Shown: piece after piece, positions 1 through 64,000 of the stretch
How positions within the stretch are numbered: the stretch's first letter is position 1
How the letters are laid out: every line of letters begins with the position of its first letter
Assembly: GCA_963924555.1 (NCBI GenBank)
Contig: OZ004585.1
Coordinates: forward strand, 8,696,556-8,760,555
Length of the DNA: 64,000 nt
Direction of reading: 5' to 3'
From: Crambe crambe
Taxonomy: Eukaryota; Porifera; Demospongiae; Poecilosclerida; Crambeidae
Notes under the pieces: generated by a model
Databases searched by the model: none
What the model was told of the DNA's origin: nothing
The model's input: only the letters and a program-made list of their open reading frames with translations
Position numbers and translations under genes: made by a program

Positions 1-766
1 TCTTTGTTCCTTTGGAGTAAGCTCAACCTTTTCTTTTTCATTCCTGGACCTGCAGACAGAGTGCAAACACGAGTCAAAGAAAAGTGCCCCCATGTGCCCT
101 ATCCCTATCTCCTTACCTTCTCCAACAGATGCAAGTTGTGATCATCAGTGATAACACAACAGCTATCATAGAGGAAAAGGCGATCACTATTCCTCGAACA
201 ATGAAAGCTTGGAAAGGAAAGCCAGTTTGTTCCTGCTCTTAATTTGGTAATCACAGAGAGATTAGCAGAGTTAACTTACTTGGTTTGTCTTGATACAAGT
301 CTCTATTTCATTGGTTCTGCTATATATCCAGTCATACACGTATTCATGCACCATGACAACGGGGGAACTGGGAATGGCACAGGTGACCCATTCATCATTA
401 GATGAGTCAATCTTGGGAGGAGGAGTGAAATAGAGGATCCAGGCAGAGAGTATTCGATGGAGCATAGCCAGGAGAGATTCAGAAGTATCTTGCAAGGGGG
501 CAGAATATAACATCTCACATGGAGGATCAGGATCAGGAGAGGATGACCAAAACCATCCTCCACTCTCCTGTGCTGTGGCTGCAAAAGCTACAAAAAATCA
601 CATGATTAGTGGGGTCGAGGCAGAGGGATGGATCTTTACAAGTATTTGTTATAATCTGATAACAAATGAAGGTGCTGTAGACTTCTTGGAGCAGACATAA
701 GGTGGTGAGAATCACACACAGCACACACCAACAGCTACTTCTGAGCAAGCCAGACCCCTTACCCAA
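1..766 (-). CDS. Receptor-type membrane protein, N-terminal exons only (paralogue of the 15142-11555 gene); runs off the window
   Basis: Exons in coding order are 766-640, 587-280, 232-117 and 49-1 (partial). The first encodes a Cys-rich hydrophobic signal sequence (core CVLCVILTTLCLLQ). The second is a roughly 100-residue ectodomain with GGWFW near its start and an ETCIKTN end. The third carries one TM segment (GIVIAFSSMIAVVLSLMITT). The fourth starts a basic, charged cytoplasmic tail. Donors (GTAAAG, GTAAGT, GTAAGG) and acceptors agree in phase with the complete paralogue at 15142-11555, so this is the 5' half of the same receptor type. The rest lies beyond position 1. The apparent start codon at 766 and the first few residues come from an inserted hairpin repeat (745-829), not from sequence matching the paralogue's start, so the gene may be a broken copy. 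The ectodomain family is not recognised. Confidence 0.6.
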
Positions 767-829
767 CCCACCCGCACCCCCTTCGCGCGTGCGGGTGGGT
801 TGGGTAAGGGGTCTGGCTTGCGCGTGCGA
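745..829. mobile_element. Hairpin element inserted at the 5' end of the receptor copy
   Basis: Two near-perfect inverted arms of about 33 bp (core AAGCCAGACCCCTTACCCAA) face each other across a short GC-rich loop. The outer end reads GAGACTA on the + strand. The arms resemble the TIR of the 859-bp element at 4556-5414 (TAGTCTCACGTGGCCAGACC), so this is probably a much-deleted member of that family. I could not find a convincing target duplication. Confidence 0.55.
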
Positions 830-832
830 GAC

Positions 833-865
833 TACCTAGCTAGCTAGCTAGCTAGCTAGCTAGCC
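833..865. repeat. (CTAG/TAGC)n microsatellite
   Basis: A run of about seven CTAG units, self-complementary, next to the hairpin element. Short TAGC runs recur through the window. Confidence 0.8.
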
Positions 866-921
866 GGCGGGCCCGGGCCTCACGAATGTTTTTTGATTAC
901 AACTTAGAATTAGTCGTTTAA

Positions 922-1480
922 CCATAGATATAAGAGGTTTTACGGGATTGGAAACGCCCAATGAACTGCACAACCGAGGCGCGTTGACAGATGCGCACGC
1001 GCATGCAGCATTAATTATATTAATGGCCGTGAAAGGAGATCAATATTCACTCCTTTCAAGGCAGTTAAAGTGATATTCTGCCCCTACAGTTCACAGAATA
1101 GTACAAGTAAGCTAAGAGGAAGGTATTGAAGAAGTGAAGAGTCAGAGAGTTGAAGTTGGAGAGTCTGAGGAAGGAAGTTATTAATTATTCATAACTTTTT
1201 TCCTTGTAATTATAACTACGAGTACCTATCATTGCTCATTATACGTTAATTTTATGTGATTGATTTGAAAGAAAGGCCAGAATGACTTTTGGTATTAAAA
1301 TTAGACATAAATTCATTATTATTATAGCTAGATAATTTTGCCCCAAAGTTATCAGCCAGTTTCTGCTCAGTTCTCCCTCATCAACATTATTGCAATACTT
1401 CCAGCTTTTGGCTGTTGGGTTTTGACACCATCCACCTCAAGAATTCGGCTCAGTCAGCTGTCCTGTGGACCCTATGGATA

Positions 1481-1518
<38 letters not shown>

Positions 1519-2060
1519 AATATAGTAAGCTTGCCATCTCCATAGGATGACTATTGTATAGAAAACGAATGCACCAATTCCATTTACTGTTCTATCCTTT
1601 CCCTGAAATCACTAATACAGTTGCAATATTGTTAATCTATTTCTTGGGAGAGGGATCACAGTTTTAACGCCACTTGCAAATGCTAGAGACAATATATGTC
1701 AGCTAATACAAACACCAACATTACTATTCCATGTAGCTAAAGTTTACATGCCTTTTGATCAGAAAATGGGCAACAGCAATTGATTCCATCAAGCGTGAGA
1801 GGGATTACAGTCCCATTAACCACTACAGTAGTATTTGTAGGAATAAACTTGAAAATCTGAGCTGAAATTTATTTCATACAGTAAATCTATGCCCTAGTGT
1901 ATTATAGTATCATTGGCATAAGTCTTACCTCACGGATCTTGTCAGAACAGCAACTTTGACAAAAGTGCTATGTCATTCAGCTGTCAACGCGCCTCGGTTG
2001 TTAGTTGCTAACGAGAGCACGTGATCCGTTTCCAATCCCGTAAACATCTTATATCTATGG
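922..2060. mobile_element. 1.14-kb TIR transposon, non-autonomous, with 5-bp target duplication TTTAA
   Basis: The left end starts CCATAGATATAAGAGG and continues with GGGATTGGAAACG and ACCGAGGCGCGTTGA. The right end is its inverse (TCTTATATCTATGG). Direct repeats TTTAA flank it at 917-921 and 2061-2065. The interior has no long ORF and contains a 34-base poly-G tract (1484-1517). Terminal sequence and 5-bp duplication match the larger two-ORF element at 9001-11306, so this is probably a deletion derivative of that family. Confidence 0.75.
1484..1517. repeat. Poly-G tract (34 G)
   Basis: Uninterrupted guanine run inside the 922-2060 element. Similar runs occur at 3276-3305, 45591-45626 and 61595-61613. 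Confidence 0.9.
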
Positions 2061-2065
2061 TTTAA

Positions 2066-2997
2066 CATATTATACGGTAGGGGCGTGTCAACCATAGCAA
2101 CCACAATGCTTGTACATAGCAACTCATGCACAACTTCCTGGAGTTGTGGAATGGAAACTATTCCTGCTGGAGCCTAGAGCTTTGGTTCCAATATAAATCC
2201 ATTCCAGATAATACCATAGAGCTGCACTGCGCAATAACAATAATATATATCCCACCTAATACATTTACTCCCATAGAGAAAAGTGCTCTTACTGTCATAA
2301 ATTCCCTCCCTTAGGGTAAAATGCGTTATGACTCATAAACGCACTGTTCCCCAGGCTATGAATAACAACAGTTTTAGGTTTTCTGAAGCTGACTGTTGGA
2401 AGAAGATGATAATGAAGATAATCTATGAGATAATGATCAGATAACATTGTCATTAACTAGCTATTACTAAAGAGTTATTTCTGTCTCTGTATTATGTTGG
2501 TAGTTTATAGCTGACTGTTGGAAGAAGATGATTATGAAGTTAATGATCAGTCTATGTCTCCGCTCCATGAACAGGAAAGATCACTTTAGTGGTTAACCGT
2601 ACAAGCTTGTAAGTGGCTATGAAGAGGCTGAACTCTGCCAGGGAGACTATACTACAAGATGCCAAGACCCTGGGATTATTGTCATAGCAAAACTCGAGTT
2701 AAAGTGTGCTCTAGCAGTTAAAATTGCATATAAATACTTTGTGTAATTTTATCTCCTGAAGTAGTTCTATCATCCATAGTTAATGTGGTTGAGGACTTGA
2801 AGTACATGTTAGTAAATTGTTTTAAAAGATACATATCAACTTTCTACTACATTGTTACTAATTACTACACCTTTCTTTGTCAAATAGTATACCTGCTTTG
2901 CGTAATTTTCTAGGACCAAGTTTAACCAATCCAGCTCATACTGCAATATAAGCAGTTCATATAAAGTTTGCAGTGTTGCATGGTATTGTTTTTATCC
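2066..2997. other. Intergenic, no gene seen
   Basis: AT-rich sequence with only short chance ORFs. A short phrase (GCTGACTGTTGGAAGAAGATGA) occurs twice, near 2388 and 2512. I see no coding exon or RNA gene. Confidence 0.5.
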
Positions 2998-3211
2998 ATT
3001 TGGGGTACATATTTGGTTGTAGAAATTCACTAGACAGTTAATTAATTGATGTTGCGTATATTTATGGTAATACTTACCGGATATTGTATTCTGGGCCGGC
3101 TATTTGGGGTACATATTTGGTTGTAGAAATTCACTAGACAGTTAATTAATTGATGGAAACAGCCGGCCCAGAATACAATATCCGGTAAGTATTACCATAA
3201 ATATACGCAAC
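2998..3211. repeat. Foldback structure whose loop is a copy of its own flank
   Basis: Arms 3051-3101 and 3161-3211 are inverse copies of about 51 bp (GTTGCGTATATTTATGGTAA at the outside, GGGCCGGCT at the inside). The loop, 3102-3155, is an almost exact direct copy of the flank at 2998-3051 (starting ATTTGGGGTACATATTTGG). A CTATGG end like that of the CCATAG transposons lies just beyond, near 3256. Confidence 0.8.
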
Positions 3212-3274
3212 ACCGCAAGGCGGATGTAATTAATCATTTCCAGTCCATTCTGGAATCTATGGTTAAACCTTCAT

Positions 3275-3275
<1 letters not shown>

Positions 3276-3305
<30 letters not shown>
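3276..3305. repeat. Poly-G tract (30 G)
   Basis: Uninterrupted G run. It is followed by a stem-loop motif CTGAAGATGACAGC/GCTGTCGAAAC at 3366-3398, similar to one near 28098. Confidence 0.9.
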
Positions 3306-3528
3306 CTTCTGAATTGACTTTTTTGGGATTTTTGTTGTTTTTTTTCCCCCGGATTTTTATTCAGCCCTGAAGATGACAGCAGCTTGGCTGTCGAAACATG
3401 TTGGTATTTATATCATGACTTTTAGGTTGGAGAAAAAAGACCAAAGTGGATCATGCATAGCTATGTAGCTATAACCAACAGAAGTATCCAAGGGAATAAT
3501 AATCATAAAAATAGGTATATTCTCAAGC

Positions 3529-6500
3529 CTAAATCTCTTCCGTTTTCTTCATGATGTACTTGTGCGCTATCTTGCAAGCTTCACGTTTATTACTGATCGG
3601 ATAGTTAACAATGGCTGCCACAACTTCCTTCCAATCAGAATTTCCATTATCAAAGTAGTACTTCAGACATTTCTTCTTCTTATGAATATCAGGTTGATCA
3701 CTGAATTCCAACTCCTCCATAGTGGCATCGCTGACTTTCAAGGCACCACAAAGGTCCTTCCAATTTCCTATGTTCTTTGTTGATGAGAATAACTCATTGA
3801 AGTCTTTGACTGGATTATTCTGGTCATATGATATCAAAGACTCCAAATCACAGCCTGGATCCTTACTGAAATGAAAGGGAGCTAGCACTGTGTTGGAGGA
3901 AAGAATCAAGATAAGTGAATGACAATTATCAGTTTAAGGGATCATAGCTACTTTGAGTGCATGGAATCAGTTAGCCAGCTTACCAGTTGAAGAATTTAAA
4001 AACATGAATATTCCTATGATTGCTGTCAGTAAGATAATAATACCTGGAAAATTATTATAAGTATTAATGAAGAGGATGTGTTCACATGGATGAAAACCTC
4101 AGGAAGATCTGGACCCTCCCCACCCCCCAGATCTATAGTGGTGGTTTGAGGACCACCTAATGTGGACAGATGGCTCTAATGACAATGTAGTATACTAACT
4201 TTCTGGTTGAAGTCCACTTATGTGTCTTTCTCCTAGCCCTTCAGAGCTGGTAGACTGCATGGATACTTGTAGTCAACACTTAAAAAATCCACCTACAAAC
4301 ACTAACCTTTGGTTCTTGCAGTGGGTTTGTTGCTACTGCTCTTTCTGAGGAGGAATATAAACAAAATGATATGTTGATGTCCCAGGGAGAAATCCATAAT
4401 TTTCTCCGAAATATCCTGAACAGTTGAACTATCTCTGTACTCCCTAAAACTAGCTAGCTATGGGAAGGTGCTCACTTATGTACTTGCAGCTAGGGACCAG
4501 CCTATTTTATGCTGGAATAATTATAAGCATGATACATGTAGGTACTCCCGAGCATTAGTCTCACGTGGCCAGACCCTTTACCAACCGCAGCACGGATGTA
4601 TTACATCATCCACACGCAGTAGGAAGGGTACGGGTCTCTGGTGGCAGCACGTACAGGCTCTCAGTGCAGTGGAATGCAATTTACACCCACGCTCACACCA
4701 CAAAACCATAACGGTAAACTGCGCGCTATCATTATTCATATCTGGCTGCTTAGCTGGAAAGTCTGTGGCCAGTGCCAATGAGAAGGAGACCCTTTTCAAG
4801 TGGCATGGCAAGTGCACTGGAATGCCTCACTGCTCTGATGTCCAGGTTTCCTGAAGCTAATTGCACCAAGTTGCACACTAGATATGCTTGCAGATCTTGC
4901 CTGCAAACATTTCCAGGGTGCACTGCCCATTCTTCCCAAGTTTCAGTAGCCCAGCAAGAATTGCCCACGTGTTTATTGTTATTGGTGCATGTGAGTATTA
5001 TAAATGTGATAATAAAATCACACTCCCATAAGCAGTACACACAAAGTATTGACGTTCACATTCCTGGGGAATTGTAATAATGTGATACTATTTTAGTGTT
5101 GAACTTTGGACCTTTTTGTGTATGTCACCTAGACGTTATGTAAACTGTTACTTTCTATATCATTGGCCAGCTGGCAGCGGGCCCCTGAGTTGTGCTGTCA
5201 TATATATACCGGTTCTGTATGCATATTTTACTTCTCTTAATAATTATCAATTTGATATACTTGGGTGCAGTAGCTAGAGCAATCTGTAGCTGTGAATATA
5301 CCACAGGAATGCAATAAGAGCCTGTACGCACTGACACCAGACCCTTCCTGGTGCATGTGGATGATGTAATACATCCGTGCTGCAGTTGGTAAAGGGTCTG
5401 GCCATGCAAGATTACCCGAGCATCAGGTATAATGCTAGCATAATAGGTGAATTTTCAGGCATATTATTAGCAAATCCAAACGTTAAGGTTAAGGAAGCAA
5501 GTTATCTCATGAACCATATTTATAACCATGTATCATTGGAATGCATGACATCTTGTCAGTGCATTATGTAGCTACAACATGCTTTAGGCTGAGTAAGTGT
5601 GTGTACAAAGACTGAGAAGGATTTTTTCAGTAAGATTATGGGCACAATCTAGAGCATAATGGGGTCAAACAGGCATAATTAAAAGCAAAATGGGTAACTT
5701 TTGGGGGAATTGCTGAAAGGCCAAAAAATTTGCTTACTTGCAGGAGGAATAATTGTAAAAGTACACTCCTTTTCCAGTCCCTTCGTAGACAGTTTCAGAG
5801 ACTCAGATCTAGCAGTGGTGGTGCAAGTGATGTTGATTCTGGGAGGGTAGTCAGGTATTTTTGAAGGCTCTTCATAATTGGTCTCTGGAAAGTCAATTTC
5901 AACCTTTGAAATCTAAACCAGATGAAAAATAAATGGAATATATCATACAATAGCTACATATTAAATGAGCTTACTTCTTGCTTATCCATTATGCACTTGG
6001 TGGTATCCTGAAGAGAAACTGCATCACTTGTTATAGCCAATACATTATAGGTAGTACGGTCTTCAGCTTTCTCTGATATTCCTGAGTATTCTTTAGCGAT
6101 GTTCTTATCACAAAACTACAAGTCAAACAATGAAAATTCACCAACTAAAACAAGTGGGAGGCTTATAAGAAGTCAGCTATAACTACCTATACCTGTGTAT
6201 AAGTTGTGTGATGATGACAAATACAAAATACAGCAGAAAATTTAGCTGTAGCACTCGATGACTGATAGAGTCTTGCAGAATACTGAATTTCACCTATAAT
6301 TATAATAATACAGTATGAATATTTTAAATTTGCTAATAATAATTATACCTTTTATTTTTCCTTTCCTGAAGAATGCCCTCCACCAACTGAAATTTTTAAG
6401 TGCTACAATACCAAATTGACTTTGGATAGTAAATGTTCCCCTAACATCCTCTACCTCCTTGAAGACATAAACTGGATTGGATCCCCTGTACTCTGGATCA

Positions 6501-7095
6501 GAACTAGCTCTCAGGAACACTATATTATTGCAATCTTCTTGGCTTTGGAGTTTAACGGAGTGTTGCATCTTCATCATCAGGGGCTTTTTCAATACTATCT
6601 GTTCACTTGTTTCAATGAGATAGGCTGGACTAGCTGGCTCCATATCTTCAGGTATTTCAAAGGATCCACTAAAGCTTGGCTGAATCAACAGGTCCACTGA
6701 TTCATCAGGTGAGATAGAGCCTTCAGGAATGTCAATACTTATTCCAGCATCACTTTCATGGTCAATCTGCTTTCCTGCACTCGAGATCTTCTCAAGAATT
6801 CTCTGATCTTTGACGAAGACCGCTCCAGGAATTCTTTCATCTCTGTACAGAACTAGACATGCAAGTTGTTGATTGATCGGCTCAATAATTATTAATATTA
6901 CATACGTATCGAAATTAATCTATGCAAGTGCATAGTAAGGATGAAGTAAGCAGTTGTTCTGTCTATTTGTCCATTATGGGACCATCAACATTAGCCTTGT
7001 CCCCAGGCTCTCTTTCGCATGCGCGAGAGCCTGGGGACAAGGCTAGGTCCACACTTACTTGACTGAGACTGTGATTCACCATCATCTGTTAGTGG
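3529..7095 (-). CDS. ZU5 - single TM - Death domain signalling protein (N-terminus not found)
   Basis: Exons are 7095-7059, 6852-6349, 6293-6193, 6115-5975, 5912-5738, 4344-4307, 4254-4200, 4043-3984 and 3887-3529; all phases agree. The second exon is a ZU5 domain (ISIDIPEGSISPDESVDL near its start, WWRAFF near its end). The next three form a second conserved module shared with the 27134-24017 gene. The 60-base exon at 4043-3984 is a hydrophobic helix (ILLTAIIGIFMFL). The last exon is a C-terminal Death domain of about 110 residues (GNWKDLCGAL ... DWKEVVAAI). ZU5 and Death domains normally act in the cytosol in receptor signalling (UNC5, PIDD). A TM between them is odd, so topology is uncertain. 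The upstream exon must end in phase 0; none was found before 9 kb, so the 5' end is missing or very distant. A transposon sits in the 4345-5737 intron. Confidence 0.7.
4556..5414. mobile_element. 859-bp MITE-like TIR element with 9-bp target duplication
   Basis: Long TIRs (left TAGTCTCACGTGGCCAGACC, right inverse TAATCTTGCATGGCCAGACC) continue inward for 70 bp or more through a shared GCACGGATGTATTACATCAT. Direct repeats CCCGAGCAT flank it at 4547-4555 and 5415-5423. There is no transposase ORF. An 8-9 bp duplication suggests a non-autonomous hAT or Mutator-type element (inference). It lies in an intron of the ZU5-TM-Death gene. Confidence 0.8.
6994..7043. mobile_element. 50-bp TA-flanked hairpin MITE
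   Basis: Inverted arms GCCTTGTCCCCAGGCTCTC / GAGAGCCTGGGGACAAGGC around a short loop, flanked by TA on both sides. Same end sequence as the 18584-18704 element. The TA duplication is that of Tc1/mariner-type elements (inference). Confidence 0.7.
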
Positions 7096-7367
7096 CTACA
7101 GTAAAAAAAAATTTTTAAAAATAAATAAAAATTTAACTCACTCCTCCCCAAATATACAAGTGCAATACTGAATATTAATTCTGCAAGTTCATAATCAGAA
7201 AATGTATAGCAAAAAAAGTTCATTCTGAGATCCATGATGAGTCTGACTATCTGATTCAGAGCCTGAACAGTTTGGCACACTTGAAAAAAAAGTAGATCAC
7301 AAAAAATTGAAGTGAATCACAACATACTGAAAGTTTATTATATCTAATATTATACTAGTCATGAAAC

Positions 7368-7745
7368 AGCTGACAAAGTAGCGTAAAATTGTCCCTAGAG
7401 TAACTGTAGGCAAAATTCCTATTTTTACACTAACTTCTACTGTACCACATTATTCCACTCTTCAATTATGTGGGTAAATTTTGTACTCTTCAGTATTAGT
7501 AAATAATGAAGGGGCTAACTCATGTAAAATTCACCCTATTAAAATACACTATTATTATTATGGGAAAATTTTATACTACTTCATTACTGGCAAGTAATAA
7601 AGGGGCTAACTCTTGTAAAATTTTCCCTGTTACTGCTATGGGGGAAAATTACACTACTATGTGCTCCTAGCAAGTGGTGTAAAATTTTCCCTTATAAAAT
7701 ACATAAGCAGCAAGAGTTTTACAAGTGACCTTTGACCTCCTACTT
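7368..7745 (+). repeat. Dispersed repeat, copy 1
   Basis: Starts near AAAATTGTCCCTAGAGTAACTG and ends near AAGTGACCTTTGACCTC. It is related in inverse orientation to 17925-18300. Internal units read GGGGCTAACTCTTGTAAAA. Nature unknown; probably a small non-coding element. Confidence 0.6.
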
Positions 7746-8746
7746 TAAAAGAGTTGGGGTTGTGATGAAAGTTGAAAAATGCTGTATAACTGTACAACTA
7801 GCTATTAGTCACTATCCTGTTATCTCATTGTAGCTATCACCCCATCGTGTACAACTTCAGTTGACTATCCTTCCCTTGAAGTTCAGGATGACCATCTGGA
7901 ATAAATTCTATAGCTATGCACAGTAGCTAGCTATATAGCCTATAGCTAACCTATCTCTGACTTTAAGTCTGATCCTCCAGGCAAATTTAATTTCTCAAAT
8001 TGAATATCAGGTCTCAAGTATTGTTTTACACTTGTTAGCATTAATTTTGTTGCTTTTACAACTTCTTCAAACAATGCACTGGTGGATGTAGCTAGCTATA
8101 GCTAAGCATTATATTGGAAGTCTCGAGATGAACATTTAAGGAGTCATTATAGGGCTATGGCTAGTCTACCATATTATGAAGCTGGAAACTTCATGCATTA
8201 ATTTTTCCATGAATGATGATTAAGATTACATGCATATGTGTAGCTACCACAAACAGGTCATTATAGTATGTAGGTATAACCTCGCTCCCTTGCATGCACA
8301 TGGCTGTGACATGGGTGCTCTTGATGATTATCAAGTGCTAGCATTGCATTCTGAGTGAGTTGTGGGGATCAGCAAGAAAACTATTAATTTTTTGCAAAAA
8401 TAAATCTCACTTTCAGGTGATAATTAAGCTAGCTACCATGAAAAGAAAAATGAATCTGCTGGAGGAGCAGAATAATAGGCCCAAAAAAAGAGCATTTTAG
8501 CCCCACGCCTACATGTAGGTAGCTGATTGTGGTTAATTGTATGCAATTTCATAGTTAGATGACCTGAATTGAAATGAATAGAATTTGCACGACTGAGAGG
8601 TGCTAAGTGGATTGTAGGCGCTTGGCTTTCTAAGTGCGTATTATACAGCCTCCTATGTATGCAGCTGCAATATCAAAGTACAAATGACTTTCACCAACTG
8701 CTTCGCTCGCCGATTGAATATGTTACACGAACATACCCTAGTATAT

Positions 8747-8770
8747 CCATAGATACTATAGTATCTATGG
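8747..8770. mobile_element. 24-bp perfect palindrome with TATAT flanks, possible fused transposon ends
   Basis: Reads CCATAGATACTA followed by its inverse, TAGTATCTATGG. CCATAGATA is the terminal sequence of the transposons at 922-2060 and 9001-11306. Direct TATAT repeats lie at 8742-8746 and 8771-8775, matching the 5-bp duplication size of that family. It may be an element reduced to its two ends, or a chance palindrome in AT-rich DNA. Confidence 0.35.
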
Positions 8771-9772
8771 TATATCTATGCACAAACTTAGCAGCTGCTT
8801 CATGCACGTGGCGAACTGGCATGCGCGCGCGGTTTGCAGCTATTAAACTTTAAACTTTGACCAGGCGTTAATTCGAGGCCGGCGTGTATTTCTTATGTTG
8901 CTTGAAGTCTCCCGGCGATTATATGAGGCAGGCGTTTATTCAAGGAGGGCTATTATTCAAGGATATACAATTAAGACAAGACATCTGTGTATGTGTGTAT
9001 CCATAGATAAACGAGGGGAAAGGGATCGGCAACAGCATCACGTGCGCCCATAGGCGCCTATACAAAATGAGCCCAGGCCTTTGATCTCACGCGCTTTTCC
9101 ACCACACACTTAGCGCGTTTTTGGCGCCAAATACAAAATCCACTCTACAGTGCAGAGTAGAGGAAATCATTCTAATTTTTCATGCGAGTGCAGCTGGCCT
9201 TGTTGCCTCATCAGCACAACCTGGCCTGCTTAGAAAACTGAATTTTTTTTTTTAATCAATGATCCTGCTTGGATACGATCAAAAATATCACTACTGTCCC
9301 TCCTGATCCCTTGCTGCCTGGGCTAAAGCTGAAGTAAGTATACTAAAGTATGTTTAGTAGGTCACTGAAGGTAATTGGGTAGAAATTCAGGCTGAATTAA
9401 TTTTTTTATACTGATGGGTTCTTACATGAAACTGGGAGTGTTTCAGTCCCTCTCACTGAGTTCTGCAATGACCTGAGGACAATTTTAGGACCAAAATTTA
9501 AGCTGATGCCAGTGGTGGAGGGCACCATCATGAGCAATCAAAATTACATAGCCATATAATATATTCACAGAGATGCCAAGAAAGTTCCAGTTGACTAGAA
9601 AGAAAAAGTGGCTGTTGAAGAGACAGACAAGACGAATGAAGGTATATAAAAATTGCCTATATACATTATAGCAAAACTGATAATACTGTAGGGAGTACCT
9701 GCTGAGCAAGTACTTAGTGAACCTGCAGCTGATGAACCTGTTGCTGATGAACTGGTAGCTGGTGAACTGGTA

Positions 9773-10651
9773 GTGGATGAACTGGCATCTGATGAACCAG
9801 TAGCAGATGAACAAGCGGCTGAGACACCACCAGCAGCAGAGATATCAACACCTTCTGGATCATCCTCAACTCTATCAGCAGAAGTATCAATTTCTGATGC
9901 ACCTGATCCAGCAACAGTTTTTAGTGAGTTCTATTCCTCGCTACCATCATTCAATCCCACATGGAGTGATCAGACCACCACTCCACTGAAGAAAATGCGT
10001 CTGTGTAAAATTTCATCTGGCCCATCTTCTTCCAGTGAACCACTTCTTGTGTCTCAGTCTCTCATAGTTGAACAAGATATGACATGGAGTGTTTTTGTAC
10101 TTGGACACAAAGTTGAAAAGCAAGCGAATCCCCTGCTGTGTGATATTCCTCACCACCTTAATCACTCATCTTTCTTAAAACTTTATTCCATCCTTGATTC
10201 AGTGACTGTGTGTCCCGGTAGCCCACAACCTCACTATTTGGACATGGGACGCTCTAGAAAGGGTAACTTTTTGTCAGCAAGGAAGCAACCAATGGCTGTT
10301 CTTGAAATTAGTCCTCTGACCACTATTCGAACTGTTGATTGCCACCTACTCACTCATGGTTTGAAATGTGACGAATGTAAAAATTATGAGCCTACACTTC
10401 GTGCTCTCCACAGTCACTGGGTTCACAAGAAGAACAGCTCCCCTAAGAGTGTGAGCAAGTTCACTAATAATCGATACTTGGACACACCCCAAAAAAATTT
10501 TAAGCTACAGTCACTTAAAAGGAAGGCTATTGGTGCCGATTGGCTAGCTAAGAAATTGGCGGAGAAAATTGAGCGCGTCACTGAAAGAAATGGCATTGAA
10601 GTTGATGCAAACCTACATGGTGATCTTTTATCTATAATGATGCAAATATAA
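9773..10651 (+). CDS. Transposon-encoded protein with Cys/His motif (ORF1)
   Basis: A 292-residue ORF inside the 9001-11306 element. Residues 1-90 are low-complexity, acidic and Ser/Pro rich. Around 190-205 there is a CHLLTHGLKCDECKNYEP motif, with Cys and His spaced as in a zinc-binding knuckle, followed by a basic stretch and a Lys-rich helical end (KRKAIGADWLAKKLAEKIER). An upstream exon may exist, because acidic coding-like sequence continues 5' of the ATG. The family is not recognised; a DNA-binding or accessory role in transposition is inference. Confidence 0.5.
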   Translation: MDELASDEPVADEQAAETPPAAEISTPSGSSSTLSAEVSISDAPDPATVFSEFYSSLPSFNPTWSDQTTTPLKKMRLCKISSGPSSSSEPLLVSQSLIVEQDMTWSVFVLGHKVEKQANPLLCDIPHHLNHSSFLKLYSILDSVTVCPGSPQPHYLDMGRSRKGNFLSARKQPMAVLEISPLTTIRTVDCHLLTHGLKCDECKNYEPTLRALHSHWVHKKNSSPKSVSKFTNNRYLDTPQKNFKLQSLKRKAIGADWLAKKLAEKIERVTERNGIEVDANLHGDLLSIMMQI

Positions 10652-11184
10652 GTGATAAATTTCCACCTGGAACCTTCAGGCATCATGAACTGAGAGGGTT
10701 TTTCACCATTATTACCTTCAAATTTTTTCCTTAACTTCATGGCCACATACCCACTAGCATATCTAATAGCATTTTCCTCCTCTGCCAAGATCGTAATTGT
10801 AGGCACGGCACTTTCTCCTGAATGCTCTGCTCTGAAATACTCCACCATCATGTAATTGAACAAGTGGCGGCTGATGGACTGATACTCTAATGCAGGAAGA
10901 GGTGGGATCCCAGCATCAGCAGTCAACTTTTTCCAAATAGCAGGAAGTCTCCCAACCCTTACCAAGTGGAAGTTCTTCTGCACCTTCACTTTCATTGACC
11001 TGGTCTTCCTTCCACTAAAGCATGACTGCAAAGCAGAAATAACTTCAGTGTAGTCAGCACTGTCTGAAGCCAGCAAAAGGGGCAGGGACTTCACACTTCT
11101 ACCTACAGCCTGGTTGTCAGCAATCACAGTTTCGATAGCTCCACGTACAACATCAAGACTCACAGAGGCACTAGCACTAGCCAT
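10423..11184 (-). CDS. Transposon-encoded protein, unknown (ORF2)
   Basis: A 253-residue ORF starting MASASASVSLDVV just inside the right end of the 9001-11306 element. It has an EEENAIRYASGYVAMKLRKK segment around residues 130-150. From about residue 176 it runs antisense over ORF1, so the true protein probably ends or splices before there. No known domain is recognised. Confidence 0.45.
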   Translation of the reverse strand: MASASASVSLDVVRGAIETVIADNQAVGRSVKSLPLLLASDSADYTEVISALQSCFSGRKTRSMKVKVQKNFHLVRVGRLPAIWKKLTADAGIPPLPALEYQSISRHLFNYMMVEYFRAEHSGESAVPTITILAEEENAIRYASGYVAMKLRKKFEGNNGEKPSQFMMPEGSRWKFITYICIIIDKRSPCRFASTSMPFLSVTRSIFSANFLASQSAPIAFLLSDCSLKFFWGVSKYRLLVNLLTLLGELFFL

Positions 11185-11554
11185 CCAACCCTAGCGCGCA
11201 TTGCGCTACTATTCTGTGGTGAATTTCATGAATTATTCATAACCGAAGCGCGCCTATAACAGGAAGTGGAGTGCGTTGCCAATCCCTTTCCCTCGTTTAT
11301 CTATGGTGTATCTGTAATAACCACTACTTGGGCCACCAGCCATTAGAATGCTCCTATTCCAGTCTCAACTCTTCCCTCTTCTCCAAGCAATATTTTTATG
11401 TCAGGCACTGATGATATTCAAAATGAGAATGTAGACTCTTAACTGTTATAGTATGAACACTGCTATATAGCTAGCATGCCAATTAATTTTAATAGATGAT
11501 TCAAAATAAAAATATTATAGATACTTCTCATATCTGCAAATACAATAAGCACTC

Positions 11555-14500
11555 TTAGTGTGCACTGTATTCAATTTTTGATGCAATGTCTTCGCGGTTG
11601 ACTAAAGGGTCTCTCAGGGCTGTGCAGAGGCTGGTCCATGATGGTGACTCACTCCCTTTCCCCTTGAACCATTGATCTACAACTTCCTTCACACACTGCT
11701 TCACGTCAGAAGGATTGTTTGTCTTTATGGCATCAATGTCTGAATAAGGCAATCCAAGGGCCTCTGCAAGGTCATCCCATTCCTTTGTTATCCCTTGCAG
11801 TGCTAACCTCACATCACGACGACCTTCATTAAGAAGATATATACCACATGATAATTAAAGGCACACACAGTAATTGACTCACTAGGACCACCCTCCGGAC
11901 AAGATTTGTTTGGTTTATCTGGTCCTGAGGCAGGGCGGACAGAGAATTGGAAGGTCCCAGCTGCAGCCTCAATGTTATCTGATTCAAGAGTATAGCTTTA
12001 AGATGTGCAGTCTGCATTGAGGGAGATATTACACTATTGCTATGATTTAACTCACATTGGACTCCGTCACTTTCTATAGAAATAAGAGACTGAGTACTTC
12101 TTCTTAGCTGAAGATGGAGCATCATAATACAATTATAATACACTCACACAATTATATCCTACCAGCTGCTCAGATGAAGAGTCTTTGGTTACAGATGCAC
12201 GAATCTCTATAAGAGATGAACTTCTTTCTCTGCCTGGTTTAGTTTCATTGCTAACTGAACCTCTTCCATTGATGTGGCTCTCATTTAGTCCCGTTCTGGA
12301 AGAAGACTCACTTCTTGCCCTACGTTTCTCTCTTGATCCTCCTCTGTCACTTTCCTGTGGACTTGCTCTAAAAGAAGACTCACTTCTTGCCCTACGTTTC
12401 TCTCTTGATCCTCCTCTGTCACTTTCCTGTGGACTTGCTCTAAAAGAAGACTCACTTCTTGCCCTACGTTTCTCTCTTGATCCTCCTCTGTTACTTTCCT
12501 GTGGACTTGCACTAGAAGACTCATTTCTTGCCCAACGTTTCTCTCTTGATCCTCCTCTGTCACTTTCCTGTGGACTTGCTCTAGAAGAAGACTCACTTCT
12601 TGCCCAACGTTTCTCTCTTGATTCTCCTCCGTTACTTTCCTGTGGACTTGCTCTAGAAGACTCATTTCTTGAACATTTCCCTCGTGATTCTCCTCTAGCA
12701 AGTCTGACCCTGTATGCACTAGGAAGAGCAAAACTTTTCCCCCTAGGTCTCACTCCATCCTCCATCTGACTTCCCCTAGAATGAGACCAACTACTTCCAT
12801 TGATGTGGCTCTCATTTGGTTTTGTTCCATCATTGCTTGCCAATGATTGATCATTTCTAACAGGAGATACATTTTCCTCTGCTTTATCACCATCCTGTTG
12901 TTTTCTGGAATTACTTCCACTGGAGCTTTCATTTCTATCATCATTCAGAGTCAATTGACCGTTTCTAGCAGGAGACTCACTTCTTGCCCTATGTTTCTCT
13001 CTTGATTCTCCTTTATCAGTAGTAAAGAATTCGTGACCTCTTATCTGAAAATGTATGTATGTCATGTGACTGTCATCAAAGAGCAAAAGAGGAAGGAAGA
13101 ATTTATGATGTACCTTTTGTATGGAGTGTTGCATAAGTGTGTTATTGCTTCTCTTCTTAAAAATGAACTTGAGTATTTTCCGACAACCTTCATCCCTTAC
13201 AATGTTGATGTCTTTCGGACTAGGGACTAATTCTTCCAACTCCTTACCAGTACTCATCTCATAGATCACATGACCTACGGGGAAATGATTCATTGTCAGA
13301 CACATTGCATTATCTTAGCTACAGTCAGTATGAACCCACCAAACATGATGACATCGATGTTCTCAAGACAACCAGTCCTCTCAACGAGCCTATAGAGACG
13401 TGTCCTGTATCCTAGCAACGTGTTCTCATATCCCCCTAGTCGACACACTCCCCCCTCCACGAAGATATTCCCGTTGTGCACATGTCCAAGAGGGGACAAC
13501 TTCAACATGTTCTTATAGTTCTGCTTATACAAATACAACATAGCCTAAGGCAGAAAGAACATCCAGGTAACCAACAGTATGACCTAAATGCTTGACTCAC
13601 ATCTAGGACCTGCTTGCCATACTTGGCCACTTCCTCAGGGGAGAGGGCAATACCACCTCCCACCTTGTACTTCACCGCGCAATCACACACGGGATCTGCC
13701 TATACAATTAAACCTATTTATCTTGCAATCTAGAGCCGGTGATGTGATGACCTTATGCATGATGTCTCTGATTGAACCCCGTTTTCTGAATGGTTGTGTC
13801 ACTACCACCTGTTCCATCATCTCTGCAGCCTTGTCCTCCTTCACCATGTATTTAACATCACTTATCGGCTGCAAAAATTTGTGTTCCAATTTCCTTAAGA
13901 AACTTCTCACATCCTCTATATCGTTCTTAAGATCTATTGTACACTTCTTTGAGACGGGAGTCTGCATAATTATAAACATGATGTTTCTATGGATATTATC
14001 ATCCATGGAAGAGCTAACCGTAGTGATAATATCATTCCCTTGCTTGAACCAATATTTTTGTAGGCGACACCCTATAATAATAATAATAATAATAACAGAT
14101 TCTATTTTGATCTCATTCTACATAAAGTTGTACTTACCACACTCTGGTAGAACTTCAACTTTTTCCTGATTAGGACCTTGAGCAGTATTATCTGTGCCAG
14201 TATCCTCCACCTCAGATTTCACAGCATGGAGAGCAATTCCTATTCCATTTCAGATAACAAATTGTGACACTTTATTATGTGTGCATGTTTACTTCTCTCT
14301 TCCAGTTCCTGTTCGATTCTCTGTTTATCTTTTTGTTGCTTTGCAGTAAGCTCCACCTTTTCATTTCTGGATCTGCAGATAGAGTGCAAATGCGAGTGAG
14401 AGAGGAAGCTGCCCCATGTGCCCTATCCCTATCTTCCTACCTTTTGCACAGCAAGAAACAGATACAAATCGTGATCATCAGTGATAACACAATAACTATC

Positions 14501-15142
14501 ACAGAGGAAAAGGCAATCACTATTCCTCTAACAACGAAAGCTTGGAAAGAAAAGCCAGTTGTTTGTTCCTGCAATAACTATAATGTGGTAGTCACAGAGA
14601 GATTAGTGGATGCATGTGGAGTTAACTTACTCGGTTTGTCTTGATACAAGTCTCTATTTCATTGGTTCTATTGAATATCCAGTCATACACATGTTCATGC
14701 ACCATGGCAACAGGGGAACTGGATGCATCAGTGTGAGGGGGGATGATGTAGGTGAGCCAATCATAGAGGTACAAATGTATCGGAGAATTGGACAAATCGT
14801 TGCCATGAGGATTGAAATAGAGGATCCAAGCAGAGAGTCTTTGATGGAGCACAGTCAGGGGAGAACCAGAAGCATCTTGTGAGGGGGCAGAATATATCAT
14901 CTCACATGGAGGATCAGGAGGAGAGGACTGTGACCAAAACCATCCTCCACTCTGCTGTGCAAAAGCTACAAAAATAATTATCACATGATTAGTGGGGTCA
15001 AGGCAGGGGATGGATCTTTACAAGTAATCTGATAACAAATGAAGGTGCTGTACACTTCTTGGAGCAGACATGAGGTGGTGAGAATCACACACAGCACACA
15101 CAAACAGCTGCAGCACAATACTAAACACCTCCCACAATGCAT
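11555..15142 (-). CDS. Receptor with PXK/Slob-like pseudokinase, Arg/Ser repeats and C-terminal Death domain
   Basis: Exons are 15142-15022, 14965-14631, 14568-14441, 14372-14293, 14239-14138, 14071-13752, 13699-13601, 13544-13340, 13274-13114, 13044-12163, 12107-12056, 11978-11883 and 11823-11555. They sum to 2850 bases, 949 residues. Order: Cys-rich signal peptide; ectodomain about 41-150; TM about 162-182 (VIAFSSVIVIVLSLMITICI); a short tail; kinase-like fold about 256-525 with GSIRDIMHK, LGHVHNGNIFVEGGVCRLGG and VIMFGHVIYEM; six roughly 23-residue repeats of the type SREKRRARSESSFRASPQES; a short Ig-derived exon; Death domain about 862-949 (LALQGITKEWDDLAEALGL). The kinase part resembles PXK/Slowpoke-binding-protein pseudokinases. 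No HRD Asp or DFG is seen (GGYEN in the DFG place), so catalysis is unlikely. If the 12163 donor is not used, the frame stops at 12133 without the Death domain. It may be a ligand-sensing adaptor receptor (inference). Confidence 0.75.
12305..12690 (-). repeat. Coding tandem repeat, about six units of 66-69 bp
   Basis: Lies inside the tenth exon of the receptor-pseudokinase gene. Each unit encodes roughly REKRxARSESSxRASPQESxRGGS, with many RS dipeptides. Units differ by a few substitutions, mostly R/W and D/N, so the repeats diverge but stay in frame. Confidence 0.85.
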
Positions 15143-16243
15143 CCTCCGTATCAATGACTCAGCAAGATTAAGATTAGCACAGAAAGCTAGTAGAGTTGCT
15201 ATAAAGAGAGACTTGGGACTAATGTCAGACCAACAAACAAGTAACTATTGAAACAAGCCTGCACCTTTCTATCTAGCTAGCTAGTCAACTAACCTTTAGC
15301 GACATCCCTAGGCCCTTTAGATAGCTATCAAACTGCTGGAACTCTAAAAAATAGCTCTCATCCAATTCAGCCAGCAAGGATCTAGACCATGAACATCCTG
15401 ACACTAAGTCTGAAACCTGCTGCCTACAATGACCACCTCTATGCCACTTTAATAGGGAGGTGGTCTCTGTATAGAGGTCGGAACATAACCAAGTGGTCTT
15501 TATAGAAGGGTGCAGGTGGTCTTTTAAGGCAGTATATTCATTGAATTGGAATGCAATCAGTGTCTATGATTCCAATAATGGTGGTCTCATGACCAATTAC
15601 CTTTATCATGTCAACAGCACTGTACATAAGGGGGTGGGGTTCTAGTCCTTAAAACATTCACTTCAATTTTGAAGGCAACAAAGAAACGCAGCCTTATAAA
15701 AGATTAATGGTTGGTGGCTGTGTTTTAACTAAAATTACAGTGTAACCTCTGATAAAGGACGAGGACTAACCTCTCAGTAAAGGCAGTCTTTGTATATTAT
15801 ACACTATATAAAACAAAGGCTGAATCTTAAGCATTCAGAAGTTTCACTGGTGTCTATAATACCCACCAAATATAAGTTGTGGGACTCAATTCCATGGTGA
15901 CTACACATGGAAATTAGTATCCAAATCAAACCATGGTCAACCATGCATCATCATGAATCAGAGGAAAAGTTCAGGTCATTCGCTCAATTTTCGCTTGGAA
16001 TTAATAATGAAATTAACTGACAAAAATCACAGGAAATAATGAAAAATGAGACCAGTTGGAATCAAGGAGTGCATTGAAGTGAAAATCATATTTTTTTACT
16101 CACTCCACTATATACAGTTAATACACTATTACATAAGAGAGGTAGTCATAGCAATAATTATACTGCCATTGAAATGAGCACTAAATGGAATTCAACCCTC
16201 TAAAATAAGGTCTCGTCCAATTAGCTCCATGTAAAGAGAGCAT
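15143..16243. other. Intergenic sequence, mostly the downstream flank of the duplicated FRMD4 block
   Basis: From about 15340 this matches 34180-35124, including CTCTAAAAAATAGCTCTCATCC, the GGTGGTCTTT-type lines and the TAAAGGCAGTCTTTGTATAT copy of the dispersed GGACA repeat. It is non-coding. Confidence 0.6.
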
Positions 16244-17509
16244 CTAAACCAAGGTTCCATCCCCAAATGGGTTTTTCTTGCTGTTATCCCACATATTCAG
16301 CACTTCCAGCAATCCCATTTCTTGATCAGATGGTTTTCGTAAACCTCTGTATGGGATTTTCTCCTGACCTGATGAAACTGGAGCATTACTGGATGATGGA
16401 TTGGCCACGTTCCCATTCACACCACGGGGGGGACACACCTTCATGTTTCTCATATTGTAATGTCCTTCTTGGATCGTTCCTTTCTTGCACTTGTTGCTGA
16501 TGTTGGTTCTGTAGTTGTTGCTGGTGAAGGATACCCTTTACCAGATGACTGAGTGTAGAAGGAGGGAGATATATTTCCACCACCACTAGATCTGCTCCCT
16601 ACCAAATGTTGTTGTTGTTGTTGTTGTTGATAATTTTGAGGAGTTGTTTGTCTATGATATCCTGTGGCAGCTGCTTGCTGCATCATGCTTGGTGGTTGGT
16701 ACGATGATGAATATCCGCCTTCCCTCATTGGGTAGAAATCGGGACTCCGGGATCGTTGGATTTCTTGTGGGTGTGTTGCATGGACGTGGCGGGGCCCCTG
16801 TCCCTCGTGGGAGACTACAAACTTTTATTGGGACTCAGTGAGGAAACCAATGGTGGGGGACGATGCTCGTTTGTATCGGGTCACAGGGGAAGAAGCCATA
16901 GGAATCTCGTGACGATGTGATGAATCAGGTTTACGAGGTGAGACGTAGCTCCCCCGGGAGGAGAGTGGGCATGGTTTTCCCAATCGGCCATCCTCCCACC
17001 ATAGTGATGTATGATCTCATCTGCAAAGTCCGAATCCCTTAAACCACGTCCTGCGAGAGGTGATCCCATGTAGCCCCCAGACCCTCGGTGCTGTTGGGGG
17101 TGGTGCTGCTGTTGATATCCTGCGGTGCTGTGATTGGACACGAAGCTGGCATTAGCTCCACTGCCTATGCTCGATGAAGGAGAAAGTTCTTCAAATTCGT
17201 CTGCATAGCCTCCGATGGAAGAGAGATATGACGAGGACTCGGTGACCGCTAAAGTGTGGGCCTTTTTGCTCCCCTGGGGGTTCCCAGGATACGAGGAGAG
17301 GGAGGACAAATGAGTAGACTTTGACGAGGGGGGTAAGCTTGTCTGTACATCACTGAGAGCAGATGTTGATTTGTGGTGAGGTGATTTTTGGAGGTTGGAC
17401 GATCCCGAGGGTTTTGGGGGCATGTCAAATATCATGCTGGCAAGGAAGTTATCGTCGATGCTGGCCCCACCTGGAGTGCCACTCCTCCTACGTGAGACAG
17501 AGACGGAAC
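16244..17509 (-). pseudogene. Decayed duplicate of the last FRMD4-like exon
   Basis: Nearly identical to the FRMD4-like terminal exon at 36404-35125 but with at least two reading-frame breaks. An indel near 16955 (CCCCCGGGAGG versus CCCCCGTGGGGG) switches frame after the HAHSPP motif. Further indels near 16480-16520 break the Gln-rich part. The upstream FERM and coiled-coil exons are absent. It sits in a copied block of about 2.4 kb (roughly 15340-17680 matching 34180-36570), so this is DNA-level duplication rather than retroposition. Confidence 0.8.
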
Positions 17510-17924
17510 CTGGAGGAGTGGTATAGAGAGGGGTGGAGACTTAGAGGAGGGGAAAAGGGGAGGGGTCAAGTGATGTGATGATGTGAAGGGAGGGAGGGGG
17601 TAGAGTAGAGGGAGATGAGGTGAAAATGAAATTGAAGTGAAAATGAAGTGAGAAATAAACGAACAATGTCAGCATGAATCCGACAAGAACACAGAGTATC
17701 AAGTTTGCTCTGCCATCACATCCTACAGCAGCTTGGGGGATCTGAATGCTTCTAAAGAACCAGGTACAAGACCATAGTCACCCCCAAGCAGTAAATTAAA
17801 AAGATCACCTTCAGTACATTGTCGTTTCCATGAAACTACCAGTCAAACTCCCTCATTGTCAGCCCTACTCCCAGCCTTCCTACGCTGGTATATATTTCTC
17901 CCCCAGCCCATTATAGTGAATTTT

Positions 17925-18300
17925 TAAAGTGAGGTCAAAGGTCATCTGTAAAATTCTTGCTGCTTGTAATTGTGTATTTTACACTTAACTATAAGGGAAA
18001 GTTTTATACCACTAACATCCATTGAAGTAGCCAGTGCATTTTTCCCCCTAGAAGTGATTTTACTATCAGGGAAAATTTTACATGAGTTAGCCCCTTTATT
18101 ACTTGCCAGTAATGAAGTAGTGTAAAATTTTCCCATAATAGGATTTATTTTACTTGAGTTAGCCCCTTCATTGAAATTTACCCACATAATTGAATGAAAC
18201 AGCTACGTAAAGGGAAATTTTACACCAGTGTAAAATTGTCCCTAGAGTAACTGAAATCACTTAAAATTTCTCTAGAGTAACTGTAGGCAGAAGTCACTTA
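17925..18300 (-). repeat. Dispersed repeat, copy 2 (inverted relative to 7368-7745)
   Basis: Shares GAGGTCAAAGGTCATCTGTAA and the GGGAAAATTTTACA units with 7368-7745 in inverse orientation. Non-coding. Confidence 0.55.
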
Positions 18301-18583
18301 ATCGCTAATTTCTGTAGGACTGAATAATGTTCACAAGTAAGGCAGCCATATTTTTACAAGCTGAAGGCGAGTGGAAATACAGCCTATGAGTAAGATGATT
18401 CACCATATTCCACGACAAGTGTGCTAATGCAAACAACCACTCTTTTAGATCGGTTGAAAAAGAGTGCCTGGACCCAACCATGAGATAACTGCCCATATCT
18501 TACAGAGTTATCTCATGCCATACTGAGTGTACACAATCATAATTTCCAAGGTGGATATTAATAGTAAGTGCTAGGCTTAGCTA

Positions 18584-18704
18584 GCCTCGTCCCTAGGCGA
18601 TTCCACGCGCAATAATAATTATTATTACAAGCTCACGTGTGGTCGCGTACCAGGCCTTCCACAAACTAATTATTATTGCGCATGGAATCGCCTGGGGACG
18701 AGGC
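18584..18704. mobile_element. 121-bp TA-flanked MITE
   Basis: TIR GCCTCGTCCCTAGGCGATTCC and its inverse GGAATCGCCTGGGGACGAGGC, then inner AATAATTATTATT arms, flanked by TA. It shares ends with 6994-7043. Confidence 0.75.
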
Positions 18705-18886
18705 TACTTTGTGGTACTTACAAATCAATAGCAATCAGACAGGTCAGACTAATAAGGGTATAACTGACTTATCCTGGTTTTGCCTCTGACCAGGTGCAAT
18801 CTAAGGGAATCTTTTCCTGGAGGGAGCATGCCCCCGGACCCTGCGCTTTGTGCACTGTGTAGCCTATGTAAGCTGCTTAAAAAAGC

Positions 18887-18924
18887 ACACCTTTGCTGGT
18901 GGATGAGAGAAAATTCTTTTCCTT
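18887..18924 (-). pseudogene. Orphan copy of a 38-base cassette exon
   Basis: Matches the exon at 26090-26053 of the ZU5-Death gene (encoding TRKRIFSHPPAK), with the same flanking donor GGTGTG. It lies downstream of the coiled-coil/Ig gene's stop, so it looks like a leftover of a neighbouring duplicate. Confidence 0.5.
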
Positions 18925-19005
18925 GTGGCTTCAGAAGTAATATCTGTTAGACATAGAGTATTTATATACTACAAGTCAGTATACAAGTGACTATTAAAAG
19001 TATAG

Positions 19006-21165
19006 CTACGTACTATTCCCAATCACTTCATCATTGTTAAAGTCTTCTTGTAATGAAGACACCTGAAAATGGTCAACTGTTCCCAGAGAACTTTGAGTGG
19101 CTGAAGTATATAATATAGTATAGAAGGAGGGAAGAAATTCTTTTACTGATCTGTGAGACATTCTATAACTATTACAGTATTCTTACTATTGGTTCCACTC
19201 TTCCCTGATATATCCGATAATAGCTACTTACTAGCTTTAGGACTGCCAGTTGTCGTTGTGGTAGAAGGATTCACCACTAACTCCAAGGCTGCCTGTCCCT
19301 TTCCAACGTCATTCTCACAGCTGATATGGTAAGTTCCACTGTCATCCACTATCACTCTACAAAAGGTGATGGTGCCACCTTCAACTTTGAATCGTTTGGT
19401 GGCTGCACCACCTCCTTCCTTGGTTAGAGTGTGTCGAACATCTTCATCCAATGGAGGGTAGCAGTCCACAGAAAACTGGACAGTGGGTGTGGTCCCAGCT
19501 GCAGCCTCAATGTATTCCGACTCAAGAGTATATTTTGGTGAGCCTGCATGGAGGAAGGAAAGTGTAGCTATCACATTAATAGAAACTCACTGACTCTGGA
19601 CTTGGAGGTTGAATGAAGCATGACTTTTGCCAATGGCATTGGAGGAGCTGATGGCATCTCTCTTTATGGCATCAATGTCTGAATCAGGTAATCCAAGGGC
19701 CTTGGCAAGATCATCCCATTCCTTTGTTATCCCCTGAAGTGCTAACCTCACATCACGATGACCTTCATTAAGAAATATAATATACCACATGATAATGGCA
19801 CAGCTAATCCACTCACTAGGAGGACCTGGTTCTGAGGGGAAAGAATTAGCATCATAACAACTTTGTAGCTGATGGTGGTTTCTGTATAAAGCTTTATACT
19901 TTTCACGCACTTCTTTCTTTAAAGAGAAATTGTTGCTCTTGTTATTCTTATCACTATTAACCAAATCCTACCTTTATTTCTTCATATTTACTTCCAAGTT
20001 CATCATATTTAACTTGCATTTCATCTCTGTCAAATTCCAGTTGATCTATTTTTTCTTGAAGCTGGTTGCTGCTGCTAGAAACTGACAGTCGATCCTCTTC
20101 TGGTGAAGTTAGAATGGGAGAAGTGGGAAGGGATTGCTTCTGCAGTTCATTATTGCTATCTTCCAGCTCCTTGACACGCTGGCCTAACTTCTATAATTAT
20201 AAATAAATTAGAGTAAAATGATTATAAACATACGTAGTTAGTGTTAATTATACTTCATAGGCTTCTCTCAGCTTTTGCTCCTGTTCTGATAGTCGGTGGT
20301 TCAATTGTTGGATACTTTTATGCTGTATGCTATTTTCTTCTTGTGTTTGTAGATACTTTGACTTTGTGTCCAATAACTCTTGTGACAGCTGATTCACCTT
20401 TTTTTCTCTTTTTCTCACAGTTTCATTGAGTTCGTTCCACCGTGATTTCAATTTTTCATTTTGAACCCTCAGCGGAGCAATTTCACCACGAATAGCATCG
20501 CGTTCTTCTTCCTATAATTGAAGTAATTATGACTCAATGATTGTTATTCTATCACTTACCAAAGACTTCCTTTTTTCCCTTAAGACACCAATGGTATCTT
20601 CAAGCTGGCGTATTCGATAACTGAGTTCACTATTTCGACTTGCCATGTCCCTCTCGCGTTTGGTTATATGCTAATGAAGCAATAATCTCACTTTCATAAA
20701 ATATTTAATATTACAGCATACCACAGATAAATCGTCCATACTACTGGAACGGGGCGATACTGATTTAGCACTTTTCAGTCTTTTAACTTCATCTTCTAAT
20801 TCATCACATTCTCTTTGTTTAGACTGTAAATGCTCATTGAGGTTCCGAAGTTCTTTGTCTTTTGCAATTGCACTTCTCTTAGCATCCTCTAATTCCTCCA
20901 ACTTTAGTAGATACAGTCAATAGCTATTATGGCTAGCTAAAGTTTGTTTTTTTCACCTTTTGTTGTTGAGCTCTCCATTCTAATCTCCTTCTTTTATCCA
21001 GTTCCACTCTGTGCTCAGCATCTTTCCTCCTGAGAGACTCAAATAGTTGTTTCTGTGCTTTTAATTCAGCTATTTCAGTCTTTTGTTGCTGATCCTAGAA
21101 CAAAGAACTGGAGCTGTTCTTTATTACAATTCGTAAAAATATAAACCTACCAGTTTCTTCTCCAT
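19006..21165 (-). CDS. Coiled-coil protein with half Death domain fused to Ig modules; truncated Death tail
   Basis: Exons are 21165-21151, 21094-20957, 20901-20722, 20670-20560, 20511-20254, 20190-19972, 19937-19817, 19762-19595, 19543-19232 and 19100-19006; 538 residues with consistent phases. Residues 1 to about 310 are heptad-rich coiled coil (MEKKL start; ELEDEVKRL, LNHRLSEQEQKL). Exon 19762-19595 is a splice of two halves: the N-terminal helices of a Death domain (RLALQGITKEWDDLAKALGL) run directly into the last strands of an Ig domain (SSNAIGKSHASFNLQVQ). A full Ig exon follows (YHISCENDVGKGQ). The last exon begins like the Death exon of the 34155-29058 gene (TQSSLGTVDHFQVSSLQEDF) but stops after 30 residues. 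It is either a chimeric gene or a decaying one; all phases are intact. Confidence 0.65.
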
Positions 21166-21289
21166 GGCCGGCCAGGTAGCTAGCTACACCCCTTGCGAAT
21201 TTAGCGTTATCCTTCTATAAATAGATCACCAGCCCCACCCCCCGGTCTGAAAGTGCTGTGCATGCGCTCTAGTCACCGTATCTAGTGTC

Positions 21290-21440
21290 TTCAGTGTCTA
21301 CAGTGTCTACAGTGTCTGCGTCTACAGTGTCTACAGTGTCTACAGTGTCTTCAGTGTCTCCAGTATCTACAGTGTCTTCAGTGTCTACAGTGTCTTCAGT
21401 GTCTACAGTGTCTTCAGTGTCTCAGTGTCTACAGTGTATG
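21290..21440. repeat. Minisatellite, AGTGTCTACAGTGTCTTC type
   Basis: About 150 bp of imperfect 9-12 bp units (CAGTGTCTA, CAGTGTCTT). All + reading frames are Ser/Val/Thr rich only because of the repeat. Confidence 0.85.
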
Positions 21441-21479
21441 GATACAGTTTATATCCGCCATCTACCTCATTCTCTTCCA

Positions 21480-21640
21480 CTTGTTGAAAGAGCTGTCCCC
21501 AATTTTATCACCTCATAAAGACACCTGAAAAAGGTCAGCTGTTCCCAGAGAACTTTGAGTGGCTGAAGTGTACATAGTGTATGTGAGAATAGTGGGAGGG
21601 GAGAAATTCTTATACTCTTGATTCGTGAGACATTCCAGGC
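21480..21640 (-). pseudogene. Death-domain exon remnant
   Basis: The inverse strand at 21545-21590 reproduces the start of the Death exon of the 34155-29058 gene (CCACTCAAAGTTCTCTGGGA). The 21485-21505 region matches its GGGACAGCTCTC segment (TALG), with the part between deleted. It is too short to be functional. Confidence 0.55.
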
Positions 21641-22640
21641 ACGTAGTAGCCAGGGAGGGGCTCAGGGGGCTCGAGTACCCCCTTTGAGCTAATCATTAAC
21701 AGACCAAGATTTTTACCGATCTACGTACCAGATCTACAAATTGAACTACAGTAAACTGTAAAAGCTGCGTTTGTTTTATAAACTAACGCTATAGCTAGCT
21801 ACCAAGTGGGCGTGGTTTATCCAAAAAAGGTATGGTATGGGGAAATGGGCGTGGCTAGGCAAAACATTTTCCTCACGCAAGCGCACAGACATTTCTAGGC
21901 ACCCCCTATGATAAAATCCTGGCTACGCACCTGCATTCTATAACTGTACTATGTGTAAACAGCACCAAAAATGAACAAATAGCCAAGTAGCTAAATGCGA
22001 CCCTGTCATTATTGCATATACAGTCTCTTCATCATCTGCATAGACAGAAAGAATATTAGTGAAGATTGAGTCATGTCATGGGATTCGGCCATTCAGTGTG
22101 AGGTGGCATAGATTAACCCTGAAAGGAGTAAATAAGGGAGCTTAAGGAGAAAGGCATACACAGTACCTCACAAATACCAGACTAGTTACATGCTCGGACA
22201 TCTCCATCACTGAAACTATTAAGTAACAGCATTAAAAGTATGTATCTTGAGCTTTACTTGTGTTGTGAGTGGACAGATTGAATATTACTTGTGTTATGAT
22301 ATTCGAGGCTACCTGAATGTTAATTTATACTGTGGTTCTCTCCTTACCAGTGAGGCCAGACAAGCAAGGTTACTATCCTTAAGGCCAGTGTTGACTAGTA
22401 CACATGAAGGTGGAGGCAAAGCAAAAACAGCTGGAAAATACTAACAGGCAGATGTGTCTACACATACAGGTGGGTGTGGTCATGGAGTGTGGAAGGTGTG
22501 GTCACTAAGTGTAGTGGGTGTGGCCATGGAGTACAAAGTTGGTGTGGTCATAAATCATGGTATAAAGTGGGCTTGGTCATGAAGTGTGCAGTTGTGAAGT
22601 GTAGGTGGTGCAAGTGGGTGTGGTTACAGGATTGCTCTAT
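21641..22640. other. Intergenic, low-complexity GTGGTCATGGAGTGTGG-like sequence
   Basis: Non-coding. From about 22460 to 22630 there are loose repeats of GTGGTCATGAAGTGT. No promoter or exon could be assigned with confidence. Confidence 0.4.
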
Positions 22641-22650
22641 TCTACTCACA

Positions 22651-23265
22651 GGAGTTCCCGTGCCCACCGAATCCCCACCCCCGGAGACTGTAAAACTTGC
22701 TGAGGCAGCAGAACAGGCATTGGGATCGGTGACCCCTCGTAGCAAATCTCCCAGGAGTGCCAACGTGACTCCCGTCAACATGTTTGGAGGTACGGACGAT
22801 CTGAGTGATATCTGAGCGAAACAGTCCCAATATGGATTTCTCAAAGCTCCAAATAAAACAGGAGAGAGTAAGTGAAAAACGACGTCTTCATGAATCAATG
22901 TGGACTCTGAGGTCCAAAAACCTCTAAATAGGACAGATAATTCACCCATTGCAGGACACCTTTTCTATGTCCCATTGCAGCATACAAATAGGCCCAAAAA
23001 ATCCTGAAGCAGCTATTTCGTCCCCCTATGCAGTCGTGCATTGCATTGTTCTAATTATTCTATCAACCTTTTTCTTTCTCCCTTAGTGGCCTGAATCTCT
23101 CTCCCCCTGTGCCGTCCCCCTCCAACGCCCTCCAAGTGGAGGTCCTCTCTCCTACCCTCAAACCAACCAGCGGATAGGAGACATCTTCTCCTTCAACCTC
23201 CGGGCCCCTCAGAGCAGTACCGTTACCACGGACTCTGATATCCAACTCTTTGGCAATACATAGCA
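22651..23265 (+). CDS. Possible 3'-terminal exons of an unidentified + strand gene
   Basis: After a good acceptor (TTCTACTCACAG), 22651-22815 encodes a Pro/Ser-rich stretch (ETVKLAEAAEQALGSVTPRS ... MFGGTDDLSDI) and stops. A second acceptor (TTTCTCCCTTAG) opens 23088-23265, encoding RIGDIFSFNLRAPQSS ... SDIQLFGNT and a stop. Codon use looks protein-like and the endings are similar in style (acidic, then FG). The two may be alternative last exons. I could not find the upstream exons; this may be a fragment of a gene broken by the local duplications. Confidence 0.3.
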
Positions 23266-24016
23266 ATCCATAGCTAACACCTACTTTGTCTTATTACCAT
23301 GGCGTTATTGGTTCCTGACAACATTTAGTAACCATGGCAATCCTGTTACCATAGTGCTGCTTTTGTTGTTGTTTTTTGTTATTGTTTATGCTGCTTTTGC
23401 TAGTAGCTTGTTATAGGGTCATATTTTTTTCATTAATTTAATGAACTCTGATTTTCCCCTTTGTATTGATGGCACATTATTTTTTGTCTTCAGTACTTTT
23501 TTTTTCCTGATCACACACTGTACAATACTTGTTAATTCTTCTCTTCACCTGGAAATTCAGTTCTATATAAACTTAAGCACATCACATTCTGTTGGTTTTC
23601 TATTATATCACCGTTATGATATGACAGAGTACAGGGGGTGGGGCACCATAGTCAGTCATATTGTGGTTTGAATAATGATTTCTGCAATCATTAACACACC
23701 AAAACTTATTCTTATAATACTGAGCAGCATGATTTGGTTCTTTGGAAGGAGGAAGCAGGTCGAGGAGAACCTTCAAGAGGAGAAGAGAGGTTTAGTGGAA
23801 GATATGCAAAGAATAAGTCAATTATGTCTTCTTCATTAGAGTATTATAAGAGCATGTAAATTCTTACAATTTTGTCAAAACCTCATCACCATCACTTTAA
23901 TTACACTGATATATACCGATTGAGGGACTAACCTGCTTGATCTGGAGGGGAAGCAGAAGTAATGTGCAGTTTTTCTGAGTAGAAAGACATTGATGAGTTC
24001 CACTTCTCAAACATCA
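23266..24016. other. Intergenic; segment shared with 28780-29057
   Basis: The part from about 23715 (GCATGATTTGGTTCTTTGG) to the Death exon matches 28788-29057, so the downstream flanks of the two Death genes were duplicated together with them. No convincing coding exon. Confidence 0.5.
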
Positions 24017-27000
24017 TCAATCCACACACTTACCTCTCCTGATGGTGATGGCTATCTTTGTGTGGCCAGTTTTATCGAGTGCTGTAGCCAGACTTTCCCA
24101 GCTTGGAGAACCACTTGTTTCGATGACGTTATCATCGCCCCTTAACCATGCAGCAACCATATCTTCAGGAATCGTATCCGTCCTTTTCAGTTTGATGTAA
24201 AACAGTCCAAGAGCTGCCCCCAAGTTTATCGACTCATTTCTGTCTAAATTTTTGATTATTTCACAAACTTGAAAATGATTAGTCATCTCTAGAGTAGCTG
24301 AAGTAGACTGAAAGGATGGATACTTGTAGTCCACATTAATATAGACCTATTACAAACACAAACCTTTGGGTGTGTTGGTGGTAGCTACTCCTTTATCTGT
24401 TGGAGGAATGGAAATATAATGTTAGCTACACTCAGTCCAAGGGATAAATTATTATAAAAACATTCCTCTGAAAATTGTCCCGAACTTCGGTCATGTGTTC
24501 TATAATGCTTAAACTATCTCTGAACCAATTTTCACCATTAAAGCTAAAGTATAGGACAAAAACGAATGTAATTTCTATGTACATGCATAGACTGCATGCT
24601 ACCATGCTACCATATTGAAGTTCTCAGCACAATTCACTTAGTGGTCTGTACATATTGGAAAGGTTATAAGTGTACATACGTACTTGCAGGTGGAATAATT
24701 ATTGTAAAAGTACACTCTTTTTCCAGTCCCTCCACAGACAGTTTCAGAGATCTAACAGTGGTGGTGCAAGTGATGCTGATTCTGGGAGGGTAGTCGGGTA
24801 TTTTTGAAGGGTCTTCAAATTTGGCCACTGGAAGGTCAATTTCAACCTTTGAAATCTGAACCGGATGACATATGAAAATAGTTCCACATACTAATAATAA
24901 TACAGGCTATTACTTCTGGCTTATCCATTATGCACTCGGTTGTATCCTGGACTTTAAGAGAAACTGCATCACTTGTTATAGCCAATGCATTATAGACAAT
25001 GCGGCCTTGAGCTCTCTCTGATATTCCAGAGTATTCTTCATGGATGCTCTTATCACAAAACTATAAGTGAACCATGCATTATGTAGCTGAAGATTCACTG
25101 ACTTAAAATAAGTGAGAGGCTAAGATGCTATAGCTAGTAGGTAACTACCTGTGTATAAAATGTGTGATGAGGACACATACAAAATACAGCATAGAAATCA
25201 GCTGCAGCACTCAATGTTCGATAGAGTCTTGCAGAATACAGAATTTCACCTATCGATAGTATACTATTAGCTATCATTGAATAACTATAGCTATACGTAC
25301 CTTTTATTCTTCCCTTCTTGATAAATGCCCCCCACCAACTGAAATTTTTAAGTGCTACTTCACCAAATTGACTCTTGGTAGTAAATGTTCCCCTAACATC
25401 CTCTACCTCCTTGAAGATATAAACTGGATTGATCCCCTGTACTCTGGATCAGAAGTAGCTCTCAGAAACACTATATTCTTGCAATCCTCTTCAGTTTGGA
25501 GTTTAATAGAGTGTTGCATCTTCATCTTCAGGGGTTTTTTCAATTCTATCTGTTCATTTATTTCAATGAGATAGGCTGGACTAGCTGGCTCCATATCTTC
25601 AGGTATTTCAAAGGATCCACTAAAGCTTGGCTGAATCAACAGGTCCACTGATTCATCAGGTGAGATAGAGCCTTCAGGAATGTCGATACTTATTCCAGCA
25701 TCACTTTCATGGTCAATCTTCTTTCCTGCACTCGAAACCTTCTCAAGAATTTTTTGATCTTTGACGAAGACCGCTCCAGGAATTCTTTCATCTTTGCACA
25801 GAACTAAACATGATTGGTCAGATCAGCAGTTATAATAAAACAGTCCTACTCTGCACACATGCATAGCAAGCCACTATGAACCAAGCAGTTGCTCTGTCTA
25901 GTCCACATGCTCATCAAGTACTTACTTGGCTGAGACCGTGATTCACACTCTCCACCATCTGTTAGTGGCTACAGTAAAAAAAAAATTTTTTTAAGTCTAC
26001 ATTGTTTCCAAATAGCTACAGTCCATTATCTGAACTCCATAAACTGACACACCTTTGCTGGTGGATGAGAGAAAATTCTTTTCCTTGTTGCTTCTGAAGT
26101 GATAACTGGAGTATTTAAGTCAATATAAGTGACAACTTTTGCCTACTGCCTACTGAGCACACATCATTACTTAGCTCTGGCCAGGGTATTAACATGTACT
26201 GCTACATTAATTATTGCACATCTCTATAACTAGCTATTTACATTCAAGTTGTCCGAGGGCAAATTCTCTCTCTTTTAAGAGAATCTCGATATCAAGAATC
26301 CTTTGTTTGTATTGATTCATCAATGTCCCCCCCTCATGAACCTGCTCCTGCAGGATTTGTTTCCTCTCTGAAGATAGGGAGGGCTCAACCAGCTCCCTCT
26401 CGTAGCTAGCCATCTCCTGCACACATGGAACACACGCCAGGTATGGACTGGGCCTCATTCATCACACCACTGCTACACTCATCACTCACCTGTTCATAGA
26501 GCTCTATCCTCTTCTGCCTCCATGCTTTCTCCTGTGAGTAATGAGAGAGAGAGACAGACTGAGGTCTAGTGGCCAGTCAGTCTTGCGTAGCTGACAGAAA
26601 TATGAGAGTCAACTAGCTATACCAGACTAGTGACCAGTAGCTAGCAGGCATGCCCTGCACCTATGATACTAGACTAGCACGGCAACTATTTTCATAACAA
26701 CTCACCCCACATAACTCTTCTATATGCTTCTGGAGCTCCTGTATGTGAGGAAATAAACCTATATAGCTAGCTATGGAGAGCACTGACATAGGAACAGGGG
26801 GGCTAGGGCACAATAACTCTATGTACAACAGTTACCTTATAATTGCTTGTGGTACTGGACTTAGCTACTTGCCCAATTGGGGGCACAGGGGGCGTATAAT
26901 TTTCTGACTACAACTACACACTGCATTTCTATAGCTACTTGAGGTAGCTATAGTGTTTACAAGAGCTAGTGAAAGGCTCCCCCCTATTTCCCCTCCTCAG

Positions 27001-27134
27001 ATTGAAACTGATTCTGTCATCTAGATCAAGTACCCATGATCAGAAAATGATCAGAAAGATGTGCATGTGAACTAAAACAGCTGGCACATAGCTACATATA
27101 AGATACTAACCTCTTTCGTAAAATCTTTTGCCAT
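24017..27134 (-). CDS. Coiled-coil - ZU5 - Death domain protein, frameshifted in ZU5
   Basis: Exons are 27134-27111, 26738-26706, 26531-26490, 26416-26242, 26090-26053, 25968-25926, 25803-25301, 25249-25149, 25060-24914, 24855-24684, 24396-24364 and 24297-24017. Four small exons give an N-terminal coiled coil (MAKDFTKE start; RKQILQEQVHEG). Then come the ZU5 exon, a second module shared with the 7095-3529 gene, and a C-terminal Death domain (LGAALGLFYIKLKR ... PSWESLATALDKTGHTKIA). Compared with the paralogous ZU5 exon at 6852-6349, one base is missing near 25430 (GGATTGATCCC versus GGATTGGATCCC). This breaks the frame; with that base the model would be 530 residues and all phases agree. It is either a young pseudogene or a sequence error. 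No TM is predicted, unlike the paralogue. Confidence 0.65.
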
Positions 27135-28787
27135 CCCTTCTTTAGTAATACAAGATTGATCAAAGTGATACTAAGTTAGAGTTGTCTCACTTATAATAAT
27201 GTTTATTCAATCCAGACGCACACAAGATGTTTACAATTAAAAGTAATCACTACAAATAAACTGACAAAAATCACACTAAATAGCAAGATGAGAGTAGATG
27301 GAATCAAGGAGTGCAATTAGTATAGGTAGCAAAGTGTATACTTTTAACTGCTACATGTATCCCTAATTGGATTATTCTTATGTTAGGTACATAGCTAGCT
27401 AGAGATCAGTGAATCTCCCACTGTCAAAAGAAGATCAATCCACTGCTGTCAGAAAAATGGTCGATCGCACATGTCAAAAGTCTTATGGAAATGCTCACCG
27501 GATGGTTGTTTGTTTGTTTTCATGGTGTTTGCTCTTCCCCAATTTTGAACTTGCTCAATAACAAACATCACCATTTGAAAACGACTCTACAAATAGCAAC
27601 CATATTATAGTAGAGTTAGCAGCCACACAAGAAAAGAGCACTAGCTATCTATACCTGTTCTATTTCAATAGAAAAGAATCCATGGTAGCTATGCTTGCAA
27701 TTTTGGGGCCATATGGCTTGGTTTGATATGATGCTGCAGTCATAGACTAGCTTAATTTGGGGTCATCCTAGCCCTAGTCCTTAGCCCTAGCCCTAGCCCT
27801 CCACCCTGAAAAAAAAAGGGCCTGGGTGGTCATCCCTTTTATTTAGAAGAAATTTTTGCACTGCTAGCTAGTTAATGGCTATAGGTGTGAAGCATCCTCT
27901 ACTGATGAGGGTGTGTCTTCATGCTTTCCATGTGACAGATGTACAACAGGTACAGTGCTCTGGTATAGCTCCCAACTCTACTGTGGTTAATATTTTATAC
28001 ATTAAATGTGATGTACCTTTCGTGGGTTGTATAGATTGTATATACAAATACAGGAGTGTCTTTTATCAAGCCACCTCACCACGTGTATTTTGTGATTGTA
28101 TCCCCCCTGAGGAAGGCCTGAGCACCAGGCCAAAACGTCGGATCATATATATGTAAAAAGAATTTAGCTGGAGAAGTTTCACAGCATATGCAGCTAGCTG
28201 AGAGTAGTAACAACAGCATCAGTTTGAAGAGTTTTGTCCGACTACTGAATATTAATTTTTTGAATCTAGTGTGTTGATTTCCCTCTGACTGTGTATAACT
28301 GTCCAACATAATCATTATGGAATCAAGTCCTGATGATCAGAAGATGGTGAGCATCAGAATCTGGTAGATTTCTCCCAGTGAGGATTTGCACGTGTGCATC
28401 ATGGGAACATCCTCCTTATTAACTTTGAGTGTGTCCTGATTGAATAAGATTTGTAGTTCGGGATGTTAGTAGGAAGCAGCTATTTTATATTTTATTTTGA
28501 ATAATGACGACCCTTTCCTTCTATGCGAACCTTGAGAATAGAGAATTGCAAAGTAATTAGTATCAAGATATTCATTAAATGCACTCGATCAATCCATCAC
28601 AATTAAGTGCATCATTAATATTATCATGCAAAATGAAAGTTATAATTATTCAAGATTCATGATCTAAAGCTCATGCAGAACAAGTGTGCAGGGTGCATGA
28701 GAGTATAGGGGGTGTGGCTCCATAGTTTTAGACAACTCAAACAACACAATAGCACAAAACACAGTTAATTGTGATCATAACAATGGG
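27135..28787. other. Intergenic with fragments of copied flanks and repeats
   Basis: Positions 27240-27330 resemble 15990-16080 and 34895-34970 (AAACTGACAAAAATCACA, GGAATCAAGGAGTGCA), a third trace of the FRMD4 downstream flank. A short (CCCTAG)n run lies at 27768-27803. A stem-loop tail motif lies at 28098-28140. No gene seen. Confidence 0.45.
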
Positions 28788-29057
28788 CAGCATGATTTGG
28801 TTCTTTGGGAGGAGGGGACAGGTTGAGAAGGAGGAGAGGAAGGGTTAAGTGGAAGACCTGCAAAGTATAAGTTATTGAAGATAAGGTTTGTGGATTTTTA
28901 AGGGCCATAACATTATTGTAACTTCACATATCATAATTGATCAGACTTATTGAAGGACTAACCTGTTTGATGTGGAGGGAAAGGAGAACTAGTGACCACG
29001 TGCACGCAGTTTTTCTAAATGAGAGAAAGAGACATTGATGAGTTCTACTTCTCAAGA

Positions 29058-32000
29058 TCAATCCACACATTTACCTCTCCTGATGGTGATGGCTATCTTT
29101 GTGTGGCCAGTTTTTTCGAGTGCTATAGCCAGACTTTCCCAGCTGGGAGGACCACTTGTTTTGATGACGTCACCATCGCCCCTTAACCATGCTTCAACCA
29201 TGTCATCAGGAAGTGTCATTCTCTTTAATTTGGTGAAAGCCAATCCGAGAGCTGTCCCCAATTTTCTCAAATTATCATTGTTCAAGTCTTCTAGTAATGA
29301 CGACACCTGAAAATGGTCAGCTGATCCCAGAGAACTTTGAGTGGCTGAAGTGTACATAGTGTATGTGAGGATAGAGGGAGGGGAGAATTTTTTTACTCTT
29401 TGATTTGTGAGACATTCTATAACTATTACTGTATTGCTAGCTATTGGCTCCACTCTTCCCTGATTTATCCAATAATACTCACCAGCTTCAGGACTGCCAG
29501 CTGTCGTTATGGTAGAAGGATTCACCATTAACTCCAAGGTTCCCTGTCCCTTTCCGACGTCATTCTCACAGCTGATGTGGTAAGTTCCACTATCATCCAC
29601 GATCACTCTACAAAAGGTGATGGTGCCATCTTCTACCTTGAATCGTTTGGTGGCTGCCCCACCTCCTTCCTTGGTTAGAGTATGTCGAGCATCTTCATCT
29701 AATGGAGGGTAGCAGTCCACAGAGAATTGGACAGTGGGTGTGGTCCCAGCAACAGCCACAATGTAATCTGACTCAAGAATATATTTCGGCGAGTCTGCAT
29801 GGAGGGAGGAAAGTGTATCACGTTGATTTATTTGATTAAAAAATAGAAACTCACATTGGACTTGGAGGTTGAATGAAGCATGACCTTTGCCAATGGCATT
29901 GGAGGAGCTGATGACATACTTCCCTGCATCTCTCCTTTTCACTTTTCTGAAGCAGATATTGTTCCCTTGGATGAAGACCTTGTCTAGACGAAAAGGTTGA
30001 CCATCTTCCCTGGATAAGGAGTGTTGGGAATGGTCCCCGAGTGGAGGCTCACATGATACCATCCACTGGATCTCCTTGTCACAGCCTTCCTTCACTCTCA
30101 CTTCAACAGGTAAGAAGTAGACTGGAGGACCTGCAATCAAATACATCAGACATGAACACTCCACATCAATAGAATCATCTACACTGCACTTACTCAGCCC
30201 AAACCAGTACAGCCCACCATCTGGTAAAGGGTAGCTTCCATTCGGACACTTGAGTATGTATTGTTGGCTCCTTGCTTCCACCACCTTATGAATTTGTCTG
30301 CACTTATTGCAAAGTTGACCAAGGCCGTGCTTCATCTTTTTCTCATCGTAATGCAGGCTCTTGGTAGCCTGCTTTATTCCATCCTGAAGTACTGTTCGAA
30401 CTCGGTTGCAGACTGCCTTCTTGGAGAAATCTTCGATTCTCTCAGTAACAGGATCAGGACAGCACCTCACCTCTAGGTGAGTGGTCAGAAACTTGAGGGT
30501 GATGGTGTCTTCATAGATGCCAAACTGGAACGATACCTGGTCACGGGAAATCTTATTGATGTCCAGGTTCCAATTGATCTTCCCCTCTTCTTCGTGAGTG
30601 AGGATGTAATGGACGAGGACCCCAAATGCCCCCTTAGGGCAATGACCACACTCAAACATGAAGGCTAGGGACTGGATGTCTGTCTGCTTCTCCTCCAGGG
30701 TGGACTCTGAGAGGTGGTTCAAGACGCAGGGAATAAAATATTTTTCCACTTCAGCTTGACGATCGTGGAAAGGAGCAACTATGCGCAGTTCCTTCAGGAG
30801 TTCGATCACCTTCTTAGGGGTGAGATTTGAAACACGTGATTCAAAATGAAAGTCTACGAATGAATATACCCCCTTCTGTACTTCTGAATCATCTGCCATG
30901 GTGCCACCTCTCTTGAAGCTATTCACGATCAGATCTGTCACCAGATTGAAGAGGGCTTGTGGTTCTTTGATGATCACGTCTTTGAGGCCCTTTGTGGGGA
31001 AGTAGCGGATTTGTCCGATCCTGCTGTGGAGGAATTGGAGCAGATGATCTACTTCTCCTTCGCTGATTCCATACTGGGAAACAGCTTCAGTGAACTCTTT
31101 GCGGTGAAGAAAAGGCTGACTGGAGTCTTGGAGTTCCAGGCTGGCAAGGAGATAGCTGAGGGGAAATCGGATACAAAATTCTTCACGAGAACGTATGAAC
31201 TGGAGGATACGCGATCGAATATATCCAAAGACGTCACTCTCATGCGTGTTATCGATAGCAAATATCGCTTGTTTCTTATCTGGATAGGCATAAACGACCA
31301 AGTCATCGTACTTGTGCTCCTTGATGAGTGACTTGATCTCGTCATCGATTTCTGCTATCTTCCTGTTGACGACAGCTTCTTTCTTTATCACGTCTTCCAA
31401 CTCCATGGCAGTGGCTTCGTCTTGGACGACTGCAGGTCCACAAACCTCCTTTATGAGGCAGTCTTTGTGGGTCCCTGCTAAGAAGACGTATGGCTTGTGC
31501 TTTGCAATGGAGGTGTCTGTCCTCATGGCATCGATGCTGGATAACGTCTGCAGGAGAGTTTCCCTGATGGTCAGGGATGAGGTGTAGCAGTTGTCCTCAC
31601 TCCCGTCTTCCTTTCGATAACTGATCCTGAAAAAATCAGTCAATTTGACATTCAAAGGGAAGAGAAAGACAAAGATGGCAAGACCAGCTACCAAAAGAGG
31701 GAGCAATTCTTGGAACTCTATCTGGCCACCTGTGTCCGACAGGTACAAAGAAATCCTATTCTCCAGAAATGGACGAATGCTTGTGAATTTTCCTTCTATT
31801 TTCAGGATCTTTCGAACATTGGCCAAAGTGCTTGGTGGTGGTGAATCACGTCGACTGCTATCGCTTCCATTATTGCACTTTGCTGAAGACTTGCTTGGCC
31901 TTTGGGAGTCACCGACACTCTCACCGTCTTCAAACGTAACGAAACACTTCACGCCCATCTGTCGCAGGCAGCTGATGCCGAATTCGACTGTGTTCCAGTC

Positions 32001-34155
32001 CTCATTGTTGCCTATGTTGGCAGCGTGCATGGAGGCTTTGTCGTCAACAACATCCACAGCGATGATGCCATTCATGACACCAGTGGAGGGAGAAGCCTTC
32101 AGCAGCTTTTCTATCTGAGGAAGTTTCAAGAGTCGAGCGATGAGTGTGGATTTTCCCGAACCAGGGAGGCCTACGAACACCAGGTGTGCCAGTAATCGGT
32201 CGATGGATCCACTTCTCTTTATGTGCTTTTCTATTTCCTTAAAGAACTCTTGAATCTCGTCAGACTCAGCAGGTGGAGAGACAGCTATGATAATTAAAGT
32301 ATTATAACCACCCATAAACCTAAACCACCAACTGCAAGTTATGAGCACTTAATAGCCACAACTTACCATTGTCACCAGAAGGAGGAGGGTCGGAGGAGGC
32401 AGAAAGAGGAAGGGAAGGTGCAGGGGGAGTAGCTAAAGGAAATGAATACAAAGATGAAGCATTCAGCAGCCATGACTCTTTCCCTCCACCACTAGTACCA
32501 TATTCAGTTCTAACTTGAAGTACTAACTCATTCCAATGCCAACAATGCTCAAGAATGGACAAAACAGCTTTAAATTTTGGTCAAAATGGGTTATTACACA
32601 CCTGGCACACTCCTTAGACAATGTTAACTGTCTCACAGAGAAAGAGAAAATTTTTCTGAGCAGAATGGTCCTTACTTTAGAACTATAGCACCTTCCCTTC
32701 AAAAGTTATACCCGTTTTTAACATTAATTAATTTCACCTACTTTTAATTAACCACTAATTACTTCCTAAGGGCTATTAATTATATCGCTACTGGGCGAAC
32801 ACCGTTATTTTAGCTCTGGGCTATTATCTATATTTAGAACATGTACTGCTACATTATCTAATTAGTGCTAAGTGGTTGAACATCTCTATACTTACAATCA
32901 AGTTGCCTGAGGGCTAATTCTCGCTTGACTAATTCTTTATCAATAGCAAGAATCCTTTGTTTGTAGTTATTGATCAATGCCTCCCTCCCCTGTACCCTCA
33001 TCTGCAGGAATTGTTTCCTATCTGAAGACAGGGAGGGCTGAGCAAGCTCCCTCTTCAACCCAGCTATCTCCTGCACACATGGAACACACATCAGGTATGG
33101 ACTGGGCCACATGCCACGCCCTCATCACACCACTGCTACACTCATCACTCACCTGTTCCCAGAGCTCTATCACCCTCTGACGGTATGCCTTCACCTGTGA
33201 GGAGTGAGAGAGAGAAGGTGAGACAACCATACAACCAACACACAAAGACAGCCATCATGCACCACAAAAAAAACCACCACACGCACAGCATGTGAGCTAC
33301 GGCTTCCAAACTTGGAGAATGTGTAGAGTAAATCATGCTCTATAAGATCAAGGGGTCCATGAGTCACTATGCCACGCCCACTTCCCTCGGCAGACTCGTG
33401 AGCGAGTACAATGGCCTGAAAAAAATTGAGCAGGGGTCTAGTATGCAAGCCATTTGAGCTGCAAACTCCAAAGGTGGAGAATCTTCGTTATTTTTAATGC
33501 TTAATAGAGTCTAGGGGTGCATGAGTTGATGGACCTCACACACTTCCCTCGGCAGACATGTCAAGGAATTTTGCTGAGTCAGCATATTGCCATAGAAATC
33601 GACAGGGGTCTAGTAGCTGGTAGCAGACATGCCAGATGAGGTGTGCCCATGAAACATTGGGGCACATATGCTGGAAGTAGCTGCTTTAAGGTTGAGTAGT
33701 CCAGCATTCCAACAAACAACCCATCCCTGCATACGAGCACCCCCCATTCTTTATACACTGTTGCTATGTAATGGCCTACTGTTGCTATGGGCCTAAGGTG
33801 CTGGCAGTGACTGTCTAGAGGGTCTTGTTGGAGATACTGGACCAACACAACAACAGCAGCTATTTTCATAACAACTCACCTCCTCTAACTTCTCAATAGT
33901 AGCATACTGGACCAACTGTATGTGAGGAAACAAACCGAGTCACAACAGCCATGTTAGAATAGCAATGGACTAAGCTAGTAGTCTAGCTATAGAGAGAGAC
34001 TTGGGACTAAAGTAACACAACAACATATTACGATTCAATGGCCATTATAGAATGAAATACAGCTGCCTTTAGTCGCGCGCCTACTAGCTATAATCTGCGC
34101 ATGTGAACTAGAATACCATTAATCTTTAGTAACTAACCTCTTCAAATGTCGACAT
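29058..34155 (-). CDS. Coiled-coil - Roc/COR-type GTPase - Ig - Ig - Death domain protein
   Basis: Exons are 34155-34138, 33915-33880, 33194-33153, 33070-32896, 32432-32367, 32284-30194, 30130-29855, 29794-29483 and 29344-29058; 1100 residues, phases consistent. The N-terminal coiled coil (to about residue 90) parallels the 27134-24017 gene. The 2.1-kb exon holds a Ras-of-complex GTPase: P-loop GLPGSGKST, G3-like DTGGQIEFQELLP, G4-like AGTHKD. COR-like sequence (FPLSYLLASLELQD) and a Cys/His patch (CGHCPKG, CNKCRQIH) follow. Next are two Ig domains (RRDAGKYVISSSNAIGKG; DDSGTYHISCENDVGKG), and last a Death domain (LGTALGLAFTKLKR ... PSWESLAIALEKTG). No signal peptide or TM, so the Ig domains should be intracellular. 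Roc-COR proteins with Death domains are known in invertebrates; the Ig insertion is unusual. The role is probably a GTP-switched Death-fold adaptor (inference). Confidence 0.8.
33290..33620. repeat. Intronic tandem duplication, about 150 bp units
   Basis: Two diverged copies, about 33296-33450 and 33456-33615, share GAGCTRC...CTCCAAA, CACTTCCCTCGGCAGAC and CAGGGGTCTAGTA. They lie in the intron between 33880 and 33194. Confidence 0.55.
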
Positions 34156-34179
34156 CTCTTTCTTTACGCCCCAATCCTT

Positions 34180-36570
34180 GATCTCTAAAAATAGCTCTCA
34201 TCCAAAAATGGAATTGTCACTTGGCCACTCCCTTTCCTGTATAGTACCAGTGGATGAAATTAATAATGAACAGAAGAAAATTTATTCCTTGTTGCATAGC
34301 TAAAGTATTTTCTTTTGGGACTAACTAACTTCTTAACAAAACCTGCTGCCTACAACGACCACTTCTGTGCAGGGAGATGGTCTCTGTATGGAGGTCAGAA
34401 CACAACCAAGTGGTCTTTATAGAAGAGTAGTCTCTGGATACAGGTGGTCTTTCAATTAAAGCAGATTTCACAATCTGTGCCTATGATTCTAATAATGGTG
34501 GTCCCATGACCAGCACATTCCATTATTCATGTCTGTCAACAGTGCACGAGTGTCTGTACATAAGGGGGTGGGGTTCTACCTTCACTTCAATTTTGAAGGT
34601 AGATGGTTTTAAGATGGAATGCATGAAATTAATGGGTATCATGATAAAGAACCACCTAGACACTTAATTGATGGCTGTGTTTTAGCACCTCTGATAAAGA
34701 AAGAGGACTAACCTCTCAGTAAAGGCAGTCTTTGTATATTATACACTATATAAAACAAAGGCGGAATCTTTTAAGTATTTGGAGGAAGTTTCACTGGCGT
34801 CTGTAATACCCACCAAATATAAGTTGACTACACATGGAAATTAGTATCCAAATCAAACCATGGTCAACCATGCATTGGAAAGTTCAGGAATTAATAAACT
34901 GACGAAAATCACAAGAAATAATGAAAAATGAGACCAGTTGGAATCAAGGAGTGCAATTGAAGTGAAAACCATATTTTTAAACTCACTCCACTATATACAG
35001 TTAATACACTATTACATAAGAGAGGTAGTCATAGCAATAATTATACTGCCATTGAAATGAGCACTAAATGGAATTCAACCCTCTAAAAAGGTCTCGTCCA
35101 ATTAGCTCCATGTAAAGCGAGCATCTAAACCAAGGTTCCATCTCCAAACGGGTTTTTCTTGCTGTTATCCCACATATTCAGCACTTCCAGCAATCCCATT
35201 TCTTGATCAGATGGTTTTCGTAAACCTCGGTATGGGATTTTTTCCTGACCTGATGAAACTGGAGCATTACTGGACGATGGATTGGCCACGTTCCCATTCA
35301 CACTACGGGGGGGCACACCTCCATGTTCCCCATATTGTAATCTCCTTCTTGGATCATCACTTGGCCACTCTCGGTCCCTTTCTTGCACTTGTTGCTGGTG
35401 CTGGTTCTGTAGTTGTTGCTGGTGTGAAGGATACCCTTTACCAGATGACTGAGTGTAGAAGGAGGGAGATATATTTCCACCACCACTAGATCTGCTTCCT
35501 ACCAAATGTTGTTGTTGTTGTTGATAATTTTGAGGTGTTGTTTGTTTATGATATCCTGCGGCAGCTGCTTGCTGCATCATGCTTGGTGGTTGGTACGACG
35601 ATGAATATCCGCCTTCCCTCATTGGATAGAAATCGGGACTCCGGGATCGTTGGATTTCTTGTGGGTGTGTTGCATGGACGTGGCGGGGCCCCTGTCCCTC
35701 GTGGGAGACTACAAATTTTTGTTGGGACTCAGTGGGGAAACCAATGGTGGGGGACGATGCTCGTTTGTATCGGGTCACAGGGGAAGAAGCCATAGGAATC
35801 TCGTGACGATGCGCCGAATCAGGTTTACGAGGTGAGACGTAGCTCCCCCGTGGGGGAGAGTGGGCGTGGTTTTCCCAATCGGCCATCCTCCCACCGTAGT
35901 GATGTATGATCTCATCTGCAAAGTCCGAATCCCTTAAACCACGTCCTGCGAGAGGTGATCCCATGTAGCCCCCAGACCCTCGGTGCTGTTGGGGGTGGTG
36001 CTGCTGTTGATATCCTGCGGTGCTGTGATTGGACACGAAGCTGGCATTAGCTCCACTGCCTATGCTCGATGAAGGAGAAAGTTCTTCAAATTCGTCTGCA
36101 TAGCCTCCGATGGAAGAGAGATATGACGAGGACTCGGTGACCGCTAAAGTGTGGGCCTTTTTGCTCCCCTGGGGGTTCCCAGGATACGAGGAGAGGGAGG
36201 ACAAATGAGTAGACTTTGACGAGGGGGGTAAGCTTGTCTGTACATCACTAAGAGCAGATGTTGATTTGTGGTGAGGTGATTTTTGGAGGTTGGACGATCC
36301 CGAGGGTTTTGGGGGCGTGTCAAATATCATGCTGGCAAGGAAGTTATCGTCGATGCTGGCCCCACCTGGAGTGCCACTCCTCCTACGTGAGACAGAGACG
36401 GAACCTGGAGGAGTGGTATAGAGAGGGGTGGAGACTTAGAGGAGGGGCAAAGGGGAGGGTCAAGTGATGTGATGATGTGAAGGGAGGGAGGGGGTAGAGT
36501 AGAGGAAGATGAGGTGAAAATGAAATTGAAGTGAAAATGAAGTGAGAAATAAACGAACAATGTCAACATA
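34180..36570. repeat. Source block of the FRMD4 duplication
   Basis: Aligns with about 15340-17680 in the same orientation, covering the terminal FRMD4 exon, its upstream intron edge and about 900 bp of downstream flank. Similarity stops around 36570/17670 (AACAATGTCA...). Confidence 0.75.
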
Positions 36571-37495
36571 ATGCCAATAGCTATAACATGTACAACTCAA
36601 TGTGGACACTGAGAAAGTGTCCTGATTATCAAGTGTCCTGATTAGTAAGTGTCCTGATTAGCGAGGTATCGGGATACCACTAATAGGACACTTAAAAATT
36701 GAGGTGTCAGGACAGAAATAGGACACTTGAAGCAATATTTCAGGGAGTCCACATTGAGGGGGAAAAGTGTCAGTTTCTTACCAGGTGAGTCTCCATAGAA
36801 CCTGGTCCCTCCTGACATGGTGCTACCTCGACTATTTCTCTTCAAGTCACTCAACTTCTGCTCAATCTCCTGATACTTGTCCTCCATTTTCTTGATTTCC
36901 TTCTTCCTGTCTTTCTTCAGTTTCCTGTTATTGGCCTGCTCCAGTAACGTCTACCGACACAATTGAATTTAGAAGTAAGAGCTGATCACATGATGTATAT
37001 CTAGACCCGCCCTGATCGTTATTATGCCCCACCCCCTCCCCTCAGCTCCCCACTTACCTTTGATGCTTTGATGATGGAAGACTGCACCTCTAATTGTCTC
37101 TCCAGTTGCTCCACTTCATCAGAACTCTAATTATCAGTAAATTCAAGAATAGTAATTTTTTCTTCTCTTGAATGATAATTCTGTGACTTACTCCAGTTTT
37201 ATCATTCAGAACAAATTTCGAAAACTTGAAACTGACTCCGAATTTCTTTCTCATTTTCTCAATCTCCTCCGCAGTGAGGCCTTCAGGTGGAATGCCAGTA
37301 ATTTGCTGCATTAAATCACATGATAGTCACATGATATGTATGACACACCCCATTTACCATTTCTTTGACAAGAATCTCTTTATAGCGCGCTGCCTTCTTT
37401 TCAAATTCTGCCATCAAGCTCTGTCGTCGTATCAACAAAGCTGAGTACATCTCTGATTGAGCTGCCTTAGCTGCTGCCACTGCTTCAGCTGATGC

Positions 37496-37572
<77 letters not shown>

Positions 37573-40500
37573 TTAGTACTTTCTCTGTCTCCTTGTCATG
37601 TGTGGCTCACCTTGCGTCTGGTTTGACTTGGCTGACTCCAGACTGAGGCTGGACTGTGAGCTGCTGGGGGAAATGTTGGTCCTGTGAAGTTTGTTCAGTT
37701 GCCGTATGATTTCAGTCTGGTTCATGCCTACATGGGGGTTCTGTTGCAATTGGGAGGGGGGATGAAGCAGAGAAATTGTAAACAGCATTATTCAAAGATT
37801 TATATTCAATGGCCACTAGAGTCACATATGATTTGTCATTTTTATGACTTAGGCAGTACATACATGAGATAGTACCTACTGGAGTCACATGGACTTACTT
37901 TATTGGTTCTCTTAGACCGATAGAACATGTGCTGATCACGTGCCATCTTCCAAATTGCCATGACAATCTTGGAGTTTGCACCATGCCAGGCGTAGACCAC
38001 CACAGGACCAAACCCCATCCCTTTCTTACTCGGCCTACAGAAAAAAACAGCATATTGTGGAACCTGATAAAGGACACTCCGAAAGAGGACAGACAGACCT
38101 GGACACTCTTATTTGTATGTACACTATAGAAAATAACACCAACAAGAGGCTGAGTAGGGACTGGCACATTATGCTTTTTTGCTTCTCTATTATTCTATTC
38201 TTTAATTCCAGCTTTATAAAGTCATTATACTATTATTCCTTGATTATGCTCGTACCTGATGTCATATGTATTTGAAAGACTACATAATTAGCAGACAAGT
38301 TTGGTCAAGCTGGGTTAGCTAGTGTAGGCACACATGATAAATACATTCAAGATCAACCATGGAGTTCACTTTCGATAGCCTATTATGCCAGCATTATGCT
38401 TCCTGCTTTGATAGACCTATTATTCCCAAAACTATGCTGGCAGAATGTGCCAGTCCCTAAGGCTGAGTCCCAAGTGTGTCCATTATTTTGGAGGTTCTGT
38501 TGTATTTAAAGTGAGAACCATTATCACTTGCAATGTTTCTCACATTTTATTTCCCCTACCTAAATTTTGAGTAATCATGTCATAGATAGCTAGGGGGGTA
38601 CTCACTTGTTGCTCGAATAGACTTCCATGGAGAACTTGCGATCTCTATAGTAAATATTCTGGAGCTGCAGCCACTGGAATCTCTGTGGGAAGGTCATGTG
38701 ATCAGTCATGTGGAGAACATGCGATTCAAAGGTGTAATACAAGGGGCTACAGTTCATTTGGCACTAATCAACTCACACAATCGGGTTCATTTCTATTGTT
38801 GTAAGGGCACTGGCAAATTCCATCAGGCCCCACCCCCAACCATAGAGATACCTCCTTCTTATCCTATGGAGTAAATAAATCATTATGCATATACTAATCA
38901 GTAACTAAGGTAACGAACCTTGACCTCGAAATAGTGCATTGAATACATGGGGAGAGAAAGGATGATTTCCAAGTACTTGATGATGGCATCTCCACGTGAT
39001 AGAGAACGGAACAACCGGTAGTAATACAGGACTCTGTCCTCACTAAACATGAAAAGGCACATATAGCATGGTTTAATTAATTATGTGAATTTTTGGCTGC
39101 TAGAGTACAGGCATTGTCTAGCCAGCTCACTCAATTTCGCCACTTCACAAAGAACTGGCCCCTGTAATTAGGGGAGAACATTTGCCCCCCCTTGCTGTAC
39201 CTTTGCCACCCGTCCCCCCCAAGATTTAGTAACCTAGTTATTCCATGGCTGCCCAATTACATGAAAAGGTCAGCGAGACCACACCCACTTACCATTGAGA
39301 GACAGACACTCTCTTGAAGACGTGGGGAGGGATGATAGCAAATGAGTTCAACTGCTGCTTGGCCTCCTGGTCACTACAAAACATTCAGAGAATGATTGTT
39401 TTTTCAAAGTCAATCCAGTCAGACTCACTTTCTCATCTCTCCAAACTGACTCTGCATGGCACAAGCTGCCAGCTCAAATATTGTGTCATCATCAGTGCTA
39501 ATATCTCCCTAATATGGAAGTAGGATAACATAGAGGGTTAATGATCATTCCTAATATGGAAGAACATGAAGGGTTAATTGTCATCCCTAATACGGAAGTA
39601 GGAACATAGAGGGTTGATGATCCCTAGTAGGAACATAGAGGGTTGATGATCCCCTAGTAGGAACAAAGAGGCTTAATGATCATCCCTAATACAGAAGTAG
39701 GGTTAATGATCATAATATAGTAGGGTTAATGATCAGAAACCCCTCAATTAATTCACCTTCATGATGGCCTGCCTCGACTGGAGGTAGAGGAGATCCACTG
39801 TCATATGGTCAACCAAAAGACGCAAGTCATCAATAAAGTACCTGCAAAATTATCACAAAATATAGAACATCTGATAGAGATTCTGCCCCTAGGTCCACCA
39901 CATCTATGAATCACACAGTCTTACTTGAATGAGAAGTGGATTTTCACTGGCTGGGAACCCTTGGGCAGATCTTGCGAAGGATCCAAAACAGGTTTATCCA
40001 GTTCCAACCAGTTCTTGAATCTGTAGACACAAAATTGATCCTTGTACATACCATTGTGTTTTAGGGTAAACACTACATTAACAAGTGCTGACTCAGCAAA
40101 GCAACTGTATCCCAAGGGACAGAACAAGTGGAGGGGTTGCTACGGAAACACTACGTAGGAGTACACACCAGACATTTTTTTGAAGAGTAAGTAATCATAG
40201 TTACTCTTCTCTGATAAAGTCATTAATCAGATGATTTTCACTCCATTCTGCACTAAATATTTTTTGTCAGAAACCAGATCAGGAATGTATACTTTATAAG
40301 CCACAGGCCATAACATAGGAAATGTAACCTTCTCTGTTATAGATACAGCCAATTTCCAATTTATAAACTTCCTTTGTATACATTACACTTATACGAAAAT
40401 ACTGAAAGTTTATACTTTGTATCCGTTAGACTAATCGCAAACATTGTATTTCCAATACAGTCACAATAATACGACGGAAAGTAATGGTTTGTAAAACGTA

Positions 40501-42992
40501 CCCTTCTCCTTCAGTGTAGAGTCCAAAGTACTCTCTCTCCTTGATGTTGACGTGAGAGGCAGCCATGTCCAGCAACTCACTTCCCAGTAATGTCGACTGA
40601 GAAAGACACAAGAAATATTTCAATCCTCATGTTTAACATTCTGGGCTGACCAGGAAGGGAGAAGAGAGTGTTAATTAAAGAGACCTTACTTCCTTCATCC
40701 TCTAATAAGGATGGACTTATGTGGTTCAAAGGTCAATGTATTGGGTATTAACTAGTGTCAATGAGGACCTGTGGAGCTTGGATAGATATTTGAATGAGGA
40801 TTGAATCAGTATGTGAGAGCCGTCAAAAAGACTTCCAAATGTGACCCCCTAGAATAAGAGGGAAGGCCTGGGGATATTGAAATGTGTAGGCACATATCAT
40901 ATCGACTGGCTCTTTCAACATGAAAAATGACAAATTGAATGTAAAGAGTCAACTCATTGCTAGAAAGTTATCCATTGATGGAATGCTAAAGTCATAACTC
41001 GTCATAATGAATGTAAAAGTGGAGTGACTTGAAGATGTGATCTGTGTGGATACTGTATGTAGCCTCCAGTGACCGATCCAAAGAGGATGGAAAATCAGTT
41101 TCAAACTCACTGCTATTGCAAGCCAAAACTATAATGGGTTGTTTAAACTTTGAGACAAAAAAAAATAGACCTGGTTCTGGCACTGCTAGGCAAGTGAGAC
41201 CATTTATAGCTGACAAAAAATTTTTGTATGTATGTATGTGTGCATGTATTATGCATGCACATACACATGTGTTACATGTTCAAGGACATGTTAAGTTAAT
41301 CTGCTACATGTGTAGATACTAGGTATGTGTGTGGACCCATCAACCACAGCTGGGCTCACAAAACTGTCCTTCATACATAAATCACCCACAGCGTGACAAG
41401 CAGTCTGATTGAGTTTCTGCAAGAGCCGTCTATTATCCAAGTGACAGGTCTGAATGGCTATAGTTATTGAGAATATTTAAAGCCCATTATAACCCATTAC
41501 TGTTATAAATATGACTGCCCAGTTCATAACCCATTACTGTTATAAATGACTGCTCAGTTCGAAATGACACCAGAAAAACAACCTATTATGCTCCAATAAC
41601 CTCTCAGTAGATCATCTCGCATAGCAACAATGATATCTCTCCCCTGCTGAAACGCAAAAACCAAAAATATTATGCTGAGTATGCATGCAATCAGCTCATT
41701 TCTGAATCAGCGTCCCATTGCAATAAGATTCGCCCCAGAAATAAGGTCACCTCATCTAATCTGGACACCATTCTAAAGCCTGGTTCCAAAAGTACTTATT
41801 ATGATGTTATTTTAGTGGTGCATGAGTTAAGAATCTCCTTTAAAGGAAGGCAATTTTGTTTGTGTCACAGCCATATAAGGAACGGGTCCTTCCCCACACA
41901 GTGCTCTAGCTATGTTTGTGTATATAACAGTTTGCTGAGTGGTTGATTACCAAAGGAAAAAAAAAATACTTTCAACTTTCAAGATGAGATTAGAATTACT
42001 GTTGTGAGATTTCACTACCAAAAATGAAGATGCTCAACAGTTTTGATCACTACAGCCCCCAGGTGTTGTCCAGGTAACTCAATATGTACACATTCTGTTC
42101 AAAAAAAGATTTTGGCTGACTTCAGTTGGGAAAATTGGGAGTTGAAATAAGTTGAGGGATGTATGTATGTATGTATGTATGTATGTATGTATGTATGTAT
42201 GTATGTATTAAGGTATGTAGAAGGTCTAAAATTCCCACTCCATTTAAGTACTGGTACAGGAATTGTTGCCAAAAATTGATCCTGGTGGAACTGACAGAAC
42301 ATGTACACACTCTGGACATGACATGCATGAAGGAAGCATGTCGAAATAAGGGTACTTAACATCACTACCGATTTTAAAAAAAGAAGTTCCGACAATGAAG
42401 GCAGGGGATACATACCTCTACATTAAGGAGACTTTGGCTTTGCAGGCCTAAAGATCATTTCCAAGCTCCCACTGACTATAGAGACTGCAAAGTGTCACTC
42501 GAGTTTGTATGGAGGGCACTTCATATGCAGTGCTTACATGGACAATTCTCGGGGTATTGAGGACACCTTCATTGTCACAATGAGGCTATTAGCCATGGCC
42601 AATGAAAGTGGTTGGTGCATATGCCACCACATGCATATAATACATCAGACACTTTTAATGTGTTTTCATTAGACGTGGTCATAATGTTTTAGTTTCAATA
42701 GAGGCTGTACACAGATGCGTCCTCAGTTCAAGAGGGTATAGTCACTGCCCTCGTTTCGGTAGGGGGAACAGGAACTAGTTCTAATGGTGTCCTCCATGGT
42801 GGAACAAAGGATAGGGTTCCATAATCAGTGAGATTCGAGTGAGTTGCAACAACAGGTTCTAGTATATTGCCCACTTCAGATGTGGGTTGGGATGAAGTAG
42901 GATTTAGAGTTGCATGCTCTCACCTTGACTGGGACGGTGAAGGTGGTCTCATCCAACAGACACACCACACATTCTCGTGATGTCTCTGGCAT
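35125..42992 (-). CDS. FRMD4: FRMD4-like FERM-domain scaffold protein
   Basis: Sixteen exons: 42992-42924, 40596-40502, 40020-39925, 39841-39757, 39508-39429, 39373-39293, 39042-38919, 38863-38777, 38682-38606, 38034-37899, 37740-37611, 37494-37358, 37305-37192, 37126-37058, 36950-36782 and 36404-35125; 942 residues. The FERM domain occupies about 1-310: the F1 lobe starts MPETSRECVVCLLDETTF, F2 has DQEAKQQLNSFAIIPP, and F3 has DKKEVSLWLGVGPDGI, NIYYRDRKFSMEVY and VVVYAWHGANSKIVMAIWKM. This is the FRMD4/GRSP1 pattern. Coiled coil follows (about 390-530). The last exon is a 425-residue disordered Ser/Gln-rich tail. FRMD4 proteins link PAR-3 and cytohesin/Arf6 signalling to junctions and polarity (family knowledge). 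The (CT)n tract at 37497-37571 abuts the acceptor of exon 12. The last exon has a decayed copy at 16244-17509. Confidence 0.85.
37497..37571. repeat. (GA/CT)37 microsatellite at a 3' splice site
   Basis: On the coding (minus) strand this is an uninterrupted CT tract ending at the AG of the acceptor at 37496-37495, so it serves as the polypyrimidine tract. Confidence 0.9.
39535..39735. repeat. Intronic tandem repeat, GGGTTAATGATCATCCCTAATA type
   Basis: Five to six imperfect units of 30-45 bp sharing TAGAGGGTTAATGATCAT and CCTAATAYGGAAGTAGGA, in the FRMD4-like intron 39509-39756. Confidence 0.8.
40597..42923. other. Large first intron of the FRMD4-like gene
   Basis: 2.3 kb without a convincing exon. 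It holds a TGTATG-rich stretch near 41225 and a (GTAT)n tract at 42160-42208. GT-AG limits are clear. It may contain regulatory elements, but none is recognisable. Confidence 0.5.
42160..42208. repeat. (GTAT)12 microsatellite
   Basis: Perfect tetranucleotide run in the first FRMD4-like intron. Confidence 0.9.
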
Positions 42993-43540
42993 CTGTTCCA
43001 CGAAAACGAACTAAGTCAAATCGTCACAGAACAAGATCACCACGAGAAAACACAATTCAGGGTGAAGATGTAGCCAGCACTGGATTGCTGGGTCTCCTTT
43101 CCTGCATTTATAGGAAGTAGTTTATCTAATAAATACCTTCAGGCTCTGCTTACAATAGCTTTTTCCTCTTCAGTAAAGTGGCATAGAGACCAACAGATCC
43201 TTGAAAATAGTGCTGTTATAAATCTCTTTATGGATATACAGCCTACAAAAGATACCAGCCTTCAAGTTCAGTACACAGTAAAGAGCTGAACTTGCCAGCA
43301 ACAGCTATTGCCTCGCTTGAAACAAACAAAACTCCTGTCGACTGTTTCTCTCCTTCCTTGGAATGATGAACGATGCCACGGGCATTGATGTTGACAAAAC
43401 ACTTTTTCTGTTCTAATTAGACGTAATCCACAAGATTCGCGCGAATAAAGCGCGCGAATAAACATATATCTATGAATAAAAATAGTGTCGGTGTACGTGT
43501 GTTTTTGAGCAGTTATAATTATTATCTCCTGCATTTGCAA
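42993..43540. promoter_or_regulatory. Divergent intergenic region, FRMD4-like (-) / DNase-like (+)
   Basis: 548 bp between the two start codons, including both 5' UTRs. It contains a GCGCGCGAATAAACATAT segment near 43437-43462. No TATA box at a clear distance from either start; a shared promoter is inference. Confidence 0.35.
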
Positions 43541-48153
<4,613 letters not shown>

Positions 48154-48224
48154 AAAAACTCTGAAGCTTAGCTTTATATAGGTAACAGTTTGGATATTTT
48201 TAAGCTATTATTTTTTCTAACTTT

Positions 48225-50496
48225 TTACTCTGAAGATTTATGTCGTTTCATTGGTCTTAGTTCTGGCCCTCTCATTGGATAAGATGCTTCCTTTTCACTT
48301 GTCACCACCACGCTTCCTTGTTTTAGTTCTTTGTTAGCAGCAGCTACACCTGCTTCATCACCGCCACTCGATGAATAGTCCTGACTCAGCAACACATTGT
48401 CCCAAAATTTAGGGTCATCTGAGAGAGAGAGAGAGATCACTCTATTTCTCCATACGAAACGTGGCTGCCAATTCTTATTTTAGCACACTGACTCACCAGC
48501 GGAAATTAATTCATTCATTTCTTCATTCATCAGAGAAATCATCTCATCATCAGGTTTAGATCCCACACCCCCGAACTTCTTCAACCACTGTTCCTTCCGC
48601 AGCTTCTGCTGAGCTTGACGAAGTTTCCGAGAATCCTCCAGCGAGGGGACGTGTTCCCTCATCCCCGAAGCAGATGGAGGTGTGGATCGTCCTGATACAG
48701 CATATTCTGACTTTAAAGTGCCGTCCTGACCATTAGCATTCCCTTCAACTGGTCCCAGCCGATTTTGAAGTTTGGTAGGTGCACATTGACCCCCATGACT
48801 GTTATGGGGTGTGTCCAAAATAGGTGTGGCTACTGACCCCATTTCTGTTCCAGAGGGGGCAGAAGTACATAAGGGTCCTCCAGAGGGGCACAATTTACTC
48901 AATCCCCCCAAAGAAGAAGAGGGACGAGATTTATTCGATCCTCCAGGGTGATCTCCAGACTGTCCTTTGGGGGTACCACTCGGATCAGAGCTAGCTTTGA
49001 CATGCTTGGAGTTGGTGCTGATTAGGTGGGAGGGGTTTGATAGGGATGATGGGTGTGGTGAGGGGAGGAGCAAGTTGGAACGATACTCTGCAAGGGAAGG
49101 ATTTAGCTCCCCCTTGCGTTTGATGTCAAAGTGATCTGGAGGTCCTGACTAAAAAAGAAAGAAGAAAAAGGGGGAAATGCTTGCATCAAAAGTCCAAAGG
49201 TTGCTACAGTGGGAACCTCCAATGAAGGACACTCTGAAACAGGACAAACCTCTCAACAAAGACACTCTATACACAAAAGGATAATCTCTCTACAAAGGAC
49301 AAAGCCTAAGTGATGAAGACCTGTCTAATCTGTGACCTGGGCTCACACACTTACCGCTGGTTTCTTCTGCTTCTGAATGTACTTGAGATAATCTTTATCG
49401 CTTATACAATTCCCCAAAAGATTTCCAAAACTTCTCAGCGCTCTCTTTAATCCATCAGTTACAGCCTCTTTCCTTGCCTTTTCGATCGAGAGGGCCTTGG
49501 AACGCATTCCCTCTGAGACCCCGTACCCAACGTCTTCGTGATATGTTCCGTCCTTGAGTTGGACTCTGACGAACGTGCTGACACCCACATGGAAGCGGTC
49601 TGCTGATTGGTCGATGAAGTCGATGGATTGGTGGGTGACAGAGTGCCCCCAACCATTAAATCCAAATGTCTCGTTCGCCAGTTGGATTAAACGATGACCC
49701 TCAATGTATGCAAGCTATAGAGCACAAGAAACACACTATAAAATGGCTCAGACTGATGGATATGTTCCTTCTCTATAGCTGGCCCTTCCTAGGCCTAGAG
49801 TCTGGAGTTGTGGACCCTTTATCCTAGACAGGGGAGGATTCTGGACTGTCGGGATCCTCCAGGGAGGATTTAAGTGTAGACAAAGGAGGAGGATCCTGGA
49901 TAGTTGGGATCCTCTGGACATGGTTCAGGGGATTAAGTGTCCACATGGGAGGATCCCAGACTGTTGGGTAGGATCACATACAGGACCCTGGATACCCTGG
50001 TTGACAACACAGGATCTCCTGGATCCTCTCAATACAGAGAACCTGACATATTCCATATTTGGTAAAGGGTCAACTATGTCAGACTACCCCTGGCCCCCTC
50101 AGTCCTCCTTCTATAGTAGAATACCTTACCTTCTGACCGCCAGCACCTGGTCTCTGACTGATGTACTCTGGACCAAGCCTCTGCTCCAGTGCAGCCTGGA
50201 CAGCTGCATGTTCCTCTGCTGAGAATGCTACCTACAAATCATGTCCACATAAAAACAAGTCAAGAGAACATAATTATATGTACTTCTGAAGCTACTTATG
50301 GGTCTAGCCTCGAAAAAATGGGCCTGGATACACTTATGGGTTAAGTGATTATTCGCATGTCTACTCAAAAATGTACTCACACTAGCTAACTTTCTCAGGG
50401 TTCATAGAGTAGATATCACTGCTTTTTGGCTTTATATAACAATATCATATTGCATACTTGCCCAAATGAATTCTCAGATCTCTCAGATTCAGCCAT
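48225..50496 (-). CDS. RAD52: RAD52 homologous-recombination protein
   Basis: Exons are 50496-50458, 50231-50130, 49714-49355, 49148-48497 and 48418-48225; 448 residues. The N-terminal annealing domain is strongly conserved (FGQ and [16 protein letters not shown] in exon 2; [57 protein letters not shown]). The C-terminal half (about 168-448) is disordered, Ser/Pro rich, and ends with a basic stretch (RPMKRHK) that may be nuclear-localising. RAD52 anneals ssDNA and acts in single-strand annealing and replication repair (family knowledge). The start is supported by [13 protein letters not shown] splicing in phase to VAFSAEEH. A short CT tract forms the last acceptor. The gene ends 72 bp from the end of the convergent DNase-like gene and starts 121 bp from LIN37. 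Confidence 0.95.
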
Positions 50497-50616
50497 GCAT
50501 CGAGGGACATCAAAACCCGCCAGATCTATGATCTAATTAACTGAAAGAAATATTGAAAATAACCTTGTTGATGGCGGTTTTTATGAACATATGAAGCAAG
50601 CTGAGCTGCGTAGAGA
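50497..50616. promoter_or_regulatory. Bidirectional promoter region, RAD52 / LIN37
   Basis: Only 120 bp separate the start codons of the divergent RAD52 (-) and LIN37 (+) genes, so both promoters must overlap here. No TATA box is clear. A CCCGCC-like segment (AAACCCGCCAG) lies near 50515. Co-regulation is inference. Confidence 0.55.
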
Positions 50617-52041
50617 ATGGCCATGACGGAAACACAGTCCCAAGAAACCAAAGGTAACTAGCTCCGCCATAGAGGGGGAAGGCCCCCTTCTTAAGACACT
50701 ATACTAGTAGCAAGGAAGAGCGGTATCTGTGTCATTCACTCATAATTTGTATCATAGGGAGGAATCGTTTAAAGGGTGCCCTAGAAGATCTTGTTCAGCA
50801 AAGCAAGGAAGAGAGGTATATCAATATAGTTTCCAGTCTCTCTCTTGGTCATCAGCCCAGCTGGGCTGGTGACACCTATCTATAAGTGACCCTTTCTCTC
50901 CTCCATGTCTTGATGTAGGGATGAGTTGATAATGGTGGACGAGGATGTGGAAGAAGGAGCACGAGACCTGCTGGAGTTGAACGACGAGGGAGGCACCTTC
51001 GCCATCCCCAGAAAGAGAAGAGGTATGCCATACCTACTAGGGAGAATATCACACCCCCACTAGTTATAAGCCACACCCACCCCATATATTATCTCAACAC
51101 AGCTGCTAAGTCACCCACCAGGAGGAGAGGAAGGAAACGAGGGAGCAAAGACTTGTACTACCATCACTCCTCCAATGATAGTGACAATTCCGACCCTGAG
51201 GCTGAAAGGTTCGTCCTGATCTTGAAATTAGGACACTTCTCTTCCAATCAGGACACTTTTTCTGGTCCTAAAGTGTCTGGATAGGAAAGTTCCAAAGTTC
51301 CACTCTAATCTGAATTATCCCCCCTCCCTCCCCCCTCCTCCCTCCCTCCTTCTTTTCCCTTATATAGACATATTCCACATGTGATGACACTCTTTGACCG
51401 GCGAGTGGACCTTGCTCGCTTTTCCCCTGACACGCCCCTCTATGTCATGTGCCGAGAATGGATGTCCAACAATCCTCAGAAAATTGGCTCCAGTGAAACC
51501 TCCCAGGACAGTAACAACACCCAAAACCCCCCTCCATCACCACACCCCCAAAACACCTTTGCACCCCCCACACCCTTGGAGGTAGATGCAAAGGGAAATG
51601 TGATACGATTGGATATTCCCAAAGTTCTCCCATCACACACCACCAACCAGAAACAGTTGGATAAACAATTCAATCGGGTGAGCAAATTGAGGGCAGGGAA
51701 GATGAAACAAAGAGGAAACATAATATACTTTCATGGGGTAAAGATTGTTCACACTTCAAAGTTCGAGGTTCCAGTACGACCTTTGACCTTTACTCACCTT
51801 CTCCAATGACCTTTGACCTCTTAGTAGAGGTCATAGATTATAAGCTTGCCTTGAGAAAAGACCAAGCAAGTTATGAGTTATGTTTTCTTCACAGGATCCA
51901 CTTCCCGAAATCTCCCAAATCAAGTCAGCTCAGCTGCAGAGGTGGAAGATCATCAAGAGTAACTGGAGACAGGCCTCTGCCACAGACCAACTCAGATACA
52001 CCGACAGCCTCAAGGCCATCAGAGAAATGTTCCAAAGATAG
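50617..52041 (+). CDS. LIN37: LIN37-like MuvB/DREAM complex subunit
   Basis: Exons are 50617-50653, 50758-50815, 50919-51022, 51103-51208, 51368-51773 and 51895-52041; 285 residues. The best-conserved segment is [20 protein letters not shown] followed by LYVMCREWM, the hallmark of LIN37. Upstream are an acidic helix ([15 protein letters not shown]) and a basic [10 protein letters not shown] patch. Downstream is a Pro/Asn-rich linker and a C-terminal helix ([17 protein letters not shown]). LIN37 is a core MuvB subunit needed for DREAM-mediated cell-cycle gene repression (family knowledge). The exon 5 donor is placed at CCA|GTACGA (51773); an alternative GT nine bases upstream would also keep phase. 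Convergent with MTCH. Confidence 0.85.
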
Positions 52042-52601
52042 TAACCACTATCTTACCCCCCTCCCCCACAAAACCTTTTTTTTTTAATGAGCACCCAATC
52101 CCCACCCCCTCCCACTTTGTAAGTATACTTCTTTCTACTTTGCAATCTGTTGTTTTTTTTGTTTTGTTGTTGTTTGTTGTTTTTTTTTGCTTTGTTTCTG
52201 CCCCAGTTACTGTAACACCAGTTACACCAGTGTAAAAACAAGTTTTCTATTTAATTGTTAACCTGTATAGCTATTATGGAATGTTGCATATTCTTCCTCT
52301 GTCACTGTACTTCACTCGTATCACTACAGTGGAGCCCCACACTTCAGAAAGGAGAGGTGTCCTTACTCTTCAGGGGTGAATGACATCCATAATGAGTGTG
52401 GCATCGTCTGGAGGAAGTTCATGTTATGGCTACAGTGGAACTTCTGAATAATGGACACTCCAAATAAAGGACACCTCTATGTAAAGTGGCCCCAACTTGT
52501 CCATTATTCTACGTCCAAGTAAGTCAGGCCGGCTACATGTATATCAATACATAATGTAACATCTGTTATTACAATAATTATAATAATTATGGCGATACAG
52601 T
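52042..52601. other. Convergent 3' region, LIN37 / MTCH
   Basis: T-rich runs near 52151-52190 and one copy of the dispersed GGACA repeat (52435-52500). No gene. Confidence 0.5.
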
Positions 52602-53735
52602 TCAATCACATGGATTTTTGAAAGCAAACCTAGGGAATACTACGACAGCTCCTCTGTTCGTACTGTTCGAGGCCTTCAAGTGCCTGTAGCAATCTCTCCA
52701 GCTTCCAAAAACTGGTACTCTCGGAGGAGAACCTGCAGCAAGGCCTACGTTATTCACCGCCATCACGTTGGACATGAGAAACAGCGGGTAGGAATAGCTA
52801 CGAGGAATGTAGAGCATTATCGGCATGGCTATCATCGTCTGGACCAACATCTTGCCAAAATCGTTGGTAATGTTAGCAATGACGACTTCAAACATGAGCC
52901 ATAAAGAGGAATGGATTATACAGGTACATAAATGACCCAGCAGAGCTGGAGCGAGACCAGAATAAAACCCACTAAGTCCTTCATTGGAATATATTTCCTT
53001 GATAGAGGACCATGTTCCATTGTAAGTGGTTTCTTTGCCAATGTACTGGGCCATGGTACGTATTGAAATCACATGAAAGGGGTGGACCACTATTTCAACT
53101 ATACAATTAGTGAGAATGCTGCTAACGAACATCCTTGTTGCCCGAGTGAGAATAGACTGAATCCAATTCATTGATGGATTTGGATCCGTATCTGGCACAT
53201 CCCCCGAATCCTGTGCTTGGAACGGATTTGGGACACGGCTGATTGCCGAGTTTATCATGGGTCTTACCACACTGGTTGTTGTCAAGCCAACAATGTCTTC
53301 AAGTAAAGAACTCGTCATGCCTCGATACAGCCCCCTCCAACCTTCAGAAGCAATGATAGAGCGAGAGTAGCTTATAATTCCAGGGTAATAGTACATATGC
53401 TGCTGAAAGAGGAAGCTGAAACGACGCTGGGGAGGGGTGGGCTCGTGTCCAAGTTGTATCAGCACTTGAACCAGGCGTATAGGGTGAAAAGGGGCGTTTA
53501 AAAATGCACGTCCAATCAACAGCCCGAAGCTTTCTTTGCCTTGAGAAGTCAGAATTTCCTGCGCTCCCTGTAGAATCTGCTGCTCGGAGGGAAAGGTTGG
53601 AGCAGACCTCTCTGGCTCTGGACTTAACTCGCGCGAGTTGTGGGAGACATTTATGAAATCCTCCTGCCTTGCCTGTTCTGAAGGAGGTTCATAAGAAGGC
53701 ATTGGTTCATTCTTACTCTTGCTGTTGGCAGACAT
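52602..53735 (-). CDS. MTCH2: Mitochondrial carrier homologue (MTCH1/2-type)
   Basis: Single-exon gene of 377 residues. An N-terminal disordered stretch of about 80 residues is followed by a degenerate SLC25 fold. It has the MTCH signature HPFHVISIRTMAQYIGKE (about 227-244), then GFYSGLAPALLGH, a hydrophobic segment (LVQTMIAMPIMLYIP) and the C-terminal NNVGLAAGSPP that is typical of MTCH. MTCH2 sits in the outer mitochondrial membrane and works as an insertase for tail-anchored proteins and as a BID receptor (family knowledge). The lack of introns is unusual here; the intact frame argues for a functional gene. It could be MTCH1 or MTCH2. It starts 119 bp from the end of SARS1, same strand. 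Confidence 0.9.
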   Translation of the reverse strand: MSANSKSKNEPMPSYEPPSEQARQEDFINVSHNSRELSPEPERSAPTFPSEQQILQGAQEILTSQGKESFGLLIGRAFLNAPFHPIRLVQVLIQLGHEPTPPQRRFSFLFQQHMYYYPGIISYSRSIIASEGWRGLYRGMTSSLLEDIVGLTTTSVVRPMINSAISRVPNPFQAQDSGDVPDTDPNPSMNWIQSILTRATRMFVSSILTNCIVEIVVHPFHVISIRTMAQYIGKETTYNGTWSSIKEIYSNEGLSGFYSGLAPALLGHLCTCIIHSSLWLMFEVVIANITNDFGKMLVQTMIAMPIMLYIPRSYSYPLFLMSNVMAVNNVGLAAGSPPRVPVFGSWRDCYRHLKASNSTNRGAVVVFPRFAFKNPCD

Positions 53736-53853
53736 AATCCTGGAAGAACGGTGCAGCGCTTACAAAAAATTAGGCGTGGCTTTAATACACGTGACATCAA
53801 CAATTGCACCTTTATATATGATGACCATTACCTAATGTACAACAATTCAAGGA

Positions 53854-57059
<3,206 letters not shown>

Positions 57060-57793
57060 TTTGACGAGACGCAGGGTAGTCAATATCCGCACACTCTAAT
57101 GAGTTTGGCCACATCAAAGCTCAGCTGCGCTGGGCTGGCATTCAATTACTGCGCATGCGTACTGGATGCGCATGTGCTATCGCTACTGCAGAACGTTGGA
57201 AACGAAAGGAGGTGAAGTGATCTTCATCAATCTGCTGTTTGTGATGTCTAATCTCTCCTGCCGAGTTTATAAGTACCTAAACTCATAATAATGTGCCCAG
57301 GTAATTTGCTACATTAAAGTTGTTTCAAACTTTTTTTTGTGTGTCCTTATGATGAGTATTATCTTGGAATTACCGTCTGATATGTTATGGTGATTACAAA
57401 AACTTGGTTGGCACCAGAACTGAGGGACTAATGGAAACCCCCAGGGGAAAAAAAAAATTTTTTTTTGTGGCATGTTCATTATGTGGCTATCTTTCCAGGT
57501 TGATAACTTAGTTTCTCTTGAAGAGGTTTTCGTCACTTCTTCAATAGGTAAGAGACCATGAGTAGAACTTTGGTATGGTATTGTGAGCAGAGTGGGTGGT
57601 GCGAGGTGTTACCAGCTCATGATGAGATTGGTTAATATAGGAATTGCCGGATGATGTCTTGTGAAGGACGGTGATAACATGGACCATCTGAAGCTGATGA
57701 CCCTTCACCCACTGATTATTATTTCAAACATTAATATGGAAATTGATGTTACTAATTTTAATTCTACATATAGGGAGGACATGAGAAGTGTTT
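57060..57793. other. Intergenic between SARS1 5' end and kinesin-14 3' end
   Basis: 734 bp holding the SARS1 promoter side and the kinesin 3' UTR. It has poly-T/A stretches (57332, 57450). No further gene. Confidence 0.5.
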
Positions 57794-60700
57794 TCATGCA
57801 CGTGTGACGTGTTTAGTTGCCTTGCCGAGTTCCACCTGTCTGGTGTTGATTCCAAACTCAAGGGTGCTGATGGTCTCTGCCATATTGGAATCCAGTGGAC
57901 TGACATTCACAAACATACAAGCCTAGAGAGAGAGAGAGAGATCTTTTGAATAATGGTTCTTTAATGATTTTCAAATTTGTTTACAACTGCACTCCATCAA
58001 TTGCTACGCGTGTTCCCTAGCATGAATAATTTTACCTTTGAGTCTCCGCCAATGCAAGGCTGGAGGAGGTGAGTCAGTTTAGAGTTTCTGTAAGGAACAT
58101 GAAGAGCTCCATTTCTTATCGATATGAAGACCTAACAGAACAAAGGATATCAGGAAATTTTGAAGGAAATGCAGTTCACCCCACCCCCCCCCCCCCCCAC
58201 AACATGTTTTTTTGACCAGCTGACCTGTCCCAGAGCTGATAGAGATTTATTGATGGCAGCTGCTTCCACCAGACGAATGCCAGAGGCCTCACTTCGTGAA
58301 ATGCGCTCTGACCCTGCCAAGTCCACCAATGTCAGTCGCCCACGACTAGTAGCCTTGGAAACAGTGTCATAACCTTCGACCTTGAGTGTGAAGAGCAGAT
58401 GAGAACGAGAACTAAAGAAGAAAACGAGCTTAAAAATGGCTATGGGTACATGTGGTCTTGTTTCTATGACTACCTGTTAGTGTTCATCTTAGTGGAGGCA
58501 ACTGTTCTGTTCTTCTCTCCCTCATTGAAGATCATCATAATATCTTGCATACTCCTCACCTCAATTTCAGTCAAACCCTACAATTGAATGATAATTATAA
58601 CCCTTGGGGGCAGTACAGTGGTAACCCTCAGCAGGGTTTCATACAGGAATAGAGGGGACTATGCATGTGGGCATGCTTGTGTGAGGGGAAAATGTGCTAC
58701 ATAAGACATACAATAATTGGTTGGGAGGGATTTCAATCAGACCCCCTTCGCTGTATGAAACCCTGCTCGGGGGCAGTACAGTGGGAAATTGAATGATGAT
58801 TGTAATCCCCAGGTGATAATTATAGTGGACATCTTAAGACCCAGCTTTATGACCTTTGTATAGAGAGGTTGTCCTCTTTTGGAGGTTATTTTGTTATATA
58901 CATTGTCCTTTGTCCTCTTTCAGAGTGTCCTTTATTGGAGGTTCCACCCGTCGGGCCCTAGCTAGGGACTGGGTGATCATGAATACTGGTGCTTACAGGG
59001 ACTACTATGTCTTTTCCTTTCTTTTGGATGGTGAGTTTTTCATGTCCTTCGTCAGGAGGTGCCAGCAAATCGTATATTGACTCGTTATACACTTCAACCA
59101 TGGAAACCTACAGTAACGATGGACAAGAGTAACATACACACTGATCAGTCATCGACAGGGGTGAAAGATAAACCTGCAATGTGTATTTTATTTTCGTTCT
59201 TTCCCTACAAATTTTGAACAGTTCTTTCATCGACCTATGAAAAGAAAGATTGTAATGTCCATCTGTAGTCTGTATTTATAAACATGGAAGTCAACACTTA
59301 TTTTTGTGGTATACTTTTTGATTGTCCCTTCTTGAACGAGAGGTTTATCCTTTTGGAGTGTCCTTTATCGGAGGTCCCCCATTAATCTGATTTACATTTG
59401 AACTTGACTGACCTTAAGTTGACCCCTGGATTTTCCTTGGGCCCCATCATGGTGTAGGTCTTGCCAGCTCCCGTCTGACCATAGGCAATAATGCACACGT
59501 TGTACCCATCCACACAAGATGTGATGGTTGGTTTGGTGTCCTCAAATACCTGTATGCATTCATCACAGCATTCACAGAATTGCTAAGGCATTTCCAAAAA
59601 AATACAAGGCCAATAAATGTGTTCCCAAGCTGATGCCTAGATTCACTTTTGACTGTTAAAACTTAAATTGCTCATGAAGACATTTTTTCAGATTTTATAG
59701 CCTTGGGAAATTTCTGGGAAATGGCCTTTTTTTTTTTTTACGAGGCCAAATAGCACTCAAATGTGAATCTAAGATTTCAGCATGATGCCTAGATTCACTT
59801 TCGACAGTTACAAAGGTCATGAAAAAAATTCAGCCATTCCTATTCTTGGTGTAGCCTCTGGGTACAAAGTACATGCATACCTTCTCTTGTTTTGTGTGTG
59901 GCTCATAGACTCTCTCAAACTCATACACCTTCTTCCTCCCTTGAGCCGTCATGCATATCACCCTCTCTTCCCCATCAAACTGGAGGCCCACCTTCCCGCT
60001 GTCGTCAGGACGACAACGACAAAACACTCTGATATTACCACGTAATTCTTGTACCTAAAGAGAAAATCGATAAATATTTTGGTTAGCCCCAACCTTTAAT
60101 TTCTAGGAGTTATTCCCAAGGCTTTAACAATTGAGTGAGTGAGTGCAAGAATTGCAAAGTGTTTGACTTTGAGTTGAGTTCTGATGATGTGGACAAGTTC
60201 ATCAATAGGCTACTCTAAAATCATTCCTCAAAGATTAATGCTAGCCCAAGATCTAGTCTGGCGGTGCCACGACCCCTGGTGGCACACCCACCTCATTATA
60301 CAAAAGCTTCCTCTCCATGGCTTCCTTCCTATAGAGTGTCCTCACTTCTACCACCTCCTTTGCTTGCTTCCGGTGCACCAAAATGAGCTGACTCAGTGCT
60401 TTAGAAAGCTGGACGGACCCCACACACAGAGAGAGGAAAATTAAATCAATTTTCAGAGGTTTCTGTCTCCTGAATGATAATATGGATGTACCTGTTTTAG
60501 TCCCACTTCGTAACCATTCAAGCCCTTTTCAGCCACACTCCTGAGGGTGTTGAGTTTGGCCTTGAGGGTGCGCGACTCCTCTCCCAGGATGTGAATCAGA
60601 GGGCGAATCACCTCCAGCTTCACAGAACGACCAAAATTAATACTGTGGGAGAGTTGCCGACTCAGCACCTTCGACTGCAAACAAAAAAATTCCAATGAGT

Positions 60701-63192
60701 TGAGAGGTTAGAGGTAGAATCAAGAGACTCGGAGAGTTCACCTTCTTTCTTTGTTCCTCTTTTCCAGTTTCAATCTCTTTCTTCATTCTCTTGTTGTCGG
60801 CTTCAAATTCCTCCACCTAATATCAATCCAATAGCCAGTGCAATGAAACCAGTGAGGTGAACCCACCCTAGCCCTAGCCCTAGCCCTAGCCCTAGCCCTA
60901 GCCCTAGCCCTAGCCCTAGCCCCTCATGAGAGGTAATTCCATTACTAGCTATAGCCAGAAATTTGGATTTCATGGATAAAAAGAAGGGAATTTATAGCTG
61001 TACATCTCACACTTTAAATTTTTCTCTATACAAATATCATAAACCTTGGCTTGAAGATGCTCCAGCTTGTTGCTCATCTCTTTATACTTCATCTTAGCCT
61101 CTCCAAGTTGTGCTGTCTGTAAAACCAACAGGCAATGTGCTTCACATTAATTTTTTGTAATCTCGGGCATTACATTTTCATATGAGTACTTATAATATTC
61201 CCATCCCCTAACACATCTTTGTCATTACTAATACTTCCCTTCCCCTTGGGTCACTACACATCTTCCTAATTTTTTTTTCTTCTTACAGTTTCTTTTAGTT
61301 TCTTCTCTGTCAGACTCCGAAATGGATCTCGGCCTGGGCCATGGTCAGAGTAATCCAGCACTCCTATCATTAAATACAATCATAAATGAATTGAGGTGAG
61401 TGTGGTTGAAGGGAGTGGCTTCATTTACCGTCATCGTTGATGGCCATATAAGCACTGGTGCAGTCATCGACACTATAATTACTCAATCTGAGCATGCTCA
61501 CTATGCCACGAGCATCTTTCCAATCAGGACAGGCTTTCTGAAGAAGAAGAGGATTATATTTATTCTAAGCACATAGCCTGGACCAAATTTATTAGGGGGG
61601 GGGGGGGGGGGGGACAAACTCATTATCTTATTTTATTAGCAGAAACTGGAAGAATTAAACAGCAAGCTAGAAACGTACTTGTATTTCTGCGATGAGTGGT
61701 GCAACTGCTGGAACGTGCCTCTCCCACGAGAGAGGCATGGGTAGCCACACTCCACTAGTCTCGTCAAAGAAGTACAAAACATTCAAAGTCTCCTATATAG
61801 TAAAACTAATGTAAAACTTTGTAAAACTTAGTAAAACTAAAGTAAAGCCTAGTAAAACTTTGTAAAACTAATGTAAAACTTAGTAAAACTAAAGGAAACC
61901 TTAGTAAAACTTTAAGTTAGTAAAACTTTATAAGCACATAGCTGCATTGATGGTTTCTTGCAGTTAGCTATTAGTCCAGACCTGTTTGAGGTAAGTGTTC
62001 AGTTTTCCTCTAGTGGGGTGGATGAATTCTCCCTCACGTTTGTCTGTCATTTCTTTATCCCTGCCAGCACCTTGCTCACTCTGGTTGCCCTGCATACAAC
62101 AGTTCACCCCACCAATGTACACAAAGTGAATTGAACATTTCTCTGCTATGTGAGATTGCTAGCAAAATTGCTCCAGTTATTAAATGACTTACTTGATAGG
62201 GGTCGTAATCAATTGGCACGAAGCTCCCCCTCTCATTCCATGAATCAGGAAAATATCTCCATTTCTTCAAAATCATTAAAAATTTGGTCACTTTTTCTAC
62301 AGTAGCAGCTTTTAAAATACCTGTTCTTCAAAGTCAACATAAAATCTTTTTCCATCTTCCCTGACATATACGGTGTAATCTTCTCCATCGTGAGTTCTAA
62401 ACAGCTCAAACATATTGCCTGTCTTCTCGCTCAACGTCGACAGTTCCTCTCCTGCCATCCCTACACTTTTGCGATCACCACGGTGACCAGTATACTTTGA
62501 AACGGATCCATCCTCAGTTCCTGTATCCATGGTGACAGCACTGAAGCTGGAAAGACCGTAACCATTCTGATTTGAAGACAGGTGGTGATGGTGGCTTTGC
62601 CTATCTTTTTCCTTCCTGGGCGTCATGTGATCATCATGTGAATTCGTAGGAGGCTGTTTTTCAAGTGGAGTTGAAGCATCGCTCCTTGATTCTCCCATTC
62701 TGTCAATGGCGGGATGTTTTGCTCGCTCCAAGTGATATAGATCTTGGGGGTCATAAAATGAGGGCTCCATCTCATGCAAGGGGGGTGTGGTAGGAGACTC
62801 TCCACCATTGTGAGGATGCACTGAGAATAAAGAGTTAGTTAGAACCATAGCTAGTAGCTACACAAGGATTGGATGAACTTGACTAAATTTCCTACCTTTT
62901 CATGCAGGGGGGTGTGTGGTAGGAGACTCTATGAGGATGCACTGAGGATAATTTAGAGTTACTTGGTAGTACAATAAGCATTGGATGAACTTGACTAACT
63001 CTTAAGCCAGCTAGCTAACTTTCCCACCTTCTCATGCAAGGAGGGTGTGGTAGGAGGACAAAGAATCTATAGCTAGGCGTTATAGAGTACTGGATGAACT
63101 TGTCAGACTAGCTAGCTAACTGCACTTTCTTCCCCACCTTTGCCTGGCTTCCTGAGGGAGGTGTATGTTTGTCTGAGGACTTTAGCGTCCAT
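57794..63192 (-). CDS. Kinesin-14 (C-terminal motor) with WW-like N-terminal segments
   Basis: Nineteen exons: 63192-63138, 62820-62321, 62264-62193, 62089-61982, 61792-61679, 61537-61429, 61363-61287, 61116-61045, 60816-60742, 60674-60492, 60408-60292, 60054-59881, 59549-59413, 59234-59174, 59107-58997, 58577-58474, 58411-58225, 58131-58036 and 57922-57794; 826 residues. The N-terminal tail is disordered. Two aromatic-rich segments follow ([38 protein letters not shown]), then coiled coil and the kinesin-14 neck [16 protein letters not shown]. The C-terminal motor has P-loop GQTGAGKT, switch I NTNSSRSH (split between exons), switch II DLAGSER, and [19 protein letters not shown]. It should move toward microtubule minus ends. 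The closest animal group is KIFC-type, but plant-type kinesin-14s also resemble it. The 62880-63060 intron has decayed partial copies of the exon 2 start. Confidence 0.88.
58184..58198. repeat. Poly-C tract (15 C)
   Basis: In a kinesin-14 intron; poly-G on the transcribed sense strand. Confidence 0.85.
60866..60922. repeat. (CCCTAG)9 interstitial hexamer array
   Basis: Nine near-perfect CCCTAG units in a kinesin-14 intron (60817-61044). One base differs from the animal telomere unit CCCTAA. A shorter run is at 27768-27803. Confidence 0.9.
61595..61613. repeat. Poly-G tract (19 G)
   Basis: In the kinesin-14 intron 61538-61678. Confidence 0.9.
61800..61930. repeat. Intronic TAGTAAAACTTTGTAAAACTAA repeat
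   Basis: About eight imperfect 11-16 bp units (AGTAAAACTAAWG, TGTAAAACTTAG) in the kinesin-14 intron 61793-61981. Confidence 0.8.
62895..63060 (-). pseudogene. Two decayed copies of the kinesin exon 2 start
   Basis: CATGCAGGGGGGTGTGTGGTAGGAGACTC at about 62905-62930, and CATGCAAGGAGGGTGTGGTAGGA near 63033, repeat the coding start of exon 2 (62780-62820). Intron flank sequence (TGGATGAACTTGACTAA) is repeated with them, which indicates tandem duplication of about 110 bp. Confidence 0.6.
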
Positions 63193-63460
63193 TTTCCCAT
63201 TTTCTTGCGATTGGACCACCACAACATGGACCTCCGGCTCTCTTCTAGATGCACTCCCACCCATAACTCAACGCCCTTTAGCTATGGATATCTTCAGGAG
63301 ACAGATCTAGCCACGCCCTTCTTTCGTGGCATTATAGCCCCGCCCCCTTTGCGCATGCGCATTCGTGGTTAAAGAATCCCTAGAAAACGTCTCACGCTTG
63401 CGCCCTGACTGAAAGCAATACTTTAGTACTTATCAGGTAGTGTATTAATTCTCTTCTACC
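63193..63460. promoter_or_regulatory. Divergent promoter region, kinesin-14 / plexin-like
   Basis: 268 bp between start codons. Contains TTGCGCATGCGCATTCG near 63350-63366, a palindromic NRF1-type motif (GCGCATGCGC). The factor assignment is inference. Confidence 0.45.
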
Positions 63461-64000
63461 ATGGCTACTGTTACTGCTACAGTCACTGTATCGACTCTTT
63501 TGATGTTTCTGGTGCCAAAATTCTTTGCTGAAGTTCCTGAGTTTCCTCCAACCAACAATGAAGAGACTTTTCGGAATCTCATCAGAACTGAACGGCATTT
63601 GATAATAGGATCAAGTGGAGCATTATATCGTATTAATCCGAGCAATTTGACCATGGAAGAAAAACGTCCTCTTCTTGCAGCAAACAGACTATTGGTTGCT
63701 GATACTGACGGATCTTATCGTGGCAACTTTCTCTCCTGTAGCAATGTTCAATGCTTTCTTGCTGAGATTGTCAACTTTGCAAATATAAGCTGGCAAGTCA
63801 ATAACTCGGCTGTGATTCGAAGTGTTGGCACACAAAATGTTGCTGGTGTCTTTGCACCTTCCAGCAATGGTACTACAGAACTCACGTTTGGTGAGACTGC
63901 AACAACTGAGTCCTCAAGGCGTTTCGTAAAAGGGGGACTCCTAAATGTAGATTTTTCCAGCTCTGCAGTGAATGCCAAGAATTTTGCATTTTCAAGGATT
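63461..64000 (+). CDS. Plexin/semaphorin-type sema-domain receptor, N-terminal part
   Basis: An open frame from ATG 63461 runs to the end of the window (180 residues, no stop, no intron seen). Residues 1-20 are a signal peptide (TVTVSTLLMFLVPKFFA). The next part is the start of a sema beta-propeller: HLIIGSSGALYRINPSNL (blade 1 strands), then LLVADTDGSYRGNFLSCSNV with a Cys pair (CSNVQC), IVNFANISW, and NVAGVFAPSS before ELTFGE and SSRRF, in the order seen in plexins. Plexins are semaphorin receptors with an intracellular GAP domain. Only the sema start is visible, so a semaphorin or Met-like receptor is not excluded. Confidence 0.7.
   Translation, partial: MATVTATVTVSTLLMFLVPKFFAEVPEFPPTNNEETFRNLIRTERHLIIGSSGALYRINPSNLTMEEKRPLLAANRLLVADTDGSYRGNFLSCSNVQCFLAEIVNFANISWQVNNSAVIRSVGTQNVAGVFAPSSNGTTELTFGETATTESSRRFVKGGLLNVDFSSSAVNAKNFAFSRI

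What the first reader, a model, noticed from the sequence alone, without database searches (positions are those of the whole stretch)
11555..15142. Transmembrane receptor carrying a PXK/Slob-type pseudokinase, RS repeats and a Death domain
The sequence supports 13 phase-consistent exons: signal peptide, novel ectodomain, TM, kinase fold without HRD Asp or DFG, tandem Arg/Ser repeats and a C-terminal Death domain. PXK-like pseudokinases are known as cytosolic PX-linked proteins, and Death domains occur in receptor and adaptor apoptosis or immune proteins. I know of no described protein that joins these in one receptor. It could couple an extracellular signal to Death-fold assembly with the pseudokinase as a scaffold (inference).
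Basis: partly seen in the sequence, partly recalled or inferred. Interest (0 to 1): 0.8.

Follow-up and report, generated by a model that had tools for sequence, protein, structure and literature searches.

The report
Receptor pseudokinase with captured Death domain
A gene in this animal genome looks like a cell-surface receptor whose inner part is a dead kinase, one of a large cluster of related genes, and it seems to have recently picked up a cell-death signalling domain from a neighbouring gene family; whether cells really make the joined protein still has to be checked with RNA.

Summary
In detail: a 14-exon GT-AG model (reader: 13) gives 930 aa with signal-peptide-like start, short ectodomain, TM, kinase-like domain without HRD or DFG Asp, RS repeats and Death. 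But it is no old receptor design. The receptor-pseudokinase part belongs to a family of 43 loci, 41 on the same contig; two others read by eye have signal peptide, Ig and TM. The Death part is a recent capture: window ~12064-11570 is 86-88% DNA-identical, intron included, to the end of ROCO(COR)-Ig-Death genes; the join lies inside exon 12, whose first part matches the closest receptor paralogues, which lack Death. The disputed 12162 donor is supported: both paralogues share that intron. Weak point: the next intron. Its inherited acceptor leads to a stop but needs a 44-nt intron (30 others: 51-73 nt); another acceptor with a normal 60-nt intron also loses Death; longer introns or skipping exon 13 keep it. 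Most likely a receptor scaffold newly wired to ROCO-Ig-Death partners (inference). No RNA evidence; too young to show selection.

The parts
15022..15142 (-). exon 1: start codon, hydrophobic signal-peptide-like N terminus
   Evidence: model and hydropathy; matched in paralogues A and B
14631..14965 (-). exon 2: short ectodomain, no Pfam family
   Evidence: Pfam scan of window:14631-14963 empty at E<=0.1; 62% and 87% identical in A and B
14441..14568 (-). exon 3: transmembrane segment (about residues 162-193)
   Evidence: hydropathy; 74% and 77% identical in A and B
14293..14372 (-). exon 4: juxtamembrane, basic
14138..14239 (-). exon 5: linker
13114..14071 (-). exons 6-10 (14071-14019, 13961-13752, 13699-13601, 13544-13340, 13274-13114): kinase-like domain without HRD Asp and DFG Asp
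13340..13544 (-). exon 9: family motif GHVHNGN / LGGYENTLLGYRTRLY, catalytic-loop and DFG places
12163..13044 (-). exon 11: Arg/Ser-rich repeats
   Evidence: tandem repeat 12300-12671; the RS exons of A and B are open in the corresponding reading
12108..12162 (-). intron 11 with the disputed donor at 12162
   Evidence: donor context, acceptor and following bases align with A and B
12056..12107 (-). exon 12: fusion exon, first part from a receptor RS exon, last part (from about 12064) from a ROCO-Ig-Death gene
11883..11978 (-). exon 13 as modelled: remnant of the Ig exon, non-inherited acceptor
11555..11823 (-). exon 14: Death domain and stop
   Evidence: acceptor identical in three ROCO-Ig-Death genes
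11570..12064 (-). captured segment of ROCO-Ig-Death origin (against L043 the match runs on to 11555)
   Evidence: 88.3% DNA identity over 11933-11570 and 95% over 12063-12024 to L033
11488..11493 (-). ATTAAA, the only one of four polyadenylation-like hexamers found in 12175-11200; 62 nt after the Death stop, inside a dispersed repeat

Best explanation
The locus is a real gene for a single-pass receptor pseudokinase of a tandemly amplified family, whose 3' end was replaced or extended by a roughly 500-bp piece of a ROCO-Ig-Death gene. The join inside exon 12 kept the reading frame and brought in ready-made splice sites. The most likely product is a small extracellular domain, one membrane span, a catalytically dead PXK/Slob-like scaffold, a charged RS linker and a Death domain close to that of the ROCO-Ig-Death proteins. 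Inferred mechanism: ligand binding or clustering brings the Death tails together, and they seed or block homotypic Death assembly with the ROCO-Ig-Death proteins. Shown: gene structure, family, origin of the Death piece. Inferred: transcription through Death, topology, signalling role.
For: 14 exons, all GT-AG, one frame. Two close paralogues with the same exon order. Pairwise dN/dS in the kinase exons 0.39 (A) and 0.43 (B). Fusion exon with both parent families found. Intron 11 shared with A and B. Death exon intact, above the Pfam cut-off, aligned without indel to 11 other copies at 78.6-92.9% aa identity. Death acceptor and exon 13 donor inherited from the ROCO gene. Three acceptors (introns of 77, 95 and 137 nt) and skipping exon 13 keep Death in frame. 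The inherited acceptor would need a 44-nt intron; 30 other introns measured run 51-73 nt. The one polyadenylation-like hexamer found lies beyond the Death stop.
Against: No RNA data. The inherited exon-13 acceptor gives a stop after 813 residues; the AG before 11995 gives an intron of ordinary length (60 nt), loses the frame and ends after 851 residues without Death; the Death-keeping introns are longer than the 30 measured, though a first intron of roughly 870 nt in paralogue B (gap between matches) shows that longer ones occur. Retaining intron 11 stops after 801 residues. The hexamer evidence is weak: the same scan found no AATAAA or ATTAAA after A's stop or after L033's Death exon. No other family member was found with Death: no Death match in the fetched loci of the 32 other members read, apart from 16 residues near A. 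Two private nonsynonymous and no private synonymous changes, and dN/dS 0.94 against the nearest copy, so constraint since the capture is not shown. Hydropathy is not a topology test.
Confidence: 0.52

Rival explanations
1. The receptor pseudokinase gene is real, but its protein ends before Death: by the inherited exon-13 acceptor (813 residues), by the acceptor before 11995 (851 residues), or by reading through the 12162 donor (801 residues). The Death piece is then 3' UTR or a fossil.
For: The stops are there, and the acceptor before 11995 makes an intron of ordinary length, 60 nt. Both close paralogues end after the RS exon in my reading. No selection signal on the Death exon since the capture.
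Against: The 44-nt intron of the inherited acceptor is shorter than all 30 others measured. The AG before 11995 follows AAA, with a poor pyrimidine tract by eye. The 12162 intron is shared with A and B. The Death frame is intact.
Confidence: 0.38
2. The Death exon belongs to a separate, degenerate ROCO-Ig-Death gene copy that happens to lie downstream of the receptor.
For: The segment is of ROCO-Ig-Death origin. Scrambled pieces of that family lie elsewhere in the window (19865-19263), and a long ROCO-Ig frame at 32303-29514.
Against: The L044 protein finds no ROCO part between the receptor and Death; ROCO homology starts inside exon 12, 21 nt after the receptor match ends. I see no start for a separate gene there.
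Confidence: 0.07
3. The chimaeric join is an assembly artefact.
For: Tandem, repeat-rich region; no raw reads available here.
Against: The join is sharp and keeps the coding phase, and the target differs from the other copies on both sides of it. The contig is 9.17 Mb long.
Confidence: 0.03

Closest known systems
PXK / Slob pseudokinase family
   Different: Some Slob-class kinase-like proteins carry an N-terminal PX domain (passages and table of PMC2754085); that PXK has no membrane span is recalled. Here signal peptide, ectodomain and TM stand in that place; no PX in the protein. The DFG Asp is also lost here (PXK keeps an Asp there in the recalled segment).
IRAK2/IRAK3-type Death plus pseudokinase proteins
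   Same: A Death domain and a dead kinase in one protein (Death tethered to kinase-like non-kinases is noted in PMC2754085, passages; that these are IRAKs is recalled).
   Different: IRAKs are cytosolic with Death at the N terminus (recalled); here Death is C-terminal in a predicted membrane receptor, and the kinase is of another family.
Death receptors (TNFR1, Fas, p75)
   Same: Type I receptor with a C-terminal cytosolic Death domain (recalled for these receptors; here predicted).
   Different: No Pfam family, so no TNFR-type repeats, in the ectodomain exon; a pseudokinase and RS repeats lie in between.
ROCO(COR-A)-Ig-Death genes of the same genome (L033, L042, L043, L044)
   Same: Death exon, its upstream intron and an Ig remnant: 86-88% DNA identity.
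   Different: These encode a P-loop/COR-A, Ig and Death protein with no Pfam kinase match (L033 and L044 scanned; L042 and L043 known by similarity to L044).

Membership tests
PXK/Slob pseudokinase family | protein-kinase fold | tested here: met
   A3 profile against PDB chains, best E 1.2e-5, 215 distinct sequences at E<=1; 7 of 14 members match PF00069 and 5 of 14 PF07714 at E<=1, best 1.2e-5. By sequence only; no structure could be predicted.
PXK/Slob pseudokinase family | catalytic HRD Asp absent | tested here: met
   No Asp at that place in 33 of 33 rows. The place is His against JAK2 and falls in a gap against the LysM kinase.
PXK/Slob pseudokinase family | closer to PXK than to other kinases | tested here: inconclusive
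   105 bits against 28 bits, but the PXK letters were recalled, not fetched
PXK/Slob pseudokinase family | N-terminal PX domain | tested here: not met
   no PX in the 930-aa scan; none of 30 PX matches in the genome lies on C8
Death superfamily | PF00531 over the curated cut-off | tested here: met
   33.4 bits, cut-off 22.6
Type I membrane receptor | signal peptide and one membrane span | tested here: inconclusive
   hydropathy only; exons 1 and 3 matched in A and B
TNFR-type Death receptor | cysteine-rich ectodomain | tested here: not met
   Pfam scan of exon 2 empty at E<=0.1
ROCO-Ig-Death gene family | Roc/COR P-loop part present | tested here: not met
   no COR-A or P-loop match in the 930 aa; only the 3' end is shared
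Death-fold signalling receptor | homotypic Death assembly on ligand binding | not testable with these tools
   needs protein experiments

The most novel reading that the evidence does not exclude
A tandem-amplified array of about 40 membrane receptor pseudokinases of PXK/Slob type with varied ectodomains (Ig in some) acts as an innate recognition repertoire, and one member has just been rewired by exon fusion to a ROCO-Ig-Death network by capturing that network's own Death domain: a receptor-signalling link caught at birth.
Probability: 0.3. Interest if true: 0.82.

Novelty: new variant of a known kind. Interest (0 to 1): 0.6.

Why it matters
If the transcript is real, this is a young, traceable case of how a receptor gains a Death tail, with both parent families still present on the same contig, so the step can be tested directly. 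Apart from Death, a receptor family built on PXK/Slob-like pseudokinases would be a new use of a kinase fold known to me otherwise as cytosolic and PX-linked, and the array layout resembles immune or self-recognition gene clusters (inference). I found no description of either in the listings of ten searches, which cover only open-licence papers.

Tried and rejected
Rejected: that the layout is an old conserved receptor type. A direct search of the fetched receptor loci with the whole protein found no Death domain in them, except 16 Death-like residues about 2.7 kb beyond paralogue A; and no Death match listed or 23 lies within 10 kb of another of the 43 loci. Those two lists are capped (150 of 965 and 150 of 656 candidates scored), and 9 of the 43 loci were not fetched, so a weak or distant Death could have been missed. 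Rejected: that C1:1098023 is a normal PXK gene: it is a broken copy. No canonical PXK was recognised in this genome; weak evidence of absence, as no verified PXK was at hand. Uninformative: the promoter and terminator scan (bacterial models), the inverted-repeat scan (two imperfect pairs), an alignment at the end of exon 11. Not possible: structure prediction, alignment search of this genome, more than small pieces of genome DNA.

Full report
WHAT IS THERE. On the minus strand from 15142 to 11555 I find 14 exons, each intron with GT and AG, lengths 52 to 77 nt, joined in one frame to 930 residues (one search was a first try with wrong offsets). Residues 1-32 hold a hydrophobic, signal-peptide-like stretch. 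Exon 2 is a short ectodomain with no Pfam family. Residues about 162-193 form a strong membrane span with a basic stop. Exons 6-10 (residues 256-498) are kinase-like, exon 11 is RS-rich with a 72-nt tandem unit, and exon 14 holds the Death domain (33.4 bits, cut-off 22.6; nearest solved Death sequence CRADD, E 3.2e-5).

THE KINASE PART. A single-sequence Pfam scan finds no kinase over cut-off, and phmmer of the single sequence against the PDB finds nothing at E<=1. A profile of 14 family members does hit solved kinases (best E 1.2e-5, then JAK2 1.8e-5; 215 distinct sequences at E<=1). Against JAK2 the HRD Asp falls on the first His of GHVHNGN, the catalytic-loop Asn is kept and the DFG Asp falls on the second Gly of LGGY; against the LysM kinase the HRD place falls in a gap. 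In 33 rows read from the fetched loci and the window none has Asp at the HRD place. At the DFG place 31 have Gly, one (L047_4428) has Asp and one is not covered. So loss of the catalytic residues is a family trait. That is a lead, not a membership test, and a PX domain is absent.

THE FAMILY. Searching the genome with a C-lobe piece gives, by my count of the exon-9 rows, 43 loci: 41 on C8, one on C20 and one broken copy on C1. Of the 41 on C8, 37 lie at 8.86-9.07 Mb, two at 8.00 Mb, and the target and paralogue A at 8.69-8.71 Mb. 33 of the 43 were read and the C1 copy; nine were not fetched. Some rows carry stops, so not all need be intact genes. One search looked upstream of 14 of them; I judged a membrane span likely by eye in 6 of the 14, and in the rest none was evident or the output was cut. 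Two of these, read by eye, have a signal peptide, an Ig domain (L036: I-set 29.2 bits, over its cut-off of 23.7; L037: Ig_3 24.0 bits, under its cut-off of 30, and I-set 20.8, under 23.7) and a TM. The target's ectodomain was matched only in paralogues A and B (E<=0.001). Pairwise dN/dS between the target and A or B is 0.39 and 0.43 in the kinase exons, 0.63 and 0.45 in exons 1-2, and 0.48 and 0.33 in exons 3-5. One match of A in exon 5 contains a stop, so A's model there is unsure.

THE DEATH PART IS CAPTURED. Window 11933-11570 is 88.3% identical in DNA to L033 (C8:8643-8653 kb), including the intron 11882-11824, and 12063-12024 is 95% identical; L042 and L044 match at 86-87% over the same stretch, and L043 at 88% over 11832-11555. 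Of these genes I scanned L033 and L044: COR-A 36.7 bits in L033 (cut-off 35.3) and 31.6 in L044 (just under); I-set over cut-off in both; Death over cut-off in L044 (L033's Death exon lies outside the frame scanned and was found by similarity). L042 and L043 are known by similarity to L044. Upstream, 12172-12084 matches the intron and RS-exon start of paralogue B at 69% (weak on its own, E 8e-4; blastn gave no such match for A), and a three-way alignment shows the same bases around the donor and acceptor in A and B. So receptor homology and ROCO homology meet inside exon 12, 21 nt apart in the blastn matches. Exon 12 is a fusion exon: acceptor from the receptor, donor from the ROCO gene. Paralogues A and B end after their RS exon in my reading, without a Death domain. 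A dispersed repeat starts close to the other end of the captured piece: 36 of 40 listed places match window 11531-11379 or part of it at 69-95%, two of them from 11567 on, so the repeat may hold the stop codon and may have had a part in the capture (inference).

IS DEATH IN THE PROTEIN? For: the donor at 12162 is the boundary of an intron found in A (67 nt) and B (62 nt). The Death acceptor and the exon 13 donor are inherited. Frame is kept with acceptors giving first exon base 11978, 11960 or 11918 (introns of 77, 95, 137 nt), or by skipping exon 13. Against: the acceptor inherited from the ROCO gene (first base 12011) gives a stop after 813 residues, and the AG before 11995 gives an ordinary 60-nt intron, loses the frame and ends after 851 residues without Death. 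In three ROCO genes the inherited intron is 62-63 nt; here it is shortened to 44 nt. I measured 30 other introns: 12 in the target (52-69 nt), 6 each in A and B (51-73 nt, of about 11 each) and 6 in three ROCO genes (57-64 nt). So the inherited site looks too close, but the Death-keeping introns are longer than those 30; a gap of about 870 nt between the first two exon matches of B shows that longer introns occur. The one polyadenylation-like hexamer between 12175 and 11200 is ATTAAA at 11493, after the Death stop, but the same scan found no AATAAA or ATTAAA after A's stop or L033's Death exon, so this is weak.

AGE AND SELECTION. I aligned 11 of the 13 best other Death copies (two were not fetched; one of the 11, L054, has a stop): 78.6-92.9% protein identity, no indel. 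dS to the nearest copy, L033, is 0.056 with dN 0.053 (ratio 0.94); against the other ten the ratio is 0.16-0.41. dS between target and receptor paralogues is 0.17-0.33. The capture thus looks younger than the receptor duplications, unless gene conversion has confused the dates. The target has two private nonsynonymous and no private synonymous changes, too few to show or deny constraint since the capture.

HOW IT PROBABLY WORKS (inference). A dead kinase in a receptor can act as a scaffold or conformational switch. A Death tail close to that of the ROCO-Ig-Death proteins should meet those proteins by homotypic contact, so ligand-driven clustering could seed their assembly, or the receptor could act as a decoy. 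The PX-Slob link and the Death-plus-dead-kinase combination are noted for other proteins in PMC2754085 (passages seen). The sponge Amphimedon is reported to have 357 proteins of one TRADD-N clade, many with Death-type domains in unusual architectures (PMC8195603, passages seen). Both make a domain capture plausible; the passages I saw do not describe this gene.

LITERATURE. Ten searches gave, in the titles and abstract starts listed, no receptor with a PXK/Slob pseudokinase and no such protein with a Death domain. Of PMC8195603, PMC8662651 and PMC2754085 I saw passages only. The library holds open-licence papers only, and two papers I wanted were not held.

Noticed in passing
window 29058-32348 (-): Open frame of 1096 aa, ROCO (COR-A 33.1 bits, just under its cut-off of 35.3) with I-set Ig, 87% identical over 32303-29514 to L044 of the Death-donor family, without a Death match in this frame.
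   Followed up: partly
window 19865-19263 (-): Scrambled Ig and Death fragments of the ROCO-Ig-Death family; the Death piece (19757-19662) covers only its first 32 residues.
   Followed up: partly
window 1-748 (-): 5' part of paralogue A of the receptor pseudokinase, which continues outside the window to C8:8695374.
   Followed up: yes
window 11567-11379 and 11308-11200: Dispersed repeat directly after the captured Death segment (36 other listed places at 69-95%), and a stretch 96-100% identical to three places on C5 and C20, probably a mobile-element end.
   Followed up: partly
L047 about 4428 (-) (C8:8949.4 kb): One family member has Asp at the DFG place (LGDYEN) while lacking the HRD Asp.
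   Followed up: no
window 6290-6919 (-): 209-aa open frame with a weak ZU5 match (16.4 bits, cut-off 21); ZU5 often accompanies Death domains (recalled).
   Followed up: no
L029:3975-3928 (-): 16-residue Death-like match (81%) about 2.7 kb beyond paralogue A's stop, perhaps another Death remnant.
   Followed up: no
window 14631-14965 (-), residues about 74-142: The ectodomain seems to hold three loose repeats of a serine-proline plus tryptophan pattern; seen by eye only.
   Followed up: no
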